A DNA stretch of 50,729 bases from Pseudorhodoplanes sinuspersici (GTDB taxonomy: Bacteria > Pseudomonadota > Alphaproteobacteria > Rhizobiales > Xanthobacteraceae). The stretch covers positions 1 through 50,729 of the forward strand of contig CAMBBO010000002.1 in the NCBI GenBank assembly GCA_945862935.1. Direction: 5' to 3'. The translations under genes and the position numbers were made by a program. This document shows positions 1-50,729 of the stretch, in pieces. Position 1 is the first letter of the stretch. Each line of letters starts with the position of its first letter. The notes below the pieces were generated by a model. That model saw only the letters and a list, made by a program, of their open reading frames with translations. It had not been told where the DNA came from and ran no database searches.

Positions 1-215
1 CGCACAGCGTTCGCCGCGACGTCGCCTATAGCGGCGAGAAAATGCAGACGGCAGTCGAACGCTATCGCACTGGCCGCATCATCTCGCCGGTCAATGCGAC
101 GACCAGCTCGGTCGCCTATCAGCAGGCGCAGCAGGCAGCGAATTCCGCGTCGGCCAGCACGCCGGGTACCGGTGGCGGCTCGTGGAATGCTCCGCCTACG
201 CCTTCAGTGAAATAA
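1..215 (+). CDS. cpaD: Tad pilus assembly protein CpaD, C-terminal fragment (partial)
   Basis: The open frame beginning at base 3 runs off the left edge and stops with TAA at 213-215, giving about 70 residues. They contain RRDVAYSGEKMQ and a Tyr-Arg-x-Gly segment (VERYRTGRIISP), followed by a low-complexity Gln/Ala/Ser tail. CpaD proteins of alphaproteobacteria are outer-membrane lipoproteins of the Tad/Flp pilus secretin complex, and their C-termini end in a comparable 'KYRxG' region. The identification rests mainly on position: the frame ends 17 bp before cpaE, with cpaF, tadB, tadC and tadD following in the usual order. The catalytic or lipobox parts lie outside the window, so the assignment is inferred. 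Confidence 0.6.
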   Translation, partial: HSVRRDVAYSGEKMQTAVERYRTGRIISPVNATTSSVAYQQAQQAANSASASTPGTGGGSWNAPPTPSVK

Positions 216-232
216 GCCAGCAAGGCTGTGAC

Positions 233-1453
233 ATGCGCCTGACACGACAGAACAATAATTCGAAAAAGACTTGCGTGGTGGTCATTACGGCCGATTCCGC
301 CTTTGAGGAATCGGTGCGGGCGACCTTTGCCGCCGCGGCGGCGATCGAGCTGCGCGTGATTTCCGGCACGGTTGCCGCGGGCGGCGACAAGTTCGATGTC
401 GATGGCGTCACTGTCGTCGTGATCGATCTCGACGCGACTCGCGATGACGAGATGCAGGCGCTTGAACGTCTGATGGCGCGCATCGGCGCATGGCCTCCGG
501 TTGTCGTCGTGACCCAGGCGTTCGACGCCAACGTCGCGCGCACGCTGATCCAGATGCGCGTCGCGGATTTCCTTGTGAAGCCGGTACCTCCAGTCGAGCT
601 CGTGCGCACCTGCGCGCGCGTGACACAGCCGGCGGTCACCGAACAGAACGAGGCGCAGATTTTCACGTTCCTCGCGGCGGTCGGAGGCGCCGGCGTCACC
701 ACGCTCGCAATTCAGACAGCGCTTCTGCTTCTCTCCAGCGGCCAGCGCGGCCGGGCATCGACTTGCCTTGTCGACCTGAACTTCCAGCACGGCGCCTGCG
801 CCGATTATCTTGACCTCGAGCCGCGTCTCGACCTGAACGAAATCGAGCCGCGCCCGGATCGTCTCGACAAGCAATTGCTTGACGTCATGACCTCCTATCA
901 TGCGTCCGGTCTCGCAGTGATCGCGGCGCCGCCGCAGCCGGCCGAAATGCGCTCGTTCGACCCCGACGTCGTTACGCGCCTGCTCGATCTTGCCTCGACC
1001 AATTTCGAGAATGTCGTGATCGACATGCCGCGCACCTGGTTCTCTTGGACCGACGACGTGCTGCTTGGTTCCAACAAGCTTTTCATCGTCAGCGAAATGA
1101 CCGTGCCGGGCCTGAAGCATGCCAAGCAGCTGGTCGGCGCTATTCGCGAGCGCCTTGACGGCGATTTGCAGCCTCAGGTCATCGTGAACCGCTTTGAGCA
1201 GCGCATGTTTGCGCCGGGCCTGAAGAAGAACGACATCGAGAAAACACTTGGCAAGGATTTCGCTGCCGTGATTCCTAATTTCTATCGGCTGGTGCGCGAA
1301 GCGATCGATCGTGGCGTGCCTTTGGACGAGGTGAAAGCAGGCAACAAGATCACTGCGGAGCTTAAAAAGCTGATTGCACCGAATCCGGCCAAGGCGGCTG
1401 CTGCCAAGCCCGTTGCCCAGCCGGGTAAGCTCAATCTGCAACTCGCGCGCTGA
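233..1453 (+). CDS. cpaE: Tad pilus assembly/localisation ATPase CpaE (TadZ)
   Basis: 406 residues from the ATG at 233. Residues about 13-130 resemble a receiver domain (Asp pair within VVVIDLD at 62-68, conserved Lys in FLVKP at 113-117), and residues 145-380 form a MinD/ParA-like ATPase domain. The P-loop at 150-157 reads VGGAGVTT: both lysines of the deviant Walker A motif are missing, as is common in CpaE/TadZ, so ATP hydrolysis may be weak. Family role: cytoplasmic protein that positions the Tad secretion machine, often at a pole. The alternative upstream start at 182 lies inside cpaD and is not preferred. It is followed 13 bp later by cpaF, consistent with one operon. Confidence 0.9.
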   Translation: MRLTRQNNNSKKTCVVVITADSAFEESVRATFAAAAAIELRVISGTVAAGGDKFDVDGVTVVVIDLDATRDDEMQALERLMARIGAWPPVVVVTQAFDANVARTLIQMRVADFLVKPVPPVELVRTCARVTQPAVTEQNEAQIFTFLAAVGGAGVTTLAIQTALLLLSSGQRGRASTCLVDLNFQHGACADYLDLEPRLDLNEIEPRPDRLDKQLLDVMTSYHASGLAVIAAPPQPAEMRSFDPDVVTRLLDLASTNFENVVIDMPRTWFSWTDDVLLGSNKLFIVSEMTVPGLKHAKQLVGAIRERLDGDLQPQVIVNRFEQRMFAPGLKKNDIEKTLGKDFAAVIPNFYRLVREAIDRGVPLDEVKAGNKITAELKKLIAPNPAKAAAAKPVAQPGKLNLQLAR

Positions 1454-1466
1454 CGGGTAATACGCA

Positions 1467-2933
1467 ATGACCCGACCCGCAGGCATGGCTGGCCGTTTCA
1501 GCGCCCGGCGCGCTCCGGCGCCAGAGGCAATCGCGCCCGAGGAGGAATCCTCTGCGACCCTCGAGGGCATTTCCTGGACCGTGTTCCCGGAAGAACCGGT
1601 GCGGGAAGTTCCCAATGCTGCCTCGGCGGCTGCCTCGGCAGAACGCGCCAATCCGCTTCTCTCCGATAAGCTTCTTGATGCCAAGGTTCGTCTGCATCGC
1701 CGGCTGATCGAGGAGATCAATCTGTCGGCGTTGGAAAAATTGCCCGAGCACGAGATGCGCCAGCATGTGCAGCAACTCGTGTCGCAGTACGTTGCGGTCG
1801 AACGTCTTGCGCTCAACAAGAACGAACTCGACGCATTCGTTTCCGAAATTCTCGATGAGATGACCGGCCTCGGTCCGCTCGAACCTCTGCTCAAGGATCC
1901 GTCGATCTCGGATATTCTCATCAACGGCCACGAGAATACCTATGTGGAGCGCGGCGGCCTGCTTGAGCCGGTGGCGTGCCGCTTCAAGGACGAGGCGCAT
2001 CTTTTGCGTATCGTCAACAAGATCGTGTCCGCGGTCGGACGCCGCGTGGATGAATCGCATCCTTTGTGCGACGCGCGTTTGCTCGATGGCTCTCGTGTGA
2101 ACGTGGCGGTGCGCCCCATCGGCGTCGATGGTCCTCTCGTCTCAATTCGTAAATTCTCCAAGAAACCGTTCAACCTTACAAAGCTTGTCGAGATCGAAGC
2201 ATTGCGTCCGCAAATGGCGGAACTGCTTGCCGCTGCCGTAAAGGCGCGCGTCACCACCATCATTTCCGGCGGGACAGGCTCCGGCAAGACGACGATGCTG
2301 AATGCGCTCTCCGCCTTCATCTCGGAGAAAGAGCGCCTCATCACCATCGAGGACGCGGCCGAACTTCAGTTGCAGCAGCCACACGTCGCGCGCATGGAAA
2401 CGCGCCCGCCGAACATCGAAGGCAACGGCGAAATCCGCCAGCGCGAACTGGTCAAGAACGCGCTTCGTATGCGGCCTGAGCGCATCATCCTCGGCGAGTG
2501 CCGCGGCGAAGAAGCCTTCGACATGTTGCAGGCGATGAACACCGGCCACGAAGGCTCGATGGCCACCATTCACGCTAACAATCCGCGCGAGGCAATCTCG
2601 CGTCTTGAACAGCTTATCGGTATGGCCGGCCTGCCGATGACGGTCGGTTCGATCCGCGGGCAGATTTCCGCTGCGATCCGGATGATCGTGCAGTTGCAGC
2701 GCCTGTCAGACGGCAAGCGCCGCGTCACCTCGATCGCTGAGATTACCGGTCTCGAAGGCGACATCGTGCAGATGCAGGAAATCTACAAATTCGTCCGCAC
2801 CTCCACCAGCGAGGACGGTTCTGTGCAGGGCCACTTCCAGGCAACCGGCGTGCGCCCGCGTTTCCTTGCCGATCTGCTTGCCAAGGGCATCAAGATTCCG
2901 GGCAGCTATTTCGATCCGAGCCAGCCGTTGTGA
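1467..2933 (+). CDS. cpaF: Tad pilus assembly ATPase CpaF (TadA, type II/IV secretion ATPase)
   Basis: 488 residues, the normal length for CpaF. The Walker A motif GGTGSGKTT lies near residue 268, and the Walker B/Asp-box region [19 protein letters not shown] near residue 338, followed by [15 protein letters not shown], the His box of VirB11/TadA-type ATPases. The N-terminal 70 residues are Pro/Ala rich and probably disordered. This hexameric cytoplasmic ATPase powers assembly of Flp pilin at the inner membrane with TadB/TadC. It starts 13 bp after cpaE and ends 7 bp before tadB, consistent with a single transcript. Confidence 0.95.
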
Positions 2934-2940
2934 GCGTGTG

Positions 2941-3909
2941 ATGGGCTTCGAGATCGACCAGATTTATGTCTTCTATTTTTTCGCAGGCGCGTCCGCGATC
3001 ATGTTCGTGGAGGCGATGTATCTTTTGTTTTTCTCCGGCGCGACCTATCGCAGCCGGATCAATCGCCGCCTCAACATGCTGCAGGATCAGTCCGACCGCG
3101 AAGGCATCCTCGTGCAGTTGCGGCGCGAGCGCGGCCTGACCAGCGGCGGCAATTACCGGCTTCCGTTCGTCGCGTTCAATAAGCTCGTCCTGCAGTCCGG
3201 CGTCACCATCGGATTTGTTAAACTCATCGTGATTGTAGTCGCGGGCGCGTCGATCGCGTCCGGCGCGCTGTATGTTTTCTACGGCGACATCTTCTATTCA
3301 GCGGGGCTCGGTCTGTTCTGCTTGTTCGTGATGCCGTTCCTTGTTCTCTACATGAAACGGTCCCGGCGGCAGAAAGCCTTCGGCGCGCAATTCCCGGATG
3401 CGCTCGACATCATCGTGCGCTCGTTGCGCGCGGGCCATCCGGTGCCGGTCGCGGTTGCAATGGTTGGGCGCGAATTGCCCGATCCGATGGGAACCGAATT
3501 CGGTATTGTTTCCGACGAAATCACTTACGGCTCAGAGCTCGAAGGCGCGTTGCGCAGCCTTTATTTCCGCGTTGGGCAGGATGACCTGCCGCTGTTCGTT
3601 ACAGCCGTTGCGATCCAAAGTTCGACCGGTGGCAATCTTTCCGAAATTCTGGAAAACCTGTCGGCGGTGATCCGCTTGCGCTTCAAGATGCGCCGCAAGA
3701 TTCGCGCGCTTGCATCCGAAGGCCGGGCGTCGGCGATGATCCTGTCGTCGCTGCCGATTGCGATCTTTCTGATGATCCAGATCGTCGCGCCGGATTTCTA
3801 CACCAGCGTTTGGCAATACCCGCTGACCAAGATGGGCCTCGCCGGCGCCGGGTTCTGGATGTTCATCGGCAATCTCGTCATGTTCCGCATGGTCAATTTC
3901 AAGATCTGA
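2941..3909 (+). CDS. tadB: Tad pilus inner-membrane platform protein TadB
   Basis: 322 residues from ATG 2941, just after the cpaF stop; an in-frame start at 2866 lies inside cpaF and is rejected. A membrane segment is visible at residues ~8-28, a pair in the middle (LIVIVVAGASIASGALYVFY and the next hydrophobic stretch) and one or two near the C-terminus. Between them is the type II secretion F-like domain (LDIIVRSLRAGHPVPVA, then a second half with SSTGGNLSEILENLS). Together with TadC it forms the GspF-like platform that couples CpaF to pilin polymerisation. tadC starts 2 bp after its stop. Confidence 0.93.
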   Translation: MGFEIDQIYVFYFFAGASAIMFVEAMYLLFFSGATYRSRINRRLNMLQDQSDREGILVQLRRERGLTSGGNYRLPFVAFNKLVLQSGVTIGFVKLIVIVVAGASIASGALYVFYGDIFYSAGLGLFCLFVMPFLVLYMKRSRRQKAFGAQFPDALDIIVRSLRAGHPVPVAVAMVGRELPDPMGTEFGIVSDEITYGSELEGALRSLYFRVGQDDLPLFVTAVAIQSSTGGNLSEILENLSAVIRLRFKMRRKIRALASEGRASAMILSSLPIAIFLMIQIVAPDFYTSVWQYPLTKMGLAGAGFWMFIGNLVMFRMVNFKI

Positions 3910-3911
3910 TC

Positions 3912-4859
3912 ATGAACGCTGCATTCGAACCTTTCTTTCTGTTCGGTGATGCATCGTCCACGATGCTGACGCTGCTCGTGTTCTTAGCTACCGCGACAGT
4001 CGCATTCAGCATCATGGCGTGGATGCGTATTAACGGCGAGGTGAAACGCCGCGCCGCAGGCATCAAGCTCGATTCAGGGCCGGACGCGGGCGGGATTCGC
4101 GGCTCCGGCGTCAAAGCCGCGCAACGCCTGCTCGAATACACCACGCGGCATTATTCGAGCGCCGACACCAAGGACATGAAAGTGCTGCGGCGCAGGCTTG
4201 TGCTCGCCGGCGTTTTCGATCCGCGTGCCGTTGGCTATTTCTTTGTCGGGCGGACGGGTCTCGCTGTTGGCATTGCACTGGCAATGTTTTTTCTGGCGCC
4301 GATGGGGCAGGGATCGTCGTTCTGGCTTTTTATCGGCGTCGGCGGCATCGCGGGCTATCTCGGCCCGAGCCTCTACCTTGACAAGCGCATCAAGAAGCGC
4401 AAGATCGAATATCGATCGGGATTTCCCGATTTCATGGATTTGATGGTCGTCTGCGCGGACGCAGGGCTTGCGATGGAAGCAGCCCTTGACCGTGTCGGCC
4501 GCGAATTGTCCGACAGCTATCCGGCGCTTGCCGCCAATCTTCACATGGCCAATCTCGAAATCCGCGCGGGGCGCACGCTCACCGACGCGCTCGATCATCT
4601 GGCCGACCGCCTCGCACTGGATGAAGCGCGTTCGTTCGCGACCCTGATCCAGCAATCGAACGAACTGGGCTCAAGCATCACCGAAGCGCTGCGGGTTTAT
4701 TCCGACGACATGCGCCACAAGCGCCTGTCCCGCGCCGAAGAGAAGGCTTACGCGCTGCCGGCCAAGCTCTCCGTGCCGATGATGCTCTGCATCTTCCCGG
4801 TGATTTTTATTGTCATCCTGCTGCCGGTCATTGTGCGGCTCACGGTGGGCTCTTTCTGA
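3912..4859 (+). CDS. tadC: Tad pilus inner-membrane platform protein TadC
   Basis: 315 residues from ATG 3912, 2 bp after the tadB stop. The architecture mirrors TadB: an N-terminal membrane segment (TMLTLLVFLATATVAFSIMA), a central pair of hydrophobic stretches, a GspF-like cytoplasmic domain (FPDFMDLMVVCADAGLAMEA ... LIQQSNELGSSITEALRVYS) and a C-terminal membrane helix (MMLCIFPVIFIVILLPVIV). It pairs with TadB as the inner-membrane platform. A 156-bp gap with a small inverted repeat follows before tadD, so tadD may have its own promoter. Confidence 0.93.
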   Translation: MNAAFEPFFLFGDASSTMLTLLVFLATATVAFSIMAWMRINGEVKRRAAGIKLDSGPDAGGIRGSGVKAAQRLLEYTTRHYSSADTKDMKVLRRRLVLAGVFDPRAVGYFFVGRTGLAVGIALAMFFLAPMGQGSSFWLFIGVGGIAGYLGPSLYLDKRIKKRKIEYRSGFPDFMDLMVVCADAGLAMEAALDRVGRELSDSYPALAANLHMANLEIRAGRTLTDALDHLADRLALDEARSFATLIQQSNELGSSITEALRVYSDDMRHKRLSRAEEKAYALPAKLSVPMMLCIFPVIFIVILLPVIVRLTVGSF

Positions 4860-4875
4860 GCCTAATTCCCACCGG

Positions 4876-4891
4876 GATACCGTTTGGTATT
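4876..4891. promoter_or_regulatory. Small inverted repeat in the tadC-tadD gap
   Basis: The arms are ATACC and GGTAT around a GTTT loop, extended by one G-T pair. It sits 17 bp after the tadC stop in the only sizeable gap of the operon. No T-run follows, so it may be an operator, an mRNA-processing hairpin, or chance. Confidence 0.25.
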
Positions 4892-5015
4892 CAAAGACTT
4901 AAAGCTCACCAGACTTTCTTAACGAACCTCCCCTAGCGTGATCTTGAGGACGGCTGTTTGAAGGCGGCTGCCGCGCGTTTGGCCCTGCCACCTGCGCCGC
5001 CCGCCGGAGCGTAAG

Positions 5016-5612
5016 ATGCGCGTAGGTGTTGCCCGAGCGTTTGTGCTGGTTGCGTGCGTTATGTGGCTCGCCGGTTGCGAGACTACAGGCGTGAAGTTGC
5101 CATGGGCGAATTCCGACCCGAATGCGCCAGCCGCAGAATCAAATTCCGACACCACTGGCTCGATCAATACCCCGCCACCCGGCGAGCCTGTCGTTGTGAC
5201 CGGTCCAACGCCATCCTCGACTGGCTTGTCCGGCGAAGAACCGAAAAGCGATCTGCAACTCGGCAAGCGCTATTACCGTGAAAACCAATTCGGCAATGCC
5301 GAGAAGCATTTTCGCCGCGCCGTCGAGCAGTCGCCGAAGGATCTCGAAGCTTGGGTTGGACTTGCCGCATCCTACGACAAGCTGAAGCGTTTCGATCTTG
5401 CCGACCGTGCATACGGACAGGCGATCCGGCTCGGTGGTCCGACCGCTGAAATTTTGAACAACCAGGGTTATTCCTACTTGCTGCGCGGCGACCGTCATCG
5501 CGCCCGCCAGATTCTTATGCAGGCGCAGCAGCGCGATCCGCGCAATCCTTACATCCAGAACAATCTCGACATGCTCGACGAGAGCTTCGCCAAACGTAAA
5601 GACGTTAACTAG
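5016..5612 (+). CDS. tadD: TadD-like TPR lipoprotein of the Tad pilus system
   Basis: 198 residues. The N-terminus is a lipoprotein signal (VLVACVMWLAGC) with the lipobox Cys at residue 21. A Pro/Asn/Thr-rich linker follows (to about residue 75), then tandem tetratricopeptide-like helices (LGKRYYRENQFGNAEKHFRR, AWVGLAASYDKLKRFDLADR, ILNNQGYSYLLRGDRHRARQ). In Tad loci this outer-membrane-anchored TPR protein helps secretin assembly or stability. It is last in the visible operon. Confidence 0.88.
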   Translation: MRVGVARAFVLVACVMWLAGCETTGVKLPWANSDPNAPAAESNSDTTGSINTPPPGEPVVVTGPTPSSTGLSGEEPKSDLQLGKRYYRENQFGNAEKHFRRAVEQSPKDLEAWVGLAASYDKLKRFDLADRAYGQAIRLGGPTAEILNNQGYSYLLRGDRHRARQILMQAQQRDPRNPYIQNNLDMLDESFAKRKDVN

Positions 5613-5725
5613 CCGCACGATCGATCTCCGGCTGAGACCAAAATTCGCATTACAAATTGGACAGGAGCCGTTGCGCTGCGCCGCGCGGCCGCTTTTATGT
5701 CAGTGTCCTCCCACCGGGACCCCGC

Positions 5726-6202
5726 ATGCTCGAATTACTCAGATCCTTGCTTTCCAACGTCAGTGATGGAGCAAAAGCGCCGCATCATTTCGATGACAGC
5801 GACTACCGCCTTGCTATCGCGGCTTTGCTTGTTCACGTCACGACCGTCGACGGGGCAGTCTCGCCCGCAGAACAAGAAAAGCTGCGTAATGTGCTGAAGC
5901 AACGCTTCTCGCTCGATGACGTGCGCACCGATGAACTGATCGCCGCGGCAACGCAGGCCGATGCTGAGGCAATCGACCTCTATCATTTCACTCGCATGCT
6001 CAATCGTACGCTCGACGAAGACGGGCGGGTCCGCATGGTCGAGATGATGTGGGAAATCGTTTACGCCGACGGCGAGCGCAGCGAGTTCGAGGACAACGTT
6101 GTTTGGCGCACCGCCGATCTTCTCGGCATTTCATCGCGCCAGCGCATCGAACTACGCCAGCGGGTTGCGGCAAAGCAGGGCGGCAATGGCGCGAAAAACT
6201 AA
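5726..6202 (+). CDS. TerB-like (tellurite-resistance family) cytoplasmic protein
   Basis: 158 residues from ATG 5726; the longer frame to 5657 adds a non-conserved leader. The protein is all-helical with two similar halves: YRLAIAALLVHVTTVDGAVSPAEQEKLR and MVEMMWEIVYADGERSEFEDNVV. Both carry the acidic 'DG.....E' pattern typical of TerB/DjlA-like domains, which bind metal ions. These single-domain proteins are widespread in Hyphomicrobiales and are not by themselves evidence of tellurite resistance. The next gene starts inside its 3' end, so the two are probably co-translated. Confidence 0.8.
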   Translation: MLELLRSLLSNVSDGAKAPHHFDDSDYRLAIAALLVHVTTVDGAVSPAEQEKLRNVLKQRFSLDDVRTDELIAAATQADAEAIDLYHFTRMLNRTLDEDGRVRMVEMMWEIVYADGERSEFEDNVVWRTADLLGISSRQRIELRQRVAAKQGGNGAKN

Positions 6203-7019
6203 ATCGTCCAGGCGCCCGATCACCCTCATCACCGGGGCATCGGCCGGCATCGGCGAGGCGCTTGCGCATGTGTTTGCGCGTGAAGGGCACGATCTTGTTC
6301 TGGTTGCGCGCCGGGGTGGCAAGCTGAAGGCGCTCGCGGCGTCCATTGAAAAAGCGGGCCGGGGAAAGCCGGTCATTCTCCCGCTTGATCTGGCCAAACC
6401 GGGTGCTGCGGATCGTATCGCAAAGGTGCTCGCTACGAAAAACCTCGAAGCGCAATTCGTAGTCAACAATGCAGGCTTTGGATTGTTTGGCCGCGCCGGC
6501 GAGCTGTCGCGCGACAAGCAACTCGCGATGATCGACTTGAACGTGCGCTCTCTCACCGATCTCTCGCTGTTTTTTATTGACAGCATCGCGAAACATCGCG
6601 GCGGCATTCTCAACGCGGCGTCGATCGTGAGCTTCCTGCCCGGCCCCGGGATGGCGATGTATTACGCGACCAAGCACTTTGTGCTGTCGCTGACTGAATC
6701 CCTGCATCAGGAATTGAAGCCGCGCGGTATCCGCGTCACCGCGTTGTGCCCCGGCCCGGTGCGGACTGAATTCCAGAAGGAAGCCGGATTGTCCGATGAC
6801 GCTTTGCCCTCGGTCCTTACCGTCTCGGCGCAGGACGTGGCGGAGCAGGCCTATCGGGGTCTGATGGCCGGCAAGGCGCGGGTCATCCCGGGCGTCCTGA
6901 ACAAGCTTCTGACGCAAGTCTACCGGATCATGCCGCGCAGCCTGTTCGCGAGGATCACCGACGTCAGCCAGAACCGGCGGATGGCACGCCACGGCGGCCG
7001 CCCCGCCAAAGGTTCATAG
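6186..7019 (+). CDS. Short-chain dehydrogenase/reductase (classical SDR)
   Basis: 277 residues from ATG 6186, overlapping the TerB-like gene by 17 bp behind a purine-rich AGCAGGGCGG. The N-terminal nucleotide-binding motif is TGASAGIG, followed by VNNAGFG, the catalytic Ser in NAASIVS and the YYATK Tyr/Lys pair, all in normal order and spacing. The C-terminal 60 residues fit the SDR subfamily acting on acyl or steroid-like ketones, but the substrate cannot be read from the sequence. The enzyme is probably cytoplasmic and NADP(H)-dependent; a very basic N-terminus (MARKTKSSRRP) is notable. Confidence 0.88.
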   Translation: MARKTKSSRRPITLITGASAGIGEALAHVFAREGHDLVLVARRGGKLKALAASIEKAGRGKPVILPLDLAKPGAADRIAKVLATKNLEAQFVVNNAGFGLFGRAGELSRDKQLAMIDLNVRSLTDLSLFFIDSIAKHRGGILNAASIVSFLPGPGMAMYYATKHFVLSLTESLHQELKPRGIRVTALCPGPVRTEFQKEAGLSDDALPSVLTVSAQDVAEQAYRGLMAGKARVIPGVLNKLLTQVYRIMPRSLFARITDVSQNRRMARHGGRPAKGS

Positions 7020-7098
7020 CGGACGCGCGACGCCGTCACTTGTAATCGCGGGCGGGCGCGGTACGAATTGCGTGCCGGTTATTTTTGACTGCGATCCG

Positions 7099-7818
7099 AT
7101 GCAAGCCCCTGTTCTCATCGTCCTCCATCAGGAACATTCGACGCCCGGGCGCGTCGGGCATTCACTGATGCGTCGGGGCTTCCCGCTCGACATCCGCCGG
7201 CCTCGTTTTGGCGATCCTTTGCCGGAGACGATGGAGCATCATTCCGGCGCCGTGATCTTCGGCGGGCCGCAAAGCGCCAACGATCAGGACGATTTCATCA
7301 AACAAGAAATCGACTGGATCGGTGTGCCACTGAAGGAGAACAAGCCGTTTCTCGGCATTTGTCTTGGCGCGCAGATGATGGCGCGGCATCTGGGTGCTCG
7401 CGTTTCATTTCACGAGCAGGGCCATGTCGAGGTTGGTTATTATCCGATCCGCCCAACCGACGAAGGCCGGGGCATTTGCGAGACATGGCCGGACCACGTC
7501 TATCAGTGGCACCGCGAAGGGTTCGATCAACCGTCGGGCACGACACTTCTTGCCGAGGGCGATACCTTCCCGGTGCAGGCGTGCCGTTGCGGTGACAGCG
7601 CCTACGCAATCCAGTTTCATCCCGAGGTGACGCACGCGATGATGTGCCGCTGGACCATCCGAGGCGCACACCGCATGGAATTGCCGAACGCCAAGCAGCG
7701 CGTCGCGCATTTTGAGGATCGCTGGGTGCACGATTACGGCATGCAATCGTGGCTCTCGAATTTTCTCGATTACTGGCTGAAGCCAGTCACGCCGGCGCCT
7801 GAAAAGAAACCAGCCTGA
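7099..7818 (+). CDS. Class I glutamine amidotransferase-like protein
   Basis: 239 residues. The GATase fold is clear: the nucleophile elbow LGICLGAQMMARHLG with the catalytic Cys, and the C-terminal FHPEV with the His and Glu of the triad. These stand-alone proteins resemble the glutaminase half of GMP synthase, but no synthetase domain is present, so the acceptor is unknown. An in-frame GTG at 7072 would add 9 residues; the ATG at 7099 is preferred because the fold begins at VLIVLHQEHSTPG. It is transcribed towards the convergent MFS gene, whose stop lies 5 bp away. Confidence 0.85.
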   Translation: MQAPVLIVLHQEHSTPGRVGHSLMRRGFPLDIRRPRFGDPLPETMEHHSGAVIFGGPQSANDQDDFIKQEIDWIGVPLKENKPFLGICLGAQMMARHLGARVSFHEQGHVEVGYYPIRPTDEGRGICETWPDHVYQWHREGFDQPSGTTLLAEGDTFPVQACRCGDSAYAIQFHPEVTHAMMCRWTIRGAHRMELPNAKQRVAHFEDRWVHDYGMQSWLSNFLDYWLKPVTPAPEKKPA

Positions 7819-7823
7819 GCGCG

Positions 7824-9047
7824 TCAGCGGTTGTCTAGTCGCTCGACCTTGCGAAGCTGCGGGAACAGCGCCATCCACGCCCCGACGATGGCGAGCGTTC
7901 CGATGCCGCCGATCACGATCGAGGCTTTTGCGCCGACGAAATTCGCAAGCACTCCAGATTCGAATTCGCCTAGCTGATTTGACGTGCCGATGAACAGTGC
8001 GTTCACCGCCGCGACCCGTCCGCGCATTGGGTCGGGGGTGTTGAGCTGAACCAGCGTCTGCCGCACCACCACGCTCACCATGTCGGAAGCGCCGATGATG
8101 AACAGGGCCGCAAGCGAGAGCGGGAAGGATGTCGACAAGCCGAATACGATAGTGGCCAGTCCGAAGGCTCCCACGGCGAGAAACATCTTCAGGCCGGCGC
8201 GCGTGCGGATTTGCCAATGGCCGAGTGCGAGGGCCATCAGGAGTGCTCCGACGGCGGGCGCGGCGCGTAACAATCCAAGCCCCCACGGGCCGGTTGCGAA
8301 AACGTCGTGCGCGTAAACCGGAAGGAGCGCCGTCGCGCCTCCGAGCAGCACGGCGAACATATCCAGCGAAATCGCGCCGAGGATGATCGGATTTTTTCGA
8401 ATGAATGCAATTCCGGCGAACAGCAATTCCGCCGAAACCGGCTGGCGCGGTGGAACGACGCGCTCGATACGAATGGCCGCGATCAGCATGCTCGCGGTGA
8501 AGAACAGCAGCCCGCAGAGTGAATAAACAAAGGTTGGGCCAATGGCGTAGAGAAAACCGCCAAGAGCGGGGCCGCCGATATTCGCCGTCTGCATCGCGGA
8601 CGCCGAACCCGCGATTGCGCGCGGCAGCAGCGCTGCCGGCACCAGGCCCGGGAGAAGCGCCTGTGTGGTCGGCATTTCAAATGCACGCGCAGAGCCGATG
8701 ACAAATACGGTTACGAAGATCAGGTCTCGCGTCAGCCATCCCTGATAGCTGCCGATTGCGAGTATTGCCGCGCAACATGCCTGCACGGTCTGGCACAGGC
8801 GCACGATGAGTCTCCGGTCGTAACGATCGGCGGCGTGACCGGCAAAGAGTAGCAGCGCAACCGAAGGCAGGAATTGGGCAAGTCCGACGAGGCCAAGATC
8901 GAGCGTGCTTCCGGTCAGCGCGTAGACCTGCCAGCCGACCGCGACGACCTGCATCTGCAGCGCGACCGACGCGAAAATGCGTGCGAACCAGAAAAGTACG
9001 AACGGTCGGTGCCGGCGGATCGAGTCGGGTGGTGGGACTTCGGTCAT
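7824..9047 (-). CDS. MFS transporter (EntS/MFS_3-like exporter)
   Basis: 407 residues from the ATG at 9047; 28 further in-frame residues upstream have no membrane character and overlap the next gene. About 12 hydrophobic segments are visible. The cytoplasmic loop 2-3 carries the MFS signature (GHAADRYDRRLIVR). The overall pattern (FWFARIFASVALQMQVVAVGWQVY; GSASAMQTANIGGPALGGFL) matches the family containing enterobactin exporter EntS. The substrate is not readable. It is the last native-looking gene before the AT-rich methyltransferase. Confidence 0.87.
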   Translation of the reverse strand: MTEVPPPDSIRRHRPFVLFWFARIFASVALQMQVVAVGWQVYALTGSTLDLGLVGLAQFLPSVALLLFAGHAADRYDRRLIVRLCQTVQACCAAILAIGSYQGWLTRDLIFVTVFVIGSARAFEMPTTQALLPGLVPAALLPRAIAGSASAMQTANIGGPALGGFLYAIGPTFVYSLCGLLFFTASMLIAAIRIERVVPPRQPVSAELLFAGIAFIRKNPIILGAISLDMFAVLLGGATALLPVYAHDVFATGPWGLGLLRAAPAVGALLMALALGHWQIRTRAGLKMFLAVGAFGLATIVFGLSTSFPLSLAALFIIGASDMVSVVVRQTLVQLNTPDPMRGRVAAVNALFIGTSNQLGEFESGVLANFVGAKASIVIGGIGTLAIVGAWMALFPQLRKVERLDNR

Positions 9048-9127
9048 TGAGACGAGCCAGATACGAATGCTCGCAGTAATTCTGGAGCCCCGATTGCGGT
9101 CAGCTCGCTTTCGCCATTCACGGTCAT

Positions 9128-9769
9128 TCAAAACTGACGTTTCTTGGCTTTGTTTGCTGCAATCTTCTTCTGCAAATCGGACTGAAATTCACGGCGCTGT
9201 TTGGCAATCTCGTAAAGTACGATCCCGGAGGACGTACCCAAGTTCAAACTTTCGATAATTCCGTACATAGGAATGTTGATGCAGAACTCGCTTCTTTCGA
9301 TCGCAGTCCTGCTAATTCCAACACCTTCATTTCCAAACCAAACCGCTAATTTCCTGTATTTCGTATAATCATGTTCGTGCAGCACGACGTTGGTGCAGTT
9401 CTTGATGTGCGGTGACGTGACGGCGGAAACAAAACCGTTCTTCGTCAGATGATCCATGCAGAGATCAGTTGATTCGAAAGTTTTTACAAAACTCCACTTG
9501 ATTGCGGAGGCGGATACTGCACTCAGCTTTCGTTTGGTGCGCATGTCCTCCCACGTTTCAGGCAGGCTCTTGCGCTTGGTAACGATATAGGCTTTTTCGA
9601 CCCCGAGAGCATTCACGTTGCGAATGATTGTGCCGATGTTTCTTTCGTCATCAGGGTTTTCGATGACTGCAATCAGGTTTTTGCATCGGAAAGCCTTGAT
9701 CCTGTTGGCTCGCGCACGAAGCGTTGATTTAGACCTAATTTTGGGGCTTTCGCCGGGACCCTGTTTCAT
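9128..9769 (-). CDS. SpoU/TrmH-family RNA 2'-O-methyltransferase, probably acquired
   Basis: 213 residues. The three SPOUT motifs are present: ENPDDERNIGTIIRNVNALG near residue 37, WFGNEGVGIS near 143, and IPMYGIIESLNLGTSSGIVL near 166, which forms the knotted SAM site. There are no extra N-terminal rRNA-binding domains, but both ends are rich in Lys/Arg. The gene is visibly poorer in G+C than its neighbours and uses A/T-ending codons (Asn, Lys, Ile) freely, which suggests transfer. Its start lies about 110 bp from the 3' end of the tRNA-Ala gene. The target RNA is unknown. The stop codon lies 80 bp from the MFS start. Confidence 0.88.
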   Translation of the reverse strand: MKQGPGESPKIRSKSTLRARANRIKAFRCKNLIAVIENPDDERNIGTIIRNVNALGVEKAYIVTKRKSLPETWEDMRTKRKLSAVSASAIKWSFVKTFESTDLCMDHLTKNGFVSAVTSPHIKNCTNVVLHEHDYTKYRKLAVWFGNEGVGISRTAIERSEFCINIPMYGIIESLNLGTSSGIVLYEIAKQRREFQSDLQKKIAANKAKKRQF

Positions 9770-9848
9770 GCCGATGCCGTATTCGAGCGCTCATTCGAAG
9801 GTCGGCGTTGCCCTGCGGGCCGTGCCGGGCAGGCTTTACTTTCGACTT

Positions 9849-9865
9849 GCGTGGCGGTGCCACGC
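9849..9865 (-). terminator. Hairpin downstream of tRNA-Ala
   Basis: A perfect 7-bp stem (GCGTGGC / GCCACGC) with a 3-nt loop lies 15 bp beyond the tRNA 3' end. No T-run follows on the minus strand, so it is more likely a 3'-processing boundary or a weak terminator. Confidence 0.35.
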
Positions 9866-9879
9866 GAAGCGGCGAAGGT

Positions 9880-9955
<76 letters not shown>

Positions 9956-10134
9956 GGCCGATCCGATCGGCACCGTTCAGGCACCTTTCGATTTCAGCGA
10001 GAGCGGCCATTTACGGCTGAGGGGGTGGGCTGTCAAGGCGAGCGTCGCACGGCGCGCCGGGCCGCTTGTTCCGCTTCGGGTGAACCGTTACATGTGGCGC
10101 GCTGCGGACAAGGCCTGCGCAATCGGGGAGAGAC

Positions 10135-10443
10135 ATGAACGGGTTGATCGTCGATATCCTTTGGTTCATTTCCTACCTGCTGACGCTCTATGTCTGGATT
10201 CTCATTGCGTCGGCCATATTGAGCTGGCTGATCGCCTTCAATGTCGTGAATCCCTACAATCAGGTCGTCCGCACCATCGGAGAATTGCTCTACCGCATCA
10301 CCGAGCCGGTGCTGCGCCCAATCCGCAATCTCCTGCCCAATCTCGGCGGCATCGACATCTCGCCGGTCATCGTCATCCTCATCATCTTCTTCATTCAGTC
10401 GGTCGTTATTCCGAACATCGCCCGCGCCTTCGTCGCGGCCTGA
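10135..10443 (+). CDS. yggT: YggT family integral membrane protein
   Basis: 102 residues with two long hydrophobic helices (DILWFISYLLTLYVWILIAS and SPVIVILIIFFIQSVVIPNI) and the family motif ITEPVLRPIRNLLPNLGGID between them. A Shine-Dalgarno-like GGGGAGAG precedes the ATG. YggT proteins are inner-membrane proteins linked to osmotic homeostasis and cell-division or photosystem assembly in other lineages; the exact role is uncertain. The adjacent DUF167 gene reproduces the common yggT-yggU pairing. Confidence 0.93.
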   Translation: MNGLIVDILWFISYLLTLYVWILIASAILSWLIAFNVVNPYNQVVRTIGELLYRITEPVLRPIRNLLPNLGGIDISPVIVILIIFFIQSVVIPNIARAFVAA

Positions 10444-10453
10444 CGCCGCTGCG

Positions 10454-10786
10454 ATGGGCGATGGCCCCAGCGGTATTCCCTGGGTCGCGGACGCGTCCGG
10501 CCTATTGCTGACAATCCGGCTCACGCCGAAAGGTGGCCGTGATGCCATCGACGGGATTGCGATATTGTCCGACGGGCAACCGGTCTTGAAAATCCGCGTG
10601 CGCGCCGCACCAAGCGAAGGCGAGGCGAATGCAGCGCTGATTGGCCTGCTCGCCAGAACACTTCGCGTGCCCGCAGGGCAGGTGGGCGTCGTGTCCGGTG
10701 CCGCAGCGCGGCTCAAGCGCGTGCGGATTGCCGGGGATGGACTATCGCTCGCGAAAGCGATGGAGAAAATTGCGCCATCCGGCTAA
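10454..10786 (+). CDS. yggU: DUF167 / YggU family protein
   Basis: 110 residues starting 10 bp after yggT. The core LTIRLTPKGGRDAIDG ... LKIRVRAAPSEGEANAALIGLLARTL is the DUF167 signature, including the conserved AAPxEGxAN. The family is a small alpha/beta cytoplasmic domain of unknown function. It lies 31 bp upstream of folD, so the three genes are probably one transcript. Confidence 0.92.
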   Translation: MGDGPSGIPWVADASGLLLTIRLTPKGGRDAIDGIAILSDGQPVLKIRVRAAPSEGEANAALIGLLARTLRVPAGQVGVVSGAAARLKRVRIAGDGLSLAKAMEKIAPSG

Positions 10787-10817
10787 TGGTGCCGGGAACG
10801 ACGAAAGAATTTTCTGA

Positions 10818-11699
10818 ATGACTGCGACCATCATCGACGGGAAAGCTGCTGCCGCCGAACTTGGCGATGCAATCGCTGTCGAAACCTTGCGGCTGCGTGA
10901 GAAGGGCATCGAGCCGGGCCTAGCCGTGGTGCTGGTCGGCGATAATCCCGCGAGTGAAATTTACGTTCGCAGCAAGACCGCCAAAACCGCTGCGCTCGGC
11001 ATGCATTCGGTGCTGCACAAGATGCCGGGCGAAACGGCGCAGACGGATTTGCTGTCGCTGATCGATCGCCTGAACGCCGATCCCGCGATCCACGGCATTC
11101 TCGTTCAGCTTCCGCTGCCGCCGCAGATCGATTCCGACACAATCATCGCGGCAATCGCGCCTGCGAAGGATGTCGACGGTTTCCATCCCCTCACCGCAGG
11201 CCGCCTTGCCGCAGGTCTGCCGGGCCTGAAGCCTTGCACCCCGCTCGCCTGCATTATTCTTGCAAAGCGTATTCACAAAAAGCTCGATGGGCTTGAAGCG
11301 GTGGTTATTGGACGCTCCAACATCGTCGGTAAGCCGGTGGCGCAATTGCTGCTTGCCGAAAACGCGACGGTCACGATCACGCATTCGAAGACGCGCGATT
11401 TGCCGGCGGTCTGCCGCCGCGCGGATATTCTCATTGCGGCCATCGGCAAGGCAGAATTTGTGCGCGCAGACTGGATCAAACCCGGTGCGACCGTGATCGA
11501 TGTCGGTATCAATCGCGTGCTTGCTGATGGCGGCAAGACGCGCGTGGTTGGCGACGTCGCCTATGAGGAAGCACGCGCAGTCGCGGGTGCGATCACACCT
11601 GTGCCCGGTGGGGTCGGCCCGATGACGATTGCCTGCCTGATGTTGAATACGCTGCGCGCGGCCTGTGACATTGCCGGACTGCCGCAGCCGAAAATTTGA
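10818..11699 (+). CDS. folD: Bifunctional methylenetetrahydrofolate dehydrogenase/cyclohydrolase FolD
   Basis: 293 residues. Diagnostic segments are [16 protein letters not shown] (catalytic Tyr and Lys), [18 protein letters not shown] and the NADP-binding loop [16 protein letters not shown], then GGVGPMT near the C-terminus. It interconverts 5,10-methylene-, 5,10-methenyl- and 10-formyl-tetrahydrofolate in the cytoplasm. All active-site residues appear intact and the length is typical. Confidence 0.97.
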
Positions 11700-11742
11700 A
11701 CTCGCCCGCATGACTACGACACTCATGGGTGGAGCAAAACGA

Positions 11743-12321
11743 GTGAAAGCATTTGTGCTTGCGGCCTTTGCCACGGCGGCCTTCGCGGCTTCCGCGCATG
11801 CGATCGAGCACGTCTACACGACGGTCGATCTGAAAGCCTGCAAGCATACGGCTGGAAAAGCCGAGGAATATTACGGCGTCTGGATTTGTCCCGGCCATGC
11901 CGGAATTTCCGTTCGTATTTCCGGCGGCGATCAGCGCGTTTTCGTCAGTTACGGTCCGAAGGCCAAGGGCGAACTTGCCAACCGCGAGACGCTGCTCTCG
12001 TTCAACGGCGAAGGCAGCACCATCGAATGGCGGATCGCGCCGGAGACCAAAAAACCTTTCGCTGCGATCATGCGCTGGTCCACCACGGTGACCGCCGACA
12101 ATGGCGCCATCACGCGCGGGCAGGTTCTGGTGGTCACGCGGCTAGGTCTCGGCGGCGTCTGTCACGTCGCCTATGTCGACGGACGCGCCAATCCGGATGC
12201 CAATGAACTCGCCCGGAAGGCTGCCGATGAACGCGCCCCTAAATTCAAATGCGGCGTAGATGCGCCGGATTCGGTCGGGCAAACCGGACCGGGTTATTCA
12301 CCGCGCTGGCTGATGCACTAG
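11743..12321 (+). CDS. Secreted protein of unknown function
   Basis: 192 residues if started at the GTG at 11743, which has GGAG 8 bp upstream and gives a compact signal peptide ([20 protein letters not shown]). In-frame ATGs at 11725 and 11710 lack such a site but cannot be excluded. The mature part is beta-rich with Cys residues at KACKH, WICPG, GVCHV and FKCGV, probably forming periplasmic disulfides. No enzyme motif was recognised. It follows folD by about 40 bp. Confidence 0.75.
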   Translation: MKAFVLAAFATAAFAASAHAIEHVYTTVDLKACKHTAGKAEEYYGVWICPGHAGISVRISGGDQRVFVSYGPKAKGELANRETLLSFNGEGSTIEWRIAPETKKPFAAIMRWSTTVTADNGAITRGQVLVVTRLGLGGVCHVAYVDGRANPDANELARKAADERAPKFKCGVDAPDSVGQTGPGYSPRWLMH

Positions 12322-12354
12322 CGCCAAACGCTTAAAATTATTTCGAACGGAAAA

Positions 12355-12864
12355 TTACGCCTGCCAGGCGTAGGCGACCTTGTCGAGCACGCGTGTGCCA
12401 AATCGCTCCGAGGAGCGAGCGACCGCGCGGCCGCCGAGAGCCTTGTAGAACTCGAGCGCCGGCTCGTTGTCGGAAAGTGCCCAGACCACCAGCGACTTCA
12501 TTCCGCTCTGCACCAGATCGCGGCGAGCAGCAGAGAACAGGCGGCGGCCGAAGCCCAGCCCCTGAAATTCCGGCTTCAGGTAGATTTCGTAGACTTCGCC
12601 GTCATAAAACAGGCTGCGCGCGCGGTTGCGCCCGTAATTGGCATAGCCCGCGATGTGGTCGCCAAACTGCATCAATGCGATACGGCTGCCCTTGCGGATG
12701 GCGGAATCCCACCAATCCGGCCCACGGCGGCTAATCAGCTTATCCAGCTCGGTTCCGGGAATGATCCCCTGATAGGCGGCGCGCCACGCCGAGTCGTGCG
12801 TTTCGGCGACTGCCTCGGCGTCTTCCAGCTTTGCGCGCCGAATCTCTATGAGGACCGTGCTCAT
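12355..12864 (-). CDS. GNAT family N-acetyltransferase
   Basis: 169 residues from ATG 12864; 14 residues upstream in frame look non-coding. The N-terminus IEIRRAKLEDAEAVAETHDSAWRAAYQGII is a typical GNAT beta1-alpha1, and EIYLKPEFQGLGFGRRLFSAA is motif A with the acetyl-CoA pyrophosphate loop (Q-x-x-G-x-G). ALEFYKALGG is motif B. The similarity is to small-molecule or peptide acetyltransferases of the RimI/PhnO type. The substrate is unknown. It is convergent with the secreted protein gene. Confidence 0.88.
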   Translation of the reverse strand: MSTVLIEIRRAKLEDAEAVAETHDSAWRAAYQGIIPGTELDKLISRRGPDWWDSAIRKGSRIALMQFGDHIAGYANYGRNRARSLFYDGEVYEIYLKPEFQGLGFGRRLFSAARRDLVQSGMKSLVVWALSDNEPALEFYKALGGRAVARSSERFGTRVLDKVAYAWQA

Positions 12865-12921
12865 GCTGGCATATGAGCAAGGGCTGAGTCGCTCATCAAG
12901 CCCCACGATTCATGTTCGGGT

Positions 12922-13875
12922 ATGGGTGTGGATTTCTTGCACAGGAAAGCGAACTTGAGCACAGGTCGCCGGGCCGCCTCGGGTGTGAGGCGCGGGCCGG
13001 TAGCGCGATGGCCGTTATTCGTTTTTCCTATCGTAGTGGCTATGTTGATTGGTGCGACAACATTGCGCGCACAGCCTGTTCCGGGTCCGCAAGGAGCGCC
13101 GGATGGCGCATTTCGTAGCCAGCTTTTTCTTGTGCCCGCGCAAAACAAGCTGACGCAAATGCGAACAATTCTATTCCGGCCGCCGGGAGCGGGGCCGTTT
13201 CCGCTTGCCATCATCAATCATGGCTCGTTTGAAAGCGCGGAACTGCGCGCCCAATTCCCGCAGCCGCGTTACGATGACGCGGTGCAATTTTTTTTACGCC
13301 GTGGCTACGCGGTCGCGTTGCCGCAGCGTCCCGGTCACGGCGAAACCGGCGGACCGTATCTGGAAAGCGCCGGCCCCTGCGACAAATCCGATTTTCGAAA
13401 AGCCGGATTGGCGACCGCCGACAGCATTATTGCGGCTATCGGCTATTTCACCGGCCAACCATTTGTAAAACGCACGGGCGTTGTGGTGGTTGGGTATTCC
13501 GCGGGCGGCTGGGGAGCGCTGGCGCTCGCAAGCCGTCACCTGCGCGAGGTAAGCGCGGTGATAGCGTTTGCTCCGGTTCGCGGCGGACGGATCAATGATC
13601 GCCCGAACAACAATTGCGCGCCCGATCGTTTGGTCGATTCCGCCCGCGCATTCGGCGACAGGGCAAGCGTTCCGGTGCTCGCGGTCGTTGCGGACAACGA
13701 CACTTTCATCAGCGCGGATCTGGCTCAAAAAATTGCGGTTGCATTCCGTATGGGCGGAGGCAAGCTTGATTTGCGTGTGTTGCCGTCATTCGGCCGCGAA
13801 GGCCATGCGCTGTTCGAGCGCGGCGCTGACGTGTGGACGCCGGTGGTGGATCAGTTTTTGAAGAGCGTCCGGTAG
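12922..13875 (+). CDS. Exported alpha/beta hydrolase (dienelactone hydrolase-like)
   Basis: 317 residues from ATG 12922; the true start may be further in, because the hydrophobic export signal (WPLFVFPIVVAMLIGATTLRA) only begins near residue 30. The catalytic triad is visible: nucleophile elbow GYSAGG, Asp in VADNDTF, and His in GREGHALF. An oxyanion-hole strand IINHGSFE precedes them. The set resembles secreted prolyl-oligopeptidase/dienelactone hydrolase relatives. The substrate is unknown. A strong hairpin at 13880-13903 separates it from convergent typA. Confidence 0.8.
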   Translation: MGVDFLHRKANLSTGRRAASGVRRGPVARWPLFVFPIVVAMLIGATTLRAQPVPGPQGAPDGAFRSQLFLVPAQNKLTQMRTILFRPPGAGPFPLAIINHGSFESAELRAQFPQPRYDDAVQFFLRRGYAVALPQRPGHGETGGPYLESAGPCDKSDFRKAGLATADSIIAAIGYFTGQPFVKRTGVVVVGYSAGGWGALALASRHLREVSAVIAFAPVRGGRINDRPNNNCAPDRLVDSARAFGDRASVPVLAVVADNDTFISADLAQKIAVAFRMGGGKLDLRVLPSFGREGHALFERGADVWTPVVDQFLKSVR

Positions 13876-13879
13876 GCGG

Positions 13880-13903
13880 CCCGGACGCCGCGCAGCGTCC
13901 GGG
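13880..13903. terminator. Bidirectional hairpin between the hydrolase gene and typA
   Basis: Perfect 9-bp GC-rich arms CCCGGACGC and GCGTCCGGG with a 6-nt loop fill the 43-bp gap between two convergent genes. Neither side has a T-run, so termination efficiency is uncertain. Confidence 0.55.
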
Positions 13904-13918
13904 ACATGGACGTAGAAC

Positions 13919-15745
13919 CTACGCCACTTCGGCTTCCTTGCGCCGGTCTTCACGCTTTCGGTCGTTCTCGTCGAGGAAAGTCTTACGCAGGCGAATGGAC
14001 TTCGGCGTCACCTCGACCAGTTCGTCGTCCTGAATGTAGGCGAGTGCCTTTTCCAGCGTCATCTTGATCGGCGGCGTAAGCCGTACCGCCTCATCCTTCG
14101 ACGTGGTGCGGATATTGGTGAGCTGCTTGCCTTTGAGCACGTTGACGACGAGATCATTGTCGCGCGTGTGCTCGCCGACAATCATGCCGTTGTAAACTTT
14201 CCAGCCCGGTTCGATCATCATCGGTCCGCGGTCTTCCAGATTCCACAACGCGTAAGCGACGGCATCGCCCTTTTCATTGGAAATGAGAACGCCGTTACGG
14301 CGGCCCTGGATCGCGCCCTTGTGCGAGGCATATCCGTGGAACAGGCGGTTCATGATCGCAGTGCCGCGCGTGTCGGTGAGCAATTCGCCCTGATAGCCGA
14401 TCAGGCCGCGTGTCGGCGCGTGGAACACCATGCGCACGCGCCCGCCGCCGGATGGCTTCAATTCCGTCATTTCGCCTTTGCGCTCGGACATCTTCTGGAC
14501 CACGACGCCGGAATGCTCCTCGTCGACGTCAATCACGACTTCCTCGATCGGCTCTTCCAGTTCGCCGGCGTCGTTGTTGCGCAGAAGCACCTTGGGACGC
14601 GACACCGACAATTCGAAGCCTTCGCGCCGCATGGTCTCGATCAGGATGCCAAGTTGCAATTCACCTCGCCCTGCCACTTCCATCGCGTCCTTGTCGTCGC
14701 TTTCCCTGACGCGCAAGGCGACGTTGCCTTCGGCTTCGCGCAGCAGGCGGTCGCGGATCATGCGGCCGGTGACTTTCGTGCCTTCCGTTCCCGCGAGCGG
14801 AGAATCGTTGACGCGGAATGTCATCGCAAGCGTCGGCGGGTCGATTGGCTGCGCCGGCATCGGCGCGTCAACCGCAGGATCGCAGATCGTCATAGCGACG
14901 GTCGCATTCGGCAATCCGGCCAGCGCAACAATATCGCCAGCCTCTGCTTCTTCGAGCGGAACGCGCTCAAGGCCACGGAACGCGAGAACCTTGGTGATGC
15001 GGCCGGTCTCGATCAGCTTTCCTTCGCGGTCGAGAACCTTGACGGCCTGGTTCGGCTTCACGCTGCCCGACGTGATGCGGCCAGTGATAATGCGGCCAAG
15101 AAAGTTATTGGCTTCGATGATGGTGCCTAGAAGCTTGAACGGACCCTGCTCGACAACGGGGGGCTGCACATGGCGCAGAACCAGATCGAACAGCGGCTTC
15201 ATCCCCTGGTCCTGCGGACCATCGAGCTTCTCCGCCATCCAGCCTTGCTTGGCCGAACCGTAGAGGATCGGGAAGTCGAGCTGCTCGTCGGTCGCATCGA
15301 GTGCTGCGAACAAGTCGAACACTTCGTTGATGACTTCGACGGCGCGCGCGTCCGGGCGGTCGACCTTGTTGATAACAACGATTGGCTTCAGTCCCATGCG
15401 CAGCGCCTTGGACACCACGAACTTCGTCTGCGGCAACGGACCTTCGGCGGCGTCGACCAGCACCAATGCGCCATCGACCATGTTCAGAATACGCTCGACC
15501 TCACCGCCGAAATCGGCGTGGCCCGGCGTATCGACGATGTTAATGCGCGTGCCTTCCCACTCGACCGACGCGGCCTTGGCGAGAATGGTGATGCCGCGCT
15601 CACGTTCGAGATCGTTGGAGTCCATTGCGCGCTCAACCTGACGCTGGTTGTCGCGATAGGTTCCCGATTGCTGCAGCAGCCGGTCGACGAGGGTGGTCTT
15701 GCCGTGGTCGACGTGCGCGATGATCGCGATGTTGCGAAGCTTCAT
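13919..15745 (-). CDS. typA: Ribosome-associated GTPase TypA/BipA
   Basis: 608 residues, the family's usual length. The translational GTPase motifs are intact: AHVDHGKTTL (G1), RGITI (G2), DTPGHADFGGE (G3) and VINKVD (G4). EF-G-like domains III and V and the BipA-specific C-terminal domain follow (GPMMIEPGWKVYNGMIVGEH, KSIRLRKTFL). It acts on the 70S ribosome and supports 50S assembly and stress or cold growth. A structured leader lies just upstream of its AGGA ribosome-binding site. Confidence 0.97.
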   Translation of the reverse strand: MKLRNIAIIAHVDHGKTTLVDRLLQQSGTYRDNQRQVERAMDSNDLERERGITILAKAASVEWEGTRINIVDTPGHADFGGEVERILNMVDGALVLVDAAEGPLPQTKFVVSKALRMGLKPIVVINKVDRPDARAVEVINEVFDLFAALDATDEQLDFPILYGSAKQGWMAEKLDGPQDQGMKPLFDLVLRHVQPPVVEQGPFKLLGTIIEANNFLGRIITGRITSGSVKPNQAVKVLDREGKLIETGRITKVLAFRGLERVPLEEAEAGDIVALAGLPNATVAMTICDPAVDAPMPAQPIDPPTLAMTFRVNDSPLAGTEGTKVTGRMIRDRLLREAEGNVALRVRESDDKDAMEVAGRGELQLGILIETMRREGFELSVSRPKVLLRNNDAGELEEPIEEVVIDVDEEHSGVVVQKMSERKGEMTELKPSGGGRVRMVFHAPTRGLIGYQGELLTDTRGTAIMNRLFHGYASHKGAIQGRRNGVLISNEKGDAVAYALWNLEDRGPMMIEPGWKVYNGMIVGEHTRDNDLVVNVLKGKQLTNIRTTSKDEAVRLTPPIKMTLEKALAYIQDDELVEVTPKSIRLRKTFLDENDRKREDRRKEAEVA

Positions 15746-15768
15746 GTTTATGGTCCTGAAAAGCGCGA

Positions 15769-15803
15769 CGCGGGCCCCATGGCATTCAAATGCCCGGCCC
15801 GCG
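15769..15803 (-). promoter_or_regulatory. Two-tier hairpin in the typA mRNA leader
   Basis: The outer arms CGCGGGCC / GGCCCGCG (8 bp) and inner arms GGCATT / AATGCC (6 bp) surround a 2-nt loop, with a 4-nt/1-nt internal bulge. On the typA strand the hairpin is followed by CGCTTTTC and then the AGGA ribosome-binding site. It could act as an attenuator or as protection of the message; the role is inferred from structure only. Confidence 0.5.
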
Positions 15804-15964
15804 ACACATTCGGCGCGGAATATAGCGATGATTTGTCCGGTGGCAATCGCGGCTTACAATTCGGGCTTTGACGGGCCTAGGGGCGCGGTATCGTCGGGCC
15901 GACCATAATCCTGCCGTCGGGGTCCGGGACCATGGTTTGAGCGCGTAACCAGCATGGAGTTGTC

Positions 15965-17554
15965 ATGCGGAGCCCCGTTGAGGTCATTAACCGACGAAAT
16001 ATTCTCTGCGTGTTCCCGGCCTATACCCCGGCCTTTGGAACCTTCGCCCACGCCTTCCCGCTGCTCTACCGGGTCAAGGCGTTTATGCCCCCGCAGGGGC
16101 TTTTGATGATCGCGGCCTATCTGCCTGAAAATTGGCCGGTCCGATTCATCGACGAGAACATGACCTCTACGACTAAAGACGACTTCGCCTGGGCCGATGT
16201 GGTGATGGTCTCCGGCATGCACGTTCAGGCGCCGCAGATTCGCGACATCCATGCCCGCGCCCGCGATGCCGGAAAGCCGGTCGTGCTCGGCGGGCCATCC
16301 GTCTCCGGCGCGCCGGAGATGTACCCGGACATCGACTATCTGCACATCGGCGAGGCGGGTGACGCGACCGACGCGCTGATCGCGCATCTCGACAAGACAA
16401 TTTCAATCCCGCAAATGCAGATGCGCTTCGTGACCAAGGAGCGCCTGCCGCTCAGTGACTTTCCAATTCCCGCCTACGGGCAGATTCCGCTCGGTCAATA
16501 TCTCATCGGCTCAATCCAGTTCTCGTCCGGCTGCCCGTACCAGTGCGAGTTCTGCGACATCCCGGCGCTCTATGGACGCCAGCCGCGCCTGAAGACGCCG
16601 CAGCAGGTTCTTGCCGAACTCGATGAAATGCTGGCGCAGCCCGCCCATCCGCACACGATCTACTTTGTCGACGACAACTTCATCGGCAACAAGAAAGCCG
16701 CGCGCGAAATGCTGCCGTATCTGATCGAGTGGCAGAAGAAGCACAATTATCCGATCAACTTTGCTTGCGAAGCGACGCTTAATCTCGCCAAGCAGCCGGA
16801 GACATTGAAGTTGATGCGCGAGGCGGCTTTTCTCAACGTGTTCGTCGGTATCGAGTCGCCCGATGCGTCCGCGCTCGCAGGCATGCGGAAGGACCAGAAT
16901 AATTCCCTGCCGATGATGGAGGCGATCGCGACCTTCAACAGCTACGGCATGGAGATCACGTCCGGCATCATCGTCGGTCTCGACAGCGACACCGAGCGCT
17001 CCGCGCAAGCGTTGATCGATTTCATCGACCTGGCGAAAATCCCGGTTCTCACGATCAATCTTCTGCAGGCTTTGCCGAAGACGCCGCTTTATGATCGCCT
17101 GTCGCGCGACGGGCGCATCACCGACGATCCGAAACTGGAATCGAATGTGCGCTTCCTGCGTCCTTATGACGAAGTGCTTGCTGCATGGCGGCGCTGCATC
17201 GCGCACGCCTATTCACCGGAAAATCTGTACGCGCGCTTCCGCCACCAATGCGACGTGACGTATGGCAACCGGCTGCCCATTCCGGCCAAGGGACAACTCA
17301 AATTTGCAAACCTGCGTCAAGGCGCGGTGCTTGCGTGGAATTTGCTTACGAAGGTGGGCTGGAAATCCGATTACCGCAGCGAATTCTGGAAGGCTGTGCG
17401 CTACGCCATCAAGCGCGGGCAGGTGGATGCGGCCTTTGGAATGGGCTTTGTTTCACACCACTTGATCCAGTTCACGCGGGAGGCATTGCGCGGCGAGCAG
17501 AATGCATCGTTCTACTCGACCCATGAGCGCGGCGGTGACCGCGCGGCAGCTTGA
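15965..17554 (+). CDS. B12-binding-domain radical SAM protein (DUF4070 / HpnP-like family)
   Basis: 529 residues from ATG 15965, with GGAG 5 bp upstream. Residues 12-145 form a Rossmann-like cobalamin-binding domain (VLGGPSVSG, YLHIGEAGDATD). The radical SAM cluster motif is CPYQCEFC at 190-197 in the setting FSSGCPYQCEFCDIPALYGR. A GIESPD barrel strand follows, then a C-terminal DUF4070-like region (TINLLQALPKTPLYDRL). The family includes hopanoid methylase HpnP and other cobalamin-dependent methylases. Alpha-proteobacterial genomes carry several paralogues, so the exact substrate is not assigned. The gene is monocistronic and divergent from typA. Confidence 0.85.
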   Translation: MRSPVEVINRRNILCVFPAYTPAFGTFAHAFPLLYRVKAFMPPQGLLMIAAYLPENWPVRFIDENMTSTTKDDFAWADVVMVSGMHVQAPQIRDIHARARDAGKPVVLGGPSVSGAPEMYPDIDYLHIGEAGDATDALIAHLDKTISIPQMQMRFVTKERLPLSDFPIPAYGQIPLGQYLIGSIQFSSGCPYQCEFCDIPALYGRQPRLKTPQQVLAELDEMLAQPAHPHTIYFVDDNFIGNKKAAREMLPYLIEWQKKHNYPINFACEATLNLAKQPETLKLMREAAFLNVFVGIESPDASALAGMRKDQNNSLPMMEAIATFNSYGMEITSGIIVGLDSDTERSAQALIDFIDLAKIPVLTINLLQALPKTPLYDRLSRDGRITDDPKLESNVRFLRPYDEVLAAWRRCIAHAYSPENLYARFRHQCDVTYGNRLPIPAKGQLKFANLRQGAVLAWNLLTKVGWKSDYRSEFWKAVRYAIKRGQVDAAFGMGFVSHHLIQFTREALRGEQNASFYSTHERGGDRAAA

Positions 17555-17556
17555 TC

Positions 17557-18831
17557 CTAGCTCGGTTGCGATAAAGCCCGCCGGCGGTCGCGGATCGCGG
17601 CGCGCGCATGATCGAGTACCAGCGAGAAGGTCAAAAGGCCATTCTCGTCGAGCGTGCCTTTTTGCGATGCGTCGACCGCGGAAGCGAGCAGCGCGTCCGA
17701 GCGCGATTGTAGTTCGTCGAGCGCTTCAAGATCCTTCGCCTCACGCGCCAGACGCACGATTTCAACCGGCTCGGACAGGCGATTGGATTTGCGGCTCATC
17801 TGGCCGGTGGTGAAGCTTCCGACTGCGGCGAGTGCCGAGCCAACCACCGATAGCGCGAGAATTCCGTAATAGAAAATATCGCCATAGCGGTCGAAGAAGG
17901 TTTTCTGCTCGCCCTCGAAATACGCAGCCGCTCCAGGATGCACCGCGACGACGGCGCTTTTTTCGGTATCTGGCGCTTCGATCCGCCCCGTCGCCGGGAA
18001 ATCGGCGGCGAGCGCCGGGCGCATTTCGAAAAGCACGCGGGCGAGTTCTCCGGCATCGGATTCCGGAAGCGTCGTTCGCGCGACAATGAAATGCGAGAAC
18101 CCGATGGTCTCAAATGTCTGCGACGGGCGGCGCCCGCCGAATGCGCCGGCGACCACTTCGGACGAATCGTAAAGCTGCGAGCGCTGGGAAATCGCCTTCG
18201 CCTCGCCGATCGGAAGAAAGACCGGATCGCGCCCCTCGCGCGTCATCGCGGCGACCGCTTCAGAAACGGAGCGGCCGGTGATTGGTCCCGCCGCCATAAG
18301 GAAATCGACGCGGTTTTCCCGTACAGCGTTTCCGACTTCATCAGGATTGAGCGGCATTGCGCGCACGGCGCTCGGCGCAATGTTGTATTGGCCGAGGATT
18401 GCGTCCAGCACCGGAAGGTTGATCGCGCCGCGTCCGATGATTCCGATGCGCTTTCCAATCAGGTCGCTGGTTTCATCGAGATCGGAATCTGGCGGCCCGA
18501 CGATCACGACCACGTTCTTTCGCATGGTGACGATCGCGCGCCCGTTGCGCGGCATTCCGAGATCGCGGCGGACGAGCGCGAGATCGACAAGGCCGGCATC
18601 GAGCGCCGTCGCGGCGTCGGCCGGGTTCTGGCGCGCCACAAGGTCGAGCCGGAACGGCGAACGGTCGCGCACGAGTTGGGTCGCGATCGTGGACATGATG
18701 CGGGCATCCTCGCCGTCGGCGGAAACCGCGACCCGCAAGGTGATTGGAGTGGTGAAATAAAGGGTGGCAACCGCTGCCGCACCGAGCAGCAGAAATGCGC
18801 CGGTGATGAGGATCAGAAGTCTTTGCATCAT
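17557..18831 (-). CDS. TAXI family TRAP-type solute-binding protein, membrane-anchored
   Basis: 424 residues from the ATG at 18831; the extra 35 upstream residues are not conserved-looking. An N-terminal membrane segment (LILITGAFLLLGAAAVATLY) precedes a periplasmic binding-protein region (LRVAVSADGEDARIMSTIATQL, VDLALVRRDLG, GKRIGIIGRG) typical of TAXI proteins. A second membrane segment (IFYYGILALSVVGSALAAVG) is followed by a cytoplasmic helical tail. The C-terminal anchor distinguishes it from soluble TAXI receptors. No TRAP permease is adjacent, so a sensory or regulatory role is possible. Convergent with the radical SAM gene (2-bp gap). Confidence 0.8.
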   Translation of the reverse strand: MMQRLLILITGAFLLLGAAAVATLYFTTPITLRVAVSADGEDARIMSTIATQLVRDRSPFRLDLVARQNPADAATALDAGLVDLALVRRDLGMPRNGRAIVTMRKNVVVIVGPPDSDLDETSDLIGKRIGIIGRGAINLPVLDAILGQYNIAPSAVRAMPLNPDEVGNAVRENRVDFLMAAGPITGRSVSEAVAAMTREGRDPVFLPIGEAKAISQRSQLYDSSEVVAGAFGGRRPSQTFETIGFSHFIVARTTLPESDAGELARVLFEMRPALAADFPATGRIEAPDTEKSAVVAVHPGAAAYFEGEQKTFFDRYGDIFYYGILALSVVGSALAAVGSFTTGQMSRKSNRLSEPVEIVRLAREAKDLEALDELQSRSDALLASAVDASQKGTLDENGLLTFSLVLDHARAAIRDRRRALSQPS

Positions 18832-19079
18832 GGGGCTGAGGGTCGGGAAGCGCCGCCCCTGCGTCAAGGGCCTGCTCGGCGCCCACCCCTGGCCAGCCAA
18901 GCCGCCCGTTTTTCCTTCGTAAAGTGCCGCCCGCACATGGACCTCGTTGTTTCTGCCGGAAGAAACGCCGCGGCGTGAACTTTGATCCCTGCCTTTTCAT
19001 TGCAAGGAGCGTTCCACACACGTCCGAATCGGCGGACGCTGCGGTGCTATGCTCGATTGATGGGCAAAAGGAGGCGGCG

Positions 19080-19370
19080 ATGAAGAAACTTGACGGTGAG
19101 GCCCGCAAGGCCGCGCTCGCGAGGCTTTCGGGTTGGGCTGAGGCTCAAGGCCGGGACGCTATCCAGAAAACCTTCGTTTTTGCCGACTTCAATGAAGCCT
19201 TCGGGTTCATGAGCCGGGCGGCTCTGGTCGCGGAGAAGTCCGATCACCATCCCGAATGGTTCAATGTCTACAAGAAAGTCGAGGTCACGCTCTCAACCCA
19301 CGATGCCGGTGGCCTGACCGAGCGGGACATCAAATTGGCCGAAGCAATGGACAAGATTGCGGGCCGTTGA
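19080..19370 (+). CDS. phhB: Pterin-4a-carbinolamine dehydratase
   Basis: 96 residues from ATG 19080, preceded by a consensus GGAGG 5 bp upstream; longer in-frame starts are rejected. The family motif is complete: [20 protein letters not shown] with the catalytic His pair, then [21 protein letters not shown]. It dehydrates the carbinolamine formed by pterin-dependent hydroxylases or serves in pterin recycling. No phenylalanine hydroxylase gene is in view. Confidence 0.95.
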
Positions 19371-19425
19371 GCGGGCTTGCAGCGCGGGGAACTCACCCCA
19401 TCTTTTCGGCGACAGGAGAATTATC

Positions 19426-19797
19426 ATGCGCTTCGGTCGCGCCACGGCTTTCGACAGCGGTACACAGATGGACGCAAACGAAGAGAAGCGGACGGTGCGC
19501 CGCGGATTCTGGCGCAAGGTGAAGCGTGTTGCGGCGTCCATTCCTTTCGCCGAAGACCTGCTCACCGCCTATTACTGCGCGTTCGACCGCTCGACGCCGG
19601 CTCACGTACGCACGATCCTGATCGGCGCGCTCGCTTACTTTGTGTTGCCGTTTGATGCTGTGCCGGACTTTCTCCCGGTGCTCGGCTTCACCGACGATGC
19701 CGCTGTCCTCGCGGCAGCGATCAAGATGGTGATGGATAATATCCGCCCTGAGCATCGCGAAGCGGCAAGGAACGCGCTCGAGCGCGTCGCCGATTAA
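19426..19797 (+). CDS. YkvA / DUF1232 family membrane protein
   Basis: 123 residues from ATG 19426 with AGGAGAA upstream. The DUF1232 core is clear: ILIGALAYFVLPFDAVPDFLPVLGFTDDAAVLAAA, a hydrophobic hairpin with conserved Pro/Asp. An N-terminal basic segment (RRGFWRKVKRVAASIPF) probably lies at the membrane surface. Function unknown. Its TAA stop interlocks with the stop of the convergent oxidoreductase at 19794-19797. Confidence 0.92.
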   Translation: MRFGRATAFDSGTQMDANEEKRTVRRGFWRKVKRVAASIPFAEDLLTAYYCAFDRSTPAHVRTILIGALAYFVLPFDAVPDFLPVLGFTDDAAVLAAAIKMVMDNIRPEHREAARNALERVAD

Positions 19798-20765
19798 GGG
19801 TGCAGGATCGCTTTGCCCATCACCTTGCGGGCGGCGATGTCTTTCAGCGCCTGCGCCGTTTCCCCCAAGGGGTAAACGGCGTGGACATGCGCGGATAGTT
19901 TCCCCGCCGCACACCAATCGACGATCTGCTTCATGTTCACGGCCTGCGCGGCAGGTTCGCGCGTGGTGAACGCGCCCCAATAGACGCCAACCGCCGCGCA
20001 GTTTTTCAACAGCAGCAGGTTGAGCGGAAGCTTTGGGATTTCACCGGCAGCGAAGCCGATGACGAGAAAGCGGCCTTCCCATCCCATGCTGCGGATCGCG
20101 GGTTCCGCCAGCGCGCCACCAACCGGATCGTAGATGACATCCACGCCATTCGGTGCTTCGCGGCGCAGCGCATCGCGCAGATTGTCGCGTTCGTAATTCA
20201 CGCCAACATCGGCGCCGTGTTTGCGCGCAAATTCCAGCTTGTCGTCCGATGACGCGCACGCGATGACGCGCGCGCCCATCAGCTTGCCGATTTCGACCGC
20301 TGCGATTCCAACGCCGCCTGCAGCACCCAGCACCGCGAGTGTCTCGCCCGCCTTCAGCTTGGCGCGATCCTTCAGCGCGTAATAGGTCGTGCCGTAAGTG
20401 ACCGAGAGACCTGCGGCGCGGACGAAGTCGAGTGCATCTGGCAGTTTCACCAGCCGGTCTTCCTGCACGGCAAGCCGCTCGCGCGCCGCGCCATAGGAGA
20501 CGTAGCCCATCACGCGGTCGCCAGCCGCGAAACCTTGCACGTCCGCGCCGATGTTCTCGACCGTCCCGGCAAATTCCGCCGATGGCGAAAACGGCAAATC
20601 GGGCTTCAGTTGGTATTTGCCCTGAATGATGAGCGTGTCGAAGAAGTTCAGCGCCGCGGCCGCGACCTTCACAATCGCTTCGCCGGAGGCTGCGACAGGG
20701 TCCGGCAGGTCGCGCAATTCCAGATCGTCAGGGCCGCCGAGATGCGTACAAACAATGGCTTTCAT
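19794..20765 (-). CDS. Zinc-independent MDR family NADPH:quinone oxidoreductase
   Basis: 323 residues from the ATG at 20765, with AGGA upstream on the minus strand. GroES-like N-terminal half (EAIVKVAAAALNFFDTLIIQGKY, PFSPSAEFAGTV) and a nucleotide-binding half with VLGAAGGVGIAAVEIGKLMGA. The structural and catalytic zinc ligands of alcohol dehydrogenases are absent, matching quinone oxidoreductase/zeta-crystallin relatives that use NADPH. Cytoplasmic; physiological quinone unknown. Confidence 0.93.
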   Translation of the reverse strand: MKAIVCTHLGGPDDLELRDLPDPVAASGEAIVKVAAAALNFFDTLIIQGKYQLKPDLPFSPSAEFAGTVENIGADVQGFAAGDRVMGYVSYGAARERLAVQEDRLVKLPDALDFVRAAGLSVTYGTTYYALKDRAKLKAGETLAVLGAAGGVGIAAVEIGKLMGARVIACASSDDKLEFARKHGADVGVNYERDNLRDALRREAPNGVDVIYDPVGGALAEPAIRSMGWEGRFLVIGFAAGEIPKLPLNLLLLKNCAAVGVYWGAFTTREPAAQAVNMKQIVDWCAAGKLSAHVHAVYPLGETAQALKDIAARKVMGKAILHP

Positions 20766-20880
20766 TAAAAGGTCCTGCCGAATATGGCGCGCTGCCTTCA
20801 TAGTGCCGACTTTCACCCATTATTGCGGTATCGTTAGCCGCTTTGAAAGCCGGGCGGTATTCTGCAAGTTTCGAGAGGCC

Positions 20881-21573
20881 ATGATGATTCCTTCATTGCT
20901 TTCGCGGTGCGCGCCGCTCACTGCTTTGTTGCTTCTCGCAGCGCCGGTGCAGGCGCAAACCCCTGTTGCGCCGGCGAAGCCCGCTGCGGCAAAGCCTGCA
21001 GCTCCGAAGCCCGCCGCCGCTTCGGCCGCGAAACCCGCCCCTGCCAAACCGGCAGCACCCGCCGCCGCCAAGCCCGCGGCACCGGCTGCCGCGAAACCCG
21101 CAGCGCCCGCTGCGAGCACGCAGCCTTCTCTGCTCGGCCAGTTTGGCGACTGGGACGCGTATGCGGCCGCGCCCGGCGGCAAGAAGCTCTGCTTCGCGCT
21201 GGCCAAGCCCGCTTCGTCCACGACGAATCCGCCGAATCGGCGCAACGACAGCATGACGACGTTCATTTTCGTGTCGTCGCGTCCCGGTGAAAAGGTGAAG
21301 GACGAAGTGTCGATCCTTATCGGGGGCTACGCCTTCAAGCCTGCGACTGACGCATCGGCGCAGATCGGCACGGCATCCTTCCCGATGTACACTCAAAAAG
21401 ATGGTGCCTGGATCAAGAACGCGGCCGAGGAAGCGCGCTTCGTCGATGCGATGCGCAAAGGCGCGGACATGACGGTGAAGGGCACGACCGACAAGGGAAC
21501 CGAGATGATCGACAAATTCTCGCTGAAAGGCCTCGATCAGGCGCTCGCCCGCGTCGCGCAGGAATGTAAGTAA
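20881..21573 (+). CDS. Invasion-associated locus B (IalB) family protein with Lys-Pro-Ala linker
   Basis: 230 residues from ATG 20881; the second ATG at 20884 is better spaced from GAGAGG and is equally likely. A signal peptide (LTALLLLAAPVQAQ) is followed by about 50 residues of repeating AAKPAA/AKPAAP, then the IalB domain (LLGQFGDWDAYAA ... KKLCFALAKPAS ... SILIGGYAFKPATDASAQIG ... LDQALARVAQECK). IalB-family proteins are periplasmic or surface proteins of alphaproteobacteria, first tied to erythrocyte invasion in Bartonella, but widespread in free-living species. The linker resembles cell-wall- or periplasm-spanning Pro/Lys spacers. Confidence 0.88.
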   Translation: MMIPSLLSRCAPLTALLLLAAPVQAQTPVAPAKPAAAKPAAPKPAAASAAKPAPAKPAAPAAAKPAAPAAAKPAAPAASTQPSLLGQFGDWDAYAAAPGGKKLCFALAKPASSTTNPPNRRNDSMTTFIFVSSRPGEKVKDEVSILIGGYAFKPATDASAQIGTASFPMYTQKDGAWIKNAAEEARFVDAMRKGADMTVKGTTDKGTEMIDKFSLKGLDQALARVAQECK

Positions 21574-21631
21574 GCCTGCGCGGCAGGATGCGGATCGCGC
21601 GCGTCGATCCTATTTGTGATACACGCGCGCC

Positions 21632-22855
21632 GTGATCGATATGACCATTCTTGCTGAACCGCTGGAGAAGACCCCGCTGGAGCGATACGTCGCCCCGGCG
21701 AAGCCGTCGCTTGCGGGCGCAACGCGCGGCGAGCTCGCCGAGATGCTGGGCCGCGTCGGCGTGCCGGAGCGCGAGCGCAAGATGCGCGTGCAGCAGCTCT
21801 GGCACTGGATTTACCTGCGCGGGGCGACTGATTTCGACACCATGACCAGCGTGTCGAAAGGTTTGCGCGCGACGCTCACAGAGCACTACACGCTCGACCG
21901 CCCAAACATTGTCGCCGAGCAGGTTTCGGTGGACGGTACGCGCAAATGGCTGATTGAGTTGCCCGGCGAACATGCGGGCGAGCGGCCGCATCAGGTTGAG
22001 ACCGTCTATATTCCGGAAACTGATCGCGGCACGCTTTGCGTATCGAGTCAGGTTGGATGCACGCTTACCTGCTCGTTTTGCCATACCGGCACGCAACGTC
22101 TCGTTCGCAATCTCACGGCTGCGGAGATCACCGCGCAGATTTTGATCGCGCGCGACCGGCTCGGCGATTATCCCGGCATGACGCACGCCACCGGGCCGGG
22201 ACTGCCGACCGAGGGCGAGCGCTTCGTCTCCAACATCGTCATGATGGGAATGGGCGAGCCGCTTTATAATTTCGAAGCCGTGCGAGATGCACTTCTAACC
22301 GCGCAGGACGCCGAAGGGCTGACGCTCTCGCGGCGCCGAATCACTCTGTCTACGTCCGGTGTCGTGCCGAACATTCCGCGCGCGGGCGACGAGATCGGCA
22401 CCATGCTTGCAATCTCGTTGCATGCTGTACGCGATGATTTGCGCGACGAACTCGTGCCGCTGAACCGGAAATATCCGATCAAGGATTTGCTCGACGCCTG
22501 CCGGAGTTATCCCGGCGTCTCGAACGCAAAGCGCATCACGTTCGAATATGTCATGCTCAAGGGCATCAACGATTCGCTTGCCGAGGCGAAGGAGCTGGTC
22601 CGCTTGCTCATGGGCATCCCCGCCAAGATCAATCTCATTCCATTCAATCCTTGGCCGGGCACGAAATACGAATGCTCGGATTGGGATCAGATCGAGAAGT
22701 TTTCCGACGTGGTGTTCAACGCGGGCTATGCTTCGCCTGTTCGCACGCCGCGCGGGCGCGATATCCTCGCTGCCTGCGGTCAGCTCAAGAGCGAAACCGA
22801 AAAGCTCACTGCACGCGAGCGCATGGCACTGCGCGCGATGGCGATGACAGATTGA
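21632..22855 (+). CDS. rlmN: Dual-specificity RNA methyltransferase RlmN
   Basis: 407 residues from the GTG at 21632; the ATG at 21641 (three codons in) is an equally good start. The radical SAM motif is CTLTCSFC within [20 protein letters not shown]. The methyl-carrying Cys lies in [10 protein letters not shown] near the C-terminus. Further family blocks are [14 protein letters not shown] and STSGVVPNI. It makes m2A2503 in 23S rRNA and m2A37 in tRNAs in the cytoplasm. The 58-bp upstream gap holds a perfect 6-bp hairpin (GGATCG / CGATCC) of unclear meaning. Confidence 0.97.
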
Positions 22856-22866
22856 TGGAGATTTGA

Positions 22867-23316
22867 ATGTCGTTCATCGGCCGGATCTTCGTCATCCTGT
22901 TTGCTCTCTTTTTTGCTTATATCGCGGCCGGTCTGGCCTTCGCGCTCGGCATGGTCGCGCCCGACATCGGCGTGATGGATTACGACCCGATCGAACGATT
23001 TTTCGTTTTCGGCATCGGCTTCATCACGACCACCATTGCCGTTTCGATTGCGATATTCCCGACGCTGTTGCTTACCGGAATCGCCGAGGCGCTCAATCTG
23101 CGCTCGTTTCTCTTTTACGGAGTATGCGGCGGCCTCGTTGGTGCGATGGTTTATTTCGGCACGGATACGACGTCGATCATGGAAAATTCCACCGACATCA
23201 CCCCGATCCGCTTCTCGCTGCAACTCGCTGCGGCAGCGGGCATCATCGGCGGCATCGTTTATTGGCTTGTCGCCGGCCGCAACGCGGGCCGTCGGAAGAC
23301 CTACGGACGCGTTTAG
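22867..23316 (+). CDS. Four-helix membrane protein of unknown function
   Basis: 149 residues; GGAG lies upstream of ATG 22867, 11 bp after rlmN, so it is likely co-transcribed with it. Four hydrophobic helices are visible: IFVILFALFFAYIAAGLAFA, FFVFGIGFITTTIAVSIAIF, a middle one around LFYGVCGGLVGAMVYFG, and LAAAAGIIGGIVYWLVAG. The C-terminus is basic (RNAGRRKTYGRV). No recognised family motif. Its stop overlaps that of the convergent LysE gene. Confidence 0.8.
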   Translation: MSFIGRIFVILFALFFAYIAAGLAFALGMVAPDIGVMDYDPIERFFVFGIGFITTTIAVSIAIFPTLLLTGIAEALNLRSFLFYGVCGGLVGAMVYFGTDTTSIMENSTDITPIRFSLQLAAAAGIIGGIVYWLVAGRNAGRRKTYGRV

Positions 23317-23954
23317 TTATTCCGCGCCAATAGCAGCCGCACCGCGAACGCGCCCATAATTCCTGCGAACGACCAGTCGATCGCGCGCATCACGCGCGGC
23401 GATTTACGCAGCGCTGCTGTGAACTTTTCCGCCATGAAGATGAGCAACGCACAGGTCGGAATTCCGAGTGCGGTGAAATAAAGTCCGAGGAATAGCAATT
23501 TGCCCGCAGCGTTCGGATCGTTGACGCTGACGAATTGTGGCAGGAACGTCAGAAAGAACATCACGATCTTCGGGTTGAGCAGATTCACGCCGAGGCCCAT
23601 CAGATAGACTTGCCCCAGCGATTTTTGTTTCGCGGCTCCGTGCTTGATTGTGAGCGCCGAACCGTGGCGCACGGCCTGGTATCCAAGCCACACGAGATAG
23701 ATCGCGCCGACGATCTTGATCGCGGTGAATGCGGCCGCCGACGCGACCAGCAAGGCCGACAATCCGAATGGCACCAGCATCGAATGCACCAGCAAGCCTG
23801 TGCACGCGCCGAGCATCGCGGCGATCCCCCGTGCGCGACCTGCGGTCAATGTCTGCCCGATGAACAGCGTCATGTCCGGCCCCGGCGTCAGCGCCAGAAT
23901 GAGCGAGGCGACGGTGAAGGCGGCGAGGGCTTCGGCCGAGGGAAGGAAGAACAT
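23313..23954 (-). CDS. LysE/RhtB family amino-acid exporter
   Basis: 213 residues, six predicted helices. The N-terminal signature ALTPGPDMTLFIGQTLTAGRARGI and the central GLGVNLLNPKIVMFFLTFLPQFV are typical of RhtB/LysE permeases. The protein exports amino acids or derivatives across the inner membrane; the substrate cannot be assigned. The stop interlocks with that of the neighbouring gene at 23313-23316. Confidence 0.93.
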   Translation of the reverse strand: MFFLPSAEALAAFTVASLILALTPGPDMTLFIGQTLTAGRARGIAAMLGACTGLLVHSMLVPFGLSALLVASAAAFTAIKIVGAIYLVWLGYQAVRHGSALTIKHGAAKQKSLGQVYLMGLGVNLLNPKIVMFFLTFLPQFVSVNDPNAAGKLLFLGLYFTALGIPTCALLIFMAEKFTAALRKSPRVMRAIDWSFAGIMGAFAVRLLLARNN

Positions 23955-24142
23955 TGGAAGGCTCCGGGGCTAGCTACTTTCCAACAAGCCGCCGCTGCGA
24001 GGTCAAGTGGCCAGGAAATGGACGGTTCCGGGGTGCCCTGACTGAGGTGAGGCGTGTATCGGGCTAACCTTCACCCAAGGGAGGGAGGAAAGCGGCGCCG
24101 CGCCGTGCTAGAAGCGCGGCTTGAGACGAGCCGGGCCTTGAG

Positions 24143-24472
24143 ATGAACGCAAAATCCTTCACACTTTCCGACCTTGCCGCACGCGTGAAAGAACGCGCGC
24201 AGGCGAGCGCGGGTGAATCCTATACCCGCAAGCTGCTCGACAAGGGCATCTCGCATGTCGCCAAGAAATTCGGCGAGGAAGCGGCCGAAACGGTGATCGC
24301 CGCGGTCAGCGAGGACAAGTCGCGCGTGATTTCCGAAACCGCCGACCTTCTTTATCATCTGGTGGTGCTGCTCGAAGCGCGCGGCGTCTCGATCGCGGAA
24401 GTGGAAAGCGCGCTTGCCGCGCGCACCGCGCAATCGGGTCTCGCGGAAAAAGCTTCCCGCCCGCGCGAGTAA
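24143..24472 (+). CDS. hisE: Phosphoribosyl-ATP pyrophosphohydrolase HisE
   Basis: 109 residues. The all-helical MazG-like fold carries [29 protein letters not shown], with the EExxE metal-binding cluster, and [13 protein letters not shown] (ExxD). It hydrolyses PR-ATP to PR-AMP, step two of histidine synthesis. In Hyphomicrobiales hisE normally ends a hisBHAF run; here no other his gene is adjacent, only coaA 5 bp downstream. Confidence 0.94.
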
Positions 24473-24477
24473 CTTGG

Positions 24478-25431
24478 ATGGACGAACGCATCCCTACGGA
24501 AGTTTCTCCTTATCGTAGCTTCACCCGCGCGCAATGGGCGGCGTTGCGCGAGGATACGCCGATGACGCTGACGCAAGGCGAGGTCGCGGCGTTGCGCTCG
24601 CTGCACGACCGGTTCGATCTGAAGGAAGTCGAGGACATCTATCTACCGCTTTCGCGTTTGCTGTCGCTTTATGTCGGCGCAACGCAACGTCTTTTCCGCG
24701 CGCAGCGAAGCTTCCTCGGAATCGAAGACAAGAAGATGCCTTACATTATCGGTGTCGCGGGTTCGGTCGCGGTTGGCAAGTCCACCACGGCGCGCGTGCT
24801 GCAGGCTTTGCTCGCGCGCTGGCCGAACACGCCGAAGGTCGATCTCGTAACCACCGATGGCTTTCTCTATCCAAACTCTGTGCTCGCGCAGGAAGGATTG
24901 ATGGAGAAGAAAGGCTTCCCGGAAAGCTACGATCTCTCCGAGTTGCTGCATTTTCTCTCAGGCATCAAGGCCGGACAGCGCCCGGTGCGCGCGCCGATCT
25001 ATTCGCACATCGTCTATGATGTCATGCCGAACGAATGGGTGGAGATCGACCGCCCCGATATTCTCATCGTCGAGGGCTTGAACGTGCTGCAGACCGGACG
25101 CCTGCCAAAGGATGGCAAGGCCATTCCGTTCGTATCGGACTTCTTCGATTTCTCGATCTATCTCGACGCGGAAGAAGACGTGCTGCGCAAATGGTATGTC
25201 GATCGCTTTCTTGCGCTGCGGATCACCGCGTTCCGCGATCCGATGTCGTATTTCCATCGCTATTCGAAATTGTCGGACGCGGAAGCGGTCGAGACCGCGA
25301 GCGGCATCTGGGATCGCATCAATCTCGTCAATTTGCGCGAGAACATCTTGCCGACACGGCCGCGCGCAAGTCTGATCCTGAAGAAAGCGGCTTCGCACAT
25401 GGTCGACCAAGTGCTGCTGCGCAAGCTGTAG
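24478..25431 (+). CDS. coaA: Pantothenate kinase (type I, CoaA)
   Basis: 317 residues. P-loop [17 protein letters not shown] near residue 95, [12 protein letters not shown] and [14 protein letters not shown] as in bacterial type I Pan[11 protein letters not shown] follows. It phosphorylates pantothenate with ATP, the first and feedback-inhibited step of CoA synthesis. It is 5 bp downstream of hisE, a pairing common in Hyphomicrobiales. Confidence 0.97.
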
Positions 25432-25432
25432 C

Positions 25433-27634
25433 TCACGCGGCGATTTGGGCTTTCGCAACAATCGCGTCAAGCAGAGCTGCGAGTTTCTCCCGGTCGAGCG
25501 GCTTTACCAGGAATGAATCCATTCCCGCAGCGAGGCATGCTTCGCGATGCTCGGGAAACGCATTCGCGGTCAGGGCAACGATCGGAACGCGCGTGCCTGT
25601 TTCCTGCGCGCGAATGCGGCGCGTGGCTTCGAGGCCGTCGATGCCGGGCATGCGCACGTCCATCAGCACAAGGTCGAACGGCGCGCCGCTCGCTTGCGCC
25701 GAGAGAAAAGATTCCAACGCCGCTTCGCCATCGGTCGCAAGAACTGGCCGGTGCCCAAGCTTGGTCAGCAGCGACCGCGCGAGCAGCGCGTTGATCTCGT
25801 TGTCCTCTGCGACAAGGATCGAGAATCCCTTCGTGGTTGCCGGAATATAGCGCGACTCGGTTGACGCAGGCTCGACAGAAAAATCAGCATTGCGTGCGCG
25901 CAATCGCAGTGCGAGCGAGGTCGCGCGAATGGGCTTGATGAGATAGCCGGTGAAACCCGCCTCGTTCAGCGCTGGCAATTCGTGGCGTGCCGAGGGCGTG
26001 GTCAGAACGATGCGCCGCGGGATCGCACGCGCACCGGTATCCATCAGCGCGGCGTGGGCTTCGGCGCCAAGCATGTGATCGACGAGGATCGCATCCCATT
26101 CGCGTTCCGGCATCAGCGCTGCGGCGATGTCCGCGCTCTGTGCGACGACGGTTTTTGCGCCCCAGCGCGTCAGCCGGCGCGCTACAAGCGTTGCTTCGAT
26201 TGCGGCGCCTGCGACGATCAGTACCGCGCAGCCGGAGAAATCCGGCATATCCGGCATTTCGGGTGTCGCGTCCGCAGGTGTCAGCGTGACAGTGAATTCA
26301 AATAGCGCTCCTGCGCCCGGCGAGCTTTCGACCGAGATCGTGCCGCCCATGTGTTCGACGATGTGACGTGAAATCGCAAGGCCAAGGCCGGTGCCATTCG
26401 CCTGCACTCCGGCTTGTTCGAATTCACGGAAGATGCGCTCTTGTTCCGCAGGCGCAATGCCGATTCCGGTATCGCGCACCTTGAAGCTGACTTCATTCGG
26501 CCAGATGCCGGGCTCTGCGACAATCGCGACGCCGCCTTGTTCTGTGAACTTGATCGCGTTGCCCGCAAGGTTGAGCAAAACCTGACGTAGGCGTGCGACG
26601 TCGCCAACCACGCGCGAGGGCAGCGCATCGTCTGCATAGCAGGCAATCTCGATGCCTTTCGTCTGCGCGCGGGGCGCCAGCAATTCGGCGACATCTTCCA
26701 CGAGTGATGCAAGCGACAGCGGTCTGGCTTCGAGGTCGATTCGTCCCGCTTCGATCTTGGAGAAGTCGAGAATTTCCTCGATCAGCGAAAGCAATGTATC
26801 GCCGGAGCTGCGCACGGCTTTGGTGTAAGTGATCTGCTCAGGCGTGAGAGGCGTGTCGAGCAACAGGTCCGACATGCCGAGAATGCCGTTCAGGGGCGTG
26901 CGGATTTCGTGGCTGACCATCGCGAGGAATCGCGACTTCGCGCGGCTGGCATCCTCGGCTTGATCGCGCGCTTCGGCGAGTGCCTGTTCGGCCTGCGTGC
27001 GGTCGGTGACATCGCGTCCGACGCTCTGGATATGTGTTTCCCTGCCCGAGCGCACGGGAACGTCGCGCCAGGCGATCCAGCGCGGCCCGTTCGCGGTTGC
27101 AATCTTCTGGTCGTGCAAGCGCGTACCGTCGCGCGACGCCGCTACATCGCCTTGTTCGAGAATGGCGAAGGCGCTTGTCTGACCTGTGATGTCGCTGCGC
27201 GGTTTGCCCGCGAGTACGCAAATCGCGTCGTTGACGTAGGTGATCGTGCCGTCGCGCCCGCGACGCAGAATGAGATCGCCCTGCGCCTCCACGAGCACGT
27301 TGGCGCGATCCGCCGTTTCAGCAAGTTCCTTATTGAGGCGCGTCAGATCTTCGGCGTTGGCTTCGGCGGCGCGCAATCGGCTGCGGAGCCTGCGCTGAAA
27401 GAGCACCATCATGGCAATCACGATGCAGGAGATCGCGAGCAGGCCCGCGATGCCGATCGCGAAAAGGTGCGGATTGTAATTGCTGTGCGCGTTGTCCTGA
27501 ATTTGCGAGGTAAAGCCCATGCCGATGCTGAAACCGACGGTCAGCAGCATGATCCAGCGCAAGGTGCGCGTGACGAAGGGATACCTGGAAATTGCGCGGA
27601 ATGGCTGCGCCAGCCTTTGCCGAATACGCATCAC
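25433..27634 (-). CDS. Membrane hybrid sensor histidine kinase (PAS-HisKA-HATPase-REC-REC)
   Basis: 733 residues. Two membrane helices (about 27-42 and 57-79) flank a short periplasmic loop; a PAS domain covers ~110-215. The HisKA domain has phospho-acceptor His242 (SHEIRTPLNG). The ATPase has its N box around Asn356/359, DTGIGI at 388-393 and GTGLGLA at 414-420. The first receiver (about 468-575) keeps the acceptor Asp519 (LVDH) and Lys567 but lacks the acidic pair, so it is probably degenerate. The second (605-727) is canonical with Glu610-Asp611, Asp659 (LMDVRMPG) and a C-terminal Lys-Pro. No partner regulator is adjacent. A perfect CtrA-type site lies about 135 bp upstream of its start. 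Confidence 0.93.
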   Translation of the reverse strand: MMRIRQRLAQPFRAISRYPFVTRTLRWIMLLTVGFSIGMGFTSQIQDNAHSNYNPHLFAIGIAGLLAISCIVIAMMVLFQRRLRSRLRAAEANAEDLTRLNKELAETADRANVLVEAQGDLILRRGRDGTITYVNDAICVLAGKPRSDITGQTSAFAILEQGDVAASRDGTRLHDQKIATANGPRWIAWRDVPVRSGRETHIQSVGRDVTDRTQAEQALAEARDQAEDASRAKSRFLAMVSHEIRTPLNGILGMSDLLLDTPLTPEQITYTKAVRSSGDTLLSLIEEILDFSKIEAGRIDLEARPLSLASLVEDVAELLAPRAQTKGIEIACYADDALPSRVVGDVARLRQVLLNLAGNAIKFTEQGGVAIVAEPGIWPNEVSFKVRDTGIGIAPAEQERIFREFEQAGVQANGTGLGLAISRHIVEHMGGTISVESSPGAGALFEFTVTLTPADATPEMPDMPDFSGCAVLIVAGAAIEATLVARRLTRWGAKTVVAQSADIAAALMPEREWDAILVDHMLGAEAHAALMDTGARAIPRRIVLTTPSARHELPALNEAGFTGYLIKPIRATSLALRLRARNADFSVEPASTESRYIPATTKGFSILVAEDNEINALLARSLLTKLGHRPVLATDGEAALESFLSAQASGAPFDLVLMDVRMPGIDGLEATRRIRAQETGTRVPIVALTANAFPEHREACLAAGMDSFLVKPLDREKLAALLDAIVAKAQIAA

Positions 27635-27768
27635 GCCCCATCGTCGTGCCGCCGGTCTGCGGCGCTGCGCGCCATGACCGGTCGGATGTCAATTCGGGGA
27701 ACTATAGAGGCAGGATGTTGCCATTCCCCTTCACTGGCGCGCGTGTGGGCAGCGCGCGGCGAAGGCGG

Positions 27769-27783
27769 TTAACGAAAGGTTAA
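27769..27783. promoter_or_regulatory. CtrA-type site TTAA-N7-TTAA
   Basis: TTAA, seven bases, TTAA: an exact match to the alphaproteobacterial CtrA consensus. It lies in the 151-bp gap upstream of the hybrid kinase gene on the minus strand and only 2 bp beyond the stop of the next gene. Regulation of the kinase is inferred. Confidence 0.5.
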
Positions 27784-27785
27784 GA

Positions 27786-28229
27786 TCAGCGGCGCTCGGC
27801 GACGTTGCGGCGCTGCGAAGATTTCCAGATCGCGGCGAGCAAGGCCGCGGCATCCGCCGGAGCGTAGCGGGTGGAATTCACAAAGACCTTGTAGTCGGCG
27901 GTCTCTGGCTTGGCCGAGAGGACGACCGTGACATCCGGACGCTTCTCGTTTTCGTCCGCGCGAACCGTGGTGATGCGTTTCGCCGTGCCGCATGGGTCGT
28001 TTCCTTCGTCTGCGTCGTCGGCGAGGATGAAATCGGCGATTTCGGCCTGTTCGACGATCTGCATGCGAAGATCGGGGGATGGGTTTTGCGCATCGACACG
28101 GATGCGGACGTCAGCCGACCCGGATTTGATTAGCTGGTAGGTGGTCTTGCCCGAGTTGAAGCACAGATCGCCGGCGGCAGCAGGAGTTGCGAGAAGAAGC
28201 ACCGCGATTGTCGCGTAGCGCATGTCCAT
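27786..28229 (-). CDS. Small periplasmic protein of unknown function
   Basis: 147 residues with a clear signal peptide (MRYATIAVLLLATPAAAGD; the M at residue 3 is an alternative start). The mature part has Cys at DLCFNSG and NDPCGTA, alternating strands (VRIRVDAQN, DVTVVLSAKPETADYKVFV), and a C-terminal helix FVNSTRYAPADAAALLAAIW. No enzyme motif recognised. It may be transcribed ahead of the kinase gene, though the CtrA-like site sits between them. Confidence 0.75.
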   Translation of the reverse strand: MDMRYATIAVLLLATPAAAGDLCFNSGKTTYQLIKSGSADVRIRVDAQNPSPDLRMQIVEQAEIADFILADDADEGNDPCGTAKRITTVRADENEKRPDVTVVLSAKPETADYKVFVNSTRYAPADAAALLAAIWKSSQRRNVAERR

Positions 28230-28313
28230 CCTCCATGGGAGCAGACAAATGCCTGCGCTTCCAGCGTGACGGATGGTGGTTAATGGCCGCTTAAATCGGC
28301 CGTCACGCGTATG

Positions 28314-28814
28314 TCACGCGGCGCGGCGGATTTCATCGGAAGCTGCCCGGTAGGACAACGCTTCGGCGAGATGCACGCGGCCGACATGTTCCGCGCCATC
28401 GAGATCGGCGAGCGTGCGCGCCACCCGTAGTACGCGGTGATAGCCACGCGCAGAAAGCTGCATCGCATCGGCCGCGTCGCGCAGGAGCGTCAGTCCCGCA
28501 GCGTCGGGCTTGGCGATCTGTTCCAGCACGGCGCTCGCGGCCTGCGCGTTTGTCCGCACGTTGGGCATAGCGAGGGCAGCGTATCGCTCGGCCTGGATGT
28601 CGCGTGCCATTGCGACACGGGCTGCGACCTCACGGCTTCCTTCCGCGGGCGGTGGCAGAATGAGATCGGCCGCAGTGACGGCTGGTACGTCAATATGCAA
28701 GTCGATCCGGTCAAGCAAAGGACCGGAAAGGCGTCCTTGATAATCGGCGGCGCAACGCACATTCGCGCCGCGCTTGCAGATGTATCCGGGATCGCTCGCG
28801 TGCCCGCAGCGGCA
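28314..28814 (-). pseudogene. yifB: yifB/comM (Mg chelatase-like AAA+ ATPase), 3' remnant only
   Basis: About 167 codons of the C-terminus remain: CRCGHASDPGYICKRG, then CAADYQGRLSGPLLDRIDLH, IDVPAVTAADL, and the Mg_chelatase_C domain (ARGYHRVLRVARTLADLDG ... LAEALSYRAASDEIRR). Intact YifB is about 500 residues and reads MNPCRCG here; in this window the match stops at CRCG (about 28814), and the next bases (AAATTTCGCATT on the plus strand) are unrelated and lead to an in-frame stop near 28866. The AAA+ core with Walker motifs is absent from the window. The nearest usable start, a GTG at 28760, would give 148 residues of doubtful function. Confidence 0.85.
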
Positions 28815-28838
28815 AAATTTCGCATTAAATCTCGTTAT

Positions 28839-28854
28839 CTCCGCAAAAACGGAG
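28839..28854 (-). terminator. Small hairpin at the yifB junction
   Basis: CTCCG / CGGAG arms with a 6-nt A-rich loop lie 8 bp past the stop of the 59-codon ORF and just outside the yifB break point. It may end that ORF's transcript. Confidence 0.3.
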
Positions 28855-28861
28855 TGGATTC

Positions 28862-29041
28862 CTACCTATCAATCCCGCCCTTGCTGTCCTTGTCGGCTTG
28901 CTCGCGAAGCCCGCGCTCAAGGTCGTCTAGGGCCTGATCTGCCGTTTCCTTGGAGGCGGGCTTTTTGGGCGCGGGCGGCGTCTTGAGCATCCGCCGGAGG
29001 ACGTTGTCACGGGCTTCGTTGTCTTCGCGGCGCTTACTCAT
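28862..29041 (-). CDS. Small basic/acidic protein, 59 residues, unknown function
   Basis: ATG at 29041, TAG at 28862-28864, with GAGG 5 bp upstream of the start. The product begins MSKRREDNEARDNVLRRM and ends with EQADKDSKGGIDR; it is highly charged, predicted mostly helical, with a Pro/Lys stretch (TPPAPKKPAS) in the middle. It is not membrane-associated. Codon use looks native (G/C-ending). It lies between the truncated yifB and a 10-bp perfect inverted repeat that is positioned like an operator. Function not known; comparable small ORFs occur in alphaproteobacterial islands, but that is recollection, not a search result. Confidence 0.6.
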   Translation of the reverse strand: MSKRREDNEARDNVLRRMLKTPPAPKKPASKETADQALDDLERGLREQADKDSKGGIDR

Positions 29042-29052
29042 GCGGGCCTCGA

Positions 29053-29075
29053 AAATTATGGTCCCACCATAATTT
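29053..29075. promoter_or_regulatory. 10-bp perfect inverted repeat upstream of the 59-codon ORF
   Basis: The arms AAATTATGGT and ACCATAATTT are separated by CCC, 12 bp upstream of the small ORF start. They are AT-rich in a GC-rich region, which fits a repressor operator. Two further 5-bp repeats follow immediately (TTCAC / GTGAA at 29077-29091; AAGTT / AACTT at 29090-29104). Confidence 0.5.
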
Positions 29076-29121
29076 GTTCACGGACAGTGAAGTTTTGCGA
29101 ACTTTTCTGGGTCTAAGTCAC

Positions 29122-29310
29122 GGCTATCCTTGGGATAGCTGGAATCCGCGCTTGCTGTATGGGGTGCAGCGCGGTGATTCTACTACCCCAGATTCGCGGG
29201 AAGGCGAGATCGGCTTTTAGGGCCGATCCCGCATTTCCGTTTGGGCCGGACAAGTGTGGGGGCGTGGCTTCCGACCCTGTCCCCCGAGGGTGCAAGTCCC
29301 TCCCGGTCCA
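29122..29310 (+). ncRNA. Candidate structured RNA: hairpins, pseudoknot and tRNA-like domain
   Basis: Read 5' to 3': hairpin GCTATCC / GGATAGC (29123-29139); H-type pseudoknot with stem CCGCGCT / AGCGCGG (29146-29152, 29168-29174) whose loop TGGGGT (29160-29165) pairs with ACCCCA (29185-29190); hairpin GATCGGC / GCCGATC (29208-29228); then a closed domain in which GGGCCGG (29243-29249) pairs with CCGGTCC (29303-29309). Inside the last are GGGGG / CCCCC (29258-29262, 29281-29285) and GAGGG / CCCTC with a 7-nt TGCAAGT loop (29286-29302) stacked directly on the closing helix, as a tRNA T arm is. The closing helix has a G3-U70-like pair and an A73-like A followed by CC. No known RNA family was recognised; strand and ends are inferred. 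Confidence 0.45.
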
Positions 29311-29313
29311 CCT

Positions 29314-29371
29314 TCTCCCCCCTTCCACAAGGGGGAGACTTCTCGGAACGGCTCCCTTCCATAAGGAGCCG
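29314..29371 (+). repeat. Twin hairpins with CCUUCC loops
   Basis: Two hairpins of the same design: 29314-29338 (CTCCCCCCTT / AAGGGGGAG, loop CCAC) and 29349-29371 (CGGCTCCCTT / AAGGAGCCG, loop CCAT). Each has one bulged C on the 5' side, and both share CCCTTCCAYAAGG. Exposed CCUUCC is complementary to purine-rich Shine-Dalgarno sites, a feature seen in some alphaproteobacterial small RNAs. Confidence 0.5.
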
Positions 29372-29378
29372 CCTCTAC

Positions 29379-29417
29379 CTGAGGCCAGTGGGGAAACCCG
29401 CTGGCCTCAGCCGTTTT
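29379..29417 (+). terminator. Strong rho-independent-type terminator
   Basis: The 10-bp perfect arms CTGAGGCCAG / CTGGCCTCAG enclose an inner GGG-AAA-CCC hairpin, followed 3 bp later by TTTT. It directly follows the twin hairpins and has no protein-coding gene to end, which supports a plus-strand RNA upstream. Confidence 0.65.
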
Positions 29418-29427
29418 AGGGCAAATC

Positions 29428-29656
29428 GGCCTAGGCCAACTTGTCCTATACCAAATTGGTAATGTGCGTCGGGCGCACAGGGCAATGCGTTTCGCATAAC
29501 GGAACCAGAATTTCTGTTTATAGGAAAAATCCTATCTTGCCTCTTACCCTAGGGTACTCCGCTCTGGGTCGCCTCCTCGGTACGTCAAGTACATAATCCC
29601 CGAAGACCGACAAGAACATTTGCAGAACAAAATATGTCGGCTAGGGTCGGCTCAGG
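29428..29656. repeat. Cluster of short, unrelated perfect palindromes
   Basis: Within about 130 bp lie GGCCTAGGCC (29428-29437), TACCAA-A-TTGGTA (29449-29461), TGTGCG/CGCACA (29463-29479), ATGCG/CGCAT (29485-29497), CAGAA/TTCTG (29506-29516), ATAGGA/TCCTAT (29520-29535) and TACCCTAGGGTA (29545-29556). CCGACA/TGTCGG (29607-29640) is looser. Sequences differ from each other, so they are not copies of one repeat. No ORF with a ribosome-binding site was seen here; the rest of the stretch to 29683 holds nothing else recognised. Confidence 0.5.
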
Positions 29657-29683
29657 GTGATTCGAAACTCGCTGGAGTCCACG

Positions 29684-29857
29684 ATGATCGACACAAATTC
29701 CATCCGCCACGAACTCGAAGAAGCCCGGAAAATCCGCCTGCGCGCACAGGCCGCGGGCCGCTATCTGGATGCGCTGGTGCGCCACATGAACCGCACCCGC
29801 AAGCCCTGGCAGCAATCCTTCAGCTACGGTCCGCAGATCGCGCTTTTGGCGAATTAG
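29684..29857 (+). CDS. Small helical protein, 57 residues, unknown function
   Basis: ATG 29684 with GGAG 7 bp upstream. The product is a charged helix (SIRHELEEARKIRLRAQAAG RY... LDALVRHMNR) ending in SFSYGPQIALLAN. There is no signal peptide or membrane segment. The TAG stop interlocks with the stop of the convergent amidase-like gene (29854-29857), an arrangement repeated at three other gene pairs in this window. It is the first gene past the palindrome cluster. No family recognised. Confidence 0.55.
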   Translation: MIDTNSIRHELEEARKIRLRAQAAGRYLDALVRHMNRTRKPWQQSFSYGPQIALLAN

Positions 29858-30807
29858 CGCTCGTCGGCGGCGATTGTCTGACCGGCCGCGAGGCGGCGAA
29901 CGCTCTGGCGGATCGCCTCGACGCTTTCGGCAAATGCCGAAAGATCGAAATTCTGCGGATCGTCGTGTTTGTCGTAGATGCCGTCATCAAGCACGGCATG
30001 AAACGCCGGAATGAGCCAATAGCCCGCCCGAACGCTCGCGACCGTGTAGACCAAAGCGAGCGCCTCATATTGAGCTTTCGAAAAGCCGGGATCGGGCGCG
30101 AGAAAATCGTTCGCCCATCCGCGCCCCGGCGAACGCTTGCGCGGCTGCACCAGTTCAATATGCAAGAATAATCCGCGCAACGCGGTCCCGAACTCCGCTG
30201 CCATTTCGAATTTCGTCGCGCGCCACGGAACGCTGAAATCGTGAGACAGCATCACCGCACCCGAGCGGTTGATGAACACATGCGCGCGCTCGATTTTGTT
30301 GTCGCAAGAATAGCGCGCCAGATTGTTGATCGACTTGTCGGCGTCGATGTCGGACGGCCAAGCGCGTCCCATGAAATTCGGGCTCGATGTATCGTGGATG
30401 ACAAAATAGGTCGCGGGCCGCGCCAGCGGTTCGTCTTCCAGTGCGCGCGCCACCGGATTTTCGAGCGCCGGATCGAAAGTCTGGTCCTGCCCGCGCTCGC
30501 GCAGCACCCGGCGCAAAGCCTCGCGCGTGGGCAGCGCGTTCGCATTGCCGACGAAGTCGCCGAACGTCGCGGGAAGATCGGTGCGTGGTAAGCCGATGGT
30601 TCCGAATTGCGAGACGGGCGAGACGAGACACGCGGCCTGTTCGCGGGACGTACCCGCAAATGTGAGTGCAGCCGGATCGAACCGGCATGGCCCCATGCCT
30701 TTCAGGAAGACAGGCTTGCTCGGCGGAAAACGGCAATTACCGCCCGCGACGGCGGCGTTGACCGACAACGCAAGAACAAACGCCGCGAATATCGGCAGCG
30801 AACGCAT
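29854..30807 (-). CDS. Periplasmic amidase-like protein (N-acetylmuramoyl-L-alanine amidase fold, inferred)
   Basis: 317 residues with a signal peptide (MRSLPIFAAFVLALSVNAAVAG). The central region has the layout of Amidase_2 enzymes: ATYFVIHDTSSP (first His), AHVFINRSGAVMLSHDFSVPWRATKFE, LFLHIELVQP, and a late segment FHAVLDDGIYDKHDDPQNFD with His/Asp. These would supply the zinc ligands, but the spacing is unusual and the match is by eye. Cys at GNCRF, GPCRF and AACLV may form disulfides. If correct, it acts on peptidoglycan. It lies 16 bp from the 3' end of gshB on the same strand. Confidence 0.6.
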   Translation of the reverse strand: MRSLPIFAAFVLALSVNAAVAGGNCRFPPSKPVFLKGMGPCRFDPAALTFAGTSREQAACLVSPVSQFGTIGLPRTDLPATFGDFVGNANALPTREALRRVLRERGQDQTFDPALENPVARALEDEPLARPATYFVIHDTSSPNFMGRAWPSDIDADKSINNLARYSCDNKIERAHVFINRSGAVMLSHDFSVPWRATKFEMAAEFGTALRGLFLHIELVQPRKRSPGRGWANDFLAPDPGFSKAQYEALALVYTVASVRAGYWLIPAFHAVLDDGIYDKHDDPQNFDLSAFAESVEAIRQSVRRLAAGQTIAADER

Positions 30808-30823
30808 TCCTCACCCGCCCGAA

Positions 30824-31765
30824 CTATTTACGCTTGGCCTCAATCCTATCCCAGATCATCGCCGCGATGTCAGGCCCGCCAAGGTTTTTCACGGCGCGAA
30901 TGCCCGTGGGCGACGTGACGTTGATTTCGGTCAGATTGCCGCCGATGACGTCGATGCCGACAAACAACAGGCCGCGCTCACGAAGCTTTGGCCCAAGGCG
31001 CGCGCAAATCTCCCGCTCGCGCGGGGTGAGCTCGGTTGCTTTTGCGGCACCCCCACGCACCATGTTGGAGCGAAGGTCGTCGGCCGCCGGCACGCGATTC
31101 ACCGCACCGGCGAACTCGCCATCCACCAGGATGATGCGCTTGTCGCCGTTCTTCACCTCGGGAAGGAATTTCTGCACCGTCCATTGTTCGCGGAAGGTCA
31201 CCGCGAACATGTCGTAGAGCGAACCGAAATTGAGATCGTCGTGCGTCAGCCGAAAGACGGCTCCGCCGCCGTGCCCGTAAAGAGGCTTCATCACGATGTC
31301 GCCGTGCTCCTTGCGGAACGCCCTGATCTCGTCGAGGTCGCGCGTGATCAGCGTCGGCGGCATCAGGTCGGGAAATTCCATCACGAAAATCTTTTCTGGC
31401 GCGTTACGCACATGCGCCGGGTCATTCACCACGAGCGTCTTGGGATGGATGATTTCGAGAAGATGCGTCGTCGTGATGTAGGCGAGATCAAACGGCGGGT
31501 CCTGCCGCAGCAGCACGACGTCGAACGTCGACATGTCCGTGCGCATGGCATCTCCCAGCGTGAAGTGGTCGCCTGCCGTGTCGCGCACTTGCAGCGGGCG
31601 CACGGCGGCGAAGATTTGTGTACCGCGCTGCGCGAGCTTGTCCGGCGTGTAATAGGACAGCGTGTGGCCGCGGCTTTGCGCCTCAAGCAGCATCGCGAAT
31701 GTTGAATCGCCGCGAATGTTGATCCGCTCAATCGGGTCCATCTGCACGGCGACGTTCAAAGGCAT
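30824..31765 (-). CDS. gshB: Glutathione synthetase GshB
   Basis: 313 residues, ATP-grasp fold. Characteristic segments: [55 protein letters not shown] (glycine-rich nucleotide loop) and [13 protein letters not shown] near the end. It ligates gamma-glutamylcysteine to glycine using ATP. Downstream of yraN and rsmI on the same strand; in relatives yifB normally follows nearby. Confidence 0.97.
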
Positions 31766-31837
31766 TTCGATCTCATCAGCTTATTTTAGGGGAGCGGCCT
31801 TGTAGCATATCCGCGCGCTAGGCGACCCGCGGCACGG

Positions 31838-32230
31838 TCATAGCGGTGGTTCTTCGAACGCGGCCTCGATATGACGCGGCCAGCGGCGCGGCGCGATCAG
31901 GAGCACGTCGAAACGAATGTCACGCAATGCGTCCGCCGGGTTGTCGGCAAGCCACGTGGCCGCCGCGGCCGCTATGCGGCGCTGCTGCCGGTCGGTGACA
32001 GAGTAGGCGGCATCGTCGAGCTTTTCGCGCGCTTTGACTTCGATGAAAACGAGAAGATCGCCCCGCCGTGCCACGATGTCGACCTCGCCCGCGGGGCTGC
32101 GCCAGCGCCGCGCCGCGATACGGAAGCCCTTGGCCATCAGAAATGCGGCGGCTTGCGTTTCCGCAGACAGTCCGAGCTTGAACGCGGCCTGCCGCGTGGG
32201 ATTCGGCTTTGGTTTGTCAGCGCGCGGCAT
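31838..32230 (-). CDS. yraN: YraN family protein (UPF0102)
   Basis: 130 residues from ATG 32230, overlapping the 3' end of rsmI by 14 bp, which implies translational coupling; the longer frame is rejected. The nuclease-like core is [22 protein letters not shown], a PD-(D/E)xK-type arrangement. Biochemical role is unsettled. The yraN/rsmI/lpoA neighbourhood is conserved from E. coli to alphaproteobacteria. Confidence 0.93.
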
Positions 32231-33128
32231 CGCCGTCTTTCGCGAGCGCCAGTGCGCGCTGATAAACATCGCGCCGAGGTAAACCCGTTGCTTCGACAAT
32301 TTCGGCGACGGCATCTTTTACCGACTGGCGCTTGAGCGATGCCAGAATGAGCGCGTCGATTTCATCTGCACCCAACAGCGGTTTATTTTCGGGTGGCGCA
32401 ATCACGATAACGAACTCGCCGCGCTTCTCGGAATCGTCGCGCGCATAATGGCGCGCAAGCACATTGAGGGTGTCGCGCCGTACCTCCTCATGCAGCTTGG
32501 TCAATTCACGGCAGATCGCGGCCTCTCTGCTCCCAAGTCCCGCAGCGAGATCAGCGAGGCTGTCGTCGAGGCGCGGGCCGCTCTCGTACAGAACGAGTGT
32601 GGCGGGGATCGCCGCGAGTTCTGTGATGCGCGCTTGCCGCTGTGTGGCTTTGGAGGGCAGAAAGCCCTCGAAGAAAAACCGGTCGGTCGGCAAGCCTGCG
32701 CTTGTCAGTGCCGCAAGGAGTGCCGAAGCGCCGGGAATGGCATGCACAAGGTGCCCGGCATCGCGCGCGGCGACCACGAGCTTGTAGCCGGGATCGGAGA
32801 TCAGCGGAGTTCCCGCATCTGATACAAGTGCAACAGCCCCGCCCGCTTCGAGCCGGGCCAGAATTTTAGGGCGCGCGCTTTCTGCGTTGTGCTCGTGGTA
32901 GGCCGTCAGCGGCGTCGCGATACCATAATGGTCAGTCAGCTTGCGCGTGACACGCGTGTCCTCACAGGCGATGATGTCGGCGGCGGCGAGCGTGGCGAGG
33001 CCCCGCAGGCTGATATCGCTTAGGTTTCCGATCGGCGTGGCCACGAGATAAAGCCCGCCGGGCAAGGCCTGAGCCTCAAGCGTCTGCCCGGCCAGAAAAT
33101 ATCGCCTTCCGGCGTCGTCCTTGGTCAT
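32217..33128 (-). CDS. rsmI: 16S rRNA (cytidine1402-2'-O)-methyltransferase RsmI
   Basis: 303 residues. The tetrapyrrole-methylase fold is marked by [50 protein letters not shown], and [18 protein letters not shown]. It methylates the ribose of C1402 in 16S rRNA together with RsmH's base methylation. It is divergent from the lpoA-like gene across a 113-bp gap. Confidence 0.96.
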
Positions 33129-33158
33129 GGCAAAGCCGGATTCCGAGGGCTTTTGGAG

Positions 33159-33168
33159 TGGTTAACCA
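33159..33168. promoter_or_regulatory. Palindrome TGGTTAACCA containing a CtrA half-site
   Basis: A perfect 10-bp palindrome, with TTAACCAT (a CtrA half-site form) at 33162-33169, 30 bp upstream of rsmI and 73 bp upstream of the lpoA-like gene. A role in either promoter is inferred. Confidence 0.35.
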
Positions 33169-33241
33169 TTCAACGACAATATGCCAGATTGCAATCGTTG
33201 GTGGGGCGTTGCGACCTCGTGTGGCGTAGTTGAGGAATTCC

Positions 33242-34447
33242 ATGTCCCAAGTGTTGCGGACATTGCTGTTGAGAACACGGCGCCGCCTGCCTTATGCAGG
33301 CGTGGCGGGCGCTCTTCTCGTGCTCGCCGCCTGCGCGGGCGGCCCCGAAATGTTCAACAACCCGCCCCCTTCCGCGGTGCAGCCGCAGCAGGCTGCCGTC
33401 CCAGGCGCCGGTCAGGTCAAGGTCGCGCTCATTCTTCCGCTGAGTGCGAGCGGAAATGCGGGTCTCGCTGCCCAATCGATGAAGAACGCCGCCGAGATGG
33501 CGCTGGTCGAATTCAATTCGCCGAATGTCCTGCTCGTTGTGAAGGACGACAATGGTACGCCCGCAGGCGCGCAGCAGGCAGCGCAGCAGGCGATCGATGA
33601 AGGCGCGGAAGTCATCCTCGGGCCGCTGTTCGCGCAATCGGTGCAGGCAGCGGCGCAAGTTGCGCGTCCGCGCAACATTCCAATTATCGCATTCTCCACT
33701 GACGCGAGCGTTGCCGCGCGAGGCGTGTTTCTCCTGAGCTTCCTCCCGGAATCCGACGTCAATCGCGTGATCGGATACGCAACTGCGAACGGCAAGCGCT
33801 CGTTCGTCGCGCTGATGCCCGATAATTCCTACGGTTCGGTGGTCGAAGCTGCATTTCAGCAGACGGTTTCGCGCCGTGGCGGACGTGTCGTTGGTCTTGA
33901 GCGCTATCCTTTGCCGCCGGACAAATTGAAACTGCAAGACCCGGCGAAGGTGATCGCGCAGTCTGCCGCTCAGGCCGATGCGTTGTTCATTCCGGATGGC
34001 GCGGATGCTGTGCCGCTAGTGGTGCAGACACTCGGCGCGCAGGGGCTCACCAAGAAGGTGCAACTGGTTGGCACCGGATTGTGGGACGATCCGCGCATCT
34101 TCGCGGAAGCGTCGCTGCAGGGTGCCTGGTATGCAGCGCCGGATTCCGCTGGCTACGCAGCATTCGCTACCCGCTACAAAACGAAATTCGGGCAGGAGCC
34201 GGTGCGCACGGCCACGCTCGCCTACGACGCCTCAGCTCTCATCGCTGCGTTGGTAAAGACGCATGGCGGCGGCAAAATCACCGACGAGTTGCTGACCAAT
34301 ACATCGGGCTTTGCCGGCATCGACGGCATTTTCCGCTTCCGTCAGGACGGCACCAATGAGCGCGGCCTTGCTGTGCTGAAGGTTACGCCGACCGGCGGTC
34401 AGGTGGTCAGTCCTGCGCCGAAATCCTTCGGCGGCTCGGGTACCTAG
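33242..34447 (+). CDS. LpoA-like penicillin-binding protein activator (lipoprotein with periplasmic-binding fold)
   Basis: 401 residues from ATG 33242 (GAGGA just upstream); a TTG at 33230 is rejected. The lipoprotein signal ends LLVLAAC with the lipid Cys at residue 31. A Pro/Gln-rich spacer then leads to a Peripla_BP_6 domain (VKVALILPLSASGNAGLAAQ ... VILGPLFAQSVQAAA ... FVALMPDNSYG). In E. coli LpoA (formerly YraM) activates PBP1A and sits next to yraL (rsmI) and yraN, as here, which supports the call over a nutrient-binding role. Its stop interlocks with hemW's at 34444-34447. Confidence 0.85.
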   Translation: MSQVLRTLLLRTRRRLPYAGVAGALLVLAACAGGPEMFNNPPPSAVQPQQAAVPGAGQVKVALILPLSASGNAGLAAQSMKNAAEMALVEFNSPNVLLVVKDDNGTPAGAQQAAQQAIDEGAEVILGPLFAQSVQAAAQVARPRNIPIIAFSTDASVAARGVFLLSFLPESDVNRVIGYATANGKRSFVALMPDNSYGSVVEAAFQQTVSRRGGRVVGLERYPLPPDKLKLQDPAKVIAQSAAQADALFIPDGADAVPLVVQTLGAQGLTKKVQLVGTGLWDDPRIFAEASLQGAWYAAPDSAGYAAFATRYKTKFGQEPVRTATLAYDASALIAALVKTHGGGKITDELLTNTSGFAGIDGIFRFRQDGTNERGLAVLKVTPTGGQVVSPAPKSFGGSGT

Positions 34448-35598
34448 GCCGCGAGATCCGCGACCACGGCATCAAGCAGCGGGAAGCAAGCCTGCGTGAC
34501 GCGCAGGTTACCATTGGGTGTGGTTTCGACCGCGCCTTCGCCGCGCAGGATGCCGATGCGTTTCGGATCGAGCGGCCGTCCCGCGAGTTTTTCAAAACGC
34601 AGCGGATCAATGCCTTCGGCAAGGCGAAGTCCCATCAGCAAGAATTCATCGGCGCGTTCATCGCCGGTCAGCTTTTCGTCGACCGTCATGCCATGGCCAT
34701 TCGCTTCGACGCGCATCAGCCACGCCTCGGGACGCTTTTCGGTAGCGGTGGCGTAGCGCCTGCCGTCGATTTCGATTCGTCCATGCGCGCCCGGCCCAAT
34801 GCCCGCATATTCGTGCCCGCGCCAATAGACGAGATTATGCCGGCATTCCGCTCCCGGTCGCGCGTGATTGGAAATCTCGTAAGCAGGCAATCCGTGCGCG
34901 GTGCAAATCTCCTGCGTCGCATCGTAAAGATCGCGCGCAAGATCGTCGTCCGGCACCGTGAGTTTCCCCGCTTTGTGCAGGCCAAAGAACGGCGTCTCTG
35001 GCTCGATGGTGAGCTGATAGAGCGACAGATGCTCGGCGGCGTACGAAATCGCGTGCTCAAGCTCGGCTTTCCAGTCGGCAATGGATTGGCGCGGCCGCGC
35101 ATAAATCAGATCGAATGAATAGCGCTCGAAATGCTTGCGCGCGATCGCGACCGCATCGAGCGCCTCCTGCGCGCTATGCAGGCGGCCCAATTCCTTCAAC
35201 GACGCATCGTCGAGCGCCTGCACGCCGAGCGAGACGCGGTTCACACCGGCTGCACGAAATCCCCTGAAGCGTTCGGCCTCGACGCTGGTCGGGTTTGCTT
35301 CGAGCGTCACTTCGACGTTCGGCGCGATGCTCCAGTGTTTCGCCGCCGCATCGAGAATGGCCTGCACGCTCGACGGCTGCATCAGCGACGGCGTGCCTCC
35401 GCCAAAGAACACCGTGGAAACCGTGCGGCCCGGAATGCGCGCGGCAATGGTTTCGATTTCGCGCTCGAATGCGCGCACGAAACGCGCTTCGTCCACCGCA
35501 GCGTGTCGAACATGGCTATTGAAGTCGCAATACGGGCATTTCGACAGGCAGAACGGCCAGTGAATGTAGAGGCCGAACGCGGGCGCATCAGCGGACAA
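34444..35598 (-). CDS. hemW: Radical SAM heme chaperone HemW
   Basis: 384 residues from a TTG start at 35598 that has GGAGG 6 bp upstream, strong support for this non-ATG start. The radical SAM cluster is C17-x3-C21-x2-C24 (FCLSKCPYC). [13 protein letters not shown] carries the HNxxYW motif that separates HemW from the oxygen-independent coproporphyrinogen oxidase HemN. It therefore delivers heme rather than making protoporphyrin. The 5' end overlaps rdgB by 11 bp. Confidence 0.95.
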
Positions 35599-36247
35599 GG
35601 CAGGCCTCCGCGAGTTTTACGAAAGCGCGGGCACGATGCGACAGTCCTTTTCCGAGCGGCGGCAGCCCGTGTTTTTCTTCCGGCGGCATTTCGCCGAAGG
35701 TGCGCTCGTGCCCATCCGGCAGGAACATCGGGTCGTAGCCAAACCCTTTCGTGCCGCGCGGCGGCCAGACCAGCGTGCCGTCGATGCGCGCTTCGAATTC
35801 TTCCATGTGGCCGTCCGGCCAGCAGACACACAGCGCCGACACGAAATGCGCCTTGCGTTGTGCAGGCAAAGTTGCGCCGCGCTCCTGCAACAGCTTTTCG
35901 ATCTGCGCCATTGCGCCGTTAAAATCCTTGTCCGGCCCCGCCCAGCGCGCGGAGTAAATTCCCGGGTCACCTCCAAGCGCATCGACGACAAGACCTGAAT
36001 CGTCGGCGAATGAAGTGAGGCCGCTTTTCTGCGCCGCAGCTTGCGCCTTGATGCGTGCATTGGAGCGGAACGTTTCGCCGGTTTCGTCCGGCTCCGGCAA
36101 ATTCAATTCGCCCGCAGACACGGCTTCAATTCCGTAAGGCGCAAGTAGATCGCGCATCTCGCGAAGTTTGCCTGCGTTATGCGTCGCGACGACGATGCGG
36201 CCCGTGATGGCGCGATGCGCCTTCGTTTTGGCCGCGTTTGCGCTCAC
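35588..36247 (-). CDS. rdgB: XTP/dITP pyrophosphatase RdgB (HAM1 family)
   Basis: 219 residues from a GTG at 36247 whose bases overlap the TGA of rph (GTGA), indicating translational coupling; the longer frame upstream is rph in another phase. Motifs: [14 protein letters not shown] (phosphate loop), [14 protein letters not shown] (metal and base recognition), [12 protein letters not shown] and SHRARAF. It removes non-canonical purine NTPs in the cytoplasm. Confidence 0.95.
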
Positions 36248-36957
36248 GCCAGCGCCGCCTTCTGTTTGATGACGAGTTCGCCGACACCTTTGCGCGCGAG
36301 CGCGAGTAGCGAAAGAAGTTGTTCCTCGCTGAACGGCGTTTTTTCGGCGGTACCCTGCACTTCGACGATGTTGCCGGTGCCGGTCATTACGAAATTCGCA
36401 TCGGTGTCGGCGTCCGAATCTTCCGCGTAGTCGAGATCGAGTACCGAGACATTCTTGTGAATGCCGCACGAGATCGCGGCCACATGATCGCGTACGACGT
36501 CGCCTTTCACCATGTCCCGTGCCTTCATCCAGTTCACGCATTCCGACAGCGCAACCCATGCGCCGGTGATGGAAGCCGTGCGCGTGCCGCCATCGGCCTG
36601 CAGCACGTCGCAATCGAGCGTGATCTGGCGTTCGCCCAAAGCCACGAGATCAACCACCGAACGCAGCGAGCGTCCGATCAGGCGCTGGATTTCCACTGTA
36701 CGGCCGGATTGCTTGCCGGATGCCGCCTCGCGGCGTGTGCGTTCGTGCGTGGCGCGCGGCAGCATGCCGTACTCCGCGGTGACCCAGCCGCGTCCACGGC
36801 CCTTGAGCCACGGCGGCAGCTTGTCTTCCAGCGTCGCTGTCACGAGCACATGGGTGTCGCCGAATTTCGCGAGGCAGGAGCCTTCGGCATATTTCACCTG
36901 GCCGCGCGCAAGCGACACGGAGCGCATTTCGTCGGGCTGTCGGCGGCTTGGCCGCAT
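36244..36957 (-). CDS. rph: Ribonuclease PH
   Basis: 237 residues from ATG 36957 (E. coli-type length of 238). [11 protein letters not shown] at the N-terminus, [26 protein letters not shown] with the RNA-binding Arg cluster, [23 protein letters not shown] in the catalytic core, and [19 protein letters not shown] with metal ligands. It trims tRNA 3' ends phosphorolytically. Divergent from hrcA, a pairing standard in Hyphomicrobiales. Confidence 0.97.
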
Positions 36958-37108
36958 GGAGAATCCTTGGGCAATATGTGGAGTGGCACAGCTTTTAGGA
37001 GCCACGGCTGCCGCCGACAAGGGCAAATGGCGGTTAACGCGCGGCGGCTCAAGACTTGAACTTGGGGCCTGAAAACGACACCTTCAGCCGTCCTTGGTGG
37101 AGTCAAAC

Positions 37109-38188
37109 TTGTCCCACGACATTCCGATCGGAACAAACCGGGTTGGCCTCGCTCAACTGAGCGACCGCTCGCGCGAGATTTTCCGGCAAATCGTCGAGAG
37201 CTATCTCGCGACCGGCGAACCCGTCGGCTCGCGCAATATCTCGCGCCTGATCGGGATGAGCCTGTCTCCCGCCTCGGTCCGCAATGTCATGTCGGACCTT
37301 GAGGCCCTCGGCCTCGTCTATGCACCGCACACCTCGGCGGGCCGTCTGCCGACCGAATTGGGGCTTCGTTTCTTTGTCGATGCTTTGATGCAGGTCGGCG
37401 ACCTCAACGATCGCGACCGCCGCACGATGGACGCGCAGCTCTCGACCGCCGGCACGACAGTCGAAGGCGTGTTGACCGAGGCGACCGGATTGCTGTCGGG
37501 GCTGACGCGTGCCGCCGGCGTGGTCGTCACCGCAAAGTCTAATTACCGTCTGAAGCACATCGAGTTCGTGCGGCTGGAACCTGAGCGGGCGCTGGTTGTC
37601 ATGGTGTCGGAGGATGGGCAGGTCGAAAACCGCATCCTGCAGGTGCCGGTTGGTCTTCCGACATCGGCGCTGACTGAGGCGACGAATTTCCTCAACTCAC
37701 GCATTCGCGGCAAGACGCTCGCTGACGCCCGCACCGAAATGGAAGCGACACTGGAAACCGGGCGCGCGGAGCTCGATCAGCTCACGCAGAAAATTATTGC
37801 CGCCGGTCTTGCGAGCTGGTCGGGCGGGGCGAAGGACGATCGCAAGCTGATCGTGCGCGGGCAAGCCAATCTGCTCGAAGACCTGCATGCGCTGGAGGAT
37901 CTGGAGCGCGTGCGGCTTCTGTTCGACGATCTGGAAACCCACCGCGATGTAGCGGATCTGCTCGGCCGTGCCGAACTGGCGGAGGGGGTTCGCATCTATA
38001 TCGGCTCTGAGAACAAGCTGTTCTCGATGAGCGGCTCGTCCACGATTGTGGCCCCCTATTCGGACCGGCAAGGCCAGATCGTGGGTGTCATCGGCGTGAT
38101 CGGACCGACGCGCCTGAACTATGCGCGCGTGATACCCATGGTCGATTACACCGCCAAGCTCGTCAGCCGCCTGATCGACGGCTCCTGA
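37109..38188 (+). CDS. hrcA: Heat-inducible transcription repressor HrcA
   Basis: 359 residues from a TTG at 37109, which has GGAG 7 bp upstream; a TTG at 37094 is less well placed. N-terminal winged helix ([40 protein letters not shown]), then GAF-like and dimerisation domains ([40 protein letters not shown]). HrcA binds CIRCE operators to repress chaperone genes with GroEL as co-factor. No CIRCE element was found in this window, so its targets are presumably elsewhere (groESL). Confidence 0.95.
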
Positions 38189-38258
38189 TCCAAAGCTTGA
38201 TTTTTTCCTCGCGTGACCTGATATGCGGGCGCAACCACTCGCATGCGGAATTTAGGAC

Positions 38259-38879
38259 ATGACGGATAAAGACGGGCCGAAGGGTCCGGCCGCTCCGGCA
38301 GACGACAACAGCGCGGCCATGCCGGATACGGCGCCTGAAATGGTGCCTGCCGAGCAGGTCACGGCTGCCCTCGAAGCGGCTGCCGATTTCAAGGACAAGC
38401 TGCTGCGCTCGCTGGCCGAGATGGAAAATCTTCGCCGCCGCACCGAGCGCGAGGTCGCCGATGCGCGCGCTTATGGCATCACGGCCTTCGCGCGGGACGT
38501 GCTGGGCGTTGCGGACAACATGCGCCGCGCGCTGGAAGCAGGCGGGGAGGAGCTTCGCGCCTCCGGTGACGCACATGTTATCGCGCTGCTGGACGGCGTC
38601 GAACTGACCGAACGCGAATTGCTCAAGTCGCTCGAGAAGAACGGCATCAAGCGGATCGAACCGCTCGGCGAGAAATTCGATCCGAATATCCATCAGGCGA
38701 TGTACGAGGTGCCCGATCCGTCAGTGCCGGCCGGTACGATCGCGCAGGTGGTGCAGGCCGGTTATCTTATCGGCGAGCGTGTGCTGCGGCCGGCATTGGT
38801 CGCGGTCGCCAAGGGTGGTTCCAAGCCCGCCGCGGAAGCTCCGTCAAATGACAACGCCGAGGCGGACGAAAGCCGCTAG
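38259..38879 (+). CDS. grpE: Nucleotide exchange factor GrpE
   Basis: 206 residues. An acidic/Ala-rich N-terminus leads to the long dimerisation helix ([32 protein letters not shown]) and the C-terminal beta domain ([40 protein letters not shown]). It exchanges ADP on DnaK. 70 bp downstream of hrcA; dnaK itself is 4.3 kb further on. Confidence 0.96.
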
Positions 38880-38888
38880 TTTTTCGCG

Positions 38889-39839
38889 TCAGCGCGCGCC
38901 CACCGAATCGCGAACCTTACGAAAGCGCGGAAACGCTTCGGCCCATTTTTCCTTTGGTGCGACGCCGACCATCTGGATGATGCCGCCGGAGCCGAACCGG
39001 ACCCATTGAACGATTGAAAATTCGGCGCCGGACAGAGCGTTCTTGGCTTCGACGCGCATTTCGAATCCTTGCTGCCCGCCGAGCCGTATCGGTTCCGCGA
39101 AGGTCACGCGCATATCCTTGAACGTGGACATATTCGCAAGCAGGTCGCGCGAAAAGTTGGCGCGCTCGCGCTCCGGTACCTGCGGCGTTGGAGCGGCGCC
39201 GATGATCATGTGAGAGTCCGAGGCAAATTCACCGGCTTTTTTCGGATCCTCGCCCAAGAGCAGCGATCGGTTCTCGGCGACTTTGAGAATCTGAAAGCCA
39301 CCGAGGTCCTCGACACGGAACGGCAGCAGCGCAAGTTCTTCTTCGACCGGCGTGGCGCGGATCGCGACGGTCGTGAGCGCGGCGCGGACGGCGTCTTCGG
39401 GATAGACATCCTTGGCCGCTTCCGGGACGAGCACGTTCACCGCGACCGCTAGATCCTGAAGCTTCGCGAACAGGAGCCATTTTCTGGCTTTTATTCCCGG
39501 CGCGTCCTCAGTGCCGGTGAACAGCAGGCCTTGGCCGCCCGAGATCGCAAAGTCCTCGCGCTTTTCGACCGTAAGCCCCTGTTTACGAACCGCCTCGATG
39601 GAATCCGCCTTCTCGATTTCGGCGAATGCGCCCGGCGGCACTTCGAACAGGACAATCAACGCCTTGTTGTCGGAATCCTGAAACCCGCGAAACACGGTGC
39701 TCGGCGTGAAGCCCTTGGGTGCCGCAAGGCCGATCCGCGATCCGGCCGGAAACACAACATCGGCGGTGCTGGCGGGGAGGAATGTTGCGCCGAGAATGGC
39801 AAAAGCGGCGAAAAGGCTAATCGGTGACGGATACCGCAT
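38889..39839 (-). CDS. Periplasmic protein of unknown function
   Basis: 316 residues from ATG 39839 (an ATG at 39854 would add five residues). Signal peptide MRYPSPISLFAAFAILGATFLPASTA. The mature part repeats a motif twice: FPAGSRIGLAAPKGFTPST and, in the second half, DLGGFQILKVAENRSLLLG; strands such as QQGFEMRVEAK and SIVQWVRFGSGGIIQMVGV suggest a beta-rich fold like outer-membrane assembly or lipid-binding proteins. No catalytic motif. Convergent with grpE. Confidence 0.75.
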   Translation of the reverse strand: MRYPSPISLFAAFAILGATFLPASTADVVFPAGSRIGLAAPKGFTPSTVFRGFQDSDNKALIVLFEVPPGAFAEIEKADSIEAVRKQGLTVEKREDFAISGGQGLLFTGTEDAPGIKARKWLLFAKLQDLAVAVNVLVPEAAKDVYPEDAVRAALTTVAIRATPVEEELALLPFRVEDLGGFQILKVAENRSLLLGEDPKKAGEFASDSHMIIGAAPTPQVPERERANFSRDLLANMSTFKDMRVTFAEPIRLGGQQGFEMRVEAKNALSGAEFSIVQWVRFGSGGIIQMVGVAPKEKWAEAFPRFRKVRDSVGAR

Positions 39840-39895
39840 CGACACTGTTTCCATAACTTTACCGGCTCTTTACGGCGCTTCTGGCATGAGAAGCT

Positions 39896-41110
39896 ATGCT
39901 TTTCGCGCGTCCGCAGCCCGGTTCTCCAGCCGACGAACTCTACGGCAAAATGACCGTTGCCGCCGTGGTTTTCGCGGCGGTGTTCGAGATCGGCTATTTC
40001 GCCAACACGCATCCGCCCTTCGAAGCGCTGGGCTATCTGATCGGCCGCGATTTCGTCAATTCTTGGATGGGCGCGCGCGCCGTGTGGAGCGGACATATCG
40101 CCGCGTGGTTCGATTTCGAGACCTATAATGCCGCGCTGCGCGCGTTGTTCGGTGCAAATTTCCCCGAGCACAACTGGTCCTATCCGCCGCATCTTCTCCT
40201 GTTCACCTGGCCATTCGCGGCTCTCTCGTACCTGCCCGCTTACGGCGTGTGGTGCGCGATTGGATATGCGGTTTATCTGCTTGTGGTTTTGCGTGGAGAA
40301 AAACGGCCGGGCCGCATCTTGATGCACGCCTTGGCGCCGGCCGCGCTGGTCAACATCTTCGCCGGCCAGAATGGATTGTTCAGCGCCGCGCTGATGATCG
40401 GCGCGTTGAGCCAGATGGATCGCCGTCCGGTTTTTTCGGGGATTTCGTTTGCGCTGCTCACGATGAAGCCGCAACTCGGTCTGCTCGTCCCGCTGATGCT
40501 CGTGCTCACCGCGCGCTGGCGCGTACTCGTCTCGGCGATTTCTGTGACGGTCATGCTGGCCGCCGTTACATCGCTGATGTTCGGCTCGAATGTCTGGATC
40601 GACTACGTCAAAGTTGCGATGCCGATGCAGCAGATCGTGCTGACACATGGCAGCGGAATTTTTCCCGCGATGATGCCGACCGCGTTCATGAATGCGCGCA
40701 TCGCGCAACTGCCGCTCGAATGGTGCTGGGTCGTGCAGGGCATTGTCTCCGCCGCTGCGATTGCCTCGGTCGTCTGGACCTTCTGGAAACGGCGTGACCG
40801 TGATCTTTCGCTCGCGCTGTTTGTCACGGCATCCTTTCTCGTGACGCCTTATGCGTTCAACTACGACATGGTCGTATTCACGTGGATCGTCATGCTCGTC
40901 CGCGATCATGAAAGCTCGACCATGAAGGACCATCGCCTCGCACTCGCGGTCTGGACCTTGCCGGTGTCCACCATCCTGCTTGGCCTCGCGAATATCCCGG
41001 TATCGTCTCTGGTGCTGTTGGCCTTCGCCGCGCGACTTCTGTGGCGGCTCGCCCATGAGGGCGCGACGCAGAAAAATGCCGCACCCGTTGGACTTGCGGC
41101 GGCAGCCTGA
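39896..41110 (+). CDS. Polytopic GT87/DUF2029-like glycosyltransferase
   Basis: 404 residues with roughly ten hydrophobic helices. A region near the N-terminus, RDFVNSWMGARAVWSG, has the acidic position found in the first loop of GT-C enzymes; NWSYPPHLLLFTWPFAALSY and FAGQNGLFSAALMIGALSQ match DUF2029 proteins such as mycobacterial mannosyltransferases. It would use a polyprenyl-phosphate sugar at the periplasmic face. Acceptor unknown. It is co-oriented with the next GT-C-like gene. Confidence 0.82.
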   Translation: MLFARPQPGSPADELYGKMTVAAVVFAAVFEIGYFANTHPPFEALGYLIGRDFVNSWMGARAVWSGHIAAWFDFETYNAALRALFGANFPEHNWSYPPHLLLFTWPFAALSYLPAYGVWCAIGYAVYLLVVLRGEKRPGRILMHALAPAALVNIFAGQNGLFSAALMIGALSQMDRRPVFSGISFALLTMKPQLGLLVPLMLVLTARWRVLVSAISVTVMLAAVTSLMFGSNVWIDYVKVAMPMQQIVLTHGSGIFPAMMPTAFMNARIAQLPLEWCWVVQGIVSAAAIASVVWTFWKRRDRDLSLALFVTASFLVTPYAFNYDMVVFTWIVMLVRDHESSTMKDHRLALAVWTLPVSTILLGLANIPVSSLVLLAFAARLLWRLAHEGATQKNAAPVGLAAAA

Positions 41111-41182
41111 GCGGTCGGGTATCGCTTAAGCAAACCTCAACCCGGCTGGGCCATTGATGGGGCCTCCCTGAGGGCGCGAGCC

Positions 41183-42943
41183 ATGCCTGCTACTCTCCGA
41201 CAGCCTCCGTTTGCCGTGCTGCTGCTCCTTGTCTGGCTCGCGGCCGCATCCGGGCTGATGCTGGAAAACTGGGCCGATACCGGCCGCACGCTGCTCGACA
41301 CCGACGATGCGATGCGCCTGACGCAAATGAAGGCGTGGCTTGCCGGCCAGGGCTGGTTCGACCTGCATCAATCGCGGCTACAGCCACCGCACGGCTATGA
41401 CTCGCACTGGTCGCGCCTGATCGACGCAGGACTTGCCGGCCTCTTTTTCGCCTTCCGAATTTTTGCCGCGCCCGATTTTGCGGAACGCCTGATGCGCGCG
41501 ATATGGCCGCTGCTCTGGCTGCTGCCAACAATGGCAGGCATGGCTGCGATTGCGTGGCGGCTGGCCGGACGCGAAGCAGCGCTTGTTGCGCTTGTGCTCG
41601 CGCTAGTTGGCGTGCCGGCCTATCAGCAATTCACGCCGGGCCGCATCGATCATCACAACGTGCAGATCGCGCTGACTATGCTCACGGTCGCGGCCACGGT
41701 CTGGTCGGACCGTTTTCCGCTTGCCGGATTCGCAGCAGGCTTTTCGACCGCAGCGGCTCTCGCCATCGGCTATGAGGCGCTTCCGTATCTTGCAGCCTGT
41801 GGTCTTGCTTTCGTCATCCGTTTCGTCGCCGATCTGAAAGGCACGCGCGCCTTGCGTAACTATGCGCTGGCACTCGCCGCCGGATCGGTTGCATTCTTTC
41901 TGGTCAGCGTTCCGCCCGAACACTGGACGCGGCCGCTCTGTGACGCTGTCGCGATAAACGCGGTTGCGGCGATTGTCGCCGGATCGCTCGTGCTCGCGGG
42001 TGCCGCGCAAATCGTGCCGGTGCGCGAACAGCCGCGCGTCGGCGTGGTTGTGTTCGCTGGCCTCGTCATGCTTGCCGTTGGAATTGCGTTTGAGCCGCGT
42101 TGCCTGAAAGGTCCCTATGCCATGGTGGACCCGGCGGTGTGGCCGATCTGGCTGTCGGAAGTTCGCGAGATGCAGCCCTTGCTGCGCGTGTTCGAGATCA
42201 ATCCGCTGACCGCGACGGCTATCGCAGCGTTTCCTTTCGCAGGCGTGCTGGCGAGCATTTCGCTCTGGCACGATCAGCGGACCCGTAACGATTACGGCAC
42301 GCTGGTCGCGCGCACAGTCTTTCTGATCGCCGTGCTGACGACGCTGCTTGCGATCCGAGCCTATTCCTACGCCATCTGGCTTGGCATGCCGATCGTGGCC
42401 GCGGCGGCGCTGAAACTTTTTGACCTGTTGAAGCTTCGCACCTTGGGCGGCCGCGCCTTCGCGTCGCTCTTGTTGACGCCGCTCGCCTTGTCATCCGGAG
42501 CGATTGGCGTTGCGAGCGCGGCAGGATTTGACGACCGCGACAGCTTCGCGCGCCCGGCGTCCCGCGCTTGCTTTGAGACGGCGAATTACGCCGCGCTGTC
42601 GGATATTCCTCCCGGCCTGATCGTCGGCGATGTCAGTTACGGTCCCTTCGTTCTGGCGCTAACCCACCATCGCGTGCTGGCCGCGCCGTACCATCGGTTG
42701 ACCGTCGGGATTACCGCAACGCACCACATCCTCACATCCAGGCCCGATATCGCAGAGGAAATGGCGCGCGGTGTCGGCGCGCAATACATTCTGGCCTGCG
42801 GGCTGCGTCCGCCGGACGGGATTGCCGCCCAGGACCTCGCTTCAAGCCTGTGGGGCCAGTTGCAGGCGGGTCAGGTTCCTGAATGGCTGGAGCCGGTGCA
42901 GCTTCGCGATACGGTCCTCAAGGTCTATCGCATCCGCGGCTGA
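41183..42943 (+). CDS. Large polytopic membrane protein, STT3/PglB-like GT-C fold (inferred)
   Basis: 586 residues. The first periplasmic loop has DTDDAMRLTQMKAWLAGQGW and GYDSHWSRLIDAG, resembling the DxD-type metal site of STT3/AglB oligosaccharyltransferases; FTPGRIDHHNVQIALTMLTV follows as in that superfamily. About 12 helices precede a soluble C-terminal domain of ~150 residues (SDIPPGLIVGDVSYGPFVLA ... HHILTSRPDIAEEMARGVGA) without a recognised WWDYG motif. Such proteins are usually left as hypothetical in Hyphomicrobiales. Inferred role: glycan transfer to a lipid or protein at the periplasmic face. Confidence 0.7.
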   Translation: MPATLRQPPFAVLLLLVWLAAASGLMLENWADTGRTLLDTDDAMRLTQMKAWLAGQGWFDLHQSRLQPPHGYDSHWSRLIDAGLAGLFFAFRIFAAPDFAERLMRAIWPLLWLLPTMAGMAAIAWRLAGREAALVALVLALVGVPAYQQFTPGRIDHHNVQIALTMLTVAATVWSDRFPLAGFAAGFSTAAALAIGYEALPYLAACGLAFVIRFVADLKGTRALRNYALALAAGSVAFFLVSVPPEHWTRPLCDAVAINAVAAIVAGSLVLAGAAQIVPVREQPRVGVVVFAGLVMLAVGIAFEPRCLKGPYAMVDPAVWPIWLSEVREMQPLLRVFEINPLTATAIAAFPFAGVLASISLWHDQRTRNDYGTLVARTVFLIAVLTTLLAIRAYSYAIWLGMPIVAAAALKLFDLLKLRTLGGRAFASLLLTPLALSSGAIGVASAAGFDDRDSFARPASRACFETANYAALSDIPPGLIVGDVSYGPFVLALTHHRVLAAPYHRLTVGITATHHILTSRPDIAEEMARGVGAQYILACGLRPPDGIAAQDLASSLWGQLQAGQVPEWLEPVQLRDTVLKVYRIRG

Positions 42944-42976
42944 GGGTCTCAAAGCCTTGGGGAATGGCCATAAGTC

Positions 42977-43004
42977 CTTGCGGCTTAAAGTCCCTCTCCT
43001 ATAT
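42977..43004 (+). promoter_or_regulatory. RpoH (sigma-32)-type promoter of dnaK
   Basis: CTTG at 42977-42980 and CCTATAT at 42998-43004, 17 bp between, fit the alphaproteobacterial heat-shock pattern CTTG-N17-CYTATnT. The leader to the dnaK ATG would be about 130 nt and contains a 6-bp GGATCG / CGATCC hairpin (43050-43077). Confidence 0.6.
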
Positions 43005-43142
43005 GAGCCATGACGCCGCAGAGGGGCGCGGCTGAAGTTTAATTTGTGGGGATCGGAAACGGGTGAGCGGTCGATCCGCAAAACCCATCCGGGTGCCGAA
43101 AGGGCCTGGCCGGTCTGCCTGAACGAGAGGGATTGAAAGACC

Positions 43143-45068
43143 ATGGCTAAGGTCATCGGCATCGACCTCGGCACCACGAATTCGTGTGTGGCCGTGATGG
43201 AAGGAAAAAGTCCGCGCGTCATCGAGAACGCAGAAGGCGCGCGCACCACGCCGTCGATCGTCGCGTTTTCCGACGACGGTGAGCGTCTCGTCGGCCAGCC
43301 GGCCAAGCGCCAGGCGGTGACGAATCCGGAACGCACCATTTTCGCGGTGAAGCGCCTCATCGGCCGCCGCTACGACGATCCGATGGTCGAGAAGGACAAG
43401 AAACTTGTCCCGTACAAGATCGTCAAAGCCAGCAATGGCGACGCATGGGTCGAGGTCGACGGCAAGGCGTATTCGCCGTCGCAGATTTCAGCCTTCATCC
43501 TGCAGAAGATGAAAGAGACGGCGGAAGCCAATCTCGGCCACAAGGTCGAGCAGGCGGTCATCACCGTTCCGGCGTACTTCAACGACGCGCAGCGCCAGGC
43601 GACCAAAGACGCCGGCAAGATCGCGGGCCTTGAAGTCCTGCGCATCATCAACGAGCCGACCGCGGCCGCACTCGCTTACGGCCTCGACAAGACCAAGACC
43701 GGCACCATCGCGGTGTACGATCTCGGCGGCGGTACGTTCGATATTTCAATTCTGGAAATCGGCGACGGCGTGTTCGAGGTGAAGTCGACGAACGGTGACA
43801 CGTTCCTCGGCGGCGAAGACTTCGACATGCGTCTGGTCAGCTATCTCGCCGACGAATTCCAGAAGGAGCAGGGCATCGACCTGCGCAAGGACAAGCTCGC
43901 GCTGCAGCGGCTGAAGGAAGCCGCCGAAAAAGCGAAGATTGAGCTGTCGTCCACGACGCAGACCGAAATCAACCTGCCCTTCATCACCGCGGATGCCTCG
44001 GGTCCGAAGCATCTGACCATCAAGCTCACGCGCGCGAAGTTCGAGGCGCTGGTGGACGATCTCGTCCAGCGGACCGTCGAGCCGTGCCGCGCCGCGCTGA
44101 AGGATGCGGGCCTGTCGGCTGCCGAGATCAATGAAGTCGTTCTTGTCGGCGGCATGTCGCGCATGCCGAAGGTGCAGGAAATCGTGAAGCAGTTGTTCGG
44201 CAAGGAGCCGCACAAGGGCGTGAACCCGGATGAAGTCGTTGCGGTCGGCGCGGCCATTCAGGCCGGCGTGCTGCAGGGCGACGTCAAGGACGTGCTGCTG
44301 CTCGACGTGACTCCGCTTTCGCTCGGCATCGAGACGCTGGGCGGCGTGTTCACGCGGCTTATCGACCGCAACACCACGATCCCGACCAAAAAGGCGCAAG
44401 TCTTCTCGACGGCTGACGACAATCAGGGTGCCGTGACGATCCGCGTTTTCCAGGGCGAGCGCGAGATGGCGGCCGATAACAAGATGCTCGGCAATTTCGA
44501 CCTCGTCGGAATTCCACCGGCGCCGCGCGGTGTGCCGCAGATCGAAGTGGCGTTCGACATCGACGCGAACGGCATCGTCAACGTCCACGCCAAGGACAAG
44601 GGCACCGGCAAGGAGCAGCAAATCCGCATCCAGGCATCGGGTGGTTTGTCCGAAGCCGACATCGACAAGATGGTGAAGGACGCCGAAGCCCACGCGGAGG
44701 ACGACAAGAAGCGCAAGGCCGCAGTTGAAGCAAAGAACCACGGCGAAGCCCTCGTCCATGCCACCGAGAAAGCATTGTCCGAGCACGGTTCGAAGGTTGA
44801 CGACGCAACCCGTTCGTCGATCGAGAACTCGATGGCCGATCTGAAGGAAGCGCTGAAAGGCGACGATTCCGAAGTGATCGCCACAAAGACGAATGCGCTT
44901 GCTCAGGCTTCGATGAAGCTCGGCGAGGCGATGTACAAGCAGCAGGCCGATGCCGAAGGCGGCAGCGATCATGACAGCGCGACCGGCGCTGACGGCAAGA
45001 AGGAAGACGTTGTCGACGCGGAGTTCACCGAAGTCGACGACGACAAGAAGAACAAGAAGTCGGCTTAA
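43143..45068 (+). CDS. dnaK: Molecular chaperone DnaK (Hsp70)
   Basis: 641 residues, full length. ATPase signatures [35 protein letters not shown] and [20 protein letters not shown]; interdomain linker [16 protein letters not shown]; substrate domain; acidic C-terminal tail ([20 protein letters not shown]). It binds exposed hydrophobic peptides with DnaJ and GrpE. Preceded by an RpoH-type promoter and followed by a hairpin before dnaJ. Confidence 0.98.
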
Positions 45069-45078
45069 AAGGAAATCG

Positions 45079-45115
45079 ACGGCCCTCGTCTTCGCAGACG
45101 GGGGCCGTTCGTCTT
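45079..45115 (+). terminator. Intercistronic attenuator between dnaK and dnaJ
   Basis: A 13-bp stem (ACGGCCCTCGTCT / AGACGGGGGCCGT, one G-T pair) with a TCGC loop is followed by TCGTCTTT, 15 bp before dnaJ. It probably reduces dnaJ relative to dnaK. Confidence 0.65.
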
Positions 45116-45129
45116 TCTGAGCAAGAAGA

Positions 45130-46281
45130 ATGTCAAAACGCTGCTTTTACGAAACGCTTGAAGTCGAACGAAGCGTCGACGATGGCCAGATCAAGACGGC
45201 CTTCCGCAAGCTCGCGATGAAATGGCACCCGGATAAAAATCCGGGCGATCAGGCATCCGAAAACCGCTTCAAGGAAATCAACGAAGCCTACGAAATTCTG
45301 AAAGACCCGAACAAACGGGCTGCCTACGACCGCTTCGGTCACGCCGCGTTTGAGCAGGGCGCGGGCGGCGGCGGCGCGCACGGCTTCGGAACAGATTTCG
45401 CCTCGACCTTCGCCGACATCTTTGAAGGCGTGTTCGGCATGGGCGGTGCTGCCCGCCAGCGCAGCGCATCGGGGCGCGAGCGTGGTGCTGATCTTCGCTT
45501 CAATATGGAAATCACGCTGGAGGATGCGTTCGCGGGAAAAACCGCGGAGGTCCGCATTCCGACTTCGGTGGTGTGCGAAACTTGCTCCGGCACGGGCGCG
45601 AAGGCAGGCACCAAGCCGAAGACCTGCCAGCATTGCGGTGGTCAGGGCAAAGTGCGCCACGCGCAAGGCTTCTTTACGCTCGAGCGTACTTGTCCGATCT
45701 GTCAGGGACGCGGCCAGGTAATCGAGGACCCATGCCCAAGCTGTTCCGGCTCTGGCCGTGTCACGCGCGAACGCACCTTGTCGGTCAACATCCCGGCAGG
45801 GGTCGAGGACGGCACGCGCATTCGTCTTGCCGGTGAAGGTGAAGCGGGATTGCGCGGCGGGCCTTCGGGCGATCTCTATATTTTTCTCGGTATTGCGCCG
45901 CACGCGTTTTTCCAGCGCGACGGTGCGGACCTGCATTGCCGCGTTCCCATCTCGATGGTGACAGCGGCCATCGGCGGAGACTTCGAAGTCCCGACCATCG
46001 AGTCAGCCAAGAGCCGGGTCAAAGTTCCGGCTGGCACCCAGTCCGGCCGCCGCTTCCGCCTGCAGAGCAAGGGAATGCCGGTTCTTCGTTCGCGCCAGAC
46101 CGGGGATATGTACGTTCAGGTCGTGGTCGAAACGCCCCAGAACCTGACAAAGAAACAACGCGATTTGCTTGCGGAATTCGAAAAGCTCTCGTCGAAGGAG
46201 ACTCATCCAGAATCCGCGAGTTTCTTCTCCCGGGTCAAGGACCTGTTCGATGGGCTGGGAAGCAGAGCAAATTCCTCGTAA
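45130..46281 (+). CDS. dnaJ: Chaperone co-factor DnaJ (Hsp40)
   Basis: 383 residues. J domain with HPD at 33-35, Gly/Phe-rich stretch 75-105, zinc-finger domain with all four CxxCxGxG repeats (Cys 149/152, 166/169, 188/191, 202/205), and C-terminal peptide-binding domains. Complete type I DnaJ. Stimulates DnaK ATPase and delivers substrates. The start at 45130 has GAAGA-type purines upstream. Confidence 0.97.
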
Positions 46282-46351
46282 CTTGACGTGATCTGTCTCT
46301 GACGATACGGCTCGCATTCGCGAGTGTCCGCGCTCCTTCGGCGTCACTTGA

Positions 46352-47239
46352 ATGCAAATGCAGTTACCGGAAAAGCGCGACAAGAAGCGCATCAACCTCG
46401 AAGACGAGGTAAAGCAGTTCCGGGCGTGGCTCACGACGCGTTTGCAGAAGCAGCCCGGCAAGAACGCCAAGACCAAAAGCACCAAGAAGCCAATCAATTT
46501 CGACGACGAGGTCAAACTCGTCCGTGCCTGTCTCGCGACGCACCTTCACATGCCCACGCCGACGCCGGCCGGTGTCGCAAAAAAGCGCATCAATTTCGAC
46601 GACGAGGTCAAACTCGTCCGTGCGTGGATCGAAAAGCGCTTGCAGCCGCTGCCGAAGGACAAGAAGAAAAGCGACCGTCTCGACGACGAAGTCCGATTCA
46701 TAAAAACATGGCTCGAGAAACCACTCGACATCGGCGCGGTATCGCCTTCGAGCCGGATGCTCGCGCGCACGATGGCGCGCTACGTCGACCCGAAATCGCA
46801 CGGCCCGGTTATCGAACTTGGACCGGGCACAGGCCCGGTTACGGAAGCCTTGGTCGAGCGCGGGATCGATCCGTCGCGTCTGGTCCTCGTGGAATTCGAT
46901 CCAGTCTTCTGCAAATTGTTGCGTGCGCGCTACCCCAAGGCAACGATTGTTCAGGGCGACGCTTACCGGCTGAAGCTGACGCTCGATCATCTCATGCAGG
47001 AACCCGCCGCCGCCGTGGTGTCGAGCCTTCCGCTGCTCACCAAACCAATCCGCACACGATTGCGTCTGGTACACGATGCGATGGCGCTGATGCAGCCTGC
47101 GGCGCCGTTCATTCAATTCACCTATTCGATGACGACCCCGCCGATTCCGAAGCGCACACTTGGCCTGAAAGCCGAAGCTTCCGATCGCATCTGGATGAAC
47201 CTGCCGCCCGCCCGCGTGTGGAGCTTCCGGCGGGCGTAA
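46352..47239 (+). CDS. pmtA: Phospholipid N-methyltransferase PmtA with fourfold N-terminal helix
   Basis: 295 residues; Rhizobium-type PmtA is about 200. The C-terminal 190 residues are Pmt[35 protein letters not shown] motif [15 protein letters not shown] (residues 153-167), [11 protein letters not shown] and a final [13 protein letters not shown]. It methylates phosphatidylethanolamine to phosphatidylcholine with SAM. The first 107 residues hold three extra copies of the initial amphipathic helix: 12-32 ([20 protein letters not shown]), 46-66 ([20 protein letters not shown]) and 78-98 ([20 protein letters not shown]); the family's own copy is at 107-126. Linkers are Lys/Pro rich. In Agrobacterium PmtA this helix binds anionic membranes. 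No Shine-Dalgarno is obvious; Met3 is an alternative start. Confidence 0.88.
46384..46741 (+). repeat. Tandem in-frame repeat, four units, within pmtA
   Basis: Units start near 46384, 46487, 46583 and 46669, at steps of 34, 32 and 28 codons. Units 2 and 3 share 35 identical bases (46493-46527 and 46589-46623); units 1 and 4 are diverged. Conserved protein core is DDEV-x-x-x-[RK]-[AT]-[WC]-[LI]. Confidence 0.9.
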
Positions 47240-47310
47240 GCCCGCCATTCCCTCGTGGAAACCGGGCCTTCCGGCTTCGCGATGCGCGGCGGATGGGCTA
47301 AACCACGCTC

Positions 47311-47901
47311 ATGCCCGCCCCCAAAATCCTTGTTTTCGCAGGCTCGATCCGCACCGGATCGTTCAACGCAAAGCTTGCCGCGCTTGCGGCCAAGGAGCTT
47401 TCGATCGCGGGTGCCGAGGTGACGCGCATATCGCTCGTCGATTATCCGATGCCAATCTACGACGGCGATCTGGAAGCGCGCTCCGGTCCGCCCGAGAACG
47501 CCACCAAGCTCAAGCAGATGATGATGCTGCATCAAGGCGTGTTCATCGCAAGCCCCGAATACAACGCGTCGGTCACACCGCTCCTGAAGAATACCATCGA
47601 CTGGATTTCGCGCGTGCGCGGAATGCGCGAGCAGCCGCTCGCCGCCTACAAGAACCGGGTCTTTGCCATCGGCGGCGCGTCCAACGGACAATATGGCGCG
47701 ATGCGTTCGCTGCTGGCGCTGCGTCAGGTTTTGGAAATTGGCTGCGGCGCGATGGTGATCCCGGAACAGATCGCGGTGAACAAGGCGGCCGAGGCGTTCG
47801 ACGATATGGAAAATCTCAAAGACGAAGCGACAGCAGCGCGGCTGAAGGCCGTGTTGCAGCGGCTGATGGATGTCGCGCAATGGGCCGGAGGAGGCCAATG
47901 A
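47311..47901 (+). CDS. NADPH-dependent FMN reductase family protein
   Basis: 196 residues, flavodoxin-like. [17 protein letters not shown] is the FMN phosphate loop, [21 protein letters not shown] the isoalloxazine-contact segment, and [21 protein letters not shown] follows, as in ArsH/ChrR/azoreductase-type quinone reductases. Probably two-electron reduction of quinones for oxidative-stress protection. Its stop overlaps the start of pyrF (ATGA). Confidence 0.92.
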
Positions 47902-48596
47902 CGATCGCGCCGGAGGATCGGTTGATCGTCGCGCTCGATCTTCCGGGTGTCGCGCAGGCCGAGGCGATGATTGCAAAACTCGGCGACAGCGTGACCTTTT
48001 ACAAAATTGGCTATCAGCTCGCCTTCGCGCATGGTTTGACGCTGGCGGAAAAGCTCGCGGCGTCAGGCAAGAAAGTGTTTATCGATCTCAAGCTGCACGA
48101 CATCGGCAATACGGTCGCGGGCGGTGTGTCGAGCGTTGCGAAACTTGGCGGCACGTTCCTCACCGTCCACGCCTACCCGCAGACGATGAAAGCCGCGGTC
48201 GAAGCGCGGCGCGGAACGAATTTGAAAATCCTCGCTGTGACGGTTCTGACGTCCTACGACCAAAACGACCTCGGCGAGGCGGGTTATGCTGGCTCGGTCG
48301 CCGACCTCGTGAAGACGCGCGCGTTGCAGGCAAAATCAATCGGCATCGACGGTCTGGTCTGTTCGCCCGAGGAAGTGAGCGCCGTGCGCGCCATCGTCGG
48401 CAACGACATGGTGCTGGTGACGCCCGGCATTCGTCCCGCAGGCGCGGCAGTTGGCGACCAGAAGCGCATCATGACGCCATCGAAGGCAATCGCTGCGGGC
48501 GCCGATTATCTCGTGGTCGGGCGTCCGGTGACGGAAAGTGCCGATCCGAGAGCCGCCGCCGACGTCATCGTCGCGGAAATCGCGAATACGATTTAA
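47898..48596 (+). CDS. pyrF: Orotidine-5'-phosphate decarboxylase PyrF
   Basis: 232 residues from ATG 47898, with GGAGGAGG just upstream and a 4-bp ATGA overlap with the previous gene; an in-frame upstream start at 47880 is rejected. Catalytic motif [13 protein letters not shown] (Lys and Asp network), [18 protein letters not shown] and [10 protein letters not shown] for phosphate binding. Converts OMP to UMP. Confidence 0.97.
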
Positions 48597-48619
48597 TTCT
48601 CATGGAGAGCACCAAAAAA

Positions 48620-48922
48620 ATGGCGAAGGGATATTGGGTTGCGAATATCGATGTGACTGACATGGATGGTTATAAGCTCTACGCCGTTGCCAATGCAGAG
48701 CCGTTCCGGAAATACGGCGCAAAATTTTTGACGCGGGGTGGAAAATCGGAGCACGTAGAGGGGCAACTGCGCTCTCGCATCGTGGTTATCGAATTTCCGG
48801 ATTATCAGGCTGCATTGGATTGCTATCATTCACCGGAATATCAGAAGGCAAAGGTGCTCCGCATTGGCAAAGGGGTCGGCGAGATTACTGTCGTCGAGGG
48901 CTACGACGGCGCGCAGCCTTGA
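48620..48922 (+). CDS. DUF1330 family protein
   Basis: 100 residues from ATG 48620, with GGAGAG 10 bp upstream; an ATG at 48602 would add six residues. MAKGYWVANIDVTDMDGYKL is the family's N-terminus and RIVVIEFPDYQAALDCYHSPEY its conserved core of a ferredoxin-like fold. Cytoplasmic, function unknown. It sits 23 bp after pyrF and 59 bp before dapB, as in related genomes. Confidence 0.92.
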   Translation: MAKGYWVANIDVTDMDGYKLYAVANAEPFRKYGAKFLTRGGKSEHVEGQLRSRIVVIEFPDYQAALDCYHSPEYQKAKVLRIGKGVGEITVVEGYDGAQP

Positions 48923-48981
48923 TGGCTGACAGCGCGCCCGCCTGCGGTTATACCCCGCGCAGGATTTTCGGAGGCTGACAA

Positions 48982-49797
48982 ATGGCCGATATGCGGCTCG
49001 TGGTGGCGGGTGCGGGCGGACGCATGGGGCGCACGCTCATCCGTGCGCTTGCCGAAGTCGAGGGCGTCACGCTCGGCGGCGCGTTTGAAGCCGAAGGCTC
49101 TGCCGTGATCGGCAGCGACAGCGGCGAACTCGCGGGCCTCGGCAATAACGGCATTGCCGTTACGGTTAATCCGGAGGCGCTGCTCGCGAATGCCGACGGA
49201 CTGATCGATTTCACCATTCCCGCAGCAACCCTTGCGCTTTCCGAACTGACCGCGCGGCGCGGCTGCGTTCATATCATTGGTACGACCGGGATGAGCGAAG
49301 GCGACGACGCGGCGCTCGCCGCTGCCGCGAAGCGCGCGATCATCGTGAAATCCGGCAACATGAGTCTCGGTGTTAATCTTCTGGGTGCACTGGCGAAGCG
49401 CGTTGCCAAGACGCTTGGCGATGATTTCGACATTGAAATTCTCGAAATGCATCACAACAAAAAGATCGACGCGCCGTCCGGCACCGCGCTGCTTCTCGGG
49501 CAGGCGGCGGCGGACGGGCGAGGGATCAAACTTGCCGGGCATTCGGTGCGTTCGCGCGATGGCCATACCGGGGCGCGCAAGGCCGGCGATATCGGCTTTG
49601 CCACGCTGCGCGGCGGCTCCGTGGTCGGCGAGCATTCGGTGATTTTCGCAGGCCATGCCGAACGCATCGAACTCACCCACAAGGCTGAGGACCGGATGAT
49701 TTTCGCGCGCGGCGCGCTGCATGCGGCGTTGTGGGCGCGGACGCAAAAGCCCGGCCTCTATTCGATGATGGATGTGCTTGGACTGAAAGATTTTTAA
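48982..49797 (+). CDS. dapB: 4-hydroxy-tetrahydrodipicolinate reductase DapB
   Basis: 271 residues, GGAGG 7 bp upstream of the [20 protein letters not shown] is the NAD(P)-binding loop, [11 protein letters not shown] the nicotinamide region, [21 protein letters not shown] the substrate signature with the catalytic His and Lys. Second dedicated step of diaminopimelate/lysine synthesis. Confidence 0.97.
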
Positions 49798-49808
49798 GTG
49801 AGGTTCTT

Positions 49809-50048
49809 GTGACTATCCGCGCTGGCCGAGTGTCGCACTGGATCGGGATTGTTCTGGCGCTGCCGCTTGCCGTGTTGACCGCAATCGAAATCGTAAGCTG
49901 GACGCGCGGCGGCTATCCCCCGACCGTCGGAATAAGCGAAGTGCTTTTCGTTATTGGAGCCGTGCTGATCGCGATGCTGTCAATCTACGCGATGTGCAGG
50001 GCCATCGGCTTCGTCGCCGTCAGGTTAGCCCGTCGGGATTCACGCTAA
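49809..50048 (+). CDS. Small two-helix membrane protein
   Basis: 79 residues from a GTG at 49809, chosen because GAGG lies 5 bp upstream and because the longer frame overlaps dapB. Two hydrophobic helices: [20 protein letters not shown] and [20 protein letters not shown], with a basic C-terminus ([11 protein letters not shown]). No family recognised. It lies between dapB and gpmA and is probably co-transcribed with them. Confidence 0.7.
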
Positions 50049-50059
50049 AGGGAATGACT

Positions 50060-50680
50060 ATGGATCGCTTGCTTGTTCTCGTTCGTCACGGCCAGAGCGA
50101 ATGGAATCTGAAAAACCTGTTCACTGGCTGGAAGGACGTCGACCTCACCGAGCAAGGCGTTAATGAAGCGCGCGAGGCGGGGCGCAAGCTTAAGGCGCAG
50201 GGCCTTGCCTTCGATGTGGCGTTCACGTCCGTCTTGAAGCGCGCACAGCGTACGCTCGACCTGATCCTCACGGAGATGGGCGCAAGCGGCGTCCCCATTA
50301 TGCGCGATCAGGCTTTGAACGAGCGTCACTACGGCGACCTCGTCGGCATGAATAAGGACGACGCGCGCAAAAAGTGGGGCGAGGAGCAGGTGCTGCAATG
50401 GCGCCGCTCCTACGATATCCAGCCGCCCGGTGGTGAAAGTCTGAAAGACACGGTCGCGCGCACCCTGCCTTATTTCATTCAGGAGATACTGCCGCGTGTG
50501 CTGCGGGGTGAGCGCACCATTGTGGCCGCGCACGGCAATTCGCTGCGCGCGCTGGTGATGGTGCTGGAGCGGCTTTCGCCCGACGGCATCCTCAAGCGCG
50601 AACTCGCGACCGGCGTGCCGATCGTTTATCGCCTGAACGCCGATTCCACCGTCGCTTCGCAGCTTGATCTGGCCGCATGA
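50060..50680 (+). CDS. gpmA: 2,3-bisphosphoglycerate-dependent phosphoglycerate mutase GpmA
   Basis: 206 residues from ATG 50060, 6 bp after AAGGGA; an ATG at 50054 is too close to it. [21 protein letters not shown] holds the phospho-His, [15 protein letters not shown] and [16 protein letters not shown] the other active-site residues. Interconverts 3- and 2-phosphoglycerate in glycolysis/gluconeogenesis. Confidence 0.97.
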
Positions 50681-50694
50681 GCGGACAAGTCCGC
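50681..50694 (+). terminator. Short hairpin directly after gpmA
   Basis: GCGGAC / GTCCGC arms with a 2-nt centre begin at the base after the stop codon. No T-run follows; possibly a 3'-end stabiliser or weak terminator. Confidence 0.3.
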
Positions 50695-50729
50695 ATCTGG
50701 TTGTGAGTTAAGCATTCCCGGTAAGGTAA

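Follow-up and report, generated by a model that had tools for sequence, protein, structure and literature searches.

The question raised by this locus is whether the phospholipid N-methyltransferase PmtA has here multiplied its N-terminal membrane helix (alphaA) and, if so, what the multiplied helices may do. The first-pass annotation of this DNA had proposed a PmtA with three extra copies of the helix placed before the normal one, and the identity of the protein, the identity of the repeated unit, and the multiplication itself have all been borne out, the last by self-matching and by an alphaA profile. The window referred to below is the whole stretch of DNA analyzed, 50,729 nucleotides in length.

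The pmtA Locus and the Catalytic Domain

The product of positions 46352–47239 of the forward strand, 295 aa long with an ATG start, is the phospholipid N-methyltransferase PmtA, encoded at the locus common to its family. The gene is located downstream of dnaJ (45130–46281, forward strand), its upstream neighbor in conserved synteny, and is the positional ortholog of the family pmtA genes; the order dnaK-dnaJ-pmtA continues with a gene for a protein that resembles, judged from a motif, an NADPH-FMN reductase. Nearly all the family loci read have a DnaJ motif near pmtA. The start codon directly follows a TGA, with no evident Shine-Dalgarno sequence (window positions 46352–46366), a second in-frame ATG lies at 46358, two codons past the first, and an in-frame internal ATG at 46550 could yield a shorter, two-helix form of the protein. 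Antisense and other-frame open reading frames over the pmtA DNA were set aside, as homology favors the forward frame.

Residues 132–295 (46745–47236, forward strand) form an ordinary Rossmann-type SAM methyltransferase domain, whose best Foldseek match is the PmtA of Agrobacterium, AtPmtA (PDB 9KO3; E = 9.5e-18, TM 0.87–0.90 by target length; phmmer 2.3e-29). The SAM motif E/DxGxGxG of the S-type PmtA enzymes is present as ELGPGTG at residues 155–161, and so is the conserved tyrosine of the substrate groove (Y161 in AtPmtA, Y163 in BdPmtA of Bradyrhizobium diazoefficiens), here Y258. The score against NF045881, the NCBIfam equivalog model of the Agrobacterium-type PmtA, is 161.9 bits (E = 1.3e-47), below the curated cut-off of 250, so the protein falls outside that model. 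Residue S225 (window positions 47024–47026) occupies the position of A128 in AtPmtA and G130 in BdPmtA, which is part of the putative substrate-binding groove; 91% of the family orthologs have Gly there and the other 9% Ser. A degenerate enzyme was considered and rejected, with only T119, S225, and F292 departing from the consensus at positions conserved in at least 90% of the sequences; judged from its sequence, the catalytic domain is intact.

The groove residue F256 stands at the position of I159 in AtPmtA and F161 in BdPmtA, and a Phe is found there in 78/78 family orthologs compared. Published mutagenesis has shown that Phe at the substrate site favors monomethyl-phosphatidylethanolamine (MMPE) over phosphatidylcholine (PC) (PMC12139422). 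Since Phe stands where the PC-making AtPmtA has Ile, the main product of the enzyme is predicted to be MMPE, not PC (PMC12139422); the role in PC synthesis suggested earlier is qualified by this prediction. The source genome, a metagenome-like draft of 317 contigs that is about 87% complete, has one S-type Pmt. It also carries, on another contig, a PC-synthase-like gene (L125, positions 71–904; contig C314), whose best NCBIfam match, NF045888, is scored at 271.8 bits, below the cut-off of 400. Because of this gene, PC in this genome could arise without full methylation by PmtA.

Layout of the Helix Array

The units of the array, all on the forward strand, are extra copy 1 (46382–46453, residues 11–34, predicted helix 16–32), a Lys-rich linker (46454–46483, residues 35–44, predicted coil), extra copy 2 (46484–46555, residues 45–68, predicted helix 50–64), a Pro/Ala-rich linker (46556–46579, residues 69–76, TPTPAGVA, predicted coil), extra copy 3 (46580–46651, residues 77–100, predicted helix 82–96), a third linker (46652–46663, residues 101–104, PKDK), and the native helix (46664–46717, residues 105–122). 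The last of these, equivalent to alphaA of AtPmtA, directly precedes the catalytic domain, aligns with the PmtA of S. meliloti and relatives, and is scored at 41.2 bits by the family alphaA profile. The residue ranges given for the copies in the first-pass annotation proved right to within 1–2 residues, and the lengthening of about 100 residues claimed there came to about 95.

When anchored on the motif [ED]DEV, the 24-residue units comprise residues 11–34, 45–68, 77–100, and 105–128. Copies 1–3 are identical to each other at 13–15 of the 24 residues (copy 1 to the other two at 13/24 and 15/24) and to the native unit at 8–10. The best self-match of residues 1–125 is scored at 87, whereas 1,000 shuffles averaged 25.7 and never exceeded 49. 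A scan of residues 1–106 with an alphaA profile, built from the native helix of 76 relatives with the array protein left out, gave matches at 11–27 (5.3 bits), 45–54 (9.0 bits), and 76–95 (14.6 bits), the maximum in 2,000 shuffles being 6.3 bits. As this maximum lies between 5.3 and 9.0, copies 2 and 3 are clear as kin of alphaA by the profile alone, and copy 1 is assigned mainly through its likeness to copies 2 and 3. Pfam contains no domain that scores above its cut-off within the first 108 residues.

At the DNA level the array is degenerate, apart from a 35-nt stretch identical between copies 2 and 3. An assembly artefact or slippage is unlikely, as the copies differ at 17–22 of 72 nucleotides, are in frame, and have a coding-like GC3 (0.80 vs 0.73); no tandem repeat of the array period was reported in the pmtA DNA, which argues in the same direction.

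Helix Faces, Amphipathicity, and Charge

In AtPmtA the membrane-binding motif consists of R8, K12, and F19, and the opposite, hydrophobic face of the helix is needed for tubulation (PMC5312082). In that paper the tested pair is named F13A V24A, and the conclusion is drawn on F20 and V24. Positions of AtPmtA were mapped via the PmtA of S. meliloti (N-terminus MSLRLRVKEKFGRKFDEEIRFFKGWM), whose numbering is offset by two, in an ungapped alignment, with the 9KO3 chain in agreement through its SAM motif at 58–64; mapped this way, K12, F13, F19, F20, and V24 correspond to R109, L110, F116, I117, and L121 of the native helix. The equivalents of F13, F20, and V24 are hydrophobic in all the copies (L16/F23/L27 in copy 1, F50/V57/L61 in copy 2, and F82/V89/I93 in copy 3), so the remodeling face is retained whichever AtPmtA pair is meant. 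The equivalent of K12 is Asn in every extra copy and that of F19 is Q, L, and L in copies 1–3, respectively. The extra copies have thus lost two of the three positions of the membrane-binding motif and kept the hydrophobic positions of membrane bending, and for this reason they would not be simple additional charge sensors.

AlphaFold2, run with twelve relatives devoid of the array and also on the N-terminus alone, predicts helices at about 16–32, 50–64, 82–97, and 104–122, in both runs as four separate elements with coil between them and at low confidence in the array (block means about 33–60). Over a 12-residue core the hydrophobic moment of the copies is 0.56–0.64 and that of the native helix 0.65 (for the copies, shuffle p = 0.04–0.07 on the Fauchere-Pliska scale and 0.14–0.18 on the Eisenberg scale). 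Over 18 residues it is 0.27–0.31 (shuffle p about 0.33–0.36), against 0.56. The amphipathicity of the copies is therefore only in part that of the native helix, close to it in the 12-residue core and below it across 18 residues. This partial likeness neither overturns nor clearly upholds the avidity idea of the first-pass annotation, which was to fail if the extra units did not form amphipathic helices. The net charge of residues 1–122 is +12, compared with +1 to +2 for the leader and helix in four one-helix relatives, and most of this excess is contributed by the Lys-rich stretches.

Distribution and Origin of the Array

In the genus-mates PmtA is about 200 residues long and has a single helix; six of the seven genus-mates searched carry such a protein, and in the seventh, G004, a 96% complete genome, no PmtA was detected. 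Most relatives within the family share the C-terminal end and start about 95 residues later than the array protein. With the first 120 residues as the query, a search that could miss two-copy or strongly diverged arrays and in which one-helix genus-mates do not score, the array was found solely in the source genome among 391 family, 397 order, and 385 class genomes, these samples overlapping and each being drawn from a larger group. Among about 90 N-termini read directly there was no second alphaA array, exact peptide patterns did not find one in the collection of named genomes, and no description of a PmtA with N-terminal repeats was found in the literature, mostly that of open-access journals. 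The earlier view that the array is absent from relatives and that no such PmtA has been described agrees with these samples and papers. Insertions of ~6–11 residues are present just before the helix in one genus-mate (L008) and in two proteins of another genus (L097 and L098), and that of L008 resembles a partial repeat (VLRLDRLDDEV).

Between the copies dN is 0.22–0.27 and dS 0.56–1.21. In neutral simulations the deficit of amino-acid changes had p = 0.02, 0.05, and 0.14 for the three copy pairs, which are not independent; the evidence of selection is modest, and the fewer changes than expected suggest selection on the protein. The catalytic domain, compared with four relatives, has a dN/dS of about 0.1–0.16, and its dS from four genus-mates is 1.35–1.96. 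As the dS between copies is lower than this, the data fit an origin of the array after the split from the sampled genus-mates, with the reservation that gene conversion between the copies could depress their dS.

An Unrelated Repeat at the Same Site

In 32 PmtA proteins of the family, from eight genera, the N-terminus is extended by 18-residue basic helical units, e.g., ERKIERQIRLFEQKRDGI, present in one to about six copies before the normal helix and varying in number between relatives. Since long open frames were among the grounds on which these genomes had been selected, the number 32 should not be read as a frequency. Proteins L011, L016, L055, L071, and L078–L094 are among those with this repeat. 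Its homology to the alphaA array was considered and rejected, since it scores at most 1.0 against the alphaA profile. In three examples computed, the hydrophobicity periodicity is best at 96–99 degrees per residue, a value expected of a straight helix lying on a surface and not of a heptad coiled coil. A tree of the catalytic domain requires about 7–9 changes of the repeat label, at least three of them forced by well-supported branches, although much of its branching is poorly resolved and the repeat may also have been lost in places.

Because an unrelated repeat occupies the same place in these 32 proteins, the enlargement of the PmtA N-terminal region is recurrent. It is possible, although we consider it doubtful, that the membrane-contacting N-terminus of PmtA in this family is recurrently selected to become an array of several helices, along two or more unrelated routes (alphaA copies here and the 18-residue repeat in eight genera), making a housekeeping methyltransferase a tunable membrane-binding or membrane-shaping protein.

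What the Array May Do

The best explanation, to which we give about an even chance of being correct, is that of a lineage-specific multivalent membrane anchor in which an ordinary catalytic domain follows four alphaA-like helices. The 5'-terminal part of the gene, encoding a basic leader and alphaA, would have been duplicated and then re-duplicated in frame, and the resulting short helices, four in all, would be connected by flexible tethers rich in Lys and Pro. Each helix would be disordered in solution and most likely fold shallowly into the inner leaflet on meeting anionic lipid, toward which the Lys-rich stretches could exert a long-range attraction. Several weak, reversible contacts would then add up, so that the enzyme stays membrane-bound for longer and responds more sharply to anionic lipid; its ability to bend membranes may rise as well. 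The array thus probably strengthens membrane binding and perhaps membrane bending; helix formation on membranes, avidity, cooperativity, and curvature are all what we infer for it from sequence. Of the candidate roles put forward in the first-pass annotation (raised avidity, linking of membrane patches, and lipid-charge sensing), avidity is plausible, given that the amphipathic helix of E. coli MreB, a weak one, localizes GFP to the membrane slightly as a single copy and fully as two copies (PMC3163269). In favor of an anchor are also the derivation of the copies from alphaA, the four separate helices predicted in both AlphaFold2 runs, the hydrophobic remodeling positions kept in every copy, the net charge of +12, the shortage of amino-acid changes between copies, the low dN/dS of the catalytic domain, and the recurrent lengthening of the same region in the family. 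The points against an anchor are the occurrence in one draft genome, the weak 18-residue moments, the lost equivalents of K12 and F19, the low AlphaFold2 confidence, and the modest strength of the selection evidence.

That the copies arose by neutral or near-neutral in-frame expansion and do little, being tolerated on an already flexible N-terminal tail, would agree with an array seen in one genome of hundreds, with the loss of two of the three binding-motif positions and of most of the 18-residue amphipathicity, and with the pair of copies 2 and 3, which is compatible with neutrality (p = 0.14). The other two copy pairs, however, are short of amino-acid changes, every copy keeps its hydrophobic positions, and the array has acquired neither a stop nor a frameshift, whereas ~28–61% of single-unit neutral simulations gained a stop; we regard such an expansion as rather unlikely. 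Distinctly unlikely, in our estimate, is a membrane-shaping module, with curvature generation or sensing as the main role of the protein, aided by MMPE as its predicted main product, even though the copies retain the F13/F20/V24 equivalents and lose those of K12 and F19, the remodeling face of AtPmtA is separate from its binding face (PMC5312082), MMPE in vitro turns AtPmtA from tubulating to vesiculating liposomes (PMC5312082), and a Phe at the position of I159 points to MMPE as product (PMC12139422). The effect of AtPmtA is known in vitro and on overproduction, and the moments calculated for the copies over 18 residues are low.

The helices could also make contact among themselves or with a partner protein instead of the bilayer, as a self-association or docking array. 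The heptad-like hydrophobic spacing of F82, V86, V89, I93, and L97 speaks for this, and weak 18-residue amphipathicity would suit protein contacts as well. It is nevertheless improbable, considering that the copies are kin to a helix with shown lipid binding, that the linkers are rich in Pro and Lys, that AlphaFold2 predicts, at low confidence, separate elements, and that AtPmtA is described as monomeric (PMC3972451).

Comparison with Known Systems

The array protein is a well-defined variant of a known enzyme, seen to date in one genome, and its interest lies mostly in being the second, unrelated repeat expansion at the same PmtA site. In alphaA of AtPmtA binding and bending are placed on opposite faces of one helix, and the array protein lends itself to testing how affinity, the response to lipid charge, and curvature depend on the number of helices and on their faces. 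Together with the 18-residue-repeat proteins it provides a natural set of PmtA enzymes that differ in anchor length.

With BdPmtA and the family orthologs the protein shares the fold and the catalytic residues, and with the family orthologs also the dnaJ-pmtA arrangement. In the family ortholog L021 the residue numbers coincide with those of BdPmtA (G130, F161, and Y163; BdPmtA residues from PMC12139422); F256 and Y258 of the array protein are the equivalents of F161 and Y163, and Ser replaces Gly at the position of G130. The family orthologs have one alphaA, in some cases preceded by the unrelated 18-residue repeat, in contrast to the four alphaA-like helices found here. The PmtA proteins of Agrobacterium (9KO3) and Sinorhizobium are 34–35% identical to the array protein, align with its native alphaA without gaps, and likewise consist of an amphipathic helix followed by a SAM domain, but AtPmtA has one helix and Ile at the substrate site, with full PC synthesis, where the array protein has Phe. 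The 18-residue-repeat proteins of the same family, encoded at the same locus, also have an N-terminus extended ahead of alphaA by basic helical repeats, whereas their repeat is unrelated to alphaA and runs head to tail without the Pro/Lys linkers of the array. The doubled MreB helix of E. coli is likewise a series of weak amphipathic helices, although one that was engineered on GFP and is not homologous to that of PmtA.
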